From an uncultured Anaerobiospirillum sp. (lineage in GTDB: Bacteria; Pseudomonadota; Gammaproteobacteria; Enterobacterales; Succinivibrionaceae): a stretch of 64,000 nt of DNA. The stretch is from contig CALXNA010000009.1 in NCBI GenBank assembly GCA_944389615.1, forward strand, positions 1-64,000. Reading direction: 5' to 3'. The position numbers and the translations under genes were made by a program. The number at the start of each line of letters is the position of its first letter. Position 1 is the first letter of the stretch. Positions 1 through 64,000 of this stretch are shown here, piece by piece. The notes beneath the pieces are model-generated. The model made no database searches, had not been told where the DNA came from, and saw nothing but the letters and a program-made list of their open reading frames with translations.

Positions 1-75
1 CCCAGATAGCTCAGTCGGTAGAGCAAAGGATTGAAAATCCTTGTGTCCCTGGTTCGATTCCAGGTCTGGGCACCA
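1..75 (+). tRNA. tRNA-Phe (GAA), first base outside window
   Basis: A full cloverleaf can be drawn. The acceptor stem CCCAGA pairs with TCTGGG, the D arm is GCTC/GAGC, the anticodon stem AGGAT/ATCCT encloses loop TTGAAAA with anticodon GAA, the T arm is CTGGTTCGATTCCAG, and CCA is encoded at 73-75. The 5' G of the seven-base-pair acceptor stem lies one base before the window. Confidence 0.95.
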
Positions 76-77
76 TG

Positions 78-99
78 CCAGCGTTAGCTGGTTTTTTTT
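78..99 (+). terminator. Rho-independent terminator after tRNA-Phe
   Basis: CCAGC (78-82) and GCTGG (87-91) form a five-pair stem with loop GTTA, followed by eight T residues. It starts two bases after the tRNA CCA end, so the tRNA is probably the last gene of its transcript. Confidence 0.85.
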
Positions 100-190
100 G
101 TCTCCGCAGAATCGTGCTCCATTGTGTAGTACGGGCCCAACCCCGGGTGGGACTGGGCGCAGGCCTGCGGGTGCAGGCCGACTTTATCGG

Positions 191-820
191 TTAGGCTGGG
201 ATGAAGCGCGCGAGCGCGCCGCGGTCGACGACGAGGCAGTCGAGGTGGCCATTGGCGGCGGCCTTGATGCCCGGAAGGCCGTCTTCGACCACTAAGGCAT
301 CCTTTGGGTCGACCTTAACTTGCTCTAAGGCGTAGAGGAAGGTGTCGGGCTCGGGCTTGTGCTTGGTGACATCGTCACCGCTGACGATGACGTCGACGAG
401 GTCGAGCAGGTTGTGCTGCTTTAAGATGTCGACGGCGTTGATGCGCTGGGTGCCAGTGCCGATGGCGATCTTGGCCCCGCGTTGGCGGGCTTCCTTTAAG
501 ATGGTCAGGACGCGCTCAAAGACCGGGACTTCGGCCATATGGGCGCGGTAGAGCTCGACCTTGCGCTTGACGAAGGCATCAATCGAGGGCACCTTGCACC
601 CGGCCTTGATCAGGTCGCGCACGATGTTAGGCGACGAGTAGCCGCCGCGCTCGTAGATAAAGTCAGGTTCCAGCACAAAGCCGTCATGCTCTAAGGCCAC
701 TTGCTGCCAAGCGCGCACGTGGAAGGGCATGGAATCGATGAGGGTACCATCAAGGTCAAACACCATGGCGCGATAGCGCGTCAAATCCAATCCCTCAAGG
801 TCAGTGCTCGGTGCTGCCAT
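191..820 (-). CDS. HAD-superfamily sugar-phosphate phosphatase (YqaB/beta-phosphoglucomutase-like)
   Basis: A 209-residue HAD subfamily IA hydrolase, probably removing phosphate from a small sugar phosphate in the cytoplasm. Motif I is FDLDGTLIDS near residue 21, with the nucleophile and acid/base aspartates of DxDxT. Motif II lies around IGTGT, motif III is the lysine of KHKPEPD, and motif IV is VVEDGLPGI. The helical cap sits between motifs I and II, as in YqaB and beta-phosphoglucomutases. GGGAG lies seven bases before the ATG, which fixes the start. It converges with tRNA-Phe and has no operon partner on its strand. The substrate cannot be told from sequence; fructose-1-phosphate, as for YqaB, is only one possibility. 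Confidence 0.85.
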   Translation of the reverse strand: MAAPSTDLEGLDLTRYRAMVFDLDGTLIDSMPFHVRAWQQVALEHDGFVLEPDFIYERGGYSSPNIVRDLIKAGCKVPSIDAFVKRKVELYRAHMAEVPVFERVLTILKEARQRGAKIAIGTGTQRINAVDILKQHNLLDLVDVIVSGDDVTKHKPEPDTFLYALEQVKVDPKDALVVEDGLPGIKAAANGHLDCLVVDRGALARFIPA

Positions 821-1129
821 TCTTTACTCCCAATAGTTGAACTGGTGCTGCGCCTGCGGCGCATGTCCTGCGGCGCGCCCTGCGCCATGTGCGCAGAATG
901 CGTCTGCGCCGCTCGCGCGTCCGGCGCATGTGCGCCGTCAGCGCGTGATGCGCTGCGCGTTGGCGTCATGCTATCACAGCTCACGCGACCTCTTGGTGCT
1001 CAGGCGTGCGCTTTGGGCGCTATGTTACAGATAAGAGCGCGGCGCTGTGGCAGGATGGAGCTGTGCTAGACTGAGAGCGTGAGGCCTTGCGGCCTAGGAT
1101 CTGTTGGGCTTGGCCGTGGGGCGCCTGTC
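821..1129. other. GC-rich divergent intergenic region
   Basis: About 310 bases between the divergently transcribed HAD and flavoprotein genes. It is very rich in GCGC and CTGCGC words. The open frames here are GC-driven and have no ribosome binding site. I see no convincing promoter, RNA gene or terminator. Confidence 0.6.
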
Positions 1130-3436
1130 ATGAGTGAGATTGTTTTAACGTGCGATACCGTGGTCATCGGGGCCGGAACGGCCGGAGTCGAGGCCTTTAA
1201 GGCGGCAAGCGCCGAAGGCGTCAACTGCGTCTTGGTGGAGTCCGGGCCCTTGGGCACTTCGGCTAAGCGCTCAGGCGATACCCCGATCTCGACCTTGATG
1301 GCGGCAGGGCGCGTCAGCCATGCGCTGGTCGAGCTGGAAAAGCACGGCATCAAGGGCCTCTATGAGTTAGGCCTTGGCCTTGATCTTGACCAAGTGCTCA
1401 ACAATGTGCGCGCGGTGCGCGCTAAGGACACCTCCGAGGTCTTGTCCTTTATTTACCGCATCGCCGAGGAAAAGCGCCTCATCGGCAAAGCGCGCTTCTT
1501 AGATGAGCACAGCCTCATGGTCAACGAGAGCCATTTGGTGCGCTTTAAGACTGCGGTGGTGGCTACCGGCGCCACTTCGATCATCCCCTATGAGCTCAAC
1601 CAATACTCAGCCCAAGCGCTCGCGGCGCAGGCGGCGCGTGCCGCTCAAGAGCAAGCGGCAGCTACGGGCTCTGAGCTCCCGTACTCGCAGGTGACCTCAG
1701 GGGGCGTCTATACCCCCCAAGAGCTCTTTGAGCTTGACCATTTGCCCAACTCCATGGCGATCTTCGGCTCCAATCGTGAGGGGCTGCAAATCGGTGAGGC
1801 CTTGGCCTACTTAGGCGTCAAGGTCGTGGTCTTTGGTCAGCACCACATCTGGAAGCTCACCGATGAATCGGTCATCGATGCCGCGATTGACGCCTTTAAA
1901 GACCGCTTTGACTTGGTGCTCGAGAGCTTCACCACTGCAATTGAGAAGTTCGAGCAGGGCTTTGGTATCTACTATATGGACGGTACCAACTACGAAAACG
2001 TCTTGAGCGTGGATAGCATCCTCGCGGCCAATGTGCGCTATCCCAAGCTCGAGGGCCTCAATGTCCGCGCCTTAGGGGTGGAGTTTGAGCGCTCGGGCTG
2101 CATCAAGATCGATCCTAAGACCATGCAAACCAGCGCGCCCCACATCTTTGCCGCAGGAGAGGTCACCGACCTTGATCTGACCATCGTCAGCTGCCGCAAT
2201 GATGGCAAGGTCGCAGGCGTCAATGCCGCGCGCCAAGCGCTGAGCATGCCCGAGCTGCCGCCGTTGCAGCAAGTCTCACCGGCCGACGAGCATGAGGGCC
2301 GCTATATGGGCCGGGGACCTGCGACCGCGCAACCGACCGCAGCCCATGCCTACGCCCAAGTCCTAGGCCTGACCTCAGTGTCGCGCACTGAGCCTGTTGC
2401 GCAATCACCAGCTGCGCCAACGCCCGTCGCGCCCCCGCCTCAGAGCGCGGCCGAGGATAGCAGCGAGGAGGCGCCTGAGCGCGTATTGACAGCCGCCGAC
2501 GCCTCGTTAGCGGCAGACTTAGCCGCCGAAGCGCCACAGCCCACCAACTCAGGCGCAGCGTCTGCGAGTGCCACCTCTGAGGACTCCGCCCCTGCGAGTG
2601 CCGCCTCTGAGGACTCCGCCCCTGCGAGTGCCGCCTCTGAGGACTCCGTCCCTGCGAGTGCCGCCTCTGAGGACTCCGCCCCTGCGAGTGCCAACCCTGA
2701 GAGCTCCGTACAGTCAAGCGCTGCCGCGGGGAGTGCTACCCCAGCGAGCGCCGCTGCTCCGAGCGCAAATAAGTCCAACACGGCCCGTACCGTGGGGCCG
2801 GGCGTGAGCTCGGCGCTCTATCACTATCGCGATAGTGCGGGGCAAGAGGTTGATGCCGCGGCCGCACGTGCGCCCAGCTCAGACTATGAGCCGTACGACT
2901 CCTATGAAATCAAGCGCTCATCGCTTGAGAAGTGGGCCCATAAGGGTGAGGCTGGTACGCCTGTGCCTCAGGCGGATCCTGCGGCTAGTGCGCCTGCGTC
3001 CGCTGCGGTGCCGGATAAGGTACCGGCAGCGTTTATGGAGCGCTTGCCGGACTTTAAGCTCGATATTTTGCACACCGATCCTGAGCTTGCCATGGTGGGC
3101 TTGAGCTATGAGGAGGTCAAGGAGCGGGCGCGTCATGGCTATCCTTTTGTCTCAAGTGAGGTGCGCGCGACCGAAGGGCGCTATCGCATCACCCACCAAG
3201 AAGGCGGCATTCTGCGTCTGTATTGCGATGAGGTCAGCCATGTGGTGCTGGGCGCGGAGATGTGCCTGCATGATGCCGGGCACTTAGCGCACTTCTTGGC
3301 ACAAGCCATCGCCTCCGAGCGCACGGTCGAGCAGATCTACGCCATGCCGTACTTTAGCTCCTCGTATGAGGAAATTATCAAGACGGCGGCCGAGCAGGCG
3401 CTCAAGAATATTGCACGAAAGGGCCTAGGCCTGTAG
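1130..3436 (+). CDS. Lpd/SthA-like flavoprotein lacking the redox disulfide, with long internal linker
   Basis: This is a 768-residue pyridine nucleotide-disulfide oxidoreductase homologue; E. coli Lpd has 474 residues. The FAD dinucleotide motif GAGTAG is at residues 13-18. A second dinucleotide fold begins at AIFGSNREG, and the FAD-contacting segment TSAPHIFAAGEV is present. Where Lpd has CLNVGC, this protein has AKRSGD, so both redox cysteines are missing. The C-terminal HPTxxE catalytic motif is replaced by MPYFSSSYEE. A Ser/Ala/Glu/Pro-rich linker of about 250 residues, with 10-residue repeats, separates the nucleotide domains from the C-terminal dimerisation domain. ATG 1130 is preferred over the upstream in-frame GTG at 1079 because the FAD fold starts immediately after it. 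Lipoamide reduction by the normal mechanism looks impossible. SthA-like transhydrogenases also lack the disulfide, so NAD(P)H chemistry remains possible. Confidence 0.75.
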   Translation: MSEIVLTCDTVVIGAGTAGVEAFKAASAEGVNCVLVESGPLGTSAKRSGDTPISTLMAAGRVSHALVELEKHGIKGLYELGLGLDLDQVLNNVRAVRAKDTSEVLSFIYRIAEEKRLIGKARFLDEHSLMVNESHLVRFKTAVVATGATSIIPYELNQYSAQALAAQAARAAQEQAAATGSELPYSQVTSGGVYTPQELFELDHLPNSMAIFGSNREGLQIGEALAYLGVKVVVFGQHHIWKLTDESVIDAAIDAFKDRFDLVLESFTTAIEKFEQGFGIYYMDGTNYENVLSVDSILAANVRYPKLEGLNVRALGVEFERSGCIKIDPKTMQTSAPHIFAAGEVTDLDLTIVSCRNDGKVAGVNAARQALSMPELPPLQQVSPADEHEGRYMGRGPATAQPTAAHAYAQVLGLTSVSRTEPVAQSPAAPTPVAPPPQSAAEDSSEEAPERVLTAADASLAADLAAEAPQPTNSGAASASATSEDSAPASAASEDSAPASAASEDSVPASAASEDSAPASANPESSVQSSAAAGSATPASAAAPSANKSNTARTVGPGVSSALYHYRDSAGQEVDAAAARAPSSDYEPYDSYEIKRSSLEKWAHKGEAGTPVPQADPAASAPASAAVPDKVPAAFMERLPDFKLDILHTDPELAMVGLSYEEVKERARHGYPFVSSEVRATEGRYRITHQEGGILRLYCDEVSHVVLGAEMCLHDAGHLAHFLAQAIASERTVEQIYAMPYFSSSYEEIIKTAAEQALKNIARKGLGL
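2563..2700 (+). repeat. 30-bp in-frame tandem repeat in the flavoprotein linker
   Basis: The word GCGAGTG recurs at 2563, 2593, 2623, 2653 and 2683, exactly 30 bases apart. Each unit encodes ten residues of the pattern ASAASEDSAP. Units differ by only a few bases, so copy number may vary between strains. Confidence 0.9.
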
Positions 3437-3481
3437 GATCGGGCCCGGTAATGCGTCCTGCGATGTTTTTGGAGGTGAGTT

Positions 3482-4087
3482 ATGACCAAGCAGATAGTGT
3501 TGGCTTCGGGCAATATGGGGAAGGCGCAGGAGTTTAGCGCGATCTTGGCCCCCTTAGGCATTGAAATTCACCTGCAAAAGGAATTTGACGTCCCAGAGGT
3601 CGCCGAAGACGGCTTGAGCTTCATGGAGAATGCGCTGATCAAGGCGCGCCATGCCGCCAAATACGCTAAGATGCCTGCCTTGGCCGATGACTCTGGTCTG
3701 TGCGTGGACGCCTTACACGGCGCTCCGGGCATCTTCTCGGCGCGCTACTGCGGCCAATGGGGCAAGGATCAAGAAAACAACGCCAAGCTGTTAAAGGCCT
3801 TAGAGGGCGTACCGGCCGAGAAGCGCACCGCGCGCTACTATGTGGCCTTAGCCTATGTGCGCTCTGAGCACGACCCGGTACCGTTGGTGGTCACCGGCTC
3901 GTGGGCAGGCTCGATTGCCACGCGCCCTCTCGGCAGCGGCGGCTTTGGCTATGACCCGCTCTTCTTGGTCACCGGGCGCAATTGCACCGCCGCGCAGCTC
4001 CCCGCGCAGATCAAAAACACCATTTCCCACCGTGCGCGTGCGCTCGCACTCTTAGTCTCTGAGCTCAAGCGCGCCCAAGAAATCTAA
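3482..4087 (+). CDS. rdgB: XTP/dITP diphosphatase (non-canonical purine NTPase)
   Basis: 201 residues, the normal length of the HAM1/RdgB family, which hydrolyses XTP, dITP and ITP to monophosphates and so keeps deaminated purines out of DNA and RNA. The substrate-binding start LASGNMGKAQEF, the catalytic block ADDSGLCVDAL followed by GAPGIFSARY, and the late GSGGFGYDPLF and SHRARAL segments are all present. GGAGGTGAG lies just before the ATG. The stop overlaps the next start (TAATG), so it is translationally coupled to hemW, as in E. coli yggV-yggW. Confidence 0.95.
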   Translation: MTKQIVLASGNMGKAQEFSAILAPLGIEIHLQKEFDVPEVAEDGLSFMENALIKARHAAKYAKMPALADDSGLCVDALHGAPGIFSARYCGQWGKDQENNAKLLKALEGVPAEKRTARYYVALAYVRSEHDPVPLVVTGSWAGSIATRPLGSGGFGYDPLFLVTGRNCTAAQLPAQIKNTISHRARALALLVSELKRAQEI

Positions 4088-5463
4088 TGGCCTACTTCGC
4101 TCCGCTCCCGGAGACCGAGCTTGCGGTGGCAGCACCGCCTGAGGTCACAGCGGCCCGGCAACGCTATCGCCGTGCCTACTTAAACCACGAGCTCAGTCTC
4201 TACATCCATTACCCTTTTTGCGTGCGCAAGTGCCCGTACTGCGACTTTGCCTCGCTGCCGTCACGCCCCGATAGCGCGCGCGATGCTGACTATGTGTCAT
4301 GGCTCCTGCGCGAGTTTGAGCTCAAAAAGCCACTGCTCCAAGGCCGGGAGCTCGTCTCGGTCTACCTCGGCGGCGGCACGCCAAGTTTGTGTGAGCCTCA
4401 AGAGCTCGCGCGCCTACTTGCGGGCCTTGCGCCCTATCTGAGCGCTGATGCTGAGATCTCGCTTGAGGCCAATCCCGGCACGGTCAATCAAGCTAAGCTC
4501 ACCGCCCTGCGCGCGGCGGGCTTTAACCGCATCAGCATCGGGGTGCAGAGCTTTGATGATGCCATGCTCAAGCGCTTAGGGCGCATTCATAGCAGAGAAG
4601 AGGCGCTTGCGGCGGCCCAGATGGCGCGTGCCGCAGGCTTTAGCAACTTCAACCTTGATCTAATGCATGGCCTGCCCCAGCAGGATGTGGCCGGGGCCTT
4701 AGCGGATCTTGAGCAGGCCCTTACCTTAGAGCCGAGCCATCTGTCTTGGTATGAGCTCACCCTCGAAGAGGGCACCTATTTTGGCAAGCATCCGCCTAAG
4801 CTGCCTGATGAGGACGTACTCTGTGACATCGAGGTGGCAGGCTTTGCGCGCCTTGAGGCCGCAGGCTTTAGCCATTACGAGGTCTCCGCCTTCGGCCAAG
4901 GCACCACGCGTTGCTATCACAACCAAAACTATTGGCTCTATGGCGACTATCTGAGCCTTGGGGCGGGCGCTCACCAAAAGGTGAGCTTAAAGCCGTCTGA
5001 TGCCGCCGCGCTCTCAGGCGCAGCTTTATCCAGCGCTGCCGCCGCAGAGAGTGGCCGCGACATCGCCATTTGGCGCGCCTGCAATAGCGAAGATCTGACC
5101 GCGTATCGCGACATGCTCTTCACGATGCCTGCGGTGGCGCCGCTGCAGCTAGGCGCGCAGTGCCATGAGGTGACGGACGCGCGTGAGCTCATCTTTGAGT
5201 ATTGGTTAAACCGCCTGCGCCTGCGCAGCGATCCCGTGACGACGGCTGAGGTTAAGCTGCGCACGGGCTTAGATCTTCAGGATTTTGCAGACGATCTGCG
5301 GGCGCTGCAAGCGCAGGGGCTGGTGCACTATGAGCCAAGTGGCGCTGGGGAGCAGGGGGGCGTCGGGGAGCAGGGCGGCGCCGGGGAGCATGGCGGCGCC
5401 GTGGTAGCGCTGACGGAGCAGGGCAACCTCATGCTCAATGATGTCTTGGCGCATTTTCTCTGA
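4087..5463 (+). CDS. hemW: HemW, radical-SAM haem chaperone (HemN-like)
   Basis: 458 residues. The radical-SAM cluster motif CVRKCPYCDF (Cx3Cx2C) is near residue 45. It is followed by YLGGGTPS, the EANPGT segment, and GFNRISIGVQSF, all typical of HemW. HemW proteins bind haem and are thought to deliver it to respiratory proteins rather than act as coproporphyrinogen oxidase; that role comes from the family. The HemN C-terminal domain follows, but just before the last 20 residues there is a Gly/Glu/Gln repeat (three variants of GEQGG) not usual in the family. It overlaps rdgB by one base, so the two form an operon. Confidence 0.92.
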   Translation: MAYFAPLPETELAVAAPPEVTAARQRYRRAYLNHELSLYIHYPFCVRKCPYCDFASLPSRPDSARDADYVSWLLREFELKKPLLQGRELVSVYLGGGTPSLCEPQELARLLAGLAPYLSADAEISLEANPGTVNQAKLTALRAAGFNRISIGVQSFDDAMLKRLGRIHSREEALAAAQMARAAGFSNFNLDLMHGLPQQDVAGALADLEQALTLEPSHLSWYELTLEEGTYFGKHPPKLPDEDVLCDIEVAGFARLEAAGFSHYEVSAFGQGTTRCYHNQNYWLYGDYLSLGAGAHQKVSLKPSDAAALSGAALSSAAAAESGRDIAIWRACNSEDLTAYRDMLFTMPAVAPLQLGAQCHEVTDARELIFEYWLNRLRLRSDPVTTAEVKLRTGLDLQDFADDLRALQAQGLVHYEPSGAGEQGGVGEQGGAGEHGGAVVALTEQGNLMLNDVLAHFL

Positions 5464-5903
5464 GGTTTTGCCGCTTTTTAGTGCTATGCTAACGGGTAGA
5501 AGCCCCCAAGTGGGCTTAATCATGCAATTTGGTAGCAAAAACACCGGGTAGGCGTCTTGGTCGCTACCCTTGCTTTGTTACGCTAGACGTGCTCCTCGCT
5601 TTGTGCGAGTTGAGGCAGTTAAGCTGCCGATAGGGCGTAAGGCCGCACCTAGCAAGCAGTGCTGCGCGAGCTGAGCTCGCGCCTTGTCGCGTTTGGGCAC
5701 TGCGTCATCTTTCTGTGCTGGTGCTGCTCTACCGGCAAGGTGCCTTAGTACCTGATTCCCTGCCTGAGCTGGTTGAATTGGTTTTGGCGGTACGCTCCGT
5801 TGGTCGGGAGCGTCCCCGGAAGCTGTGATGACAGCTTTGCGTGTGACCGCTTAGTGGGCGTGTATCGTGCGCCCGGTGGGCCCAGCGCCATAAGGATTGA
5901 AAG
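5464..5903 (+). other. Structured leader region ahead of rnr
   Basis: 440 bases with several inverted repeats. AAGCCC/GGGCTT is at 5500-5517 but lacks a T-run, so it is a weak terminator candidate for hemW. GCAGTGC at 5656 pairs with GCACTGC ending at 5703 and encloses GCGAGC/GCTCGC. CGCTCC/GGAGCG lies at 5795-5814, and AGCTGT/ACAGCT around 5820. It may be a long folded 5' leader of rnr. No conserved motif of RNase P RNA, tmRNA, 4.5S RNA or 6S RNA was found. Confidence 0.4.
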
Positions 5904-8900
5904 ATGTCAAATAAAGATCGCACGAAGAAAAGTGGCTCGCGCTCCGCTCATGGGGCGAGCGTCCCACCTAGTGCGCGCAATCGTGAGGTCGAGCTCGATG
6001 TGGCTCGCGCCGCGGGGATGGAGCTGCCGACCCTCGAGCAGCTCTCTGCGCACGATGAGAGTGCCGTAGCCCCAGAGCAGGCGCATGCGCGCCCGGATGT
6101 AAAGGAGGTCTTCGCGCCGCTGCTCAAGCAGCCGCATGCCCCTCAAGGCGACCTTGCGCAGGACTTTAAGACCGCCTTGTATGTCTGCGCGGCTACCAAG
6201 CACTATAGCTTTGAGGAGATGGTCGATAAGGGTAGCCTCTCGGTTTTAGGCTATATGCTTGCCTCGGTAGGCTTTCAAGGCTCGACTACCGGCCTTACCA
6301 TCGCCGACTATGAGCGCACCCTGCAAGAGTTGATCAATGAGGGCGCCTTAGAGTACATCGGCGCCGGCTGTGGTTTCGTCGCTACCGGCTTTAAGGCAGT
6401 ACGCCACGGCTATGTCAGCTGCGTGACCAACAAGAGCTTTGTCTTTACCCACAGCACCACGGAGCTGCGCTTTAACGATGAGAGCGGTCAGTATCCGCTC
6501 TACAGCAAGTTTGTCGTGATTCCGGGTGACGACGTGCAGGTCGTGCTCAACACCTTCTTAGGCGTGGCCTATGTCACCGCGATCACTAAGATGCGCACCA
6601 TGCTGACGGGCGAGGTTTCGTCCAACCGCCAGATCTTCTTCAGAGAGAAGGGCTTCTCGGCCTTTGAGGTACGCGTCTCTAAGAGCGGCGTCACCACCAA
6701 GATCGGCGATCTGGTGGTCGCTGAGATCCTCGCGCGTAAGTCGCCTAATATCTTAATCGTGCGGGTGCGTGAGGTGGTTGACGATAAGGGCGCCTTAAAC
6801 ACCTTTATTATCAAGGCCGTGTTAGATCACGATCTGCCGAATGTCTGGCCCGATGCGGTCAAGCGCTCGGTCAAGAGCATCCCCGACAAGGTCTTAGCCT
6901 CCGAGCGCCGCGGACGCGTGGATCTGCGTGAGCTGCCGCTGGTCACCATCGACGGTGAGGATGCCAAGGACTTTGACGATGCCGTGTACTGCGAAAAGCA
7001 GGGCGATAAGTTCCACCTCTATGTCACCATCGCTGACGTCTCCTATTATGTGCGCAGCGGCAGTGCCATCGATGCCGAGGCCCATGAGCGCACCACTAGC
7101 GTCTACTTCCCGTACTACGTGATCCCGATGCTGCCTGAGGAGCTCTCCAACGGCATCTGCTCTTTAAACCCGAAGGTCGATCGCCTGTGCATGGTCTGCG
7201 ACATGATGATCGATCAGCGCGGTGCCATTGAGAGCTATCAGTTCTACCCGGCAGTGATGAACTCGCATGCGCGTCTGACCTATACCGAAGCCCATGAGAT
7301 GATCACCACGGGCAAGGCGATCCAAGAGGAGCATCAAGAGTGCGTGCCATGGGTTAAGACCCTGCACGAACTCTACTTGGTGTTAAAGAAGGCGCGTGAC
7401 CAGCGTGGTGTCTTTGAGATCGAGAGCACCGAGGTGCACTTCCTCTTTGACGACAAGTTCAATGTCACGGGCATGGAGCCAGATCCCCGCAACGAAGCGC
7501 ACATGCTGATCGAGGAGTGCATGATCGCCGCGAACGTCTGCGCCGCGACCTTCGTCAAGACGATGCAGTACGAGTCGCTCTACCGCATCCACGATCGTCC
7601 CAACGAGCAAAAGCTCGATAAGCTGCGCGCCATCTTGTCGCGCTACGGCATCGACTTAGGTGGTGGTTATAAGCCCAGCCCGCAGCACTTCAGACAGGTG
7701 ATCGAGGAGCTCAAGAAGTTAGATCCAGCGGTGCAAGGCGTGATTTCGCTGCAGATGCTGCGCGCGATGAGCAAGGCCCAGTACAGCCCTGATAACATCG
7801 GGCATTTTGGCCTCGCCTTAGAGAACTACGCGCACTTCACCTCGCCGATTCGCCGCTACCCGGACTTACAGCTGCACCGCGTCATCAAGTTTATCTTAGA
7901 AAAGCAAGAGAAGCGCTCGTGGGGCAAGATTGGCGCCCAGCAGTACACCCACGAGGCCTTAGTGGCCTTAGGCACGCGCTGCTCGGAGCGGGAGATTGCC
8001 GCCGCCGATGCCGAGTTTGATGTCGACAACTCGCTCAAGTGCGAGTTCTTAAAGCACTTTGAGGACGAGGTGGTCGACGGCACGGTCTCGACCTTAAGCG
8101 ACATGGGTGCCTTCATCACCTTAAACGATTTCTACATCGACGGCCTGCTCTCTAACATCTACTTCGTCAAGCGCGACCTTGAGGGGCAAAACTTCATGCT
8201 CCCGGGCGTAGCAAGCCCGATCTACGTCGGTGACCAGATCAAGGTGCGCATCAAGGAAGTCGACAGCTTAAACCGCTTCATCACGCTCTTGCCGATCCAG
8301 AACTTAAAGAAGAGCGACAAGCTCTTTGACTTAAACCAGCGCAAAGAGCAGCTTTTGAACTTAACCGACCGCACGATCCGTCCGGACAATACGGTCAAGA
8401 ACGAGTTCTTTGAGCGCATTGCCGACATCTCCCAAGGCAAGGCCCCAGAGGAAAAGGATCAGATCACGCGCGATCAACGCGACTTCTCCTTAGGAGCCAA
8501 GCTCAGCTTGGACACCAAGCCAAGCTCCAAGCACAGCACGAAGCTTAGCACCACCCCACACGACGAGCTCAAGGCCCGGGTCGCAGAGGCCGCTGAAGCC
8601 GGGGTGCTCAGTGCCGAGGTCGACGATGATGTCTTAGCTCAAGTTGCGCTCAAGGCCGCTAACGCCAAACTCAAGGCCAAAGCTAAGGCCAAGACCAAGG
8701 CCACCGAGGTGCCTCTTGAGGCCGACCGCGCTCCGGAGCCGAGCTCCGAGCTCAAGGTCACGGTCAAGCGCAAGGGCAGTAAGGCCACCAGCGCCACCCT
8801 AAGCGCCGCGCAGCCAAGCAAGGCCCCAGCTGCTGACGACCACCTCTTGGTTGATACTGCTGCCCGCATCGATGCTGACATCGGAGCTGACAACAAGCGC

Positions 8901-10085
8901 ACCAGCGTCAAGAAGGGCAAGGCCGCCGGAGCTGAGAAGGCCGCTGAGCCAGAGGCCAAGAGCGCCGCTAAGAGCAAGCGCTCCAACGCCAAGGCCAAGC
9001 AAGATGAGGTCAGCCTCGAGGCTATGGTCGAGAGCACCAAGCCGGTCAAGGAGGTCAAGGTCGCCAAACCGCAGACCGCCTCGTCCGAGCCAGAGGCCCC
9101 AGCCGCGACCAAGCCTGCTCAGAAGCCGGTAGCCAAGAAGGTGACCAAGGCCGAGCCAGAGGCTCCAGTCGAGGCTAAGCCCGCGGCAAAGAAGACTGCT
9201 GCCAAGAAGGCGACCAAGGCCGAGACCCCAGCTGAGCCTGAAGCTCAGGTTGAGGCTAAGCCTGCCGCTAAAAAGACCGCCGCCAAGAAAGCCACCAAGG
9301 CCGAGACCCCAGCTGAGCCTGAAGCTCAGGTTGAGGCTAAGCCTGCCGCTAAAAAGACCGCTGCCAAGAAAGCCACCAAGGCCGAGACCCCAGCTGAGCC
9401 AGAAGCTCCGGTTGAGGCTAAGCCTGCCGCTAAGAAGACCGCCGCCAAGAAGGCCTCCAAGGCCGAGACCCCAGCTGAGCCAGAAGCTCCGGTTGAGGCT
9501 AAGCCCGCGGCAAAGAAGACTGTAGCCAATAAGGCCACCAAGGCTGAGACCCCAGTTGAGGCTGAGGCTGAAGCTCTGGCTAAGCCTGTGGCTAAGAAGA
9601 GCGTCGCCAAGAAGGCGACCAAGGCCGAGACCCCAGTTGAGGCTGAGGCTGAAGCTCCGGTTGAGGCCAAGCCTGCCGCTAAGAAGCCTGCCGCCAAGAA
9701 GACGGCTAAGGCTGAGGCCCCAGCTGAGACTGAAGCTCTGGCTAAGCCAGCGGCTAAGAAGAGCGTCTCCAAGAAGGCGACCAAGGTCGAGGCGGAAGCT
9801 CCGGTCGAGGTCAAGCCTGCGGCTAAGAAGACCGTCGCCAAGAAGGCGACCAAGGTCGAGGCCCCAGCTGAGGCTGAGGCTCCGGTCGAGGTCAAGCCTG
9901 CGGCTAAGAAGACCGCCGTCAAGAAGGCGACCAAGGCTGAGCCTGAAGCTCCGGCTGAGGCTAAGACCGCAGCTAAGAAGACCGCCACTAAGAAGGCGGC
10001 TGCAGCTGAGGCAGAGGTGAAGCCGGTCAAGAAGGCGGCCGTGAAGAAAGCTGCGGCCAAGAAGAATACGGCAAGTGATGCCTAA
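5904..10085 (+). CDS. rnr: Ribonuclease R with a ~500-residue repetitive Ala/Lys/Glu/Pro tail
   Basis: 1,393 residues; E. coli RNase R has 813. The enzyme degrades RNA 3'-5' through structured regions. Domains in order: winged-helix/cold-shock region to about residue 330; RNB catalytic domain with the acidic motif IDGEDAKDFDDA near residues 349-360; and an S1 domain near 722-800 (VVDGTVSTLSDMGAFI). From about residue 856 the protein becomes low complexity. From about 1070 it contains some 13 degenerate units of the form KPAAKKTAAKKATKAE plus an acidic/proline spacer, resembling histone H1 or AlgP tails. E. coli RNase R also ends in a basic tail, which binds RNA and contributes to regulated turnover, but a far shorter one. 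AAGGATTGAAAG precedes the ATG. The enzyme call is secure; the tail's role is unknown. Confidence 0.95.
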   Translation: MSNKDRTKKSGSRSAHGASVPPSARNREVELDVARAAGMELPTLEQLSAHDESAVAPEQAHARPDVKEVFAPLLKQPHAPQGDLAQDFKTALYVCAATKHYSFEEMVDKGSLSVLGYMLASVGFQGSTTGLTIADYERTLQELINEGALEYIGAGCGFVATGFKAVRHGYVSCVTNKSFVFTHSTTELRFNDESGQYPLYSKFVVIPGDDVQVVLNTFLGVAYVTAITKMRTMLTGEVSSNRQIFFREKGFSAFEVRVSKSGVTTKIGDLVVAEILARKSPNILIVRVREVVDDKGALNTFIIKAVLDHDLPNVWPDAVKRSVKSIPDKVLASERRGRVDLRELPLVTIDGEDAKDFDDAVYCEKQGDKFHLYVTIADVSYYVRSGSAIDAEAHERTTSVYFPYYVIPMLPEELSNGICSLNPKVDRLCMVCDMMIDQRGAIESYQFYPAVMNSHARLTYTEAHEMITTGKAIQEEHQECVPWVKTLHELYLVLKKARDQRGVFEIESTEVHFLFDDKFNVTGMEPDPRNEAHMLIEECMIAANVCAATFVKTMQYESLYRIHDRPNEQKLDKLRAILSRYGIDLGGGYKPSPQHFRQVIEELKKLDPAVQGVISLQMLRAMSKAQYSPDNIGHFGLALENYAHFTSPIRRYPDLQLHRVIKFILEKQEKRSWGKIGAQQYTHEALVALGTRCSEREIAAADAEFDVDNSLKCEFLKHFEDEVVDGTVSTLSDMGAFITLNDFYIDGLLSNIYFVKRDLEGQNFMLPGVASPIYVGDQIKVRIKEVDSLNRFITLLPIQNLKKSDKLFDLNQRKEQLLNLTDRTIRPDNTVKNEFFERIADISQGKAPEEKDQITRDQRDFSLGAKLSLDTKPSSKHSTKLSTTPHDELKARVAEAAEAGVLSAEVDDDVLAQVALKAANAKLKAKAKAKTKATEVPLEADRAPEPSSELKVTVKRKGSKATSATLSAAQPSKAPAADDHLLVDTAARIDADIGADNKRTSVKKGKAAGAEKAAEPEAKSAAKSKRSNAKAKQDEVSLEAMVESTKPVKEVKVAKPQTASSEPEAPAATKPAQKPVAKKVTKAEPEAPVEAKPAAKKTAAKKATKAETPAEPEAQVEAKPAAKKTAAKKATKAETPAEPEAQVEAKPAAKKTAAKKATKAETPAEPEAPVEAKPAAKKTAAKKASKAETPAEPEAPVEAKPAAKKTVANKATKAETPVEAEAEALAKPVAKKSVAKKATKAETPVEAEAEAPVEAKPAAKKPAAKKTAKAEAPAETEALAKPAAKKSVSKKATKVEAEAPVEVKPAAKKTVAKKATKVEAPAEAEAPVEVKPAAKKTAVKKATKAEPEAPAEAKTAAKKTATKKAAAAEAEVKPVKKAAVKKAAAKKNTASDA
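9112..10080 (+). repeat. Degenerate ~80-bp coding repeats in the rnr tail
   Basis: About 13 imperfect in-frame copies encoding KPAAKKxxxKKATKAExPxEPEAxVEA. Two neighbouring units, around 9200-9360, are almost identical at the DNA level, suggesting recent unequal recombination. The strand bias of the repeats also creates a long antisense open frame that I do not consider a gene. Confidence 0.85.
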
Positions 10086-10126
10086 CGCGCTCGCGCCTAC
10101 GGGCGCAGCTGAGATTTGACTAAAGC

Positions 10127-10158
10127 AAATGGGCTGAAGGCAGCTTTGGCCCATTTTT
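10127..10158 (+). terminator. Terminator-like hairpin between rnr and rlmB
   Basis: AAATGGGC (10127-10134) pairs with GCCCATTT (10149-10156) and runs into TTTTT. It ends only 18 bases before the rlmB start, so it may attenuate rather than fully stop transcription from rnr into rlmB. Confidence 0.8.
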
Positions 10159-10176
10159 CATGTTTGAGGTTTGTAC

Positions 10177-10947
10177 ATGCAAGTCCAAAAGAAGAGCCGT
10201 AATCGTGAGCTCGTGTATGGCATCAACGCCGTGGAACAGGCCATTGAGACCAGCCCCGACAAGATCTTGTCGGCGTGGGTGGTCAAGGGCCGCGATGATG
10301 ACAAGCGCATCAATAAGCTGGTCGCGCAGCTGGAGCGCTACGGCATTGTCGCTCAGACGGCGATGCGCCACTTCGTCGACGAAAAGTGCGACGGTGGGGT
10401 GCACCAAGGCATCGTCATCGAGATGAAGGCCACGCCGCCTAAGACTGAGCACGACCTGCAAGATTTCTTAGATGAGCTCAAGGCGCAGGGCAAGGTGCCC
10501 TTCTTACTGGTGTTAGATGGCGTCACCGACCCACGTAATTTAGGTGCTGCCATGCGCTCGGTCTGGGCGGCCGGGGCGCAGGCCGTGATTGTGCCTAAGG
10601 ACAAGTCCGCCGCCTTAACGCCTGCGGCCCGTAAGGCCGCTGCCGGGGCCGCGAGCGAAGTGCCGCTCTTTGCGGTCACCAACCTTGCGCGCGTCTTAGA
10701 TGACTTAAACGAGCGCGAGATTCGGATCATCGGTATGGACGGTGCCGCCGAGCACTCGATCTTTGAGACCGACTTGACCGGCCCGCTGGCCTTAGTCATG
10801 GGCTCGGAGGAGTCGGGCATGCGCCGCTTAACCCGCGAGAAGTGCACCGACATCACCAAGATCCCGATGGCCTCGGGCGTTGAGTCGCTCAACGTCTCGG
10901 TGGCCGCCGGTATCGCCCTCTACGAGGCCGTGCGCCAGCGCAGCTAA
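10177..10947 (+). CDS. rlmB: 23S rRNA (guanosine-2251-2'-O)-methyltransferase
   Basis: 256 residues, a SPOUT-class methyltransferase that 2'-O-methylates G2251 in the peptidyl-transferase P loop. The N-terminal substrate-binding domain starts NRELVYGINAVEQAI. The catalytic knot motifs are LDGVTDPRNLGAAMRS, VMGSEESGMRR and IPMASGVESLNVSVA. An in-frame TTG lies at 10171, but ATG 10177 is better placed seven bases after GAGG. It follows rnr as in E. coli. Confidence 0.95.
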   Translation: MQVQKKSRNRELVYGINAVEQAIETSPDKILSAWVVKGRDDDKRINKLVAQLERYGIVAQTAMRHFVDEKCDGGVHQGIVIEMKATPPKTEHDLQDFLDELKAQGKVPFLLVLDGVTDPRNLGAAMRSVWAAGAQAVIVPKDKSAALTPAARKAAAGAASEVPLFAVTNLARVLDDLNEREIRIIGMDGAAEHSIFETDLTGPLALVMGSEESGMRRLTREKCTDITKIPMASGVESLNVSVAAGIALYEAVRQRS

Positions 10948-11026
10948 TGCCTGCCGCGCCCGCGACTCAGCGCGCCCACTGTTCTGCGCCGTCACGGCCT
11001 TAAGGGCGCCGCCGCGCTTTAGCCTA

Positions 11027-11093
11027 TTGTCAGACAAGTGAGCCGACGGTTGTCGTACCGGTATGACAAGTAGGGTAAACTTGTCTGACAAGT
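11027..11093. promoter_or_regulatory. Cluster of three TTGTC...GACAA palindromes
   Basis: Three dyads share the half-site TTGTC/GACAA. Site A is TTGTCAGACAA at 11027-11037. Site B is a 20-bp near-perfect palindrome at 11050-11069 with TACCGGTA at its centre. Site C is ACTTGTCTGACAAGT at 11079-11093. Centres are about 27 bp apart. The TnGTC-n-GACnA form resembles operators of FadR-type GntR regulators. No regulator gene is adjacent. Sites A and C can also pair with each other as one large hairpin. The nearest downstream gene is rpsF. Confidence 0.5.
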
Positions 11094-11234
11094 ACAGTCG
11101 GCCCGCGGGCTGCGCGGGCAGCGGGGATGGGGCGCTCGGGTTTGTGGGCAGCGCTGCGCGCCGCGCAGGGCGGGCGCTCCGCGGCTGCGGAGCGCAGAGG
11201 CTGCGAGAAAAGGGGGCGCAAAGTGTGATAAAGC

Positions 11235-11262
11235 TTGCAAACTTGTGCAATTTGGCTAGAAT
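11235..11262 (+). promoter_or_regulatory. Probable promoter of rpsF-rpsR-rplI
   Basis: TTGCAA (11235-11240) and TAGAAT (11257-11262) are separated by 16 bases and lie about 100 bases before rpsF. This is the best sigma-70-like match in the gap, which otherwise (10948-11370) holds only the palindrome cluster and GC-rich sequence. Confidence 0.55.
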
Positions 11263-11370
11263 AGGCGCACTTCAGTCGCGTGCCATACCCATGGTGGGGT
11301 GCCACGTAAGCTTCCTTGTCTAAAATCATTCGACTGAAATTTTAGACTTTTACCGTAAGGGGCATTTTTC

Positions 11371-11787
11371 ATGCGTCACTACGAAATCATTTTCCTGGTT
11401 CACCCAGATCAGTCCGATCAGGTTCCAGGCATGATCGAGCGTTACAAGGGCGAGATCGAGAAGACTGGCGGCAAGATTCACCGTCTTGAGGACTGGGGCC
11501 GTCGTCAACTGGCTTACCCTATCATGAAGCTGCACAAGGCTCACTATGTCTTAATGAACGTTGAGGCAGAGCAAGAGGCCATCGACAGCATCGAGAACAA
11601 TTTCCGCTACAACGACGCAGTAATCCGTAACTTAGTCATCCGTACTTCGGGCCCTGTCACCGAGCCTTCCCCAATGATGAAGGCCCGTGAGGAGCGCCAA
11701 GACCGTCAGGATCGCCGCGGTGGCCGCGACGAGGATGGTCGTCGTGCCCGTCCAGAATCCGCAGACAACGATTCTGCCGAAGCTTAA
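11371..11787 (+). CDS. rpsF: 30S ribosomal protein S6
   Basis: 138 residues. It starts [15 protein letters not shown], with the family block RRQLAYPI and a charged, Arg/Asp-rich C-terminal tail after about residue 105. S6 pairs with S18 on the small-subunit platform. A TAAGGGGC-type site precedes the ATG. It is first in the operon with rpsR and rplI. Confidence 0.97.
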
Positions 11788-11803
11788 TTGAGAGGACTAA
11801 ACA

Positions 11804-12034
11804 ATGGCTCGCTATTTCCACCGTCGTAAGTTCTGCCGTTTCACCGCCGAAGGTGTAACCGAGATCGATTACAAGGATGTCAGCCTGTTACGTAACTACG
11901 TTACTGAGTCTGGTAAGATCGTCCCAAGCCGCATCACTGGTACGAGCGCTAAGTACCAGCGCCAGCTGGCTACCGCTATCAAGCGTGCCCGCTTCTTAGC
12001 TCTGTTACCTTACACCGATCTTCACAACCGCTAA
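11804..12034 (+). CDS. rpsR: 30S ribosomal protein S18
   Basis: 76 residues, the family length, with FCRFTAEG near the start and the core [23 protein letters not shown] ending in a basic helix. GAGAGGA lies just before the ATG. Only 16 bases separate it from rpsF, so priB, which lies between these genes in E. coli, is absent here. Confidence 0.97.
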
Positions 12035-12133
12035 TCCCCCAAGGTTAGGCCATGGGTTAGGCCCACGGCCTGCGCAGGAGAGTCCTGCGCCTTGTGAGCA
12101 TTGACGCGGCAAGATTTATAGGAAAGATTTTCC

Positions 12134-12586
12134 ATGGAAATTATTCTGCTCGATAAGATCGCCCACTTAGGCGGTCTCGGTGACAAGGTAAAGGTTCGCA
12201 ACGGCTATGCCCGTAACTTCTTGTTACCACAAAAGAAGGCTGTCTTAGCTACCGAAGAGAACTTAAAGAAGTTCGAGGCTGAGCGCGTCATGTACGCTGC
12301 CAAGATCGCCGCTGAGTTAGAGGCTGCTGAGCAGCGCGCTAACGCCATCGCCGAGTTAGGCCAGATCGTGATCGCCTCCAACGCCGGTGACGAAGGCAAG
12401 CTCTTCGGCTCGATCGGTACCCGTGACATCTCCGAGGCTTTAACTGCCGCTGGTGTTGAGGTACACAAGAGCGAAGTTCGTATGCCAGACGGCGTCATCC
12501 GTTCGATCGGCGAGTACGAGATCGCTATTCAGTTACACGCTGACGTTAAGACCACCATCAAGGTTGTCGTTGAGCCAGCTAAGTAA
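12134..12586 (+). CDS. rplI: 50S ribosomal protein L9
   Basis: 150 residues. The N-terminal rRNA-binding domain begins [19 protein letters not shown], followed by the signature [10 protein letters not shown], the long connecting helix, and the C-terminal domain ending in a short beta region. Third gene of the rpsF operon. The 99-base spacer from rpsR is longer than usual but shows no terminator. Confidence 0.97.
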
Positions 12587-12626
12587 GCGCCCGCGCTTAC
12601 GCTGAAGCGCCCCTGAGGGGCAAAAG

Positions 12627-12658
12627 AGAGCAGTGCCGAGCGGCCCTGCTCTTTTTTT
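12627..12658 (+). terminator. Rho-independent terminator after rplI
   Basis: AGAGCAG (12627-12633) pairs with CTGCTCT (12646-12652) and is followed by seven T residues. It closes the ribosomal protein operon. Confidence 0.9.
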
Positions 12659-13178
12659 GTGTCCGCCGCCGCAGGCGGGCGCCTGTCAGCGGGCGCCTGC
12701 GCCGCCCGCGTCCCGCCTGCGCCGCAGCTTGGTGACGGGCAGCGCCGTCTTGCTGCTTGCCGCTATGATCGTGACCATGGTTAGCTCGTGGCATATCGCC
12801 AGTATGGCCCTGCCTTTTGAGTTCTTGCCGCCGCCGCGCGGCACATGGCGCGATCTCCATGTCGCCGCTACCGCATGGTGCTTTGTCTTGATGGCTCTGC
12901 ACTTGGGGCTGCATCTGCACAATACGCTGAGCAAGTGGGAGCGTCGGCTCAAGGCTCAGGCTTGGGCCTTGAGGCTGCTACAAGCCAGCGTCTTGCTCGG
13001 CGCTGTATGGTGCCTGCAGCGCAACCAAGTGCTCTCCGACCTCCTGATGCTGCCGGTGCGGCCTATCGCCTTTGAGCCGCTGCGCTTTTATGCCGAGCAT
13101 CTGGTCATCATCGGCGGCTTTGCCGTGTTCACGCATGGGCTCTTGGCGCTGCTTACGCCGCAGCGTCCTGCGCGGTAG
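12657..13178 (+). CDS. DUF4405-like membrane protein (putative cytochrome-b-type)
   Basis: Up to 173 residues with about four hydrophobic segments. A histidine pair pattern (SSWHIASMALPFE, then DLHVAATAWCF and LHLGLHLHNTL) resembles DUF4405 membrane proteins, thought to coordinate haem. Another helix contains YAEHLVIIGG. The start is uncertain. The open frame begins inside the rplI terminator, and TTG 12657, TTG 12729 and GTG 12732 are all possible without a good ribosome binding site. It stands alone, with no oxidoreductase partner beside it. Function is inferred from membrane histidines only. Confidence 0.5.
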   Translation: MCPPPQAGACQRAPAPPASRLRRSLVTGSAVLLLAAMIVTMVSSWHIASMALPFEFLPPPRGTWRDLHVAATAWCFVLMALHLGLHLHNTLSKWERRLKAQAWALRLLQASVLLGAVWCLQRNQVLSDLLMLPVRPIAFEPLRFYAEHLVIIGGFAVFTHGLLALLTPQRPAR

Positions 13179-13268
13179 GTGGCGTAGGGCTGGTCGTACC
13201 ATCATGATAGCGCGGGCGTTTGGTGCTATAGTGCACCTAGGTTTAGGGCGCAGGCTTAGGGTGGCACC

Positions 13269-13865
13269 ATGGGTAAGACGTACACTTTTCCGGAAGATAT
13301 CAAGGCACTATTGATCTTTGAGATTGGGGGCGAGGAGGTCTTCATTTCGCCAATGCAGCAGCACGATATCCGCATGGCCTACCAGATCTACAAAACACCA
13401 GCTTTGACTGCGGAGATGATCAACCAGCTGCAAGTGCGCAAGGGCTCCGAGGCCATTACGCCGGAAATGGTGAAGGCCGTGATTGCCCGTCCGCTCCAGC
13501 CTAGCAATGAGGTCAAGAGCGAGTCCAAGAAGAAGGCTGCGCCGCAAGCCTCCGCGTCCGCTGTAGCCGAGAGTGTTAATCCTGAGACTGTGGCTCCGCA
13601 AGAGCAGCAACCTGAGCAGCCCATTGAGCCGCCGTCGCCGGTGGTCGAAGATGAAGAGACCTTTGATCTGTGGGGGCAGGCGCTGCACATTCCGGTGGAT
13701 TTGCAGCAAGACATCCGCTGTGCCTATCGCATCTTAGGCTCGGCTGAGGCCGCCGCGCAGAGCATCAACCGCGTCAAAAAGTTTGACCAAGAGGTCACCG
13801 TCGATATGGTGCAGGCGGTGATTACGCGCTGTTTGCGCCAAGAGGGCTTAGACTCCGCCGACTGA
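13269..13865 (+). CDS. Unrecognised protein made of two repeated ~60-residue domains
   Basis: 198 residues that I do not recognise. Two similar blocks are joined by a Pro/Glu/Gln/Ala-rich linker (about residues 77-132). The first (about 17-76) contains QQHDIRMAYQIYKTPALTAE and ITPEMVKAVIARPLQ. The second (about 133-192) contains LQQDIRCAYRILGSAEAAAQ and VTVDMVQAVITRCLR. The shared pattern is Q(Q/H)DIR.AY.I..... .. .IN....... .(I/V)T..MV.AVI.R.L. No signal peptide or membrane segment is present. A GGGTGG-type site precedes the ATG. It is monocistronic, upstream of tRNA-Ala. The repeated helical module may bind a partner in pairs, but that is a guess. Confidence 0.75.
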   Translation: MGKTYTFPEDIKALLIFEIGGEEVFISPMQQHDIRMAYQIYKTPALTAEMINQLQVRKGSEAITPEMVKAVIARPLQPSNEVKSESKKKAAPQASASAVAESVNPETVAPQEQQPEQPIEPPSPVVEDEETFDLWGQALHIPVDLQQDIRCAYRILGSAEAAAQSINRVKKFDQEVTVDMVQAVITRCLRQEGLDSAD

Positions 13866-13943
13866 CCGGCAGCGGACAAAATATTTTGGGTCAGGGGCTA
13901 CCCAAGCCCTTGTGAACTGTGTACAATAGGCGCCATCTCAAGT

Positions 13944-14019
13944 GGGGGTTTAGCTCAGTTGGTAGAGCTTCTGCCACGCAAGCAGAGGGTCAACGGTTCG
14001 ATTCCGTTAACCTCCACCA
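13944..14019 (+). tRNA. tRNA-Ala (CGC) with unusual A33
   Basis: The acceptor GGGGGTT pairs with AACCTCC and includes the G3-U70 pair that identifies alanine tRNAs; the discriminator is A and CCA is encoded. D arm GCTC/GAGC, anticodon stem TCTGC/GCAGA and T arm AACGG/CCGTT are all intact. The loop reads CACGCAA, giving anticodon CGC, with A at position 33 where nearly all elongator tRNAs have U. Confidence 0.85.
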
Positions 14020-14033
14020 TTGAGATAACGAAG

Positions 14034-14054
14034 AAGCTGCGGATGCAGCTTTTT
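14034..14054 (+). terminator. Terminator after tRNA-Ala
   Basis: AAGCTGC (14034-14040) pairs with GCAGCTT (14045-14051) around loop GGAT, then a T-run. It lies 15 bases after the tRNA. Confidence 0.8.
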
Positions 14055-14318
14055 GCGTTTCTGGGCCCGGCATTTTGGCCCTTTCCTTTCAGGCCCCTTC
14101 TTTGCGGCCTCCTCTCGTCTGTGCGGCTACTCTGTACAGCCTCTTATCGGCTCCATCGGCGAGCCCTTCCCAGCTCCAGCAGCGAGCCTTCCCCATTCGA
14201 GCAGCCCCTTGCAAAGGGCACAGGCTTTGCCCACAATAAGGCGGTTTGTGTGCCTACGGTTGGTGCGCGTTAGCGCAAGGCCTCGGCGCGACTTTGACAG
14301 CGGTGGAAGGTGACGGAT

Positions 14319-15263
14319 ATGACGTTGGAGCATTTAGCCCAAGACAAGCAACAAGAGCGGCAAACGCAATACATGACGGTAGAGGTCGATGATGCGGCCA
14401 AGCACGCGCAGATGATCTTGCCTGACCTTGCCGCCATGCCCGAGATCAAGCTTGTCGCCTTGGACTTAGATGGCACCACCCTGCGCGAGGACAAGACCTT
14501 CTCGCCGCGCCTGATTGCGGTAATCCACGAGCTGCAGCGCCGTGGCGTCTATGTGGCCATTTGCTCGGGGCGGGCGCCAGAGAGCGTGCAGGGCTTTGCT
14601 CAGATTTTGGGCCTTGAGGGCGGCCACGGCTACTGCATCTGCTTCAATGGCGGCGCCCTCATCAGCCTCAAGGACATCAAGCACGATCTCTTTGTCAGCA
14701 CCTTAAAGGCGCCCGATCTTATCGATATCGAGCATCAGGCCCGCCTCCACGGCTGTGCGATCCACGCTTACAGCACGCGCCGGGTGCTCTTAACCGAGAG
14801 CAACATCAAGTTCACCGAGATGGAGATCGCCGCCTCGATGCAGCCGTTTGAGAAGCTGCTGTTCCCAGATGAGGTCAAGCCGAGCGAGGAGGCCTACAAG
14901 CTCATTGCGGTAGGTGATGCCCCCAAGCTCGATGCCATGCGCTCAGAGCTGCCTGCAGAATTTACCCAGCGCTTTAATATTGCGCGGACGCACCCGAACT
15001 TCCTTGAGTTCATGGCCCACGGCTGCTCGAAGGGCTCCACCTTACATCAGCTCTGCGCCAAGCTCGGCATCAGCACCCAAAACGTGGTGGCCTTTGGCGA
15101 TGCCGAAAACGACATTGAGATGGTGCAAGAGGCCGGAGTCGGCGTCGCCGTGGCCAACGCCATGCCGACCTTAAAGGCCGCCGCGCGCTACCAGACTTAC
15201 AACTACTTAGACGACGGCGTAGCCATCTACTTAGAGCGCCTCTTCGGCCTAAGCGCGCAGTAG
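14319..15263 (+). CDS. Cof-type HAD-IIB phosphatase
   Basis: 314 residues, a HAD subfamily IIB phosphatase like YidA/Cof, acting on sugar phosphates or small phosphorylated metabolites. Motif I is ALDLDGTTLRED near residue 50, motif II CSGRAPESV, and motif IV FGDAENDIEMV near residue 263. The GCSKGSTL lysine motif III lies between them, with the large C2 cap inserted after motif II. About 45 residues precede motif I, longer than usual. ATG 14319 lies eight bases after GGAAGG; the GTG at 14310 overlaps that site and is unlikely. Two broken copies of its 3' end follow immediately. Confidence 0.85.
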   Translation: MTLEHLAQDKQQERQTQYMTVEVDDAAKHAQMILPDLAAMPEIKLVALDLDGTTLREDKTFSPRLIAVIHELQRRGVYVAICSGRAPESVQGFAQILGLEGGHGYCICFNGGALISLKDIKHDLFVSTLKAPDLIDIEHQARLHGCAIHAYSTRRVLLTESNIKFTEMEIAASMQPFEKLLFPDEVKPSEEAYKLIAVGDAPKLDAMRSELPAEFTQRFNIARTHPNFLEFMAHGCSKGSTLHQLCAKLGISTQNVVAFGDAENDIEMVQEAGVGVAVANAMPTLKAAARYQTYNYLDDGVAIYLERLFGLSAQ

Positions 15264-15390
15264 TAATGCGCCTTGGCTCAGCCGAGCCCAGCCTGCTCCC
15301 GCAGCTGCGCTCAAGTCTGCGCCCGCCCCGGCGGGCGTGAGGATGCAGGCCCGCGCTCAAGCCAGCTGACTGGGCTTGCAAGCTTGTTGC

Positions 15391-15480
15391 GATCGCGAAA
15401 ACGACTTTGAGATGGTGCAAGAAGCCGGAGGCGGTGGCGTCGTGGCCAACGCCATGCCGACCTTCAAGGCCGCCGCGCTA
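15391..15480 (+). pseudogene. First partial copy of the Cof-like gene 3' end
   Basis: About 90 bases closely match 15099-15190 inside the intact gene. Translated in the matching frame they give DRENDFEMVQEAGGGG and VANAMPTFKAAAL, recalling the motif IV region DAENDIEMVQEAG. There is no start codon or ribosome site, and the sequence departs from the gene on both sides. Confidence 0.8.
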
Positions 15481-15560
15481 AGGCGTAACTTGCGTCTTGG
15501 ATCAGCCTGCGACCGCCTCTGAGCTCAAGCCGACTGAGTAGGACAGCAAGCTTGTTGCTG

Positions 15561-15655
15561 TGGACGATGGCGAAAACGACATTGAGCTGGTGCAAGAGGC
15601 CGGAGTCGGCGCCGTCGTGGCCAACGCCATGACGACCTTCAAGGCCCCTGCGCTT
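15561..15655 (+). pseudogene. Second partial copy of the Cof-like gene 3' end
   Basis: A further copy of the same segment, reading DDGENDIELVQEAGVG and VANAMTTFKAPALG in frame. It shares upstream sequence (GCAAGCTTGTTGC, CTCAAGCC) with the first partial copy, so a unit of about 170 bases was duplicated after the first copy was made. The rest of 15264-15780 holds GC hairpins of the form GCGGGC...GCCCGC, at about 15330 and 15684, and no other gene. Confidence 0.8.
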
Positions 15656-15709
15656 GGCCAAGCCCCAGCATGCGCTAACAGGTGCGGGCGTGAGGCTGCA
15701 AGCCCGCGC

Positions 15710-15715
15710 TATAAT
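15710..15715 (+). promoter_or_regulatory. Candidate -10 element for the GmrSD-like gene
   Basis: A perfect TATAAT lies 65 bases before the GTG start. It directly follows a GCGGGC/GCCCGC hairpin, and no good -35 is present at the right distance. Confidence 0.4.
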
Positions 15716-15780
15716 GGCAAGTGCCTGCATGGTCATAGGGCAGGTTGGATTGTTGCTGTGGTAGGACGGGAGATGGTGAC

Positions 15781-18102
15781 GTGAATGTCTCTGAGCAAAA
15801 TGTAAGTCATTTTATGTGGGGCGTAGACGGCTACTTCATCCCTTGCTATCAGCGCCATTACTCTTGGGATGAAGAGCAATGTCGCGCTCTCTTCGAGGAC
15901 ATGGTACGGCTCCATCAGCAGCGTGAGCACGATTCTTCGGCAACCCACTTCATTGGAAGTGTGGTGATGCAGCGTTTGCCTGAGGCGCCGTCTTCGATCA
16001 TGGTGATCGATGGCCAGCAACGTCTCACCACCATGTACCTGTTCTATCTAGCATTATCTCGTGCGTTTGACCGAGCAGCTAGGAAAGGGAGTGAAGACAA
16101 GGCTTACACTATCGACTGCTCTAAGTGGGCTCGAACTATAGAACTCAACATTCTTTTTGAGAAAAGTCCAAGTTGCTCGGTAGACTTGAACAGCAAGCAT
16201 CGCTTCACGTTATCGGAGGCTGATCAGCATGCGCTGGATAAGCTCTTCGCGGGCAACGAGGACGAGTTTGTTGCAGATTCACTGTTGACCCGCAACTACC
16301 GTTTGTTCGTGGATTGGATTAGCGCGCAAGAGGACATGTCGCTTCATGCTTTCTACAGGATCCCGGAGAGCTTGATCTTCATCGAAATCGATCTTGAGGC
16401 CAAGGACGACGCGCAGCTCATCTTCGAGTCGCTTAACTCTAAGGGAGTCACTCTTGAGAATGGCGATAAAGTACGTAACTTCCTCTTGATGGGCTTTAAC
16501 TACGAGGATGTTAACCGGCACTATCGTGAGCTCTGGTGTCCGATGGAGCTGAACTGTGCCCATGCCCTTTCATAGTTCATCAAACACTTCCTTGTCCTCA
16601 AACAGGGGCGGGCACCGAGCGAGGACTCGCTCTATGTGAAATTCAAATACTATGTGCAAGGACTGCAGCGTGGCAGCGCCCCGGCTTCTCAGAACCAAGT
16701 CACAGTCGCGGTGTTAGATGAGCTTCTTGCCTACTCCGTGCTCTTTAAGCAGATGCGTGATTGCTCTTATAAGTTGAGCGCGCAGCATGATACCGAGTTG
16801 AGCTTCGGTGAGCGCTCGCAGTTGCAAAAGGCGCTGAACAAAAGTCTGTTTAACTTACAGCAGTTGCCTTACAACGTCCGGACGCCGGTAGTGATGCAGC
16901 TCATGATGCTGCACGTCAAGAATCAGATCAGTGGCACCGAGCTGCTGGAGGCGATGAAGCTGCTGGAGACCTTCTTGTTCCGTCGGTGGGCCTGCGGCTG
17001 GCAGAGCCGTGATCTTAACCGCAAATTCCAATCGATAGCCTACAAGTTAGTTCCTGATGTTAACGGCGGCTGTGATGTGATGCCACTGCTTAAGCGTAGC
17101 TTGTGCTCAGCTGATGAGGGTAAGTGCGCAAGCTCTATGCCTCAAGATGCGGAGTTTGTGCAGGCCTTACAGCATCGAGCCCTCTACAAGAAGTCCAACT
17201 CCAAGAACAGTGCACCTCTTAAGTACATGCTTGAGCGCCTCGAGAATGCTGATAGTCTTGAGACAATCCCTATCGACTCCACCTACAGCATTGAGCACAT
17301 CATGCCGCAGACGCTCACCGCGGAGTGGCGCGCTGAGTTAGGTGCCAATGCCGTATCTATCCATAAAGAGTGGCTCCACCGCTTAGGCAACCTGACGCTG
17401 ACGGCCTATAACAGCAAGTACTCCAACAGCTCCTTCGCCCAGAAGTGCACAATGGAGCATGGCTTTGCCGACAGCTCGCTGCGCCTCAATCGCGACATTG
17501 CCGAGCATGACCACTGGGGGCGACAGGAGATGGAGCAGCGCACAGCAGTGCTGGTAGCCAAGGCCCTCAAGCTTTGGCCGTATCCGGGGGATAGTGTTGA
17601 GAAGTGCGCCGAGCATGTGTCTACACCTGATCCGGGGCCTGCATCTGTTCATGTGCCCGTGTCCGCGCCTACTCCAGTGCCTGAGGTTAAGGATGAGCCT
17701 GAAAGCTTTGATTACTGCTTAGCCGAGGGCGATCTGGATTTGACCGGCACTAAGCTCCGCGGCTATGAGTTCATGGGGCAGCACTACGATGCTAGCAATT
17801 GGGTGCAGCTGCAACGCGACTTGATCCCCCTGATCTATCAGCTCAATCCTGAGCGCCTGCGCTCTTGGCATCAGACTCCATGGGGGCGCTTCAATGTGCT
17901 TGAGCAGTTTATCAAGAGCTCCCGCCTAGACTTCCCGATTGCCCAGAAACGTCCTAATAGTGTGTTCGAGATCGACAAGCAGATCTTCTTCTGCACCCAT
18001 CAGAATGTGCTGACAAAGGTCAATATACTCCAGCAGCTCTTTGAGTTGATGCAAATTGACCCGGCGCAGCTGACGCTGCACCTAGTGCGCAGCAAGGGGT
18101 AA
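15781..18102 (+). pseudogene. GmrSD-like (DUF262/DUF1524) restriction protein interrupted by one amber codon
   Basis: A single reading frame of 774 codons is broken only by TAG at 16573-16575 (codon 265). Frame and homology continue directly after it (FIKHFLVLKQG, then LYVKFKYYV), and an internal ATG at 16636 could restart translation. The N-terminal DUF262 part has CYQRHYSW (about 22-29) and VIDGQQRLTT (about 74-84), the NTP-binding/hydrolysis motifs of GmrS. The second half has the DUF1524 HNH-type nuclease motif IEHIMPQ (about 505) and LGNLTLTAYN, as in GmrD. A C-terminal accessory domain of about 130 residues follows. Type IV GmrSD enzymes cut glucosylated hydroxymethylcytosine phage DNA; whether this one does is unknown. 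GTG 15781 sits eight bases after GGGAG. Codon choice is less biased than in neighbours, suggesting acquired defence DNA. Confidence 0.8.
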
Positions 18103-18377
18103 GAGTAAGCCTGCTTGAGCTGCGCCTCCGACGAAGGTATATGAGCCCATTCGGGGTGAGTACATCAGCCGGGAAGGGCAACGAGCAGCGCCGCGCGGGC
18201 AGGAGAGAAGGGCTCACCGCGGTGCCTGCAGCGCCTGTTTGGCGCAGTCTGCGCCAAGGCAGGCGAAGAGTAAGTCGGTGGGCCGCCGACGAGGGCGCGC
18301 AGACGTGGTGCTAAGCGATTCCTAACTTAGGTTATGGCACAATAGCATGCCTTGTTTGGAATGGAGAGGATGAAACC

Positions 18378-20267
18378 ATGTCTCAGGCACCACAACCTAA
18401 GCTTAAGGAGCGCGCGGACACGCCTGCGGGAGCAGGAGCGTCCGCAGGAGCGACCGCGGGGGCGGGCGCTGCTAGCACGGCGGCGCAGGGCGCAGCGGGC
18501 GGTGCCCGTCCCGTGGACTGCTTGCCGCTGAAGGAGACGCTCCAAGCCTTTTGGGTGATGCTCAAGAGCTATTGGGGCTGTAAGGATAGCCTGAAGTCAT
18601 GGGGCTTGTTGGCCCTCATCGTGGCCCTCACCGGCGGCTCGGTCTACATCGCCACCGCTATCAACTCGTGGTACAAGGTCTTCTGGGATACGATCCAAGA
18701 GTACGATTTGGACGGCTTTAAGTACCAGCTCTTGGTCTTCGTGGGCCTTGCCTCCGTGCATGTATTGGTGTCGGTCTATAACGCTTATTTGAAGTCATGC
18801 CTTGCCATCAATTGGCGTACCTGGCTTACCGGCAAGACGATGGAGCGCTGGCTTGCACGCGACAACTACTACAAGCTCCAGCTGACCGACAAGAACACTG
18901 ATAACCCCGATCAACGTATCGCCGAAGACTTAAACCTCTTCGTCTCCTCGACCATCGTCCTGATTTTGGGCACGGCCACTGACCTGACCATGATGGTGAC
19001 CTTCGGCGTGGTGCTGTGGAACTTGTCCGGCGCCGTCGACATCACGGTCATGGGCTATGAGCTGCACCTGCCTGATGGCTATATGTGCTACTTGGCGCTC
19101 TTGTATGCCATCTTAGGCACGACCTTGACCTTCATCCTAGGTAAGCCGTTAGTGCGCCTGAACTTCCGCCAACAGCGCTACGAAGCTGACTTCCGTTTCT
19201 CGCTGATTCGCGTGCGTGAAAATGGCGAGTCGATCGCCTTGTACCACGGCGAGGCGCAAGAAGGTAAGTACTTGCGCACCAGCTTTGCAAGCCTGGTGGG
19301 CAACTACATCAAGCTCATTGTCTGCACCAAGCGCTTGGGCTTTTTGACTTTGGGCTATGCCCAAACTGCGGTGATATTCCCGATCTTGATCGCAGCTCCC
19401 CTCTACTTTGCCAAGATCATCACCATGGGCTCGATCATGCAGATCAGCTCGGCCTTTGGCCGTGTCCAAGATAGTCTGTCGACCTTGGTCACTAACTTCA
19501 CCGAGTGGGCTTCGTGGAAGTCGGTGGTCGACCGTCTGGCGCTGTTCTATCGCTCGATGGAAGAGGCCGAGGCCATTGAGTGCATCCCAGTGCAGCATGA
19601 CGATGCCGAAGGCATTGCCATCAACCATCTCGAGCTTAAGAGCCCGCGTCAGGTGACCTTGCTCTCGCACTTGGCCCTGAACTTAAAGCAAGGCCAGTCC
19701 CTGCTCATCCGCGGCCCATCGGGCTGTGGTAAGTCGACGCTGCTTAAGGCCATCGCCGGTATTTGGCCTTATGTCCAAGGCGAAGTTCATTACTTAAAGG
19801 AAGGCTCCGCGCTCTTCTTAAGCCAGCGCCCATATCTGCCGCAAGGCACCCTGCGCCAAGCCGCGTACTACCCAGCACCGGTGGCTCCAGCGGAGTCAGA
19901 GCAAGCTTCAGGTCAGTCTGAGCATAGCGTCGAGCATTACTTTAAGTTGGTGGGGCTTGAGCACTTGATTGCGCACTTGGATGAGTCCGACATCTGGTCG
20001 CACATCCTGTCGCTCGGTGAGCAGCAGCGCGTGGCCATTGTTCGCGCCTTGCTCAATCGTCCGGCTATCTTGTTCTTAGACGAAGCGACCTCGGCCATGG
20101 ACGAGCACAATGAGGCCTTTGTCTACGACCTGCTCAAGCAAGAGTTAGGGCAGACCATCATCATTTCGGTCGGCCACCGCTCGACCTTGATCGCCAAGCA
20201 CGATCAGGTCTTAACCTACGAAGGTTCAGGCAGCTACCAGATTGCCGCAAGCGCGAGCATGGCGTAG
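18378..20267 (+). CDS. SbmA/BacA/YddA-family ABC transporter (fused permease and ATPase)
   Basis: 629 residues. An Ala/Gly-rich N-terminus of about 40 residues precedes an ABC_membrane_2-type domain with about six membrane segments (for example SWGLLALIVALTGGSVYIA). Then comes the nucleotide-binding domain: Walker A GPSGCGKST near residue 446, signature LSLGEQQR, and Walker B AILFLDEAT followed by the switch histidine in VGHRS. The family includes YddA and the BacA-like vitamin B12/peptide transporters of the inner membrane. The domain order is permease first. Substrate is unknown. The 275-base gap upstream has no clear promoter. Confidence 0.88.
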   Translation: MSQAPQPKLKERADTPAGAGASAGATAGAGAASTAAQGAAGGARPVDCLPLKETLQAFWVMLKSYWGCKDSLKSWGLLALIVALTGGSVYIATAINSWYKVFWDTIQEYDLDGFKYQLLVFVGLASVHVLVSVYNAYLKSCLAINWRTWLTGKTMERWLARDNYYKLQLTDKNTDNPDQRIAEDLNLFVSSTIVLILGTATDLTMMVTFGVVLWNLSGAVDITVMGYELHLPDGYMCYLALLYAILGTTLTFILGKPLVRLNFRQQRYEADFRFSLIRVRENGESIALYHGEAQEGKYLRTSFASLVGNYIKLIVCTKRLGFLTLGYAQTAVIFPILIAAPLYFAKIITMGSIMQISSAFGRVQDSLSTLVTNFTEWASWKSVVDRLALFYRSMEEAEAIECIPVQHDDAEGIAINHLELKSPRQVTLLSHLALNLKQGQSLLIRGPSGCGKSTLLKAIAGIWPYVQGEVHYLKEGSALFLSQRPYLPQGTLRQAAYYPAPVAPAESEQASGQSEHSVEHYFKLVGLEHLIAHLDESDIWSHILSLGEQQRVAIVRALLNRPAILFLDEATSAMDEHNEAFVYDLLKQELGQTIIISVGHRSTLIAKHDQVLTYEGSGSYQIAASASMA

Positions 20268-20372
20268 CGCTGCGCGCGGCTGGGCCGCGCCACTTGCGCG
20301 GCCGTCCGGAGTGGGCAGATGTGCTGCCCGCCGGTGGCGGTGGAGTGCCGCCTGCCGCCGGACGGCGGGTGC

Positions 20373-20404
20373 AAAAAGGCCGCCTCGCAAGGGGCGGCCT
20401 TTTT
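20373..20404. terminator. Bidirectional terminator between ABC and AGCS genes
   Basis: A perfect 12-pair stem, AAAAAGGCCGCC (20373-20384) with GGCGGCCTTTTT (20393-20404), has an A-run on one side and a T-run on the other. It can therefore stop both converging transcripts. Confidence 0.9.
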
Positions 20405-20427
20405 AACGCGAGTGAGCGCGCAGCGCG

Positions 20428-21912
20428 TTACTCGTCATCGCGGGCGTTCTTTTCGTGGACAACGCCCTTGGCCATGGAGCGGCGGACGGCCGCTTGGCGA
20501 TTGGCAAAGTGGTCAGTGAGCTGCTCTGAGGCGCCAAAGAGCGGCTTCTTGCCGGTTAAGAACTTCTGGTCGTAGTCGGCGACCGCCCGGGTGACTAATT
20601 TGTACAGGCCGATCACGGCGATGATGTTAGGGATTACCATCAGGCCGTTGAAGAGGTCGGCTAACTCCCAGACCAAGTTGACCTCAAGGAACGAGCCCAT
20701 GAGCAGGAAGCAGAGGACTACGATGGCGAACATGTTGACGTTCTTGTAGCCAAAGAGGTACTTGAAGTTCTGCGAGGCAAAGAAGTACCAGCCGATGATG
20801 GTGGTAAAGGCCGCAAAGAAGAGGCAGATGGCGACGAAGCCAGCGCCGGGGGTACCCATGCCCTTGATGAAGGCCGCTTGGGTCAGCACGATGCCGGTGG
20901 TGGTGCCATCTAAGGTACCGGTGACCATGATGACAAAGGCGGTCGCATTCAACACGATGAAGGTGTCGATGAAGAGGCCAATGATGGCGGCTAAGCCTTG
21001 CTCGGCTGGGTGACGGACGCGGGCGACGGCGTGAGCGTGCGGGGTCGAGCCCATACCAGCTTCGTTGGAGAAGAGGCCGCGGGCGACACCGTAGCGGATC
21101 GCCTCCTTGATCGAAGCGCCAATGACACCGCCGGTGGCGGCGCTTGGGTCGAAGGCGCCGATCACGATCGACTTTAAGGCTGGGAACAGCATATCAATGT
21201 TGATCACGATGATATACAGGGAGCCTAAGACGTAGACGGCCGCCATGAAAGGCACCATCTTCTCGGCAAAGGAGGCAATGCGCTTGATGCCGCCGATGAA
21301 GATGAAGCCTGCGATTAAGATGATGAAGATGCCCGAGACCCAGTTAGGGATGTTAAAGGCACTTTGGAAGGAGGTGGTGATCGAGTTGGCCTGCACCATG
21401 TTGCCGATGAAGCCTAAGGCAATGATGATGAGTACCGAGAAGATCGTGGCTAAGGTCTTGGAGCCTAAGCCCTTGGAGATGTAGTAGGCCGGGCCACCGG
21501 TGACGTTGCCTTGGCCGTCGTGAGTACGATAGACCTGCGCTAACACCGCTTCGGCGAAGATCGTGGCCATACCAAAGAAGGCAGCCATCCACATCCAGAA
21601 GATGGCACCGGGGCCACCCATGACCATGGCGGTGGCGACACCGGCTAAGTTACCGGTACCCACTTGGGCGGCGACGGCGGTAGCTAAGGACTGGAACGAG
21701 GTCATACCATGTTGACCTGCTTTCTCGCCATTGAAGGAGAGCTGCCCGAAGACATGCTTGAAGGCGCGGCCAAACTGGCGCACTTGGACGAAACGCAGTC
21801 TAAAGGTAAAGAAGATACCAGTGCCGACCAAGATCGGGATTAAGCACCACGGCCCCCAGAGGATGGAGTTGATGTTTCGCACGACCTCGGTCAGTTGATC
21901 CATTGCAGACAT
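20428..21912 (-). CDS. Alanine/glycine:cation symporter (AGCS family)
   Basis: 494 residues with about 11 membrane segments. The AGCS signature region SLATAVAAQVGTGNLAGVATA and GGPGAIFWMWMAAFFGMAT is intact, as is the FSNEAGMGS segment. Members import small neutral amino acids with Na+ or H+. ATG 21912 follows GAGG by five bases; the in-frame extension to 21954 lacks a ribosome site. Stand-alone gene. Confidence 0.93.
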   Translation of the reverse strand: MSAMDQLTEVVRNINSILWGPWCLIPILVGTGIFFTFRLRFVQVRQFGRAFKHVFGQLSFNGEKAGQHGMTSFQSLATAVAAQVGTGNLAGVATAMVMGGPGAIFWMWMAAFFGMATIFAEAVLAQVYRTHDGQGNVTGGPAYYISKGLGSKTLATIFSVLIIIALGFIGNMVQANSITTSFQSAFNIPNWVSGIFIILIAGFIFIGGIKRIASFAEKMVPFMAAVYVLGSLYIIVINIDMLFPALKSIVIGAFDPSAATGGVIGASIKEAIRYGVARGLFSNEAGMGSTPHAHAVARVRHPAEQGLAAIIGLFIDTFIVLNATAFVIMVTGTLDGTTTGIVLTQAAFIKGMGTPGAGFVAICLFFAAFTTIIGWYFFASQNFKYLFGYKNVNMFAIVVLCFLLMGSFLEVNLVWELADLFNGLMVIPNIIAVIGLYKLVTRAVADYDQKFLTGKKPLFGASEQLTDHFANRQAAVRRSMAKGVVHEKNARDDE

Positions 21913-22166
21913 ACAAACCTCAAATTCCTGACGCAGCACGCAGGGAGTGGCCACAAATGGCGCAAATATGCGCCTGCGTCGCTAAAAGTGCGGCCATTTT
22001 AGCACGGGCCCATGCCTGTGTATTATTATGGTGCAAGACCCGCGGAGCGTACCCCATCATAAGGCGGGCGTGCCCCATGTTGGCTCGGGTTGGGGGCGTT
22101 TGCCCCATAACGACGCGGGGCCCGCCAGTACTCTGGGGGCCCCGCGGTGGAAGTCGCTGCTCGCTC

Positions 22167-22943
22167 CTACGCTTTGCTCTGCGGCGGGCTGTCTGCAGTT
22201 GGAGTCTCGGCAGCTTCCTCGGCGTTGGCTGCGACTGAGTTGGCTACGACGGCGTTGGCTGCGACTGAGTTTTTGGTCGCGGTTTCAGTCGGGACGGGGG
22301 TAGCGTCCGTATGGCCTTCGTCAGAGAACTTGTGGAGCTTGCTGTGGAAGCGCTTTTTGAGGTAGACCACCAAGATGACGAGGAAGATGGCGCCTAAGAT
22401 CATATAGATCAGGGTTTGGACGTCCTTGACGTACTCCATGAGGAGATCGAGGTTGTCGGCAAAGAAGTAGCCTAAGTAGACCCAGATCGGCACCGAGATG
22501 AGGGCGGCGAAGCCGTCCATCAAGATGAAGGTGAGATAGGAGATGCGGCGGCTCATGCCCGCCACTAAGAAGATCGGGGAGCGCAGACCCGGCAGGAAGC
22601 GGGCGACAAAGAGCAAGGAGAGGCCGTACTGCTTGAACTTGCGCTGAATGTGCGAAAAGCGCCGGGGCGAGAGGATGCGGCGGAAGGTCTTGATGCGCTG
22701 GATGCGATAGCCGAAGATGCGCCCGGCGAGGAACATGGTGCTATCGCCAATTAAGACACCGGCTAGACCGACGAGGCACATGGTGTGGGGATTGGCCAGA
22801 TCAAGGCCGGAGATGACACCGCCTGAGACTAAGGTGATGTCTTCGGGCACGGGCAGACCAAAACCACATAGAATCAGGATGCCAAAGACGGCAATGTAGC
22901 CGTAGTCAGTAAAGAAGCCGATTAGAAAATCTAGCACAGTCAA
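22167..22943 (-). CDS. DedA-family membrane protein
   Basis: 258 residues. The DedA core is clear: GFGLPVPEDITLV near residue 27, GVLIGDSTMFLAGR, and the signature FVARFLPGLRSPIFLVAGMSR. Several membrane helices follow. DedA proteins are inner-membrane lipid or ion transporters needed for envelope homeostasis. The last 45 residues are hydrophilic and contain repeated VAAN units encoded by a short DNA duplication around 22218-22270. It lies downstream of no partner and is divergent from ftsK. Confidence 0.9.
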   Translation of the reverse strand: MTVLDFLIGFFTDYGYIAVFGILILCGFGLPVPEDITLVSGGVISGLDLANPHTMCLVGLAGVLIGDSTMFLAGRIFGYRIQRIKTFRRILSPRRFSHIQRKFKQYGLSLLFVARFLPGLRSPIFLVAGMSRRISYLTFILMDGFAALISVPIWVYLGYFFADNLDLLMEYVKDVQTLIYMILGAIFLVILVVYLKKRFHSKLHKFSDEGHTDATPVPTETATKNSVAANAVVANSVAANAEEAAETPTADSPPQSKA

Positions 22944-23402
22944 TCCCTACCTTAAGGAAGCTAGCGCCATGGCGTACCTAGGGGCAAGCACAATGATCAA
23001 GGGGGTATCAGCGAACCTTGCGGCGCCTACCTGCGCCTTCGCGCTAGGCGGTGACAAGATCCAAATTGCTCCGGTGATCCTCAAGCTAAAGTGACCAGCC
23101 ACGATGCGGCTGAACTTACCTTAGGGCCACAAAACAAGCCTGCGCCCAAGAGGCCGTGATCGATGTTATCTGCGCAAACTAGGGCCCGTGCTTAGAGCCC
23201 GCGCTCAATCGCCGAAGCCTTGTGCGGGAGCGAAACTCATCGCTCCAATTCTAACAGATATCCATGTTCTAGGGCATAGTCTTTGCCATAGGCCTCAGTT
23301 CGCCCCGCCGCAGCGCTCAGGGCGTTGGCGGCGCCCGCGACAGCACCTGCGGTAGCACTTGCAGCAGCGCTTGCAAGCTACCGCTTCGGCCCATGGCTTT
23401 GC
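22944..23402. other. Intergenic region between dedA-like gene and ftsK
   Basis: About 460 bases. A 33-codon frame starts at an ATG near 22993 but has no ribosome binding site and no recognisable product. The right half is rich in GC(A/C)GC words. I see nothing firm before the ftsK promoter. Confidence 0.5.
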
Positions 23403-23431
23403 TTTCTTGCATGGGCTTTTTGACCTATAAT
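23403..23431 (+). promoter_or_regulatory. Probable ftsK promoter
   Basis: A perfect TATAAT (23426-23431) has TTTCTT 17 bases upstream. It lies 114 bases before the ftsK start, and an intervening hairpin could attenuate the transcript. Confidence 0.55.
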
Positions 23432-23466
23432 TTAGGGCTGTTTGATCGGTTGAGCCCGGTGGAGAG

Positions 23467-23487
23467 GCATGCCTTGGCATGCTTTTT
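23467..23487 (+). terminator. Terminator-like hairpin in the ftsK leader
   Basis: GCATGC (23467-23472), loop CTTG, GCATGC (23477-23482), then five T residues. It lies between the promoter and the ftsK ribosome binding site, a position suited to transcription attenuation. Confidence 0.5.
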
Positions 23488-23544
23488 GGCACTTTGGAGA
23501 TGCAGGTCAGAGGACAGATTCAGTCTCAAGAGGAGAAGTTTCTT

Positions 23545-26500
23545 ATGGCTGTAACTAAGGGGGCCTCGCAACAGGTCAAGACCAGTACCTTACGCCAAGT
23601 GCTCTTTGTGCTCAGCATTGGCTTATGCCTTGCGAGCTTTTACTTCATGCTGGACTTCCAAACTTCAGCACAAGCTAAGCTCTCAGGCGAACTCATCTTA
23701 GGGCAGGTCGACTCGGTCACCTACAACCACCAAGGTTCACCTATCATCAGCTTCCTCTTTGAGTACTTTGGGGCGCTCTCCTACTTCTTGGCGCTGATGA
23801 TCGTGTACTTGGGCTACTATCTCCTCTTGCGCCCAGTCGATATCTGGCATGCTGACTTCTATCGCGCCAGCCTGCGCGTACTCGGCTTTGATCTCAGCTT
23901 GATCGGCCTGTGCGCCCTCGGCTCGATCTATGGTGATTTAGGCGCCACCGGAGCCGGTGGCTTGCTCGGCGACATGCTCATCATGTTCAGCTCCACCTTC
24001 TTGCCCAGCCTCCTCTCAGCCATTCTATTTGCCTTTGTCGCCTTCAGTGGCCTTGCCTTCTTGTTTGGCAAGAGCCCACTCTTTGTCTTCGATTCCCTCG
24101 GCGCCACCTTCTTTAAGGCCGTTCCTAGTGCCAAGGCCAAGCCTGAGGCTAAAACTCAGGCCTCTGAGCCAGCGGCCGAGCCGACCGCCCCAGCTGCCGC
24201 TGCGGCTGCTGCCGATGGTGCCGCGCAGGCGACCGCGCCTGCCGCTGCCCCCGAGCAGCCAATCCCTGAGATGGCTGAGGGCCATCTGACGGTAGCGCAG
24301 TTTGAAGAGCAATTGCGTAAGCAAGGCCAGCTTGAGCCAGAAGCGGCGGCCTATGACCCAAATCAGGCTACCGCGCAGCGCCCAGCTGAGGCGAGCAGCT
24401 TAGCGGCTGAGAACGTAAGTGCCTTAGCCGGGGGTAATGCCTTATCCGGAGCCGGGAACTCGTTCTTTGAGCAGGCCCTGCAGCAACCGCTGCCTTCGGA
24501 GACGGCGCCCGCGGGCACTGACCTCAGTGGCGCATGGACTTCCGGGGCGGATGCCACCCCCGTGGAGGCCCAAGAGCTTGAGCAATCGCTGCAGCGCAGC
24601 TTCTCAGGTGAGAGCACCGACTTCAATGCCGCGGATTACGGCGCAGCCAGCCAAGGGCAAGCCAGCCCGGTTGCAGGCGCCAATAGCGCTGACTTAGCCG
24701 CCTCCGGCGCATGGGGCGAGTTGGCTCCTGCGGCCGCTGCGGCGGTAGCCGAGCCGTTTGCCGAGCAACTGGTTGAGCCAACTGCGGCCTCGACCCCAAT
24801 GCCAACTATGGAGCATGCGCCAAGCGCGGATAAAGGCAGCTTTAACGCTGCCGCAGCCTATGGCCAAGGTGATGTGAACTATTGGCAGGGCCAAGGCGCG
24901 CTCGCCGAAGCGGCCTTTAATCAGTCTCATGCCCGCAATGCGCCTGACGAGCTTGAGTCCAGCTTAACTGACCCCAATGAGGTGCACACCAAGATCGTGC
25001 GCGGCCCGGATCCAGTGGCGCTGCAGCGCGAGCAAGCCGAAGCGGCTGTCCCAGAAACCGCACCGGACACCAGAGCGGAGAGCGCTCCGGACGTAGCTCC
25101 GGCAGAGCCTAGTGCAGCGTCGCCTGAGGAGCAGGCACCGGCCCCACGGCCCGGGGCTGAACTGAGCCCTTATGGCTATGGCACCTATGCCGCCGAGCAA
25201 GCCCAAGACGTCAGTGCAGTGCTCTCTCAAGAGCCTACCGCTGAGGAGCAAAAGGGTGAGGCAGACGCAGATGCTGTGCACACCATTGTGCAACGGGTCG
25301 ATCCACAAGTGTTTGCGGCCGAGCAAGAGGCTCGGCGCCGTGAGCGTGAGGAAGCGGCACGTCAGGCCCAAGAAGAGGCTCAGCGCGCGCAAGCTGAGGC
25401 TGCTGAGGCCGAGCGTCAGGCGCAAGAGCAGACGGCACAAGCCGCGCAGACCGCACCAGCTGAGCCGCAAGCAGCTCCGGCCGAGGAAGATGCGCCCATT
25501 TACGCCGGTACCTATGCGGCGCAATTAGAGCGCGAACAGCAACAACATAAGCCCCAGCCGATTGCGCAGCAGGCCGAAGAGCGCGCGGAGGATGATGGCC
25601 CTAAGTACATCACCCCGGGTGTTGCTGGTTCTGAGCCTCAAAGCGTCAGTAAGAATAAGTCAAATGAGAGCGTCCAGTTAGCCGAGCACAACGCCCACGA
25701 GATTGGAGCGCGTTTGCCCGAGGAGCTGCGCCCGCACACCATTATTCGCGATACGCGCAAAGAGTTTGAGGCAGCGCAAGCGGCTAAAGCCGCTGCTGCC
25801 GCTGCGGCGGCTGCGGCCGCCAGTGCCGCCGCGACCACGGCTGCTAGTGCAGCGGCTCCGACTGCTGTAGATGCTGCCGCAGCCACCGAGGCAAGCGCAG
25901 AGTCTGTCAGTAGTACGGAAGTAGACGAGCCCGCGGAGACGCAAGGCCCGAGCACGATCATCATGCGCTCGGAGCCGGTCGCTGCGCCCGTGGCTGAACC
26001 GGTAGCAGAGGCGGTCGCTGAGCCTGCACCGCAAGTCGCTTCGGAGTCATCGACCGAGCAGCCTGCGGCGAGCGCGGAGCTGAGCATGCCCAGTGGCACC
26101 GGAGCTGCGATCTTAGGGCAGGATACCGCTCCTAAGTCGCAAGACATCATCAAGGAGCTCTCGTCGCTGGCCTCCGAGTTTAAGGATGCAGCCGAAGGCT
26201 CGCTGAGCTCCTTTCGCTCCGATCAAGAAAGCTCGGCCTTAACTGAGCTCAGCTCGGGGACGATGGAGCCTAATGCCAGCGTCCCGCCGCTCAAAACGGC
26301 CTTAGAGCAGGCAGCGCCGACGATTCAGGAGACGCAGAGCAGCGGTAGCACTCATATCATGGTGGGCTCAGGTGCGCCTGAGCAGGGCTTTGATGCTCAT
26401 GAGGCCGATACCCGGACTAACATCATGCGCTCGACGCCGCAGGGCAGCGATAGCGATGATGACAACGACTTCTATCGCTTTGCGGTCGCCCGTAGCAACG

Positions 26501-29430
26501 ATCCCCAAGCCCCCAAAAACAGTGTCGCGGTCAACTTGCTGAACACCGATGATGACTTTACCTCGGGCTACACCCCAGAGCATGCCTACGATTTTGGTGG
26601 ACAAGGCCAGCAGGCAGGCGCCATCGACGAGCGCTTGAGCGGGACGGGGGCGGCTTCGTTGCACGATGAGGACTTTGTCACCGGAGCGACCCATAGTGTG
26701 ACGCCGCCGGTGCGTACCCAAAATTTTAATTTTGCCGACCTTGCTAAGGCCAAGGCCCAAGAGCAAGGTTTAAGCGCGCACGAGGCAATCAGCCGTGCGC
26801 CGACCGCGCCTGACGAGAGCAGCTCGAGCGACAACATCATTGACTTTGCCCACTTCGACCCGCCACAGCCGAGCTACGAGGTCGACAAGCTCACTTCGGC
26901 CTTTATCCCGGCTGAGGACAATGGCGCCGACGGCGCCATCGACGGGGCCGATCTGAGCACCGTGGTCGAAGAGGAAGCGCCTGCAGCCGCGCCGGAGACC
27001 CCGGCCCCCGAGGTTGTGACACCGGAGCCGGAGACCGAGCCTGACGCCAACTCCGACTATGAGGACAATGAGGCCGAGGACGGTGAGGATACCGAGGACG
27101 CTGAGGATACCGAGGATGCTGAGGATACCGGGGACGGTGATGATTCGGACGAGTACTACGACGACGCCGAGCCTGCGGCGGGCAACGAGGCCTATGCAGG
27201 TCAGATGATGGGCCTGCAAGGGGGCGTGTACCAAGGCCAACAGATGCAGTATATGCAGCTGCCGAACGGCCAATTTGTCCCGGTGATGGCCGGGGCCAAT
27301 ATGATGGGCATGAACCCTAATATGATGGGTATGATGCCTAACATGGCCATGGGCCAGATGCCGCAGTACATGCAGCTGCCGAACGGCCAGTATGTCCCTG
27401 TTATGGGGCAGAACATGGCGCCTAACATGATGTACCCAGGCATGGCCCAAATGCCGGGCACGATACCGGGGCAAATGAATGCGCCGCTGGCCCCAGCTCA
27501 GATGCAAGGGCAGATGCCGGGTCAGGTGCAAGGGACGATGCAAGGTCAGCTGCCGGGGGCCATGCCAGGAGCGCTGCCGGGCCAAATGCAAGGGGCGCTG
27601 CAAGGTCAGATGGCGGGGCAGACGCCTGCGCAAATCCCGGCGCCAACTCAAACCATGGGCACTGACAGTGCGCCAAGTCAGGTTGAGCCTGCTGTGCCGC
27701 CTGAGCTGGTAGCGCAGTCTGAACCGGTGGCGGCGCCTGAGGACGAAGCGGCTGTGGTTGAGGAGCCTGCTCCGCTCGATGCCCATACCATGGGCGCACA
27801 TGGCCCAAGCGCCGTGGGGCTGCCGACGGCCGGTAATGCCTTTATGGGAGCGCACAATAGCTCGAGCACCAATCTGCCGAGCTATATGGCCGGGATCGCA
27901 AGTGACAGCTTAAGCCCGGATGTGCACTCGAGCCTTGCGCTGTGCACGGTACCGCGCCATCACTACGATGACTGGCGGCCGGGGCTAGAGCTTTTGGCGC
28001 GCTCGAACCATAAGGTTGAGATCTCCTATGAGGAGCTCGACAAGACCGCCGAGCGTATCAACAACGTCCTGCACTCCTACGGTATCAAGGCCAAGGTCGC
28101 GGACTATATGACCGGCCCGGTCATCACGCGCTTTGACTTGGACTTAGAGCCGGGCGTGAAGAGCACGGCGATCTCATCGATTGAGACCGAGCTGTGCCGT
28201 AACCTGCTAGTGCCTAATGTCCGCGTCGTGCCGATTATTGAGGGCTCCCCTTACGTAGGCTTAGAGGTGCCTAATCCGCAGCGGCAGTTCATCACGCTCG
28301 GTGACATGGCTGTCAGCAATGAGTTCCAACACAGCAAGGCTGCCTTGCCGATGTGCTTAGGCGCTTCGGTGGTCGGTGAGCCGGTGGTCAAGGACTTAGC
28401 CGAGAGCCCGCACTTGTTGGTGGCCGGTACCACCGGCTCGGGCAAGTCGGCTGGTCTCAACACCATGCTGATTTCGCTCTTGCTCAAGCGCTCCCCGGCG
28501 GAGCTGCGCTTGATCTTAGTTGACCCTAAGCAGCTGGAGTTCTCGATTTACAAGGACTTGCCGCACCTCATTACCCCAGTGATCACCGATGTGGCCGACA
28601 AGACGCCGATCGCCCTGCGCTGGTGTGTCGATGAGATGGAGCGCCGCTTCAAGCTGATGGCGCTCTTAGGCGTGCGCAAGCTCGCCGAGTACAACGAGCT
28701 CATCAAAAAGAAGCGCTCTGAGGGCACCCTGATCCCCGATCCGCTCTGGACGTTGGAGATGGGGCCTAAGCCGCAAAGCTTGGAGCCGCTGCCATGGATT
28801 GTGGTCGTGGTCGAAGAGTTTGCTGACCTGATGGCCCAAAGTGGACGCAAGAAGGATCGCGAGAACACGCCGGAGAGCTTGATTGCACGCCTCTCGGCCA
28901 AGTCGCGTGCTGCGGGCATCCACTTGGTCTTAGTCACGCAGACGCCGCGCTCGGAAGTGGTCACCGGTATGATCAAGGCTAACTTCCCGTCGCGCGTCGC
29001 CTTTACGGTACAAAACCGCATTGACTCGACCATCGTGCTCGATGAGAAGGGCGCCGAGTGCCTTTTAGGCAACGGCGACATGCTCTACAAGTTCACCGGC
29101 TCGAGCACCGCAACGCGTGCCCACGGCGCCTTTACCAGCAACGAGGACGTCATGGCGGTGGTCAATGCTTGGCGTGACTATGCAGGCGCCCCTGAGTACC
29201 TTGAGGACGTCATTGCAGTGCCTGAGGAGCCTAGTGAGGAAGGCGAGAGCGGTGACAAGCCTAAGGAGCTGGACGTGAAGTTCGACCAAGCGGTACAGCT
29301 GGTGCGCGACTACATGGACAGCCGCAACAAGCCGCCGACGGTCACCGACTTGCAGACCGAGCTGGGCGTAGGCTACCCACGCGCTAAGAAGATCTACAAG
29401 CAGCTCACCACCGAGGGCATCATCGACTAA
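23545..29430 (+). CDS. ftsK: DNA translocase FtsK with very long linker
   Basis: 1,961 residues; E. coli FtsK has about 1,330. It couples chromosome dimer resolution and DNA pumping to the division septum. Four membrane segments lie within the first 190 residues. A linker of about 1,250 residues follows, rich in Ala/Glu/Pro/Gln, with a coiled-coil-prone EAR/QAQ stretch, an acidic run near 1165-1209 and a Met/Gln/Pro/Gly-rich block near 1218-1372. The RecA-like motor has Walker A TTGSGKS near 1630 and the LILVDPKQLEF and VVVVEEFADLM segments. The C-terminal gamma winged helix (about 1,895 on), which recognises KOPS, ends in YKQLTTEGIID. ATG 23545 follows AGGAG; the frame upstream runs through a hairpin and is not coding. 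Confidence 0.95.
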   Translation: MAVTKGASQQVKTSTLRQVLFVLSIGLCLASFYFMLDFQTSAQAKLSGELILGQVDSVTYNHQGSPIISFLFEYFGALSYFLALMIVYLGYYLLLRPVDIWHADFYRASLRVLGFDLSLIGLCALGSIYGDLGATGAGGLLGDMLIMFSSTFLPSLLSAILFAFVAFSGLAFLFGKSPLFVFDSLGATFFKAVPSAKAKPEAKTQASEPAAEPTAPAAAAAAADGAAQATAPAAAPEQPIPEMAEGHLTVAQFEEQLRKQGQLEPEAAAYDPNQATAQRPAEASSLAAENVSALAGGNALSGAGNSFFEQALQQPLPSETAPAGTDLSGAWTSGADATPVEAQELEQSLQRSFSGESTDFNAADYGAASQGQASPVAGANSADLAASGAWGELAPAAAAAVAEPFAEQLVEPTAASTPMPTMEHAPSADKGSFNAAAAYGQGDVNYWQGQGALAEAAFNQSHARNAPDELESSLTDPNEVHTKIVRGPDPVALQREQAEAAVPETAPDTRAESAPDVAPAEPSAASPEEQAPAPRPGAELSPYGYGTYAAEQAQDVSAVLSQEPTAEEQKGEADADAVHTIVQRVDPQVFAAEQEARRREREEAARQAQEEAQRAQAEAAEAERQAQEQTAQAAQTAPAEPQAAPAEEDAPIYAGTYAAQLEREQQQHKPQPIAQQAEERAEDDGPKYITPGVAGSEPQSVSKNKSNESVQLAEHNAHEIGARLPEELRPHTIIRDTRKEFEAAQAAKAAAAAAAAAAASAAATTAASAAAPTAVDAAAATEASAESVSSTEVDEPAETQGPSTIIMRSEPVAAPVAEPVAEAVAEPAPQVASESSTEQPAASAELSMPSGTGAAILGQDTAPKSQDIIKELSSLASEFKDAAEGSLSSFRSDQESSALTELSSGTMEPNASVPPLKTALEQAAPTIQETQSSGSTHIMVGSGAPEQGFDAHEADTRTNIMRSTPQGSDSDDDNDFYRFAVARSNDPQAPKNSVAVNLLNTDDDFTSGYTPEHAYDFGGQGQQAGAIDERLSGTGAASLHDEDFVTGATHSVTPPVRTQNFNFADLAKAKAQEQGLSAHEAISRAPTAPDESSSSDNIIDFAHFDPPQPSYEVDKLTSAFIPAEDNGADGAIDGADLSTVVEEEAPAAAPETPAPEVVTPEPETEPDANSDYEDNEAEDGEDTEDAEDTEDAEDTGDGDDSDEYYDDAEPAAGNEAYAGQMMGLQGGVYQGQQMQYMQLPNGQFVPVMAGANMMGMNPNMMGMMPNMAMGQMPQYMQLPNGQYVPVMGQNMAPNMMYPGMAQMPGTIPGQMNAPLAPAQMQGQMPGQVQGTMQGQLPGAMPGALPGQMQGALQGQMAGQTPAQIPAPTQTMGTDSAPSQVEPAVPPELVAQSEPVAAPEDEAAVVEEPAPLDAHTMGAHGPSAVGLPTAGNAFMGAHNSSSTNLPSYMAGIASDSLSPDVHSSLALCTVPRHHYDDWRPGLELLARSNHKVEISYEELDKTAERINNVLHSYGIKAKVADYMTGPVITRFDLDLEPGVKSTAISSIETELCRNLLVPNVRVVPIIEGSPYVGLEVPNPQRQFITLGDMAVSNEFQHSKAALPMCLGASVVGEPVVKDLAESPHLLVAGTTGSGKSAGLNTMLISLLLKRSPAELRLILVDPKQLEFSIYKDLPHLITPVITDVADKTPIALRWCVDEMERRFKLMALLGVRKLAEYNELIKKKRSEGTLIPDPLWTLEMGPKPQSLEPLPWIVVVVEEFADLMAQSGRKKDRENTPESLIARLSAKSRAAGIHLVLVTQTPRSEVVTGMIKANFPSRVAFTVQNRIDSTIVLDEKGAECLLGNGDMLYKFTGSSTATRAHGAFTSNEDVMAVVNAWRDYAGAPEYLEDVIAVPEEPSEEGESGDKPKELDVKFDQAVQLVRDYMDSRNKPPTVTDLQTELGVGYPRAKKIYKQLTTEGIID

Positions 29431-29463
29431 CCGCCCTCTCCTTGCCTTGCCCTGCCCTGCCTT

Positions 29464-29487
29464 GCCCTGCCTTGCGCAGGGCTTTTT
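29464..29487 (+). terminator. Terminator after ftsK
   Basis: GCCCTGC (29464-29470), loop CTTGC, GCAGGGC (29476-29482), then TTTTT. The sequence leading in is a run of CCTTG/CCCTG words. Confidence 0.85.
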
Positions 29488-29740
29488 GCGCCCGCGCGGC
29501 GCCTGTGCGCCACTCCGCGCTCCACGCGCGGGACGTGCGGCGCGGTGCTAAACCAGCTCAAGCGAGCGCAAAGCAGACTATTTACCGGCTTAGCGACAGT
29601 GGTGGGGCGGGCAAAAGCGTGAATGGGGCCGCGCTTTGCGCGCAAATTTGTGCCGCTAGGCGCGTTCTTTTCTATGATGTAAGCGTTTGCGTGCTGGGCG
29701 GTTCAGGTCAGGCCTGCGCGCAGGGTTCAAGGAGGTTGAG

Positions 29741-31009
29741 ATGAAGCTGCTGAAGATGGTGCAGGCGGTGGGACTGGCCGCAGGTCTTGCGTGGAGCGTA
29801 GAGGCGGTGAGCGCTCAAGAGCTCTTGGTGTGGTGCTGGGACGATAACTTCAATGTGCCTGCCGCTAAGCTGGCCGGAGAGAAGTTCATGGCGGCCCACC
29901 CGGACGTGACGGTCACGGTGCAGAGCATTGCGCAAGATAACATCGTGCAAAAGCTCAATGCGGCGCTGGGCGCCAACAATGTGCGCGGCCTGCCGGACGT
30001 AGTCTTGATCGAAGACTACCGCGTCAAGAACTTCATGGTGGGCTATCCCGACTTCTTGCATGACCTCACCGATGAGATCGATGTCAGCAACTTCATTGAC
30101 TCCAAGGTCTACGCCTCCTCGTACGACGGACGGCACTATGGCGTGCCGTTTGACTCGGGCACCAGCGCCTTGTTTGTGCGCACCGACATCATAGCGCAGG
30201 CCGGGCTGAGCCTTGCTGATTTTGAGGACATCACCTTCGAGCAGTATTTGGATCTGGGCAAGATCATCAAGGATAAGACCGGCGTGGCGCTGCTGCCGTT
30301 TGACCCCAACGATCTCATCGAGATGCGCCTAATGCTGCAGTCCAACGGCGAGTGGTTTACGGCTAACGATGACGTCAACCAAGTCACGGTCAAGGATAAT
30401 CAGGCCCTGCAGCAGGCCTTTCATTTCTATCAGCGCGTGACCTCCGAGGGCTTAGGCTACACCATTACCGGCTGGAACCAGCTCTTAGCGGCTTTCCAAC
30501 AAGGCAAGGTCGCCTCCTTGGTCTACGCCTGCTGGATCATGCCGTCGATCAAGCAAGCGGCTGAGCAATCCGGCAAGTGGGCCGTAGTCCCGATGCCGCG
30601 CCTTGAGGGGCCACATGCGACCCATTACTCCAACTCAGGCGGCTCGCAGTGGTACGTCAACAACTACTCGGCACAGGCTGACCTTGCCACCCAGTTCCTC
30701 AAGGAGACCTTCGCCTCCGACCGTGATCTGATCAATGACTTGGTCGAGCGCATTGGCCTCATCTCAACCATGAAGGATGCCAACACCTTGCCTAACTACC
30801 AAGGCGGCGATCCGTTCTTTGGCGGCCAGAGCGTCGGTAAGGACTTCGTGGAGTGGAATACTAAGATTCCACCGGTAAACTACGGTATCCATACCAAGGA
30901 AGTTGAGAGCGTCGTGGGCGAAGCCCTACAGAATGTGCTGCAAGGCATGCCTACTGACGAGGCTTTGGAACAGGCCCAAGAGATGGCGCAGATGCAGCTG
31001 GGCATGTAG
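29741..31009 (+). CDS. Periplasmic solute-binding protein of a sugar-type ABC transporter
   Basis: 422 residues. A signal peptide ends near AVSAQ (about residue 26). The mature protein has the family 1 fold: ELLVWCWDDNFNVPAA at the start, PDVVLIEDYRV, YGVPFDSGTSALFVRTD, the AFQQGKVA segment, and FGGQSV near the end. Such proteins capture oligosaccharides or sugar derivatives. AAGGAGG precedes the ATG. No permease or ATPase gene is nearby. The gene sits between ftsK and lolA, which are usually adjacent, so it looks inserted. The last 19 bases, including the stop, are duplicated just downstream (30995-31032). Confidence 0.85.
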   Translation: MKLLKMVQAVGLAAGLAWSVEAVSAQELLVWCWDDNFNVPAAKLAGEKFMAAHPDVTVTVQSIAQDNIVQKLNAALGANNVRGLPDVVLIEDYRVKNFMVGYPDFLHDLTDEIDVSNFIDSKVYASSYDGRHYGVPFDSGTSALFVRTDIIAQAGLSLADFEDITFEQYLDLGKIIKDKTGVALLPFDPNDLIEMRLMLQSNGEWFTANDDVNQVTVKDNQALQQAFHFYQRVTSEGLGYTITGWNQLLAAFQQGKVASLVYACWIMPSIKQAAEQSGKWAVVPMPRLEGPHATHYSNSGGSQWYVNNYSAQADLATQFLKETFASDRDLINDLVERIGLISTMKDANTLPNYQGGDPFFGGQSVGKDFVEWNTKIPPVNYGIHTKEVESVVGEALQNVLQGMPTDEALEQAQEMAQMQLGM

Positions 31010-31054
31010 CGCGCAGCTGGGCATGTAGCGCGGTCGTGCTGACCAAATCTCAGA

Positions 31055-31085
31055 AAGGCTCAGGGCGTGGCTCTGGGCCTTTTTT
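31055..31085 (+). terminator. Terminator after the solute-binding protein gene
   Basis: AAGGCTCAG (31055-31063) pairs with CTGGGCCTT (31073-31081), with one G-U pair, and continues into a T-run. It separates this gene from lolA. Confidence 0.85.
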
Positions 31086-31186
31086 GGGCCGGTGGCGCGG
31101 CAGGCCGTGGTGATTTTGGAGCTAAGGGCGCACTAAGGGCCAGCTGCTAGGCTACACTATGTCTCGTTGTTTTCTGGAGAGTGCTG

Positions 31187-31918
31187 ATGAGTAAGTTAAC
31201 CTGCGCCCTCGCTGTTGCCGCGTCCCTTGTGTCTATCGTCACCGGCGTGGTGCTACTAAGCCAAGAAGTTCTCGCTCAAGAAGTTAATGCTGCGCCTAGT
31301 GCAGCGGCTGCTGTGCCTGACTTGAAGGCGCAGATGGCGGCCAACCTGAGCCCTGATCAGGCGCGCGGGGCGGCGCGTGACGCGCTCAAGGCGCGGCTTG
31401 AGGCGCTCACCGGCTTTAGCGCGCGCTTTAAGCAAGAGCTCACCGATAGCGCTGGGAATGTGTTGAGCGAAGGCTCAGGCGAGCTATTCTTGCTGCGCCC
31501 TGATCACTTCTTGATGCACAACCAAAGCCCCGATGACCTCGCGTTCTATACCAAGGGCTCTGACCTCTACTACTATGATGCCGCGGTCAATCAGCTCTCG
31601 ATCTCCTCGCTCGACGCCCTCGGCTCCAATCCTTTGATGCTGTTGGCCGACGTCAATAACGTCAGCTGGGATGAGTACGAGGTACGCCGCGATGGCGAGT
31701 TCTTTACCTTGGTGCCGTTGCATGCCCAAGACGTCAAGAGCTTAACCTTGTCCTTTGGCCCCGAACAGGACGGGGTGGCCTTCCTGACAGCCCTGACCAT
31801 CCGTATGGATGATGGCAACACCAACTTCTACCTCTTCTCCGAGCAAAGCACCGCCGTCGATCCTACGGTCTTTGACTTGGAGTTACCTGCGGACGTCGAA
31901 GTCGACGATATGCGCTAA
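31187..31918 (+). CDS. lolA: Outer-membrane lipoprotein carrier protein LolA
   Basis: 243 residues. A hydrophobic signal peptide (LTCALAVAASLVSIV) is followed by an Ala/Pro-rich stretch. The LolA core is GFSARFKQELTDSAGNVLSEGSGELFLLRPDHF, with the later YYYDAAVNQLS and LSFGPEQDGVAFL segments. LolA ferries lipoproteins across the periplasm from LolCDE to LolB. ATG 31187 follows GGAGA. The mature region is somewhat longer at its N-terminus than in E. coli. The order lolA-rarA-serS is conserved in gammaproteobacteria. Confidence 0.9.
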   Translation: MSKLTCALAVAASLVSIVTGVVLLSQEVLAQEVNAAPSAAAAVPDLKAQMAANLSPDQARGAARDALKARLEALTGFSARFKQELTDSAGNVLSEGSGELFLLRPDHFLMHNQSPDDLAFYTKGSDLYYYDAAVNQLSISSLDALGSNPLMLLADVNNVSWDEYEVRRDGEFFTLVPLHAQDVKSLTLSFGPEQDGVAFLTALTIRMDDGNTNFYLFSEQSTAVDPTVFDLELPADVEVDDMR

Positions 31919-31951
31919 GCGCGCCCGCGTTGAGAGCTAAATGAGGATGCT

Positions 31952-33505
31952 ATGGCCGCCAAAGACGGGGCCCAAGACATGGGCTTGCTCATGGACTTAG
32001 AGGCAAGTGAACACCAAGCCGGTCGCGCGTTTGTTGTTGAGTCAGATGCTGCTGAGGCGACGCTGGGCACGGACTTGGTGGATGAGGACGCTGAAAACGA
32101 TCCTTATGCGCCACTGGCGGCTAGGATGCGGCCGCGCAGCCTTGCTGAATACATTGGGCAAAGCCATCTGCTGGGGCCGGATAAGCCATTGCGCCAAGCC
32201 TTAGAGCGCGGGCGCTGCTACTCCATGATCTTCTGGGGGCCGCCGGGCGTGGGCAAGACGACCTTGGCCTTGCTCATTGCGCGCAGCACTCACTCGGTCT
32301 TAGAGCAAATCTCGGCGGTGGCCAGCGGCATTAAGGACATCCGTGCGGCCATTGAGCGGGCGCAAGCACGCAAGCGCCGCGGCCTGCGTACCATCTTGTT
32401 TGTTGATGAAGTGCACCGCTTCAATAAGGCGCAGCAGGATGCCTTCTTGCCCTATATCGAAAACGGCACGATTACCTTTATCGGCGCGACGACTGAAAAT
32501 CCGTCCTTTCAGGTCAACTCCGCCTTGCTCTCGCGGGCGCGCGTCTATGTCCTAAAGAAGCTCAGTGCCGAAGAGCTCTCGCACCTCATTGACGTGACCT
32601 TAAGCTCCGAGCGCGGCCTTGCCTCCTTTCATCTGACCTTCGATGACCGGGTGCGCCAAGCCCTGATTGCCTTGAGCGATGGCGATGCGCGCCACCTGCT
32701 CAGCACCCTTGAGATGCTCAGCGACGAAGCGGCGCCCTTGCCCGATGGCCATCGGGTCATCACCTATGCCATGGTCGGCGCGGTCGCGGGGCGGCGTTTG
32801 ATCCAATACGACAAAGGGGGCGATGCCTACTATGATTTGATCTCCGCCTTCCACAAGTCGGTGCGTGGATCCTCGCCGGAGGGGGCGCTCTATTGGTATG
32901 CACGCATCTTGGAGGCCGGGGGCGACCCCTTGTATGTAGCGCGGCGCCTCTTGGCGATCGCAACCGAAGACATTGGCCTTGCTGACCCCCAAGCGATGCA
33001 AGTGGGGCTCAATGCGTGGGATATCTTTACCCGGGTCGGTGAGGCCGAAGGCGAGCGCGCTATCGCGGAGGCGGCGGTCTATATGGCCCTCGCCCCTAAG
33101 AGCAATCACCTCTATACCGCTTTTGCGCAGGCGCGGGCCGATGCCCAGAAGTTGCCGTCCTTTGAGGTGCCGCTCTATCTGCGCAACGCCCCGACCAAGC
33201 TCATGGACGAGCTAGGCTATCACCAAGGCTATCGCTACGCTCACGACTATCCTAATGCCTATGCCGCCGGTGAATGCTTTCTGCCCGAGGAACTGCATGG
33301 ACGGCGCTACTATGAGCCCTCCGAGCGCGGCTATGAGCAGCGCCTGCGCCAGATGGAACAGTATCTGCGTCAGTGTGACGCGTTAGCTCCGGCCTCTGAG
33401 CAGCGCTATAGCCCCGAGCATGCCCGCGCCAAGATGGCTGAGCTCAAGCGTTACGCTCCTGATCTCTTCAGCGACGAGGCTGGGCGTAACCCCAGCCATA
33501 CGTGA
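31952..33505 (+). CDS. rarA: Replication-associated recombination protein RarA (MgsA)
   Basis: 517 residues; E. coli has 447. An acidic N-terminal extension of about 50 residues precedes the AAA+ core. The core starts PLAARMRPRSLAEYIGQ, with Walker A WGPPGVGKTT near residue 95, Walker B TILFVDEVHRF, sensor 1 GATTENPSF and the arginine-finger segment LLSRARV. The C-terminal tetramerisation region is RGSSPEGALYW and ATEDIGLADPQA. It acts at stalled replication forks. It follows lolA after 33 bases and is probably co-transcribed. Confidence 0.95.
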   Translation: MAAKDGAQDMGLLMDLEASEHQAGRAFVVESDAAEATLGTDLVDEDAENDPYAPLAARMRPRSLAEYIGQSHLLGPDKPLRQALERGRCYSMIFWGPPGVGKTTLALLIARSTHSVLEQISAVASGIKDIRAAIERAQARKRRGLRTILFVDEVHRFNKAQQDAFLPYIENGTITFIGATTENPSFQVNSALLSRARVYVLKKLSAEELSHLIDVTLSSERGLASFHLTFDDRVRQALIALSDGDARHLLSTLEMLSDEAAPLPDGHRVITYAMVGAVAGRRLIQYDKGGDAYYDLISAFHKSVRGSSPEGALYWYARILEAGGDPLYVARRLLAIATEDIGLADPQAMQVGLNAWDIFTRVGEAEGERAIAEAAVYMALAPKSNHLYTAFAQARADAQKLPSFEVPLYLRNAPTKLMDELGYHQGYRYAHDYPNAYAAGECFLPEELHGRRYYEPSERGYEQRLRQMEQYLRQCDALAPASEQRYSPEHARAKMAELKRYAPDLFSDEAGRNPSHT

Positions 33506-33624
33506 TGGCAGGGGCGGGCGCCGTTAGGCGCCGGACGCGCCAGCGAACGTGCGGGGGCGTTGCGCCGCGGCCAGCGGGCACGCGACGGGCGTGAGCCTGC
33601 CGTGGGCGCGGCGGCGCGCGGTGA

Positions 33625-35103
<1,479 letters not shown>

Positions 35104-35104
35104 G

Positions 35105-35620
35105 ATGTTGACAGCAGCTGATTGGCTTATTCTCGCTGTAGTCGTGATTTCAGGTGGCATCTCGCTGTTTCGTGGATTCATTCGAGAGGCCATCTCACTA
35201 GTCGCGTGGGTGAGTGCCTTTATTATCACCAGCCGGTTCTACGAAGCGTTGGCGCCCAAGCTGACCTTCTTCTCGGACTCGATTGTACGCAACACCATGG
35301 CGTGCATCATTCTCTTCGTCGCGACCTTGATCGTGGTGGGCTTGTGCGGCTCGATCGTGCGCTCCATCATCACCAAGGTGGGCTTAAGCGGCACCGATCG
35401 GCTGTTGGGCATGGCCTTTGGTATCTTGCGCGGCGTGCTCATCGTCTGCGTGATCTTGGTCTTGCTGCAGATTGGCTTTAAGCTTCATATCCTAAGCTTT
35501 GTGGCCGATTCCCCATTCTATCGCGATTCGCTCTTCATCCCGGAGTTACAACGAATCGTCAACTGGTTCTTTGTCTACGGCCCCAACTCCCCTGAGGATG
35601 TGGTCAACTTAGGAGCTTAA
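35105..35620 (+). CDS. cvpA: CvpA family inner-membrane protein
   Basis: 171 residues with four membrane helices. It opens [28 protein letters not shown], typical of CvpA (colicin V production). It begins one base after the serS stop and ends one base before purF, so it is coupled to both. CvpA is linked to envelope stress resistance and biofilm traits in other species; its molecular role is unsettled. Confidence 0.93.
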
Positions 35621-35621
35621 T

Positions 35622-37139
35622 ATGTGTGGTGTAGTCGGTATCTTTGCCTACAGTCCAGTTAACTTGACCTTGTATGACGCCCTGACCGTGCTGCAACACC
35701 GGGGTCAGGATGCCGCTGGTATTGTGACCTTAGACGAAGGTAACTTCAGACAGCGCAAGGCCAATGGTCTCGTCAGCGACGTATTCCAGCAAAAGCACAT
35801 GATGCGCCTCAAGGGCAACATCGGTATCGGTCACTGCCGCTATCCGACCGCAGGCTCGTCTTCGGCGGCCGAAGCGCAGCCCTTCTACGTCAACTCGCCT
35901 TTTGGCATTGCCTTGGCCCACAACGGCAACTTGACCAATAGCCGCGAGTTAAAGCGCAAGTGCGATAGCATCTTCCGCCACGTCAACACGACCTCGGACT
36001 CGGAGATGCTGCTCAACATCTTCGCTTGGCGCCTGCAGCAAATCACCAAGTGCGAGCACTTACCGGGGGCTGAGGACATCTTTGCCGCCATCCGTGGTGT
36101 CAATGATGACATCTCTGGCGGCTATGCCGTAGTGAGCGTCATCATCGACGTCGGTCTGGTCGCCTTCCGCGACCCATTTGGCATTCGTCCATTGGTCTTA
36201 GGCCAGCGCAAGGACGAAGAAGGCCGCACCGAGTACATGGTGGCCTCGGAGTCGGTGGCCTTAGCTGTATGCGGCTTTGAGTTAGTGCGTGATATTGCCC
36301 CGGGCGAGGCTATCTTTGTCTCCAAGGATGGTCAGCTCTACTCCTCGATCTGCGCAGAGCACACCAAGCTGCAGCCATGCTTGTTTGAGTATGTCTACTT
36401 TGCGCGCCCAGACTCGGTCATGAACGGCGTCTCGGTTTACGCTTCGCGCGTCTCGATGGGCACTAAGCTCGCCGAGAAGATCAAGCGCGAGTACGCCGAT
36501 CTCAAGATCGATGTCGTGATCCCGATCCCTGAAACCAGCTGTGATATCGCAGTACAGATTGCCCGCATCTTAGGCATTCCGTACCGTCAGGGCTTTGTTA
36601 AGAACCGTTACATCGGTCGTACCTTCATCATGCCGGGCCAAAAGCAGCGCAAGAAGTCGGTACGTAACAAGTTAAACCCAATCCCAGCGGAGTTTAAGGG
36701 CAAGCGCGTGCTCTTAGTCGATGACTCGATCGTGCGTGGCACGACCTCAGGTCAGATCGTCGAGATGGCCAAGGAAGCAGGCGCTGCGGCCGTGTACTTT
36801 GCCTCGGCCGCCCCGGAGGTACGTCATGCCAATGTCTATGGCATTGATATGCCGACCAAGAAGGAGCTTATCGCCTACAACCGCACCAACGACGAGATTG
36901 CCGCTTTAATCGGTGCCGATGCTCTGATCTACCAGGACTTAAAGGATCTTGAGGATGCAGTGCGCGCTGAGAACCCAGCCCTCACGGTCTTCGAGGAGTC
37001 GGTCTTCACCGGTGAGTACATCACCCCGGGCATCGACGAGGAGTACTTTGCCTACTTAGACCAGCAGCGCTCTGACGACGCCAAGGCCGACAAGGCATGG
37101 AAGGATTCCAACGAGAGCCTTGAGATTTACAACATCTAA
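35622..37139 (+). CDS. purF: Amidophosphoribosyltransferase
   Basis: 505 residues. Cys2 after the initiator Met (MCGVVGIF) is the N-terminal nucleophile of the glutaminase domain; CRYPTAGSS and HNGNLTNS follow. The PRPP-binding motif [14 protein letters not shown] is near residue 365. The enzyme commits PRPP to purine synthesis. It is directly coupled to cvpA, as in E. coli. GGAG lies eight bases before the ATG. Confidence 0.97.
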
Positions 37140-37178
37140 GGCCCAGCGGCCTAAGCCGCTGCCGCTTTAGCCGCAACG

Positions 37179-37217
37179 AAGAAGAGCGCCCAAGTAACTT
37201 GAGCGCTCTTCTTTTTT
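37179..37217. terminator. Bidirectional terminator between purF and the convergent gene
   Basis: AAGAAGAGCGC (37179-37189) pairs with GCGCTCTTCTT (37203-37213), enclosing CAAGTAACTTG. A T-run follows on the plus side. It serves converging genes. Confidence 0.9.
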
Positions 37218-37250
37218 GCTGGAGCTTAGCCTGCGGTTAGACCGCAGCTG

Positions 37251-38006
37251 TTAGCCCGCAGTCTCGGTGGTGCCCTTGAGGCGGTTTAACTGCTCGCTCA
37301 TCAGGGCGATCTGCAGGTTGTGCATCTGCGAGATCTGCTCGCGCAGGGCGGCCTTCTCCTCGTCAGAGGCATCGGCTAAGCGGGCCTCGGCATCGGCAAG
37401 GTCAGTCTTGAGCTGATCTAAGCACTCGGAGATTTGGGTATCCGAGAGCATCTCTGGGGTGGCTTGCTCAGTGCCTTGGGCGGCCGCAGCGCTTGGGCTT
37501 AATAGCATGTTAGCCAAGAGCACACCGGCGCCGGCGCCCGCAAGCGAGCTCAAGAAGGTCGAGCCCATGCCCATGCTGCCGTAGGACGCGGTGCCCGGCT
37601 GGTTGTAGCCGGTGCCCGTACGGCTCGTTGGCATGTTGTTGCCTACGGTGCCGGTATTGGTGCCCGTGGTGTTGCCACGGTAAGCGTTCTGCGAGAACTG
37701 GGCGTCTTGCTGCTGATTGGTTTGGTTGGTGGTGTTGCGGTTGGTATTGGTCGTGTTGTTGGTCGAAGTAGTGGAGGTGTTGCGATTGACTGGAGCGACC
37801 GCGCGGCTAGAAGAAGTGGCGCTGCGGCGGCTCGAGGAGCGGCTGCTGCGGAAACCACCGCCACGGCGGGCCTCAAAGTTGGTGGTGGCTCCATGACCAT
37901 CAAAGAGACCACCTAACATGGTGCTTAAGGTGCCAGCTTGAGCGCTGGGAACTACGGTAGCTAAAGCTAAAGTAATAGAAGCGGCAAGAATGGTCTGCTT
38001 GATCAT
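37251..38006 (-). CDS. Secreted Asn/Thr-rich protein, function unknown
   Basis: 251 residues. A signal peptide (MIKQTILAASITLALATVVPSAQA) is followed by an Arg/Ser-rich stretch (RRGGGFRSSRSSSRRS). Next comes an Asn/Thr/Gln-rich low-complexity block (about 80-140), then a hydrophobic segment FLSSLAGAGAGVLLANMLL that could cross or insert in a membrane. The C-terminus is a charged coiled-coil-prone helix ending in LMSEQLNRLKG. The layout of basic Gly/Ser region, Gly/Ala-rich hydrophobic helix and helical C-terminus recalls bacterial Tim44-like proteins, but no Tim44 domain is visible. ATG 38006 is chosen because it starts the signal peptide and follows AGGAGAG. Confidence 0.75.
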   Translation of the reverse strand: MIKQTILAASITLALATVVPSAQAGTLSTMLGGLFDGHGATTNFEARRGGGFRSSRSSSRRSATSSSRAVAPVNRNTSTTSTNNTTNTNRNTTNQTNQQQDAQFSQNAYRGNTTGTNTGTVGNNMPTSRTGTGYNQPGTASYGSMGMGSTFLSSLAGAGAGVLLANMLLSPSAAAAQGTEQATPEMLSDTQISECLDQLKTDLADAEARLADASDEEKAALREQISQMHNLQIALMSEQLNRLKGTTETAG

Positions 38007-38268
38007 GAGGGCGACATCTCTCCTAACAATGGGTGGATGCAAGCATCATCCTAAACCGGCGGCTTAAGCTGCCTGCACCAAGCGTGATACGCTTACTGAC
38101 TCATTAGCATAGCATAGCCCCATTAGCCGCAACTTAGCCGTTGCGGCTTTATATCAGCTCTGTGAGCTGGCGCAGCCGTCTGCGCCCGCGACGGCAAGCG
38201 CCGCCGCGACTTTCGCCGCCGCAGGCGGGCGCGCTCCGCGCTGAGCGTGCCCTGCGCGCATGCTGCGC

Positions 38269-38352
38269 TCAGGCGCCGAGGAAGAGTAGGATGGTGGCCG
38301 CAAGGGCGACGATGATGAGACCTAAGAAGATGTAGGCAAAGAACTTGAGCAT
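38269..38352 (-). CDS. Candidate 27-residue single-helix membrane protein
   Basis: A complete frame, ATG to TGA, encodes a short positive N-terminus (MLKFF) followed by one hydrophobic helix (YIFLGLIIVALAATILLFLGA). Size and layout resemble small inner-membrane proteins such as E. coli YohP, although the sequence is not obviously homologous. The ribosome site is weak (GGA 12 bases upstream). The TTA and GCC codons match the style of nearby genes. It lies between the secreted protein gene and tRNA-Val. Real expression is unproven. Confidence 0.45.
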   Translation of the reverse strand: MLKFFAYIFLGLIIVALAATILLFLGA

Positions 38353-38459
38353 GGTCTGATTCCGCACTGCTAAAACTGGGCTCAGTATCGTTGATTGGAG
38401 GCGCGGAGGCAAGGCAGGTTAGCAGGAGCTGCGGTTTTCTAGATACAACTCTCAGAGAC

Positions 38460-38481
38460 AAAAAAATCAGCACGAGGCTGA
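38460..38481 (-). terminator. Terminator of the tRNA-Val transcript
   Basis: On the minus strand TCAGC, loop CTCGT, GCTGA is followed by seven T residues, 26 bases after the tRNA end. Confidence 0.8.
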
Positions 38482-38507
38482 CTTCTGGAACCAATCTTGT
38501 GATTGGA

Positions 38508-38585
38508 TGGTGCGCCTTAGTGGACTCGAACCACCGACCCCCACCATGTCAAGGTGATGCTCTAACCAAGCTGAGCTAAAGGCGC
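38508..38585 (-). tRNA. tRNA-Val (GAC)
   Basis: On the minus strand the acceptor GCGCCTT pairs with AAGGCGC. The D arm is GCTC/GAGC, the anticodon stem CACC/GGTG encloses a loop containing GAC, the T arm is GGTGGTTCGAGTCCACT, and CCA is encoded. Overall it is close to E. coli valV/valW tRNA. Confidence 0.95.
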
Positions 38586-38635
38586 ACTGGATTGTTTCGT
38601 TGAACCGCGTTGCTTACTGCGTTTCAACGGGGCTC

Positions 38636-38664
38636 ATTATAGCGACGGCTTCGGGGTAGGGCAA
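38636..38664 (-). promoter_or_regulatory. Promoter of tRNA-Val
   Basis: On the minus strand TTGCCC and a perfect TATAAT are separated by exactly 17 bases, about 50 bases upstream of the tRNA. Confidence 0.8.
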
Positions 38665-39299
38665 GCTTTTTCTTAACTTTTTGTTGAATTTTTTATGATG
38701 CCACGATTTTGCCTTGGTAAAACACGATATATATCGCGTTTTGTGCGCTATATCACTTTTATACGAAGAATCTCCCCAATCTCGGGATGGGATCGTAGGC
38801 CAACTAGCGCGCCCGACCGTCTCCGCAGGTGCGACCGTCTCCGCAGGTGCGGCCGTTCCCATAAGCTTGGCCGACGCGGCTGGTTCGATGGGAGTGGCTG
38901 GTTCAGGGGGCCGACCAGCTTGGTAGGGGCTCAGTAGGGGCGACCGGGCGTAGCGGGCTGGATTTGTTCGGCAGGGACTGCGGGCGCAGCACGGGTTTGT
39001 GGTGGCGGGAGTGCGTCGCAGGCGCCAAAAGGGAGTATAGTGACGCCCTATGACGGCGCGGTTATGGTGCGCCCTGCGCAGATCACGGACTTAGCCGTGG
39101 CACCTGCTTTGGGGACGATCGGCGCCGGATGGCTGCGCACAGACTAGCGCTTACGAGTTAGTGGAGCGCATGGTTGCGCTGCTGTCGCTGTGAGCGAGCT
39201 TGCTGACGCTTGCGTTTACGCAGGCGCAGGGCGAGCTTTCGTTTCTGATTGTTATTTTGAGGACCTCAAGGTGCATCGTTGGCACCGTTGGTTTTGCCC
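38665..39299 (+). other. Long intergenic region upstream of thrS
   Basis: It contains an AT-rich patch with the 12-bp palindrome CGATATATATCG (38725-38736). It also contains a perfect 18-bp tandem repeat, GACCGTCTCCGCAGGTGC, at 38815-38832 and 38833-38850. The rest is GC-rich. ThrS controls its own mRNA in E. coli, so a regulatory leader is expected here, but I cannot draw a convincing tRNA-like operator. Confidence 0.5.
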
Positions 39300-41249
39300 A
39301 TGATTAAAGTTACTCTCCCTAATGGCGCGATCAAGGAGTTTGAGAGCGCAGTTTCGATTGCTGATGTGGCCGCAGCGATTGGCCCGGGTTTAGCCCGTAG
39401 CTGCGTGGCCGGTCGCATTAACGGCGTCTTACATGATGCCTGCGATTTGGTGACCGAAGATGCTAAGGTTGAGATCGTCACCCCGAAGGATAAGGACGGT
39501 CTGGAGATCATCCGTCACTCCTGCGCTCACCTGCTAGGCCATGCCATCAAGCAGTTATGGCCGCAGACCCAGATGGCCATTGGACCTGTAGTCGACAATG
39601 GCTTCTACTACGATGTCGACTTAGACCACAAGCTCACGGCCGAGGATCTGGAAGCCTTAGATGCCAAGATGCATGAGCTGGCTAAGAGCGACTACAAGGT
39701 CGTAAAGGAAGTGGTCAGCTGGCAGCAGGCATGGGATGTCTTTGATCAGCGTAATGAGCCGTACAAGAAGCTCATCTTAGAAGAGAACATCGACAAGAAC
39801 GATCACCCGGCGCTCTATCACCACTTAGAGTACACCGATATGTGCCGCGGCCCGCACGTCCCACACATGTCGTTTTGCTCGCACTTTAAGCTGACCCACT
39901 TTGCCGGTGCCTACTGGCGCGGTGACTCCAAGAACAAGATGCTCCAGCGCATCTACGGCACCGCTTGGGCCACCAAGGAAGAGTTAGCCGAGTACTTAAA
40001 GAAGCGCGAGGAAGCCGCCAAGCGCGACCACCGCGTCTTGGGCAAGAAGTTAGATCTGTTCCACTTCCAACAGGAAGCTCCGGGCTTAGTCTTCTGGCAC
40101 AATGATGGCTGGACCATCTACCGCCTGATTGAGAACTACATGCGCGGCATGCTCCACAAGTACGGCTACATCGAGGTTAACACCCCGCAGATCATGGATC
40201 GCGTCTTGTGGGAGCGCTCGGGTCACTGGGATAAGTACGCCGAGAACATGTTTACGACCTCCTCGGAGAATCGTGACTACGCCATCAAGCCGATGAACTG
40301 CCCAGGCGCCATCCAGATCTTCAACAGCCGCACCCGCTCCTACCGTGACCTGCCAATTCGTATGGCTGAGTTTGGCAAGGATCACCGCAATGAGCCATCG
40401 GGCTCGCTGCACGGCTTACTGCGTGTCCGTGGCTTTGAGCAGGATGATGCCCACATCTTCATCACCGAAGATCAGATCCTCCAAGAGGTGACAGAGTGCA
40501 TCAAGATGGTCTACGAGGTTTACGACAACTTCGGCTTCCACAACATCGACGTTAAGCTCTCGACCCGCCCAGACAAGCGCATCGGCTCCGATGAGATCTG
40601 GGATAAGTCCGAGCAAGACTTAGCCGATGCCTTAAAGGCCAACAACCTCGAGTACGACCTGCAGCCGGGCGAAGGCGCCTTCTACGGCCCTAAGATCGAG
40701 TTCACCTTACACGACAGCTTAGGCCGTGCTTGGCAATGCGGTACCATTCAGCTCGACTTCTCGCTGCCACAGCGCCTCGATGCCCACTACATCGGTGAGG
40801 ACAATCAAGAGCACACTCCAGTTATGATCCACCGTGCGATGTTAGGCTCGCTTGAGCGCTTCATCGGTATCTTAACTGAGGAGTTTGCCGGTGCCTTCCC
40901 AACTTGGCTCGCGCCAATTCAGGCGGTCGTGATGAACATCACCACCAACCAAGTGGACTACGTCAAGGAAGTGGTCAAGCAGCTCGACGAGGCGGGCATC
41001 CGCGTCCGCGCAGATCTGCGCAACGACAAGGTCGGCTTTAAGATCCGCGAGCACACCTTGATGCACGTTCCGTACATGTTAGTGTGCGGTGACCGCGAGG
41101 CCGAGAATGGGCAGGTTGCGGTACGTACGCGCAAGGGTGTTGACTTAGGTGCAATGCCGATTGCTGATTTGATCGCCATGATTAAGTCTGATATAATCAC
41201 GCGCAAACTTTTGACTAAGGCCGATGAGAAAGCCGAAGAGCAAAAGTAA
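39300..41249 (+). CDS. thrS: Threonyl-tRNA synthetase
   Basis: 649 residues. The TGS-like N-terminus starts [19 protein letters not shown]. The editing domain has [10 protein letters not shown]. The class II core has motif 2 [26 protein letters not shown], the zinc cysteine in MNCPG, and motif 3 near [19 protein letters not shown]. The C-terminal anticodon-binding domain follows. ATG 39300 aligns with the E. coli start. The order thrS-infC-rpmI-rplT is conserved. Confidence 0.97.
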
Positions 41250-41293
41250 GGCTTTAGCTGCATCAAGTCGCGATTAGGCGATGTTGGTACGCC

Positions 41294-41344
41294 AAAGAGC
41301 TATGAAACCAAGGTCAAGCTGGGCCTTGGCTTTGTAGCTCTTTT
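41294..41344 (+). terminator. Terminator between thrS and infC
   Basis: AAAGAGCTA (41294-41302) pairs with TAGCTCTTT (41335-41343), with an inner CCAAGG/CCTTGG helix, and ends in a T-run. It implies that infC has its own promoter in 41345-41581. That interval also carries two copies of ACTGACCTCCGTCAG (around 41416 and 41438), each able to fold as a small hairpin. Confidence 0.8.
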
Positions 41345-41581
41345 GTTGTGGGTATAACTTGCCTAAGGGATCCCGCGCTGCCCCAAAAGCGAAGGCGCTG
41401 CCCTGCGTCACTGACCTCCGTCAGTTCAGTACTGACCTCCGTCAGCGCAGACGGTGGCCCACGCCGTGACCTGCTTGATCAGGCCATGGCCGTCGCTTTT
41501 GGTGAGCACGACCTCTGGTGGTAGCTCCGATCCCAAGGAGAGCAGCCTGACCCAAACTTTCTGTGTAGTAGGAGTTTTGCT

Positions 41582-42130
41582 ATAAACAGCGCAAAGAAGA
41601 CCGGTAGGCTCCAGCCTAAAAACCGGGTGAATGGTGATATTAGATGCCGCGAAGTGCGTCTATTAGGTGAGGACAACGAGATCATCGGCGTCATGCCGAC
41701 GTCTCAAGCTCTGCACATGGCCCAAGAAGCCGGTGTGGACTTAGTTGAAATCAGTCCAAATGCTGATCCGCCAGTTTGTCGCTTAATTGAGTATGGCAAG
41801 TACCTCTACGAGAAGAGCAAGGATCAGAAGAAGAAGAAGCAGAAGGTGGTGCAGATCAAGGAAATCAAGTTCCGCCCAGCCACCGATGAAGGCGACTATC
41901 AGGTTAAACTACGCAACCTGATCCGCTTCTTAGAAGAAGGCAACAAGGCCAAGGTGACTTTACGCTTCCGCGGACGCGAAATGGCCCACCAGCACATCGG
42001 TCTTGATGTCTTAAAGCGCGTCGAGCATGATCTGTGCGAAGAGCGCGGCTTAGCCACGGTGGAGAGCGCTTCGCGCGTCGAAGGCCGCCAAGCCACCATG
42101 GTGTTAGCACCAAAGAAAAAGCAGCAGTAA
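41582..42130 (+). CDS. infC: Translation initiation factor IF-3, probable AUA start codon
   Basis: 182 residues from this start; E. coli has 180. The first ATG/GTG-type start in the frame is GTG 41627, which would remove about 15 residues. The upstream codons read [15 protein letters not shown] directly into VNGDIR, matching the E. coli N-terminus KGGKRVQTARPNR-INGEIR. AGGAG at 41570-41574 lies seven bases before ATA at 41582, an ideal distance. E. coli infC starts at AUU, and IF-3 rejects such codons, giving autoregulation. The rest is standard: [30 protein letters not shown] and [10 protein letters not shown]. Confidence 0.9.
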
Positions 42131-42174
42131 GCTGTAGCTGCCGAAGCCTCAGTTGGCGCAGGTAGCTTTAGGAT

Positions 42175-42205
42175 CTTAAGGGCCCCAAGTCTTAAGGCGT
42201 GGGCC
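42175..42205 (+). promoter_or_regulatory. Possible pseudoknot in the rpmI-rplT leader
   Basis: CTTAAG (42175-42180), GGCCC (42181-42185), CTTAAG (42191-42196) and GGGCC (42201-42205) are complementary in an interleaved order, as in an H-type pseudoknot. In E. coli, L20 represses rpmI-rplT translation through a pseudoknot in this region. The first connecting loop would be zero bases, so one pair may open; two alternative simple hairpins are possible. Confidence 0.4.
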
Positions 42206-42270
42206 GGAGCGCATGCCCGACCCGAGCCTGAGCCCCTTACTATCTTTCATCGTTCAATGCGGAGTATCAA

Positions 42271-42483
42271 ATGGCTGCAAAAGTCAAGGTCAAGATGAAG
42301 ACCGATCGTGGCGTTGCCAAGCGCTTTAAGAAGACCGGCAGCGGTCACTTCAAGTGCCGTCACCAGAACTTACGTCACATCCTCACCAAGAAGAGCCGTA
42401 AGCGTAAGCGTTCGTTACGCGTTATGAACATCGTTCATACTTCTAACATCCGCGCAATCATGCGCCAGTTACCTTACGCTTAA
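42271..42483 (+). CDS. rpmI: 50S ribosomal protein L35
   Basis: 70 residues; 65 in E. coli. [21 protein letters not shown] and the motif [18 protein letters not shown] are characteristic. The first few residues (AAKVKV) are an extension. GGAG precedes the ATG. It is followed by rplT after 15 bases. Confidence 0.97.
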
Positions 42484-42498
42484 TGGGAGGATCGACAC

Positions 42499-42858
42499 AT
42501 GGCAAGAGTTAAGCGTGGTGTTACCGCACGTGCTCGTCACAAGAAGGTTTTAGCTCAGGCTAAGGGTTACTACGGTGCTCGTTCCCGTACCTACCGCGTA
42601 GCCGTCCAGGCCGTCACCAAGGCTGGTCAGTATGCCTATCGCGATCGTCGCCAAAAGAAGCGTCAGTTCCGCGCCTTATGGATCGTTCGTATCAACGCTG
42701 CTGCCCGTCAGTACGGCTTAAGCTACAGCAAGTTCATGAATGGCTTAAAGAAGGCTAACATCGACATCGATCGCAAGGTCTTATCCGACCTCGCCATCAA
42801 TGAGAAGGTAGCATTCGAGGCCATTGCTAACCAAGTTCGCGCTGCCTTAGGCCTCTAA
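42499..42858 (+). CDS. rplT: 50S ribosomal protein L20
   Basis: 119 residues. It starts [33 protein letters not shown] as in all L20 proteins, with [18 protein letters not shown] and [11 protein letters not shown] following. L20 is an early assembly protein and the translational repressor of its own operon in E. coli. GGGAGG precedes the ATG. Confidence 0.97.
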
Positions 42859-42981
42859 GAGCGCCCGCCTGCTGACGCAGTATCAGCCGCCGCGAGCTCA
42901 CGCTCTGCGCGCCGCTGAGCGCCGCACAAGCCGCGCAAGCCGCTGCAAGCAGCAAGCAAACTGGTTACACGGTCTTGACCG

Positions 42982-43011
42982 AAAAGGGGTTGGCTTCGGC
43001 CAGCCCTTTTT
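42982..43011 (+). terminator. Terminator after rplT
   Basis: AAAAGGGG-TTGGC and GCCAG-CCCTTTTT form a stem capped by a TTCG tetraloop, with a T-run. It lies 125 bases after the rplT stop. Confidence 0.85.
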
Positions 43012-43792
43012 GCTGCCGCCCCCAATGATTTAACATAAGTTTCAGACAAAGACTGACCGCCCGCGGCTTCATGCTGGGGAAGTAGGACGCGCCGCAGGCA
43101 TGCCGACCACATTGAGCTCCTAAGGTCGACCCGCGTTGCCCGCAGGCCGAGTGCGCGTCGACTGCCGCAGTCGGTAGGACGTGGGGCTCATAAGCGCCTT
43201 AGGAGGCTCAAGTCTACGGATGGCGCTCTGAGATGGAGTTGCGCTGCACAGCTCTCGCAGGCTAAGAGATGGCATATTGGGGACTGCCGCGGGCGGCCTA
43301 AGCCTTTGTGGGTCTCTAAGGGGGAGCTTTGCTGCGTGGTTACTAGCGAGCTCTGTGAGGGAGCAGCTGGTACAGCCGCAGTTCCGCGCAGGCCGTTCTT
43401 AGAGGGCCGTGGAATGCGGCGGCGCTCACCTGACTTCCAAGCCTGCGGAGGGCGCTCTGAGGGTAGCCGCTCTGCGCGGCTCTCCACCGACTCAGTTAGG
43501 GCGTAGAGAGGGCGGCCGTGGCTGATATGAGCAGTCGCCTGTGAGGGGAGTGCAATCAGCGCCGGACGCTCATATGGAGCCAATGGTTTGCTTAGAGTTA
43601 TGTTAAATCGATGCAGGGGACGAAGAAAGAGGCGCAGCTCGTGCACCTCTTTGGTGGCGTAAGCTGAGCTCACGCCTAAGTCCTTATGTTTAACCTGATG
43701 CGGCTCGAGTTGAGCACGCTGGTCGCGCGCTGGTCGTGCGGGCCTGCGCGCAGCGCAGGCAGAGCGCAGCTTAGCTGCGCGTTGCGGGGCGT
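43012..43792. other. Gene-poor stretch between rplT and gltA
   Basis: 780 bases. An open frame on the minus strand (43188-43673) gives a Pro/Arg/Ser-rich product with no domain and no ribosome site. AAAGAGG/CCTCTTT can form a hairpin at 43626-43652. Near the gltA end are two perfect GC hairpins, GCCTGCGC/GCGCAGGC (43742-43760) and GCGCAGCT/AGCTGCGC (43764-43780). They lack T-runs but are placed to protect or end the gltA transcript. Confidence 0.55.
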
Positions 43793-45118
43793 TTAGCGCT
43801 CGTCCATGGCGATAACGTGGCGCTCGGGTGAGCCGATGTAAATCTGGCGTGGACGGCCGATGCGGCTCTCCTCCATGTTCTGCATCTCATTCCAGTGCGA
43901 AATCCAGCCGATGGTACGCGACAGGGCGAAGATGACAGTGAACATCGAGATCGGGATGCCGATGGCCTTTAAGATGATGCCCGAGTAGAAGTCGACGTTC
44001 GGATAGAGGTTGCGCTTGACGAAGTAGTCATCGCTCAAGGCAATCTGCTCTAACTCGGTAGCGACCTTCAGGATTGGGTGATCCTTGATCTTGAGCTCTT
44101 GTAGCACCTCGTGGCAGGTCTCGCGCATGACCAAGGCACGCGGGTCGTAGGTCTTGTAGACGCGGTGACCGAAGCCCGAGAGGCGGAATGGATCATTCTT
44201 GTCCTTGGCGCGGGCAATAAACTCTGGAATGCGGTCGACGGTGCCGATCTGCTCTAACATGCGCAGGCAGGCTTCGTTGGCACCACCGTGGGCTGGGCCC
44301 CAGAGCGAAGCGATACCGGCGCTGATGCAGGCAAATGGGTTGGCGCCCGAGGAGCCGGCTAAGCGTACCGACGAGGTCGAGGCGTTTTGCTCGTGGTCGG
44401 CGTGCAGAATGAAGATGCGATCTAAGGCGCGCTCGATGACTGGGTTGACTTCGTATGGCTCGCATGGGGTGGCGAACATCATGTGCAAGAAGTTCGCAGC
44501 GTAGCTCAAGTCGTTGCGCGGATAGATGAATGGGTGGCCGATCGAGTACTTGTAAGCCATTGCCGCTAAGGTCGGGATCTTGGCGACCAAGCGGATCATG
44601 GTCTGCTCGCGGTGCTCAGGATCGTAGATGTCGAGGCCACCGTGATAGAACGCACTTAAGGCACCGGCTACACCGCATAAGACTGCCATTGGGTGGGAGT
44701 CGCGGCGGAAGGCCTTGAACAGCGATGTGATCTGCTCGTGGATTAAGGTGTGGTGCTTGATGCGGTCGCAGAACTCGTCATACTCACGCTTGCTTGGCAT
44801 CTCGCCCTTGTAGAGCAGGTAGCATACCTGCAGGTAGTCTGCTTTACGGGCCAAGTCGGCAATCGGGTAGCCGCGATAGAGCAGGACACCCTTCTTGCCA
44901 TCGATGAAGGTGATGCGGGAGCTGCAGGCGGCGGTTGAGACAAAGCCAGGGTCGTAGGTGAAGTAGCCCTGTTTGCCCAGCTCTCTAATGTCGATGCATT
45001 CAGGGCCGAGAGTGCCCTTTAGGATCGGCAACTCAATCGGATCATGTCCCGGGATGGTCAGCGTCGCTACCTTATCGAGGACAGTGATGTCTTGTTCCTG
45101 CTCTAACTCTTCGCTCAT
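43793..45118 (-). CDS. gltA: Citrate synthase (type II)
   Basis: 441 residues, close to the E. coli hexameric, NADH-regulated type. The catalytic histidines lie in [10 protein letters not shown] and SGFGHRVYK, and the aspartate in YPNVDFYSG. The N-terminal allosteric domain ([27 protein letters not shown]) is present. It condenses acetyl-CoA with oxaloacetate. No other TCA gene is in the window. The long upstream gap holds its likely promoter. Confidence 0.97.
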
Positions 45119-45215
45119 GACGGCTCCTAAGATGTACGAGACTTACAGCGTAACCACGCCGTCTAAAAACGCGCGCTTCGGTTACCCCTTGGGTTCAAAA
45201 TACATAACCGCTTTC

Positions 45216-45246
45216 ACTATACCCAGTGCATTGGGTGGCTCAGCAA
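45216..45246 (-). promoter_or_regulatory. Candidate gltA promoter
   Basis: On the minus strand TATAGT is preceded by TTGCTG at a 19-base spacing, about 95 bases before the gltA ATG, with an AT-rich patch just upstream. The spacing is long, so this is tentative. Confidence 0.4.
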
Positions 45247-45257
45247 AATATTTATTT

Positions 45258-45286
45258 TTGACCTAATGTGGTGCACAGTGTAAATT
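45258..45286 (+). promoter_or_regulatory. Candidate plus-strand promoter divergent from gltA
   Basis: TTGACC (45258-45263) and TAAATT (45281-45286) are 17 bases apart. It points toward purU, about 490 bases away, so it would make a very long leader or a separate RNA. A weaker option nearer purU is TTTCGG-N17-TAAGAT (45575-45603). Confidence 0.4.
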
Positions 45287-45601
45287 GTGCCTAATTTTGG
45301 TGCAAAATGGCGCGTTTACCTGTCCGCCCCGCCGCGCCGGGCTCTTTGAGTGACGCAGTTGCGCCCGCCAAAGCCGCACCGGTACGGGCCGCAGCGCTGC
45401 CGCAGCGCTGGGTCTGTGGAGTTGCTCTTGTATCTAGGGTGAGCAGATTCGGCGCGCTCAGAGCAAGTCGGTGTGGGCGCTGCGGGGGAAGCGGCCGCGG
45501 CTTTTGCCCTAGAATAGGGCGCTTTCGGTAAAGTTGCCCGGCGCCTTTGAGCTAAAACGGGGCGGAGCGCAGAATTTCGGCCGTGCGCGCTTTTTGGTAA
45601 G

Positions 45602-45787
45602 ATGAGCGTTTTGAGTAGGCTCGGAGACCGGGGCTATGCCCGGTTAGGCCGGGGACAAGCCCTGCTGCGTTGGGGCTTGGCCCGGATGGGCCGAAGCCCG
45701 GCGGCGCCGGAGCTTATCGTTCTTGGGAACCTCGCGGGATCGAGCGTCATGCTGGCCTGTTGGAGGCACAAGATTAGGAGATTAGTG
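45602..45787 (+). other. Hairpin-rich leader of purU
   Basis: Successive GC-rich inverted repeats fill this stretch: CCCGG/CCGGG around 45641, CAAGCCC/GGGCTTG around 45658-45682, GCCC/GGGC around 45683-45694, and GTTC/GAAC around 45719. The open frame running through it does not resemble PurU and is probably fortuitous. It may be a structured 5' leader. I found no match to glycine or SAH riboswitch core motifs. Confidence 0.4.
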
Positions 45788-46681
45788 TTGTCACAGCCTC
45801 AGGTAGAGCCACGTGCCTGCGCGGCACCAGCTATCAAGCAGAAGATTTTATTGACCGAGTGCACTGATGCCACCGGCTTAATTGCCAAGGTCGCCACCAC
45901 CTGCTTTGAGTTTGGTCTCAATGTCGTGCGCCAAGACCAGTTTGCCACCCCCGATGACCACCGCTTCTTTATGCGTTCGGTGTTAGAAGGTGACTTCAGC
46001 GAAAACAATGAGAGCAAGTTCTTGCAGTGCGTCACGGCCAAGCTCCCGGATGATGCTCGGGTACAGCTGCGCGATAAGGACAAGCTGCCGCGCATCGCGG
46101 TCTTAGTGACCAAGGAAGCCCACTGCTTAGGCGACCTCTTGATCAAGAGCTACTCGGGGGCCCTGCGCGCCGAGATTGCGATGATTGCCGGTAACCACCC
46201 GAACTTAGGTGACCTCGCGGCCAAGTTTGACATCCCGTTCCACTGCGTTTCGCATGAGGGCATCAGCCGCGAAGAGCAAGAAGAGCGCATGATGCAGGTG
46301 ATCGATGAGTGCAATCCGGACTACATCGTGCTTGCCAAGTACATGCGCATCCTCTCGCCTAAGTTTGTCGCGCACTATCCGCTGGGCAAGATTATCAACA
46401 TACACCACTCGTTCTTGCCGGCCTTCATCGGCGCCAAGCCTTATCAGCAGGCCTTCGACCGCGGCGTGAAGATCATCGGTGCGACCGCACACTTCGTTAC
46501 CGACAACTTAGACGAAGGCCCAATCATCGAGCAGGACGTCATCAAGGTCAACCACCGCTATGATGCCACCGCCATGGCCAAGGCCGGACGCGATGTTGAG
46601 CGTATCGTGCTGCTGCGCGCCTTAAACAAGGTCTTTGACAGCAAGGTCTTCATCCACGGCAACAAGACCGTGGTCTTCTAA
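45788..46681 (+). CDS. purU: Formyltetrahydrofolate deformylase
   Basis: 297 residues. An N-terminal ACT domain (KILLTECTDATGLIAKVAT) is followed by the formyltransferase-type hydrolase domain with VLVTKEAHCLGDLL, FHCVSHEGISR, the catalytic block NIHHSFLPAFIGAKPY, and DNLDEGPIIEQDV. It releases formate from 10-formyl-THF, balancing one-carbon units and feeding PurT. TTG 45788 is seven bases after AGGAG; GTG 45785 is an alternative. The 62 codons upstream in the same frame are not part of the family. Confidence 0.93.
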   Translation: MSQPQVEPRACAAPAIKQKILLTECTDATGLIAKVATTCFEFGLNVVRQDQFATPDDHRFFMRSVLEGDFSENNESKFLQCVTAKLPDDARVQLRDKDKLPRIAVLVTKEAHCLGDLLIKSYSGALRAEIAMIAGNHPNLGDLAAKFDIPFHCVSHEGISREEQEERMMQVIDECNPDYIVLAKYMRILSPKFVAHYPLGKIINIHHSFLPAFIGAKPYQQAFDRGVKIIGATAHFVTDNLDEGPIIEQDVIKVNHRYDATAMAKAGRDVERIVLLRALNKVFDSKVFIHGNKTVVF

Positions 46682-46709
46682 GAGCCTGCGCCCAGTAAGC
46701 TTGAGCTAT

Positions 46710-46749
46710 ACGCCCAGCCCCCAAGAGCTCCTGTGGGCTGGGCGTTTTA
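46710..46749. terminator. Terminator between purU and the DUF2726 gene
   Basis: ACGCCCAGCCC (46710-46720) pairs with GGGCTGGGCGT (46735-46745), followed by TTTT. The two flanking genes converge on it. Confidence 0.85.
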
Positions 46750-47673
46750 TTAGCGCTTGCGCTTGAGAACGCGCTCGACATCAGGCTTCTGGTTGATGTT
46801 GGTGATGTGGAAGAGGGGGATGCCCGCGGCGGCGCAGACGCGGTCGAGACGGCGGTCGCGCAGCTTGCGCTCGACACGATTATGGGTCGGGTCGTCAAGC
46901 TCAATGGCGCAGATGATGCGGTCGGTGCGCTTCTCGATCAACATGAAGTCAAAGCTCATGTTGTGGCACTTCTGGGCGAAGGTGCGGCGCTGCACCATAT
47001 TGAGGTTGGAGACGTCGGCGTTGATGTTGAGGGCTGAGCCCACTGCCACTTGGCAGAAGATGTAATAGTCGGCGCCAAACCAGATGCGCAGCTTCTCGAG
47101 GTAGTGGTGCTCAAAGTTGGTGACTAGGTACTCCTTGCCCGTGACCGCTCCAGCCTTGAGCATGGCGGTGAAGATCTGATCGATCTCATCGAAGTCCGGG
47201 ATCTTGGGATCGAGCAGGGAGCCGTCACGCACCAGCTCCTTATAGGAACCATCGGCCTTGGGGTGCTTGAAGTGGCGAATGGCCGGATCTTGCTCTTGCA
47301 AGAAGTCGAGCTTCTCGTTGACGCTGCCATTTTGTTTGTCATTGGCGCGGTCGTAGGCCTTGGTAGTGGGTTTGCTGGCGGGCTTGCTCGCGGTAAAGTC
47401 GCGGTCGCGCTGCAGCCACGAGCGCGCCCCCTCCTTGCCTTTGCCACTGCGTGCGGCCTTTTGGGCCGCCTTCTTGGCCGCCTTGGCCTGCGCCGCCTGC
47501 TGCTTTTCGGCCTCGCGCCGCGCTAAGAGCTCTTGGTACCAAGAGTTATCAATGCGGCGCCGCCCCCCGAAGGGCAGCAGGTAGACGATGACGATGAAGA
47601 CTAAGACCGCACCGGCCAAGTGTAAGGTCAGCTGCGCCGGAGTCAGACTGGCAAGGTAATCAAGAAGCGCCAT
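46750..47673 (-). CDS. Membrane-anchored DUF2726 protein (putative PD-(D/E)XK-like fold)
   Basis: 307 residues. One N-terminal membrane helix (LTLHLAGAVLVFIVIVYLLPF) is followed by a basic Ala/Lys-rich stretch (about 50-80). The C-terminal DUF2726-like domain has MSFDFMLIEKRTDRIICAIELDD, then DRRLDRVCAAAGIPLFHI, the D...(E)xD...K-type layout of restriction-endonuclease-like folds. Tethering the domain to the membrane is notable. No partner gene identifies the role; nuclease activity is inferred. Confidence 0.75.
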   Translation of the reverse strand: MALLDYLASLTPAQLTLHLAGAVLVFIVIVYLLPFGGRRRIDNSWYQELLARREAEKQQAAQAKAAKKAAQKAARSGKGKEGARSWLQRDRDFTASKPASKPTTKAYDRANDKQNGSVNEKLDFLQEQDPAIRHFKHPKADGSYKELVRDGSLLDPKIPDFDEIDQIFTAMLKAGAVTGKEYLVTNFEHHYLEKLRIWFGADYYIFCQVAVGSALNINADVSNLNMVQRRTFAQKCHNMSFDFMLIEKRTDRIICAIELDDPTHNRVERKLRDRRLDRVCAAAGIPLFHITNINQKPDVERVLKRKR

Positions 47674-47700
47674 AGTGCTGTGCTCATTGGGTTATCGGAT

Positions 47701-47754
47701 CGCCCGGTATGGAGCGCCCGGTATGGATCGCCCGGTATGGATCGCCCGGTGGGG
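47701..47754. repeat. 14-bp tandem repeat, about four copies
   Basis: CGCCCGGTATGGAT or a one-base variant repeats from 47701 to 47754, filling most of the gap between pdxH and the DUF2726 gene. Confidence 0.9.
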
Positions 47755-47755
47755 A

Positions 47756-48397
47756 TTATGGGGCCAAGCGCGCGGTAGTCCAGCTGCCGTCGGCTTGCAG
47801 ATCGTAGATGAAGCGATCGTGCAGGCGATTCTCACGGCCTTGCCAGAACTCAACTTGGTGGAAAAAGACGCGGTAGCCGCCCCAGAAGGTCGGCAGCGGT
47901 ACCTCACCGTTCTTAAACTTCTCCTTGAGCTCCATAAACTTGCTCTCTAAGGCCGAGCGGGCGCTGATGCGGCTCGATTGGTGCGAAGCCCAAGCGCCGA
48001 TTTGGCTGTCGCGTGGACGCGAGTGGAAATATTTGAGCACCTCCGGCACCGAGAGCTTTTGGGCCGTACCGATGAACATGACTTGGCGCTCGAGGTAGTA
48101 CCACGGGAACAGCATGCAGATCTTAGGGTTTTGGGCCAGTTGCTGGGCCTTGCGTGAGCCTAAGTTGGTGAAGAAGACCAGCGACTTCTCGTCGTAGTTC
48201 TTAAGCAGCACCATGCGCGAGTACGGCTGGCCTTCAGCATCCACCGTGCTCACCACCACGCCATTGGGGTCGTACATGCCCGCATCAATGGCTTCTTTTA
48301 ACCAACGCTCAAACAGCTCAATCGGAGTGGCCGTGAGATCGCTTTCACTTAAACCTGCCATGGTGTAGCTGCGGCGCAGCGGTGCAACGTCAATCAT
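47756..48397 (-). CDS. pdxH: Pyridoxine/pyridoxamine 5'-phosphate oxidase
   Basis: 213 residues, matching E. coli PdxH almost throughout: [58 protein letters not shown], and the end [16 protein letters not shown]. It is an FMN enzyme making pyridoxal phosphate. ATG 48397 follows GGGAG by five bases and gives the family length; the frame to 48418 is an extension. Confidence 0.97.
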
Positions 48398-49044
48398 TGA
48401 CTCTCCCTCATAAAGCAAGCGTGCCGCTCAGCGCCATCAATGCCACAAAGCTCCGGCCTCGAAGGTAGGCCCCAAAGGTAGTCCCCGAAGCTTTGGCTTC
48501 GGAGGTAGCGGCGGGCGCAAGCGAGGTCATAGTGTACCGCGAAAAGCTCAGCCCTTGGCGAAAAGCCCCGCGTAGCGCCCAACGCGGCAGGCCCAATGTT
48601 ACGTAACAGCGCCGCGGCGGCGCCCTCCGCTGAAGCGGGGCTGCGCCGGACTGAGCTCGGCGGTTCCGTCCTTTCCCATGGCGGCGGCCTTGGTGAGTGC
48701 AAGTTTCGGAGCGTGACGCTCGGCGTTTATCATAAGCAATACTTATTGGTTGTGGGCTTGAATGGTAGGCTGCGCGGCGCCTGCGCTTAGGATAGTTAAG
48801 CGCGTGGAGACGCTGCGCTTTGCCTTGATCTTAAGTAAGACTATTTATTAAAAACGATTTAATTATGTTACCCGTAACATAAGGCATAAATGGTGCCCTG
48901 CGCAGGGCGCAAAAGCGCCTGTGCGTGCCGCGGCGCGCCTTCGGAACTGAAATGGTAGTGCTAAGGCAGGGCGCATCGGCGCGGGGTTTTGTGATTAGGC
49001 CGATATTATTGAGCCCTAGCTATACCGGTCACTATCAGGCCTGA
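48398..49044. other. Intergenic region between pdxH and the ackA promoter
   Basis: About 650 bases, GC-rich except for an AT-rich island at 48835-48890 that contains a strong palindrome. No credible coding frame is visible. Confidence 0.6.
48863..48882. promoter_or_regulatory. 20-bp palindromic operator, GntR/IdnR (LacI-family) type
   Basis: TTATGTTAC-CC-GTAACATAA is a perfect 9-bp inverted repeat in an AT-rich island. The core ATGTTACCCGTAACAT closely resembles the E. coli gluconate repressor operator as I remember it. No gluconate gene lies beside it in the window. Confidence 0.5.
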
Positions 49045-49053
49045 TGCTATAAT
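49045..49053 (+). promoter_or_regulatory. Extended -10 promoter upstream of ackA
   Basis: TGCTATAAT is a perfect extended -10 element. The -35 region (CGGTCA at 16 bases) is partial. Transcription from here gives a leader of about 345 bases before ackA. A GTG-started frame at 49126-49398 lies in that leader but has no known product. Confidence 0.6.
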
Positions 49054-49406
49054 GCCCGGACACGTGCACCGGGGCGTGCCCCTTATGGCATCTGAGGCTT
49101 GTAGCATCTGCGCAGGTTCTGCGTAGTGGTGGCGCAGGCCTGCTTGAGGCTAGCTTCAGCCCCGTTCGTGGCAGACTTGGTTCTGCGTTTAGGTCAAAGC
49201 ACGTCGCACGGTCGACCTAGTGTGGGGGTCAGCCTGGCCATGAGCGCGCCGCTTGATTACGCCTTGCGCCCAGCTGCGAGCTTGTCGTCTCGCTTGCTGC
49301 GCGCCGCGGTCGAAGGTGGGCTCAAACGCGGCGTAAGGCTGATGCTCAGTGGTGGGATTGCCACTAGTTGTGCATCTTCTGGTTTGTTTAGCATCTAGGA
49401 TTTAAC

Positions 49407-50630
49407 ATGTCGAATAATATTTCCAAGACGGTCTTAGTTATCAACTGCGGCAGTTCGTCGGTGAAGTTTGCCATCATGGATCCAACTGATGGCCACGTCT
49501 TCTTAAGCGGCATTGCCGAGGCCATGAACTTACCTGAGGCCTTTATCTCGTGGCGTTTTGGCGATGAGGATAAGACCAAGGTTAACATCCCAGGCTATAA
49601 CCACCAACAAGCTTTAGCTTACTTAGTTGACAACATCTTAAGCTCGCACAAGGAGCTGTTAGACTCGATCGTCGCCTGCGGCCACCGTATCGTTCATGGT
49701 GCCGACTACTACAGCGCCCCAACCTTAGTTGACGACGAAGTCGTAGCTAACATCGAGCGTGCTATTCCATTTGCTCCGCTGCACAACCCAGCCCACATCT
49801 TAGGTATCAACGCTGCCCGCGCCTCCTTCCCTAACATCCCACACGTCGTAGTCTTCGATACCGCTTTCCACCAGACCATGCCTGCGGTGGCCTACCGCTT
49901 TGCCATCCCAGAGGAGTACTACACCGTTGACCACTTACGTCGCTACGGTGCTCATGGTACCTCCCACATGTACTTATCCCACGAGGCAGCCAAGCTCTTA
50001 GGCAAGCCACTTGAGGAGACCAACGTCATTACCTGCCACTTAGGCGGTGGCGCTTCGGTCTGCGCGGTTAAGGGCGGCAAGTGCATGGACACCTCCATGG
50101 GCTTAACCCCACTTGATGGCTTGATCATGGGCACCCGCTCGGGCTCGATCGACCCATCGGTTGTCTTCTACCTCTGCCGCAAGTACGGCATGAAAGTCGA
50201 GGAGACCAAGGACATCTTAAACAAGAAGTCGGGCTTATTAGCCTTATCGGGCATCTCCTCGGACATGCGTCCAATCTGCGAGGGCTATGAGAAGGGCGAC
50301 GAGCGCTGCACCTTAGCCTTAGAGGCCTTCTCCTATCGTTTAGCCAAGTTCATCGCTTCGTACTACGTACCATTAGGCCGCGTTGACGCCATCGTCTTCT
50401 CTGGCGGCATCGGCGAGAACTGCTGGGAAGCCCGTAAGATCACCTGCGAGTACTTACGTGAGTCCTTTGGCGTTGAGTTAGACCAAGAGATCAACGTCGG
50501 TGCCTTAAGCCGCTTAGGCCACGATGGCGGCGTCATCTCGACCCCAGCTTCGCGCGTTAAGATCATGATGATCCCAACCAACGAAGAGCTGGTCATCGCC
50601 CAGTCGGCTATGCAGTTCGTCAAGGACTAA
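49407..50630 (+). CDS. ackA: Acetate kinase
   Basis: 407 residues. Signatures: VINCGSSSVKF at the start, CGHRIVHG, FDTAFHQTMP, YGAHGTSHMY, HLGGGASVCAVKGGKCMDTSMG, and the phosphate-site block FSGGIGENC. It interconverts acetyl phosphate plus ADP with acetate plus ATP, the main fermentative ATP step. The pta gene that usually follows is not here. Leucines are mostly TTA, as in other strongly expressed genes in the window. GGATTTAAC precedes the ATG. Confidence 0.97.
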   Translation: MSNNISKTVLVINCGSSSVKFAIMDPTDGHVFLSGIAEAMNLPEAFISWRFGDEDKTKVNIPGYNHQQALAYLVDNILSSHKELLDSIVACGHRIVHGADYYSAPTLVDDEVVANIERAIPFAPLHNPAHILGINAARASFPNIPHVVVFDTAFHQTMPAVAYRFAIPEEYYTVDHLRRYGAHGTSHMYLSHEAAKLLGKPLEETNVITCHLGGGASVCAVKGGKCMDTSMGLTPLDGLIMGTRSGSIDPSVVFYLCRKYGMKVEETKDILNKKSGLLALSGISSDMRPICEGYEKGDERCTLALEAFSYRLAKFIASYYVPLGRVDAIVFSGGIGENCWEARKITCEYLRESFGVELDQEINVGALSRLGHDGGVISTPASRVKIMMIPTNEELVIAQSAMQFVKD

Positions 50631-50726
50631 GCCCAATCTAAAGGGGGCAATCACCCCCAATCTCTTTAAAAAAGTGAGGCACTGACCTCACGAAACCTCA
50701 CACGTAAGTGCGTATGTAGTTCATAG

Positions 50727-50758
50727 TCAGCAGCGGCTCCGGCCCCTGCTGATTTTTT
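50727..50758 (+). terminator. Terminator downstream of ackA
   Basis: TCAGCAG (50727-50733) pairs with CTGCTGA (50746-50752), followed by six T residues. Two further hairpins, GGGGG/CCCCC near 50644 and GTGAGG/CCTCAC near 50673, lie between it and the ackA stop. Confidence 0.85.
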
Positions 50759-51034
50759 ATGGGTGCCGCCTACGGCCAACTCATCCCGCCCGTGGCCAAG
50801 TCCAAGCCTGCTCCCAATTGGGTCACTCTTGCGGCGGCAACGCTCGCCGCTCGCCGCTTCACGCTCCGGCCGCTTTGCGTTGGTCTCTAAGGAGCAAGTG
50901 GCAGCTTGCGCTGAGCCCCAGATCCCAGCACTCCCCATGGGCCGGTAGCGCAGATTGAGCCCGCGCAGCTTGCGTGGCCGTAGACATAGGCTGACAGCGC
51001 AGAGGAAGTAGGGAGTTAGCTCGTATCTGAGGTT

Positions 51035-51590
51035 TAGCCTGCGTGAGCGCGGCTATGGCCTGACCGCACAGAGGTTGGCGGAAGTTGGCGCGTATTGGAA
51101 GGTGAGCCGCATTTGCCCGCAGTCTTCGCCTTAGAGACCCAAGAGACCTTGGGGGTGGCCCGCAGCGTGAGGTTAGCCTCGTGAGCGCGGCTATGGCCTG
51201 ACCGCACAGAGGTTGGCGGAAGTTGGCGCGCATTGGAAGGTGAGCCGCATCTGCCCGCAGCCTTCGCCTTAGAGACCCAAGAGACCTTGGGGGTGGCCCG
51301 CAGCGTGGGGTTAGCCTTGTGAGCGCGGCTATGGCCTGACCGCACAGAGGTTGGCGGAAGTTGGCGCGCATTGGAAGGTGTGTTGCATCTGCCCGCAGTC
51401 TTCGCTTTAGAGACCCAAGAGACCTTGGGGGTGGCCCGCAGCGTGAGGTTAGCCTCGTGAGCGCGGCTATGGCCTGACCGCACAGAGGTTGGCGGAAGTT
51501 GGCGCGTATTGGAAGGTGAGCCGCATCTGCCCGCAGCCTTCGCCTTAGAGACCCAAGAGACCTTGGGGGTGGCCCAAAGCTTGGGGTTGG
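51035..51590. repeat. Tandem array of a 138-bp repeat, about four copies
   Basis: The word GGTTGGCGGAAGTTGGCGCG recurs at 51073, 51211, 51349 and 51487, exactly 138 bases apart, with few differences between units. Each full unit contains CCCAAG-AGAC-CTTGGG, a six-pair hairpin. Because 138 is divisible by three, two minus-strand frames stay open across the array (up to 271 codons). Differences between units are not synonymous in either, so I do not call a gene. Confidence 0.9.
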
Positions 51591-51715
51591 GCCGCGCAGC
51601 TTGTGGGGCAGTTGTGGTGGAATTGGGCGTGCCAGCGCAAAGAGGCCCGGCAGGGCGCCGGGCGGCGCTCTCACCGAGCCTTGTCTGTCTTGCTCGTCCT
51701 AGAGGGAGAAGTCTG

Positions 51716-53167
51716 TTACTTGAGGTTTAAGGTGTCACGAATGGTGAAGTACAGGTCGGTTTGGTCGGTCAGACCTACTACGCGTAAGGCACCTGGGCCG
51801 TAGGCGGCGACACGCAGTTGGGTGCCGGTGTGACCGGCGTCGTCAATGTCAGTGGAGTTGCCGTAGTTGATGGCCATTGGGGCGCCATCGTGGGTTAAGA
51901 CGCGTTGGCTAAAGCCCGGGGTGGTGGCGTCAGGATAGACGATCTGCGTGGCGTGCGCGTGGTCGGCCGTGACGATCACCAAGGTGTTGCCATTTTCCTT
52001 GGCAAAGTTCAGGGCGACTTGGACGGCCTCGTCTAAGTCCATGGTTTCACCAAATTGGCCGCAAGGGTTTGAGGCGTGAGCCTGCTTGTCAATCGAAGCG
52101 CCTTCAACCTGCAAGAAGAAGCCCTTCTCGTTGACCTTGAGCAGGTCAATGGCCTTTTGCGTCATCTGGGCTAAGGTTGGGACGTCGGCGCCGCGGGCGC
52201 TGTTGACCTCGCACTTGACCACATCCTTTTGGATGCCGTTGAGCTCAGCTTGTGGGCCCTTGAGGCGGATTGGCATGTTGCCGTCAGCAAAGAGGCCTAA
52301 GACCGGCTGGTCTTGGTTGGCCACCGTGATGGCATTGAGCCCGTCTAAGTCACGGACGACTTGGAAGCCACGTTGCTCGGCTTGCTGCCATAAGGTCATA
52401 TCCTTGTACTCACCGGCCTTGGCCTTCTCATTGAAAGTCGCAGCACCGCCACCTAAGATGACGTCGGCACGTACTTGTAAGAGCTGCTCAGCAATCGAGC
52501 CTTGACCGCCATTCTCTAAGGCATTGGTTGGGCACTTGGCCGAGGTTGCCTCTGGGCCGTAGCACTTGCGCTCCGTGACGTGAGCGATTTGGGCGGCCGG
52601 AGTGGCATCTTCGATCTCGGCGGTGGAGACATCACCTGTAGCAAGACCATTAGCCTTAGCCAGCTCGAGCAAGCTCTGGTGCGGCTGACCGAAGACATCA
52701 ACGCCGATGGCGCCGTTGTAGCTCTTGGTGCCGGTCGACCAAGCGGTGGCCGAAGCGGCCGAGTCGGTGACATAGTCAGGCTTGTGGGTGGTGCGATCTA
52801 AGGAGTAGTGGGTGTACTGCCCGGTAAATGGTAAGGCATCTAAGCCCTTGAAGTAGCCCCCGGCGCCGTGGGCGAAGTTACGGGCAGCGGTGATCTCGCT
52901 GTCGCCCATGCCATCGCCAATCAGCAAGATGACGTTCTTGGCGTGCTTTTGCTGCGCCAGCTGCAGTACGTTGGTATAGAGCTCGGTCTGATTGTCCTGA
53001 ATGCGGCGAGCCCCTGCAAACTGCGTGAGGTCACCGGCTGCTTGGCGCACGTAGAGGGCGCTGTCATCGATAGCCTGATCGTTGGCATTGGCCGAGCAGG
53101 CAGCTAACATGAAGGCAGCAGCGGCTGCGCTAACGGATTGGGCTAATAAGGACTTTTTGAGCTTCAT
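51716..53167 (-). CDS. phoA: Alkaline phosphatase PhoA, predicted lipoprotein
   Basis: 483 residues, highly similar to E. coli PhoA. The nucleophile Ser136 is in DSAASATAW. Metal-ligand regions [39 protein letters not shown] and HTGTQ are intact. The N-terminus ends in a lipobox (FMLAAC, Cys24) instead of the soluble periplasmic signal of E. coli, so the enzyme is probably lipid-anchored facing the periplasm. It releases phosphate from organic esters under phosphate limitation. The paired Cys of the [12 protein letters not shown] segment is kept. Phased direct repeats lie upstream. Confidence 0.95.
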
Positions 53168-53284
53168 CGAAATTAAACCTTTGCCGCGATGCGGCTTGCT
53201 TTCTGAGGCGCAGACTCTCTGACCTGGCTGTACTCAGTTCTTGCTGCGCCTAACATCAATGGTTGCTTTTGATGACGCACATGA

Positions 53285-53367
53285 TAGAAAGCTTGGGTTA
53301 AGTCCAAAGGCGCGCTTTGGTAAAGCTTTGGTTAAAAAACGTGCTTTTTCGTTAAGTGCACGTTAAG
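53285..53367 (-). promoter_or_regulatory. Phased 11-bp direct repeats upstream of phoA (candidate Pho box region)
   Basis: Read on the minus strand there are three modules: CTTAACG-TGCA-CTTAACG (53367-53350), TTTAACC-AAAG-CTTTACC (53336-53319) and CTTAACC-CAAG-CTTTCTA (53302-53285). Each is a 7-bp half repeated after 4 bases, the 11-bp phasing of PhoB/OmpR-type sites, and modules are about 31-34 bp apart. The TTAAC core differs from the E. coli TGTCA core. A possible -10 TATCAT is at 53286-53281. Confidence 0.5.
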
Positions 53368-53413
53368 TGCCCACCGCCTCCCAGCGCGCAGGCCAAGGGC
53401 CGTGCTGCGATCT

Positions 53414-53521
53414 GCGGCCTGCGCCGGGCTCTTTTGGCCCGTGGCCTTGCGGCCTGTGCTGGGGCTCGCGGCCTGCGCCGGGCCCTTTTGGCCCTTGGCC
53501 TTGCGGCCTGTGCCGAGCTCT
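53414..53521. repeat. 54-bp direct repeat, two copies
   Basis: GCGGCCTGCGCCGGGC...TTTTGGCCC...GGCCTTGCGGCCTGTGC is present at 53414 and again at 53468 with a few substitutions. It lies between phoA and pseI. Confidence 0.85.
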
Positions 53522-53556
53522 TGTGGCTCTTGCGGTTTGGTGGGGCGGGCGCTGCT

Positions 53557-54630
53557 TTAGGCGAAGTCGGCGGCGTCAAGCGGCAGCGGGGCCGTGAGGG
53601 CGTGGCGCGCCTTCTTGCCTAGTACCTCGTTTAAGCGGTACGGTTCAAGGCCGTGGCCGGGACGGATGATGCGCACGTGCTCATACGTTAAGGTCTCGCC
53701 TTGGGCTAGGTCTTTGACTAGATAGACCGAGCGGCGATCCTTGCGGCCTTGTTGGTCAGTCTTTGAGAGGACAATGGCCTGATAGCCCATGGTCTGCGCG
53801 GTCAGGGCCGTAGCTTCCTTGAGTGCCTTGAGCTCATCTGGGGTCATCGAGAAGGCCGCGTCGATGCCGCTGTTACGGTCACGCGCAAAGTGCTTTTCGA
53901 TCATGTCGGCGCCTAAGGCGGTGGCGGCGACGTCTAAGGTGTGGCCAATGGAGTGGTTGGAGAGGCCGACTTTGCAGCCATAGCGCTCCTTGAGGAAGGG
54001 AATGGTTTTGAGGTTAAAGGAGGTTGGGGGCGCCGGATAGATGCTCTCGCAGTGCAGCAAGGTCAAGTCGGTACAGCCATGGTCACGCGCGGTTTGCACG
54101 GCGCGGTCAATCTCCTCGAGGGTGGCCATACCCGTGGACATCACCAGCGGCTTCTTGGTGTCGGCACAGTAGGCGATAAGTTGCGGGAAGTTGAGCTCGT
54201 AGGAGGCTATCTTGTAGATGGGGCAGCCTGCCTCTTCTAAGGCATCGACATCCTCAAAGTAAAAGGGCGAGCTAAAGAGCTTGATGCCGCGGGCGCGGGC
54301 GTGCTCAAAGAGCGGCTTCATCCACTCGCGTGGGGTCTTGGCCTCTTGATAGAGCTCATAGAGGCTGTAACCGGCCCACAGGCCTGAGGTGATCTGAAAC
54401 TCGGGGCGCTCGGAGGCGATGGTGAGCGAATCTTCGGTGTAGGTTTGGATCTTGATCATGTCCGCGCCGCACTCGTGGGCCAGATCCATCAAGGCTATGG
54501 CGTTTTCAAGCTTGCCTTGGTGATTGCCCGATAGCTCCGCCACGATGACCGGCGGCTGTTGCAGCTGCACCGAGCTGATCTCGGCGGCTAGACCTTCGAT
54601 TAACTTGCCATTAATGGTTGCAGCGCTCAT
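53557..54630 (-). CDS. pseI: Pseudaminic acid synthase (NeuB family)
   Basis: 357 residues. The N-terminal TIM-barrel synthase has AELSGNHQGKLENAI, GADMIKIQTYTEDSLT, LFSSPFYFEDVDALE, YKIASYELN, STGMATLEEID and VGLSNHSIGH. The C-terminal SAF/antifreeze-like domain is RRSVYLVKDLAQGETLT and RPGHGLEP. The wording of these motifs fits PseI better than sialic-acid NeuB. It condenses a 2,4-diacetamido-hexose with phosphoenolpyruvate, for glycans or flagellin decoration. No other pse gene is adjacent. The specific sugar is inferred. Confidence 0.85.
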   Translation of the reverse strand: MSAATINGKLIEGLAAEISSVQLQQPPVIVAELSGNHQGKLENAIALMDLAHECGADMIKIQTYTEDSLTIASERPEFQITSGLWAGYSLYELYQEAKTPREWMKPLFEHARARGIKLFSSPFYFEDVDALEEAGCPIYKIASYELNFPQLIAYCADTKKPLVMSTGMATLEEIDRAVQTARDHGCTDLTLLHCESIYPAPPTSFNLKTIPFLKERYGCKVGLSNHSIGHTLDVAATALGADMIEKHFARDRNSGIDAAFSMTPDELKALKEATALTAQTMGYQAIVLSKTDQQGRKDRRSVYLVKDLAQGETLTYEHVRIIRPGHGLEPYRLNEVLGKKARHALTAPLPLDAADFA

Positions 54631-54791
54631 GAAAACTCCTTGTGGTTAGAGGCCCTCAGCGGTGAGGCAAAGGCTATGCCCGCAGGCTTTGCTCGCAGGC
54701 TTGGGCCGCGGAGCATGTCCGCAGGGCTTGTCGCGGAACGTGTCCGCAGCTTGTGTCCGCAGGGCTCGCCCGCTGGCGGGCTTGCCTGCGC

Positions 54792-56672
54792 TTAGTTGAT
54801 CGTGTGTTTGAGGTCGAGGACGATCGCGCGCACCATATCTTGGTCGGCGATGCCGATGTGGCTTGAGTGGATCTGGCCCTTATCGTCCAAGGTAACGATG
54901 TAGGGCACACCCATGACCTTAAAGTGGGAGATAAGCTCCTTGGTCTTGGCATCGTTGGTGTCGGTGATATCGACGACAATGCGCTTAAACTCAGAGCTGA
55001 GCTCCAAAAAGTCCGGTTCGTTGTAGACGTGGTAGGCCATATAGCGGCAATTGGTGCACCACGCAGCGGTAAAGGTGATGAAGCTCGGTTGGCCCCGTGT
55101 GAGTGCCGTCAGCTCAGTCAGGCTTGTGACCTTGGTAAAGCCGGTGTACAGCGGCTGCGCCTCCAGCTTGACCTGATCGAAGACCGTGGAGTAGGCATAG
55201 TAGGTCGGCACCAAGGAGACTAAGGTCACGGCGCAGATGAGCGGCAGGGTCAAGCGATGCTTGATGATGAAGTAGATGATCGAGCCGATGAGGTAGATGC
55301 TCGCGATAAAGACGAGGAGCGAGCAGATGAAGGGCTCAGCCTGCCCCATCAAATGGCGCGTGATGAAGTAGGCGGCAAAGAGGAGCAGGAGCGCCAGCAG
55401 GCGCTTGAGCATCTCGCCTACCATGCCGCCATGGCGCAAGAAGCGCCCGCCAAAGATGCCGATTACGAGCAGCGGCGTGGCCATACCAAGGCCGATCACC
55501 AAGAAGACGGCGGCACCTAAGAGTGTGTTGCCGCTTTGCATGACATAGATAAGCGCGCCTGCAAGCGGGGCCGAGGTGCACGGACTTGCGACAATGGCCG
55601 AGACTACGCCTAAGGCGAAGGCGCCGCCAAAGCTCTTGGTGTTGACGGTGCTGATGCGTCTCTGTAATGGCCCGGTGATAAAGCTTGGGACTTTGAGCTC
55701 AATGAGCCCGGCGCAGGCGGCAGCGCAGATGAGTAACAGGACGGCAATGGTGCAGGTGACCGCCGGATGCTGCAGCACGCCGTGAAAGGACGCGCCGAGG
55801 GCGGCAAAGATTAAGCCGAGTACCATGTAGCTCAACGACAGGCCGAGCGCATAGGCGGCGTTTTGGCGCAGCACGGCGCCCAGTGGCACCTTGCCCTCCG
55901 TGGGCTTGGCTACTAGCATGGCCGAGAAAATCGGCAGCATCGGCAGAACGCACGGGGTCAGGTCAAGGCCAATGCCTAAGAGGAAGCAGAGGATCAAGCC
56001 AAAGGCGAGGTTTTGGGAAATGAAGTCGCTGATAGCTCCGCCATCGCTTGGGTTCAGTAAGAGCCGCCAAAAGCCCCCGTCTTCGGAGGGAGCGGTCGGA
56101 ATGGTGTCATGGGTGTGCTGATCGAGCGTGGTGTAGGAGCTCTCAATGGCGTGGGGCAGCTTGACGCTAAAGTTTTGCGGTGGGTAGCAGATGCCTTGGT
56201 CATCGCAGCCTTGGTAGCTTAAGATGAGCTCATCGCCTTCGTGGGCCGATAAGATGGGCACCTCAAAGTCGAGCTGATCAAAGTACACTTGGTTAGTCCC
56301 CATGCTGTCTTGATGGGGAATGGCCTGAGGCAGCTTAGGCTGGGCCATAATCAGGCTGCCACTTTGTGTGGTCAAAACGATGGAATCTCGGTAGATGTAG
56401 GAGCCCGGCGCGAGCCTCAGCGTAAAGTGTACGCTGGTCTCAGCGCAAGAGGCGCTGACAGCAAAGGGCAGATCGGGCGTGCTTAGGGCGGCGCTGGTGG
56501 TGGCGCTCGAAGTGGAGGTCTGTTCTGCGGCCGGGCTGAGCTCAAGCAAACTGTCCCAGGATGGTTCGGCGTGGGCGCTGAGGCTCGCTAGCACCCACCA
56601 GCATGTTGTAAGCAGCAGGGGTGTGACGCGGCGCAAGCATAGGAAGGTCGAACACCATGAGTAAAGGGACAT
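54792..56672 (-). CDS. dsbD: Thiol:disulfide interchange protein DsbD
   Basis: 626 residues. A signal peptide ends near SLSAHA. The N-terminal alpha domain has the cysteine pair CDDQGIC. The membrane domain of about eight helices has its cysteines in DLTPCVLPML and ASPCTSAPLAG. The C-terminal thioredoxin-like gamma domain has WCTNC near residue 537. It carries electrons from cytoplasmic thioredoxin to periplasmic DsbC/DsbG. ATG 56672 follows GGAGAGG. It is divergent from fxsA. GCCCGC/GCGGGC at 54768-54781 is a possible terminator stem but lacks a T-run. Confidence 0.95.
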   Translation of the reverse strand: MSLYSWCSTFLCLRRVTPLLLTTCWWVLASLSAHAEPSWDSLLELSPAAEQTSTSSATTSAALSTPDLPFAVSASCAETSVHFTLRLAPGSYIYRDSIVLTTQSGSLIMAQPKLPQAIPHQDSMGTNQVYFDQLDFEVPILSAHEGDELILSYQGCDDQGICYPPQNFSVKLPHAIESSYTTLDQHTHDTIPTAPSEDGGFWRLLLNPSDGGAISDFISQNLAFGLILCFLLGIGLDLTPCVLPMLPIFSAMLVAKPTEGKVPLGAVLRQNAAYALGLSLSYMVLGLIFAALGASFHGVLQHPAVTCTIAVLLLICAAACAGLIELKVPSFITGPLQRRISTVNTKSFGGAFALGVVSAIVASPCTSAPLAGALIYVMQSGNTLLGAAVFLVIGLGMATPLLVIGIFGGRFLRHGGMVGEMLKRLLALLLLFAAYFITRHLMGQAEPFICSLLVFIASIYLIGSIIYFIIKHRLTLPLICAVTLVSLVPTYYAYSTVFDQVKLEAQPLYTGFTKVTSLTELTALTRGQPSFITFTAAWCTNCRYMAYHVYNEPDFLELSSEFKRIVVDITDTNDAKTKELISHFKVMGVPYIVTLDDKGQIHSSHIGIADQDMVRAIVLDLKHTIN

Positions 56673-56707
56673 AGGCGCCTCTCCAGCCAAAAAACTCAGT
56701 GAGCTTC

Positions 56708-56713
56708 ATTATA
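56708..56713 (-). promoter_or_regulatory. Candidate -10 of dsbD
   Basis: A perfect TATAAT on the minus strand lies 36 bases before the dsbD ATG. The -35 region (TCACTT at 17 bases) is weak. Confidence 0.45.
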
Positions 56714-56768
56714 GCCTTAGCTTCAGGCTAAAGTGATCGCCTCCAAGCTTTAGCTGCGGCGGACTTTG

Positions 56769-56774
56769 TATAAT
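56769..56774 (+). promoter_or_regulatory. Candidate -10 of fxsA
   Basis: A perfect TATAAT on the plus strand lies 63 bases before the fxsA ATG, divergent from the dsbD element. No consensus -35 is seen. Confidence 0.45.
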
Positions 56775-56836
56775 GCCGCAAGGCTTGTAGTATGAGGCTA
56801 TGGTTTCGTTTTCTAGGCACGACGGGTGAGGACGCA

Positions 56837-57544
56837 ATGGGCCGATTTTTCATCATCTTCTTCTTGTGGGTCATGCTGGAGATCTACACCTTTGTCGTGG
56901 TGGGCAACGCCATTGGCTACCTTCTGACCATCTTCTTGATCGCGGCCATCAGCTTGGTCGGCGTCAAACTCGCAGGCCGCGCTTCGTGGCGTGAGCTGCA
57001 ATATCTGCAGCTGCTCCATGACCTAATCGCGCAGCGTGAGCCTGATACCACGGTTTGGTCGGCCGAACAGATCAACAAGGTCAAGCAGCGTTTGGCCCAG
57101 ATTGGGCTCAATGAGCTCCCGGCCTACCTCAATGGCTGTCGCAAGCGCGCCATGATCGGCCAATTGGTGATCGTGCTCTTTGTGGTGCCGGGCTTCATCT
57201 CCGATGCTTTAGGCGCTCTCTTGCTGCTGCTCAATCTCTCCAACAGCCTCTCGCAGCGCGGTGTTTTCGATCACCCGATCTTTGAGAAGATTGCGGGTCT
57301 TGGCATCTTCGGCCGCTCTAAGGGCTATAGCCGCTATCAGTCCGAGTACGAGGCCAAGTACGGCAAGAGCGATGCCCAGCGCGCCAAGGAGGCCGCCGCA
57401 GCCGCCGCGCAGCAAGCGGCGCAGAGTCACGTGCCGGTGTACCAAGAAAAGCAAGGTTTTGCCAAGATGCGCGAGCAGTTTGAGGCCGAGCGCACGGTCA
57501 AGGACGCAAAGTTCGAGGAAATTGACGACGACGAGTCGAAGTAG
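56837..57544 (+). CDS. fxsA: FxsA family membrane protein
   Basis: 235 residues; E. coli FxsA has 158. It opens MGRFFIIFFLWVMLEIYTFVVVGNAIG and has the family segment VVPGFISDALGALLLL, with about three or four membrane helices. A hydrophilic insert (LLHDLIAQREPDTTVW...QRLAQIGL) lies between helices, and the tail is Ala/Gln/Glu-rich. FxsA overproduction lets phage T7 escape F-plasmid exclusion in E. coli; its normal role is unknown. ATG 56837 follows GTGAGGA; the upstream frame is not needed. Confidence 0.85.
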   Translation: MGRFFIIFFLWVMLEIYTFVVVGNAIGYLLTIFLIAAISLVGVKLAGRASWRELQYLQLLHDLIAQREPDTTVWSAEQINKVKQRLAQIGLNELPAYLNGCRKRAMIGQLVIVLFVVPGFISDALGALLLLLNLSNSLSQRGVFDHPIFEKIAGLGIFGRSKGYSRYQSEYEAKYGKSDAQRAKEAAAAAAQQAAQSHVPVYQEKQGFAKMREQFEAERTVKDAKFEEIDDDESK

Positions 57545-57580
57545 GCCCGGTCGGATCAGTAGCCTGCGTAGGCCCAAGTA

Positions 57581-57634
57581 GGCTCGTAGACTGCGGTCGA
57601 CCAAGTTGGCTCGTAGCCTGCGGTTGACCAAGTT
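57581..57634. repeat. 27-bp direct repeat, two copies
   Basis: GGCTCGTAGACTGCGGTCGACCAAGTT at 57581-57607 is repeated at 57608-57634 with two changes. It fills the gap between fxsA and the DMT gene. Confidence 0.85.
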
Positions 57635-57694
57635 GGCTGCGCAGGCGGCAGCAGGTCTGACTCGTCTGGGTTCGTGTTGGGTGGTGAGGTCGCT

Positions 57695-58873
57695 ATGGCT
57701 CAGGCCAAGTACTATGTGCTGTTACTGACTGTTTGCTTGATTTGGGGTGCAACGCCGGCCAGCGGTAAGTTTACCGTCGAAGCGTTCTCGCCCTTGATGA
57801 TCACCGGAACGCGCTTTGCCATTGTCTCGGCGGTGCTGTTCTTGTGGCTGGTGCTCACGCGCGACAAGAAGAGCCTAAAGCCCGAGCGTAGCGTGCTTAC
57901 TGTCTGCTTCTTTATGGGCTTCATGGGCATGCTGGTGCACAATGGCCTGCTGTTTTTGGGCCTGAGCTACACCACGGCCACCAACACTGCTTTGATCGAG
58001 AGCATTGGCCCGACCGCGACCACGGTCTTGGCCTTTATCTTCTTAGGCGAGCGCCTTAACAAGTTTGGCTGGCTCGGCATCTTCATCTCGTGCATTGGCG
58101 CCGTCTGCATCGTGGCCAAGGGCTCGCTTGAGGTCATCTTGAACCTCTCCTTTAACATCGGCGACGTCATCGTGCTCTTTGCGGAGATCGCATGGTCGGC
58201 CTATGTGGTGATCTCATGGCAAATCCATGGCCGTTTGGGCACCATCGCCGTGACCGCATGGTCAGGCCTGTTTGGCTCGCTGCAATGCTATCTCGTGGGC
58301 GCGGTCACCGGGACGCTCCATGTCTATACCGTAACGCCGCAAGCTCTGATGGGCTTTGCCTATTTGGTAGTCTTCTCGGGCCTCTTTGCCTTCGTCGCTT
58401 GGAACTACGCAGTGCAGTATGTCGGCGCCTCCAAGGCCGGTGTCTTTGTCTATCTGGTGCCGTTGACCGGTGGCATTGTCGGCGTAGTCTTCTTAGGCGA
58501 AGACTTGCACCCGGCGGTTGTGATCGGCGCCATCTTGATCTTGTCGGGTGTGGTCTTGACCGTGCGCTCGAAGGTGCAGCTGCACAACGCCAAGCAAGCG
58601 CAGATCGCGGCCGATACCGCCGGGCAAGGTCACGACCTGCTCAAGCGCTTCTCAGAGCTGGCGCAGCACCATAACGCCAAGCTCGCCGCGCGCGGCGTGA
58701 CCCTGCCTGAGGGCGCCGCGCTCCCCGAGGGCCATCCGCTGACCCAAGATAACTCGGCGCCGAACCAGCCTGAGTCGGATCAGCCTGCGTTCGACCAGCC
58801 TGCGCCTGACCAAGGCAAACCAGACACGTCACCTGCGCCTTCTGCGCAGAACACGCCTGAGCACCGCGCGTAG
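57695..58873 (+). CDS. DMT-superfamily (EamA) transporter
   Basis: 392 residues with ten membrane helices in two EamA repeats: the first opens LLLTVCLIWGATPASGKFTV and ends near FIFLGERLN, the second ends near GGIVGVVFLGEDLHPAVVIGAI. The exporter family handles amino acids and metabolites; substrate unknown. The last 90 residues form a hydrophilic Pro/Gln/Ser-rich tail in the cytoplasm, with DQPAxDQP repeats. ATG 57695 follows GTGAGG. Confidence 0.88.
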   Translation: MAQAKYYVLLLTVCLIWGATPASGKFTVEAFSPLMITGTRFAIVSAVLFLWLVLTRDKKSLKPERSVLTVCFFMGFMGMLVHNGLLFLGLSYTTATNTALIESIGPTATTVLAFIFLGERLNKFGWLGIFISCIGAVCIVAKGSLEVILNLSFNIGDVIVLFAEIAWSAYVVISWQIHGRLGTIAVTAWSGLFGSLQCYLVGAVTGTLHVYTVTPQALMGFAYLVVFSGLFAFVAWNYAVQYVGASKAGVFVYLVPLTGGIVGVVFLGEDLHPAVVIGAILILSGVVLTVRSKVQLHNAKQAQIAADTAGQGHDLLKRFSELAQHHNAKLAARGVTLPEGAALPEGHPLTQDNSAPNQPESDQPAFDQPAPDQGKPDTSPAPSAQNTPEHRA

Positions 58874-58927
58874 GCGGTCGGGCCGCGCTGCGGCAGCGGC
58901 GCAAAAAAAAAAATTTTGGGGGTGGCC

Positions 58928-58957
58928 CTTGAAAGTCCGTAGGGGTACCCCCATCTA
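58928..58957 (+). promoter_or_regulatory. Sigma-32 heat-shock promoter of groESL
   Basis: CTTGAAA (58928-58934), 14 bases, then CCCCATCT (58949-58956) matches the RpoH consensus. An A-tract lies just upstream. The leader to groES is about 215 bases. Confidence 0.85.
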
Positions 58958-59182
58958 GGGTTATGTTCAAAAGCGGTGGATTTGCGTGAGGAACGGTTCT
59001 AAGTTCCCGTGCATTTTGATCTGCAGGCCTACGCCCAGCTGCGCGCTGGCGCGTTGAGCTTTGAGGTGATCCTCACAAGTCCGTCGCCGATCGAGGTAGG
59101 CGCGAGCTTACCAAGTTACACGTTTTACGGGGCACGCAAGCTTAAAGCGCAGGCTTTAGGCAGTGCCATCGGGGCATTCAAA

Positions 59183-59473
59183 ATGAATTTAATTCCTTTA
59201 TATGACCGCGTAATCGTCAAGCCTTTTGAGGTTGAGACCAAGTCCGAAGGTGGCATCTTATTAGGTTCGGCTGCGCAGAAGTCGACCCGCGGTAAGGTTC
59301 TGGCTGTAGGCAAGGGCCGCATGCTCGACAATGGTCAGTTCGCTCCTATGTCGGTTAAGGTTGGCGATACCGTCGTTTACAACGAAGGCTACGGCACCAA
59401 AAAAGAGCGCTTAGACGGCGAGGAGGTCTTCATCCTCTCCGAGAGCGACATCTTAGCTGTCGTCGCTGAGTAA
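59183..59473 (+). CDS. groES: Co-chaperonin GroES
   Basis: 96 residues. It starts [25 protein letters not shown], with the mobile-loop sequence and ending [13 protein letters not shown]. The heptamer caps GroEL. The frame is open upstream to 59009 but only this ATG gives the family N-terminus. Confidence 0.97.
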
Positions 59474-59595
59474 GAGCGCCTGCGCGCCGCAAGGCTCGCG
59501 CCGCGCGGCCTACCTGCGCTCAAGGTGAGCGCAGCGAAGTGGACGTGGCAGGGCCTGCGCCATGGGTGTGGGGTGACCCACACCAAAAGTTGTAA

Positions 59596-61287
<1,692 letters not shown>

Positions 61288-61364
61288 TGCCCGCCCTGCC
61301 CCGTGCAAGGCAATTCAGAGGCTTAAGCCTCAAGCCTTAGCCTTCAAGGCTAGGTGCTAACAAG

Positions 61365-61410
61365 AGCTGAGGATCAAGCTCCCGCGGGAGTTGTGATCCT
61401 CAGCTTTTTT
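61365..61410 (+). terminator. Terminator after groEL
   Basis: AGCTGAGGATCA (61365-61376) pairs with TGATCCTCAGCT (61394-61405), with an inner CTCCCGCGGGAG helix, followed by six T residues. Confidence 0.92.
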
Positions 61411-61452
61411 GTGGGCCTTGCACTGTATGTCTAATTATTATAGTATTACTTC

Positions 61453-61665
61453 ATGGATCTTAGTCTTCTTGATCGTGAGCTGCTTGCCTTAAGCAGTAGG
61501 CTGCACAAAGGTTCTGTCGCTTGGTTGCGGTGCTACGATGCTCTCGTAGTGGCTCTGCTCAGCCACCCGCAGACGCTGGGGGTAGCCTACTTAAGCTCAA
61601 CAGCGAAAGGACAAACTCTGTGCTGCATAGTGCTTGCTTTTCCTGCGCGGTTCGTGTTGCGTTGA
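61453..61665 (+). CDS. Doubtful small Leu-rich open frame
   Basis: 70 codons starting LSLLDRELLALSSRLHKG. There is an AT-rich patch (ATTATTATAGTATTA) upstream that could be a promoter, but no ribosome binding site and no recognisable domain. It may be a remnant belonging to the truncated AAA-ATPase region. Confidence 0.2.
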   Translation: MDLSLLDRELLALSSRLHKGSVAWLRCYDALVVALLSHPQTLGVAYLSSTAKGQTLCCIVLAFPARFVLR

Positions 61666-61697
61666 TCTAGGGGAATCATGTTTGGTTGGGAGGTGCT

Positions 61698-62432
61698 ATG
61701 AGTGATTTGCCTCAGTCACATAGCAGCTCAGGTGTACAACAGTTGCGTAATGGATTAACACCTCTTGTCACCGGAGGCTCGGATTTTGTGACGATACGGC
61801 GGAAGGGCTATCTCTTCGTCGACAAGACGGCTCTGCTCCCAGAGCTGGTTGCTAAATGGCATGTCTTCGTGGCACGGCCCCAAGGCTTTGGTAAGAGCAT
61901 CCTATTCTCCATGCTCAAGGAGCTCTTCACCCATGGTGCGCAAAGCCCTTGCTTTGATGGCCTTGCAGTGCAAAAGGAGTGGAACGAGCCTATCTGTGAG
62001 CATGTGCTAGTGCTTAGCTTTACGGGCTTATATGTGCCTGATACCTTTGAGGCGGACGTGTGCAACATGCTGCGTTTTGCCTTTGTCCAAGCCAGCTTTG
62101 ACGAGGCTTTACATGTGGCTGAAAGCTGCACCGATCTCAGATTCTTGGCCAAGATCTTAGATCTGCTCCGGCATGGGGCTGAAGTTGTTGTGCTGATTGA
62201 CGAGTGGGACCTTCCGCTCTCAAGCAATCTCCACAACCGAACGGCTTTTGAGTCCAATAAGGCCGTGCTCGATAAGTTATACGCTTGGCTGCGTGGACTT
62301 AAGGCGGTGCGCTTGGCGCGGGCTCAGCGCGCTTATTTGCCGTGGGTGGCGGAGATTTGGGCGCCGAGCTTCTTGATGAGGAAGATGCTGAGCAAGAAGA
62401 CCACGAAGACGCCGCCTGCTTGGCACAGATAG
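61698..62432 (+). pseudogene. Truncated AAA-ATPase-like gene (PF09820/DUF1703 type)
   Basis: The first ~200 codons match the N-terminal AAA-ATPase-like domain of the AAA/PD-(D/E)XK family: FVTIRRKGYLFVDKTALL, FVARPQGFGKSILFSMLKELF (Walker A), VVVLIDEWDLPL (Walker B) and LYAWLRGLKA. The rest of the sensor region and the nuclease domain are missing. From about 62310 the frame simply reads antisense through the MFS gene that ends at 62333, so the last 40 codons are chance. GGGAGG precedes ATG 61698. Functional ATPase is unlikely. Confidence 0.75.
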
Positions 62433-63562
62433 GTTTTGCTCAGGGTGATGGCGTGGGCCAAAAAGCCGATGAGCGCAGGGCCGATGAGCACGCCGGTGAA
62501 GCCAATGGCGTTGACGATGGCCACGGAGACGTGCGGCGGCACGTCCTTGATGCGGGCGGTGACCGAGACCAATTGCGGAACGACGTTGCTGGCACCGATT
62601 CCGATCAGGGCAAAGCCCACGAAGGCGGCCAAGTAGTGCGGTACCACGACCGCGACGATGAAGCCTGCGATGATAAACAGGGTGGAGGCAAGCAAGACCT
62701 TGGCGCGGCCGAGCTTGGTCACGACCTTGTCGCCGGTTAAGCGGCAAATAGTCATCATGATGGCAAAGGCAGCATAGCCGTAGCCGGCATGCTCTAAGGC
62801 AAAGCCGCGCTCGGTGTGCAAGAAGACGCCCGACCAGTCGAGCATCGAGCCTTCGGTCATGAACATGATAAAGCACATCACGCCGATGAGCAGTACGATC
62901 GGGTGGAAGTAGTACTGCAGATGGCTCTGCTGCGCTTGCGCGCTGTGGCGCTGCGCAAGGTACTGTTCGCGCGACAACGGCTGATTGTGTTCATCAAAGT
63001 ATACTGTGGTCAAAAGGTGGCGGCTGCCGACGAGTGTGACGATGATGAGGATCGCCGCAGCATAGACACCCGCTAAATGCAGTGGCAGGCCCGCGCTCAG
63101 TAAAAAGGTGACGCTGAGCGACCCGCAGAAGCCGCCGACACTATAGAGACCGTGCAGCCCGGACATGATGTTGCGGGCCGTGACCTGCTCGACTAAGGCT
63201 CCGGCAATGTTGGAGATGACGTCTAAGGCCACCGCGTTGATACCCATGATAAAGAGCACCAAGCCCAGCAGATAGAGGTTGGTGATAAAGGGAATGCTGA
63301 TGAGGCACAGCGCGACGATCAGGGCCGAGACCACAATCGGGGTGCGGCAGCCGAGGCGGGAGCTGAGCCAACTTGAGGTCGGCATCGAGATAAAGGAGCC
63401 CACGCCTACGCATAAGAGCAGCAAGCCCAAATTGTGCTCGTCTAAGCCAAAGCGGTCTTTGACAAAGGGAATCATCGGGGCCCATGCAGCGATGCAGAAA
63501 CCGGCCATGAAGAAGGAGGCGCGGTTGGACCAAATCAGGTGCTGGGTGGTAGGTAGACTCAT
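62333..63562 (-). CDS. MFS transporter (YbjJ-like)
   Basis: 409 residues with 12 membrane helices. It opens WSNRASFFMAGFCIAAWAPMIPFVKDRFGL. A central loop (about 195-235) separates the halves. The second half contains EGSMLDWSGVFLHTERG, a feature of YbjJ-type permeases, and GIGASNVVPQLVS. Substrate unknown. A related gene lies just upstream on the same strand. A hairpin (CCAAGGCGC/GCGCCTTGG, 63581-63604) sits in its leader. Confidence 0.85.
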   Translation of the reverse strand: MSLPTTQHLIWSNRASFFMAGFCIAAWAPMIPFVKDRFGLDEHNLGLLLLCVGVGSFISMPTSSWLSSRLGCRTPIVVSALIVALCLISIPFITNLYLLGLVLFIMGINAVALDVISNIAGALVEQVTARNIMSGLHGLYSVGGFCGSLSVTFLLSAGLPLHLAGVYAAAILIIVTLVGSRHLLTTVYFDEHNQPLSREQYLAQRHSAQAQQSHLQYYFHPIVLLIGVMCFIMFMTEGSMLDWSGVFLHTERGFALEHAGYGYAAFAIMMTICRLTGDKVVTKLGRAKVLLASTLFIIAGFIVAVVVPHYLAAFVGFALIGIGASNVVPQLVSVTARIKDVPPHVSVAIVNAIGFTGVLIGPALIGFLAHAITLSKTYLCQAGGVFVVFLLSIFLIKKLGAQISATHGK

Positions 63563-63676
63563 AGTTCGCCTCGTAGGGAACCAAGGCGCGCTGTGGCGCC
63601 TTGGGGAGTAGGGAGGAAGGCCTTGGGGCTTGGGCCTTGGGAGTGCAGGCCTTTTGTGCTTTGGCCTTGGGGAAGC

Positions 63677-64000
63677 TTAGGCCTGAGCGGTGAGCTCGGC
63701 GATCGAGCCACTGCGCACGAAGAAGTAGGAGATGATGGAGACCACCAAGACCAAGCAGGCCAAGAGCAAGAAGGTCTCCTCAAGGCCGATGCGATGGGCG
63801 ACAAAGCCGATTAAGGCTGGGCCTAACAGGCCGCCGATGTAGCCGATGGCGTTGACAATCAAGATGGCCCGCGCGATCGGAACGCGCCGTTCGGTCGCGG
63901 CATAGGAAATGGTCTGTGGCACTAAGTTGGCCGCGCCCACGCCGACCATGCCAAAGCCGACTAAGGAGACCATCGGGTGCGGTACCATGACCGCAAGGGC
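63677..64000 (-). CDS. MFS transporter, C-terminal part (paralogue of the next gene), cut by window edge
   Basis: 108 codons of the 3' end, continuing past the window. GVGAANLVPQTISYAA, IVNAIGYIGGLLGPALIGFVAHRIGL match the corresponding part of the adjacent MFS gene (GIGASNVVPQLVSVTA, IVNAIGFTGVLIGPALIGFLAHAI). The two are tandem duplicates, probably in one operon with a 115-base spacer. Confidence 0.8.
   Translation of the reverse strand, partial: ALAVMVPHPMVSLVGFGMVGVGAANLVPQTISYAATERRVPIARAILIVNAIGYIGGLLGPALIGFVAHRIGLEETFLLLACLVLVVSIISYFFVRSGSIAELTAQA

Follow-up and report, generated by a model that had tools for sequence, protein, structure and literature searches.

The sequence analysed here, referred to as the window, is a stretch of 64,000 nucleotides from the genome of an uncultured Anaerobiospirillum sp. 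A single reading frame of its plus strand, which starts with GTG at position 15781 directly behind a GGGAG-like ribosome binding site and runs to position 18102, carries one internal stop, a TAG, and remains open for a further 508 codons beyond it. The features of this locus are compiled in Table 1. The preliminary description of the locus took the frame to be otherwise undamaged, which holds true, as the TAG at codon 265 is the sole in-frame stop. It also placed an ATG 60 bases behind the TAG, which has to be corrected, since the in-frame start at this distance is GTG 16636 and the ATG at 16634 belongs to another frame. The gene is preceded by the gene of a Cof-type HAD hydrolase (cof, 14310-15263) and followed by that of an SbmA-like ABC transporter (18378-20267). 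Between cof and the interrupted gene, two direct partial copies of the cof 3′ end (source 15087-15186) were observed at 15379-15478 and 15554-15653, with an identity of 85-87%; no such additional copies were found in the corresponding intervals of the sister genomes.

Table 1. Positions of the interrupted gene and of its sequence and model features in the window.
Feature	Position	Strand	Remarks
GmrSD-type single-chain restriction gene, TAG-interrupted	15781..18102	+	774 codons, GTG start
GmrSD_N (DUF262, ParB/Srx-like NTPase part)	15829..16488	+	Pfam PF03235, E 3.6e-34; codons 17-236
DGQQR motif	16009..16023	+	codons 77-81, invariant in alignments
Helix holding the TAG	16567..16605	+	codons 263-275, AlphaFold2, pLDDT about 91-93
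In-frame TAG, codon 265	16573..16575	+	
Perfect 6-bp hairpin GAGCGA-GGAC-TCGCTC	16617..16632	+	covers Shine-Dalgarno-like GAGGA
Longest downstream frame from possible GTG restart	16636..18102	+	488 aa
GmrSD_C (DUF1524, HNH nuclease part)	17140..17559	+	Pfam PF07510, E 3e-26; codons 454-593
EHIMPQ motif of HNH nuclease	17293..17310	+	codons 505-510
Folded C-terminal domain	17704..18090	+	codons 642-770, confident model, no Pfam match

Both Pfam domains score far above the Pfam cut-offs and lie in the same frame, GmrSD_N before the TAG and GmrSD_C after it, which bears out the proposed GmrSD-like identity as well as the proposed separation of the DUF262 part from the nuclease part by the stop codon. 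The motifs QRxYSW, DGQQR and EHIMPQ and the asparagines downstream of the latter are unbroken, and the columns they occupy show no or almost no variation when 10 and 19 relatives are aligned, so that both catalytic motif sets are preserved, as had been stated initially. An AlphaFold2 model was built from 19 sequences and reached a mean pLDDT of 85.5. In this model, a helical connector comprising approximately codons 241-465 joins the two Pfam domains, in agreement with the α-helical connector of 200-400 residues described for GmrSD enzymes (PMC4619093). By its architecture, motifs and fold, the gene is a copy of the GmrSD type, whose enzymes are characterised by an NTP-stimulated cleavage of DNA with modified cytosines. 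The C-terminal domain is common to the long-form GmrSD relatives; other relatives end in DUF4268, DUF4357 or DUF5655, and SeqA and RAMA were weakly matched in one relative each.

The cof gene and the gene of the SbmA-like transporter adjoin in most of the genus, and the interval between them is a hot spot of GmrSD genes. Its length is about 280-390 bp in three genomes (G001, G005, G006); three others (G007, G002, G008) have about 0.6-1.2 kb there, with no GmrSD gene, and the two flanking genes of G004 are found on different contigs. G003 and G009, the genomes nearest to that of the window, contain four GmrSD genes in the interval, two on each of two contig ends, and three GmrSD genes distributed across two contig ends, respectively, as compared to one in the window, where the interval extends from 15264 to 18377. 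With the window copy, the GmrSD copies of this interval (L106, L107, L108, L109) share about 35-52% identity. Between the genomes, the flanking proteins reach 85-89% identity and the GmrSD proteins at most about 56%, so that the GmrSD copies turn over or evolve rapidly. A second GmrSD gene of the same genome, on contig 18, is uninterrupted and 44% identical to the window copy, and the relatives found in plasmids and viral contigs show 21-33% identity. At a site with three to four tandem, strongly diverged GmrSD copies in close relatives, the gain and loss of restriction enzymes can be studied.

The comparison with homologues at codon 265, which had been suggested as a check, yielded a sense codon. 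In the four nearest relatives the column is occupied by glutamate, encoded three times by GAG and once by GAA, so that one substitution accounts for the TAG. Across nine relatives, the alignment shows E, E, E, E, D, N, R, D and E at this site, which lies directly in front of an invariant phenylalanine. Internal stops occur neither in the approximately 14 GmrSD relatives checked in the bacterial family nor in the 24 from viral contigs. Apparent stops in two relatives (L004, L006) were discarded, as they precede the start codon or follow the terminator and are not part of the coding frames. As the position of the stop is held by an ordinary amino acid in the relatives, the gene is most likely a recently inactivated one and not a new split or recoded enzyme. 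We therefore regard the locus, with a probability of roughly 73%, as a recent nonsense knockout of a chromosomal single-chain restriction gene of the GmrSD type (type IV, modification-dependent). This agrees with one of the readings offered in the preliminary description and is supported by the sense codon in the relatives, the lack of a second lesion in the frame and the retained motifs.

The age of the mutation was estimated with a model of neutral change, in which the limit was set at a 5% chance that 2.3 kb would escape any further stop or frameshift. This bound corresponds to about 1% divergence if 10% of the changes are indels and to about 3% if none are, so that the absence of a second lesion puts an upper bound of roughly 1-3% divergence under neutrality on the age; among the relatives found, none that could date the mutation more closely exceeds about 56% identity. 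Conserved columns are preserved to the same extent before (48/49) and after the TAG (42/43), and there is thus no sign of long decay. Judging from these preserved columns on both sides and from the relatives, in which internal stops do not occur, the interrupted frame is more than a product of chance. In a comparison with the sister copy G003_4, 45 lineage-specific amino acid changes were assigned to the window copy as opposed to 23 in the sister copy (p 0.01), a signal of faster evolution that depends on the outgroup and has a modest p-value. The mean BLOSUM score of these changes was -0.09 for the window copy and 0.70 for G003_4 (p 0.06), with a random expectation of -0.40, the substitutions in the window copy thus being the less conservative ones, and in the tree the end branch of the window copy has a length of 0.66 compared to 0.24 for the sister copy. 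The neighbouring cof gene, used as a control, showed no such difference (8 versus 9 lineage-specific changes). Together, these values suggest a mild relaxation of selection on the lineage of the window copy, but the order of divergence of the codon positions is still 3 > 1 > 2, which fits a gene that was under selection during most of its history.

A sequencing or assembly error, in which case the true gene would have a sense codon and encode a normal single-chain enzyme, is unlikely, although it deserves consideration. The lack of a second lesion and the conserved columns on both sides of the TAG would be expected in this case as well, and it has been pointed out that neighbouring GmrS and GmrD entries may reflect sequencing or annotation errors (PMC4619093). 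On the other hand, when the proteins of the sister genome were aligned to the window (29 genes, about 13,200 codons), two stops were encountered, and the TAG at 16573-16575 is the only clear internal one, which indicates a clean assembly; moreover, the base in question is located in ordinary sequence without a homopolymer. The other stop, in a DedA-like gene (22167-22943), is close to the end of the alignment and therefore probably represents a difference of the gene end relative to the sister copy. The proposal of a split enzyme, in which codons 1-264 would form a GmrS-like chain and the frame from GTG 16636 a GmrD-like chain, active or weakened and less toxic, is improbable. In its favour, the stop in GmrS/GmrD of E. 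coli CT596 arose during cloning and was followed by re-initiation with activity retained (PMC4437046), and in the window an in-frame GTG is available 60 bases past the TAG, with a GAGGA 10 bases ahead of it. However, this GAGGA, the only Shine-Dalgarno-like sequence before the GTG, is buried in a perfect hairpin, and the GTG column is variable in the relatives (Val, Leu, Ala and others) and thus offers no conserved start. In addition, the TAG falls within helix 263-275 and the GTG within helix 281-297 of the connecting bundle, so that neither is positioned at a domain boundary, and all relatives checked have the fused form. A natural counterpart of the CT596 case, in which the nonsense mutation would have turned a toxic single-chain GmrSD into two chains with weakened but persisting activity by re-initiation at GTG 16636, appears improbable as well. 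Points against the knockout are the missing signs of long decay and the chance that re-initiation could still yield the downstream part.

The two remaining readings of the preliminary description, a suppressed stop and a phase-variable mutation, find little in their favour. If a fraction of ribosomes decoded UAG as a sense codon, the 508 open codons past the TAG would be explained, but the genome encodes release factor 1, TAG is the normal terminator in five of the 28 window genes checked, the RNA fold downstream of and around the TAG is ordinary (z -0.49), and in no relative is a TAG found at codon 265. The recommended search for an amber suppressor tRNA, carried out as an Rfam search together with individual stretches of the genome and with anticodons assigned by ARAGORN or by eye, gave no CTA anticodon, which would read UAG, among 61 tRNA hits in the genome, a census that is incomplete, as it lacks the tRNAs for Glu and Ile. 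The assembly from which it was taken (84 contigs, 3.28 Mb) is 95.7% complete, and neither a suppressor tRNA nor a loss of release factor 1 was seen in it; a programmed or suppressed stop is accordingly the most remote of the explanations. Scarcely more probable is a phase-variable switch, of which the TAG would be one state of a reversible mutation. Phase variability is frequent among restriction genes, but a point substitution differs from a slippage event, and neither a slippage tract nor an invertible segment was found: simple repeats are missing from the vicinity of the TAG, the gene as a whole contains no long one, and inverted repeats of at least 25 nt are absent across 13.8-18.8 kb.

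According to the preferred reading of a recent knockout, and provided that the base is real, one nonsense substitution at codon 265 would inactivate the GmrSD-type gene. Translation would end after codon 264 and yield the DUF262 NTPase part with the beginning of the connecting helical bundle. As the HNH nuclease part would be missing from this product, recognition and NTP use would be uncoupled from DNA cleavage, and the product would presumably be inactive. The loss may be tolerated or even favoured, because over-expressed enzymes of this kind damage the host DNA and GmrSD copies are gained and lost at this locus; by analogy, the CT596 precedent offers a reason why a stop codon in a GmrSD gene might be tolerated or favoured. 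While GmrSD genes have a frame that is continuous or can be expressed as two chains, the frame in the window is broken by the TAG at codon 265 and has a weak restart, and for this reason we classify the gene as an interrupted GmrSD member, which is probably inactive. It represents a single further inactivated anti-phage defence gene of a common, known kind and, as a natural example of the stop codon escape known from the cloning of gmrSD, is of modest value.

Among the solved structures, DndI (9jfl, E 1.4e-17) and SspE (7drr, E 2e-13) were the best matches, both at about 16% identity. These phosphorothioate-sensing DUF262-DUF1524 proteins are the nearest solved folds to the window protein. A homologue of the DndC family, which was the only component used to search for a phosphorothioation system, was not detected in the genome, and phosphorothioate sensing of the DndI or SspE kind is thus unsupported. 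BrxU has the DUF262-DUF1524 architecture of the window gene as well (PMC10952713). However, the neighbours of the latter are cof and the gene of the SbmA-like transporter instead of BREX genes, and BrxU was not among the matches in the searches made with the window gene.

The closest parallels are the single-chain enzymes Eco94GmrSD and EcoCT596GmrSD, which likewise consist of DUF262, a helical connector of about 200 residues and a DUF1524 HNH part and share the same motifs. The likeness is one of architecture and motifs, and the window gene differs from both in its interruption by TAG and in its extra C-terminal domain. With regard to the stop itself, a comparable case is GmrS/GmrD of E. coli CT596, the prototype of the two-chain form. 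Naturally a fused gene, it gained a stop codon between DUF262 and DUF1524 when it was cloned, along with a small deletion, on account of the toxicity of the intact version (PMC4437046). In general, over-expression of gmrSD genes is toxic, and there is this earlier case of a stop codon selected in such a gene (PMC4437046); the cloned CT596 version re-initiates after the stop and retains its activity (PMC4437046; PMC4619093). Whereas the CT596 stop is a cloning artefact combined with a deletion and a working re-initiation, the stop in the window is part of a genome assembly, its connector is undeleted, and its re-initiation looks poor.
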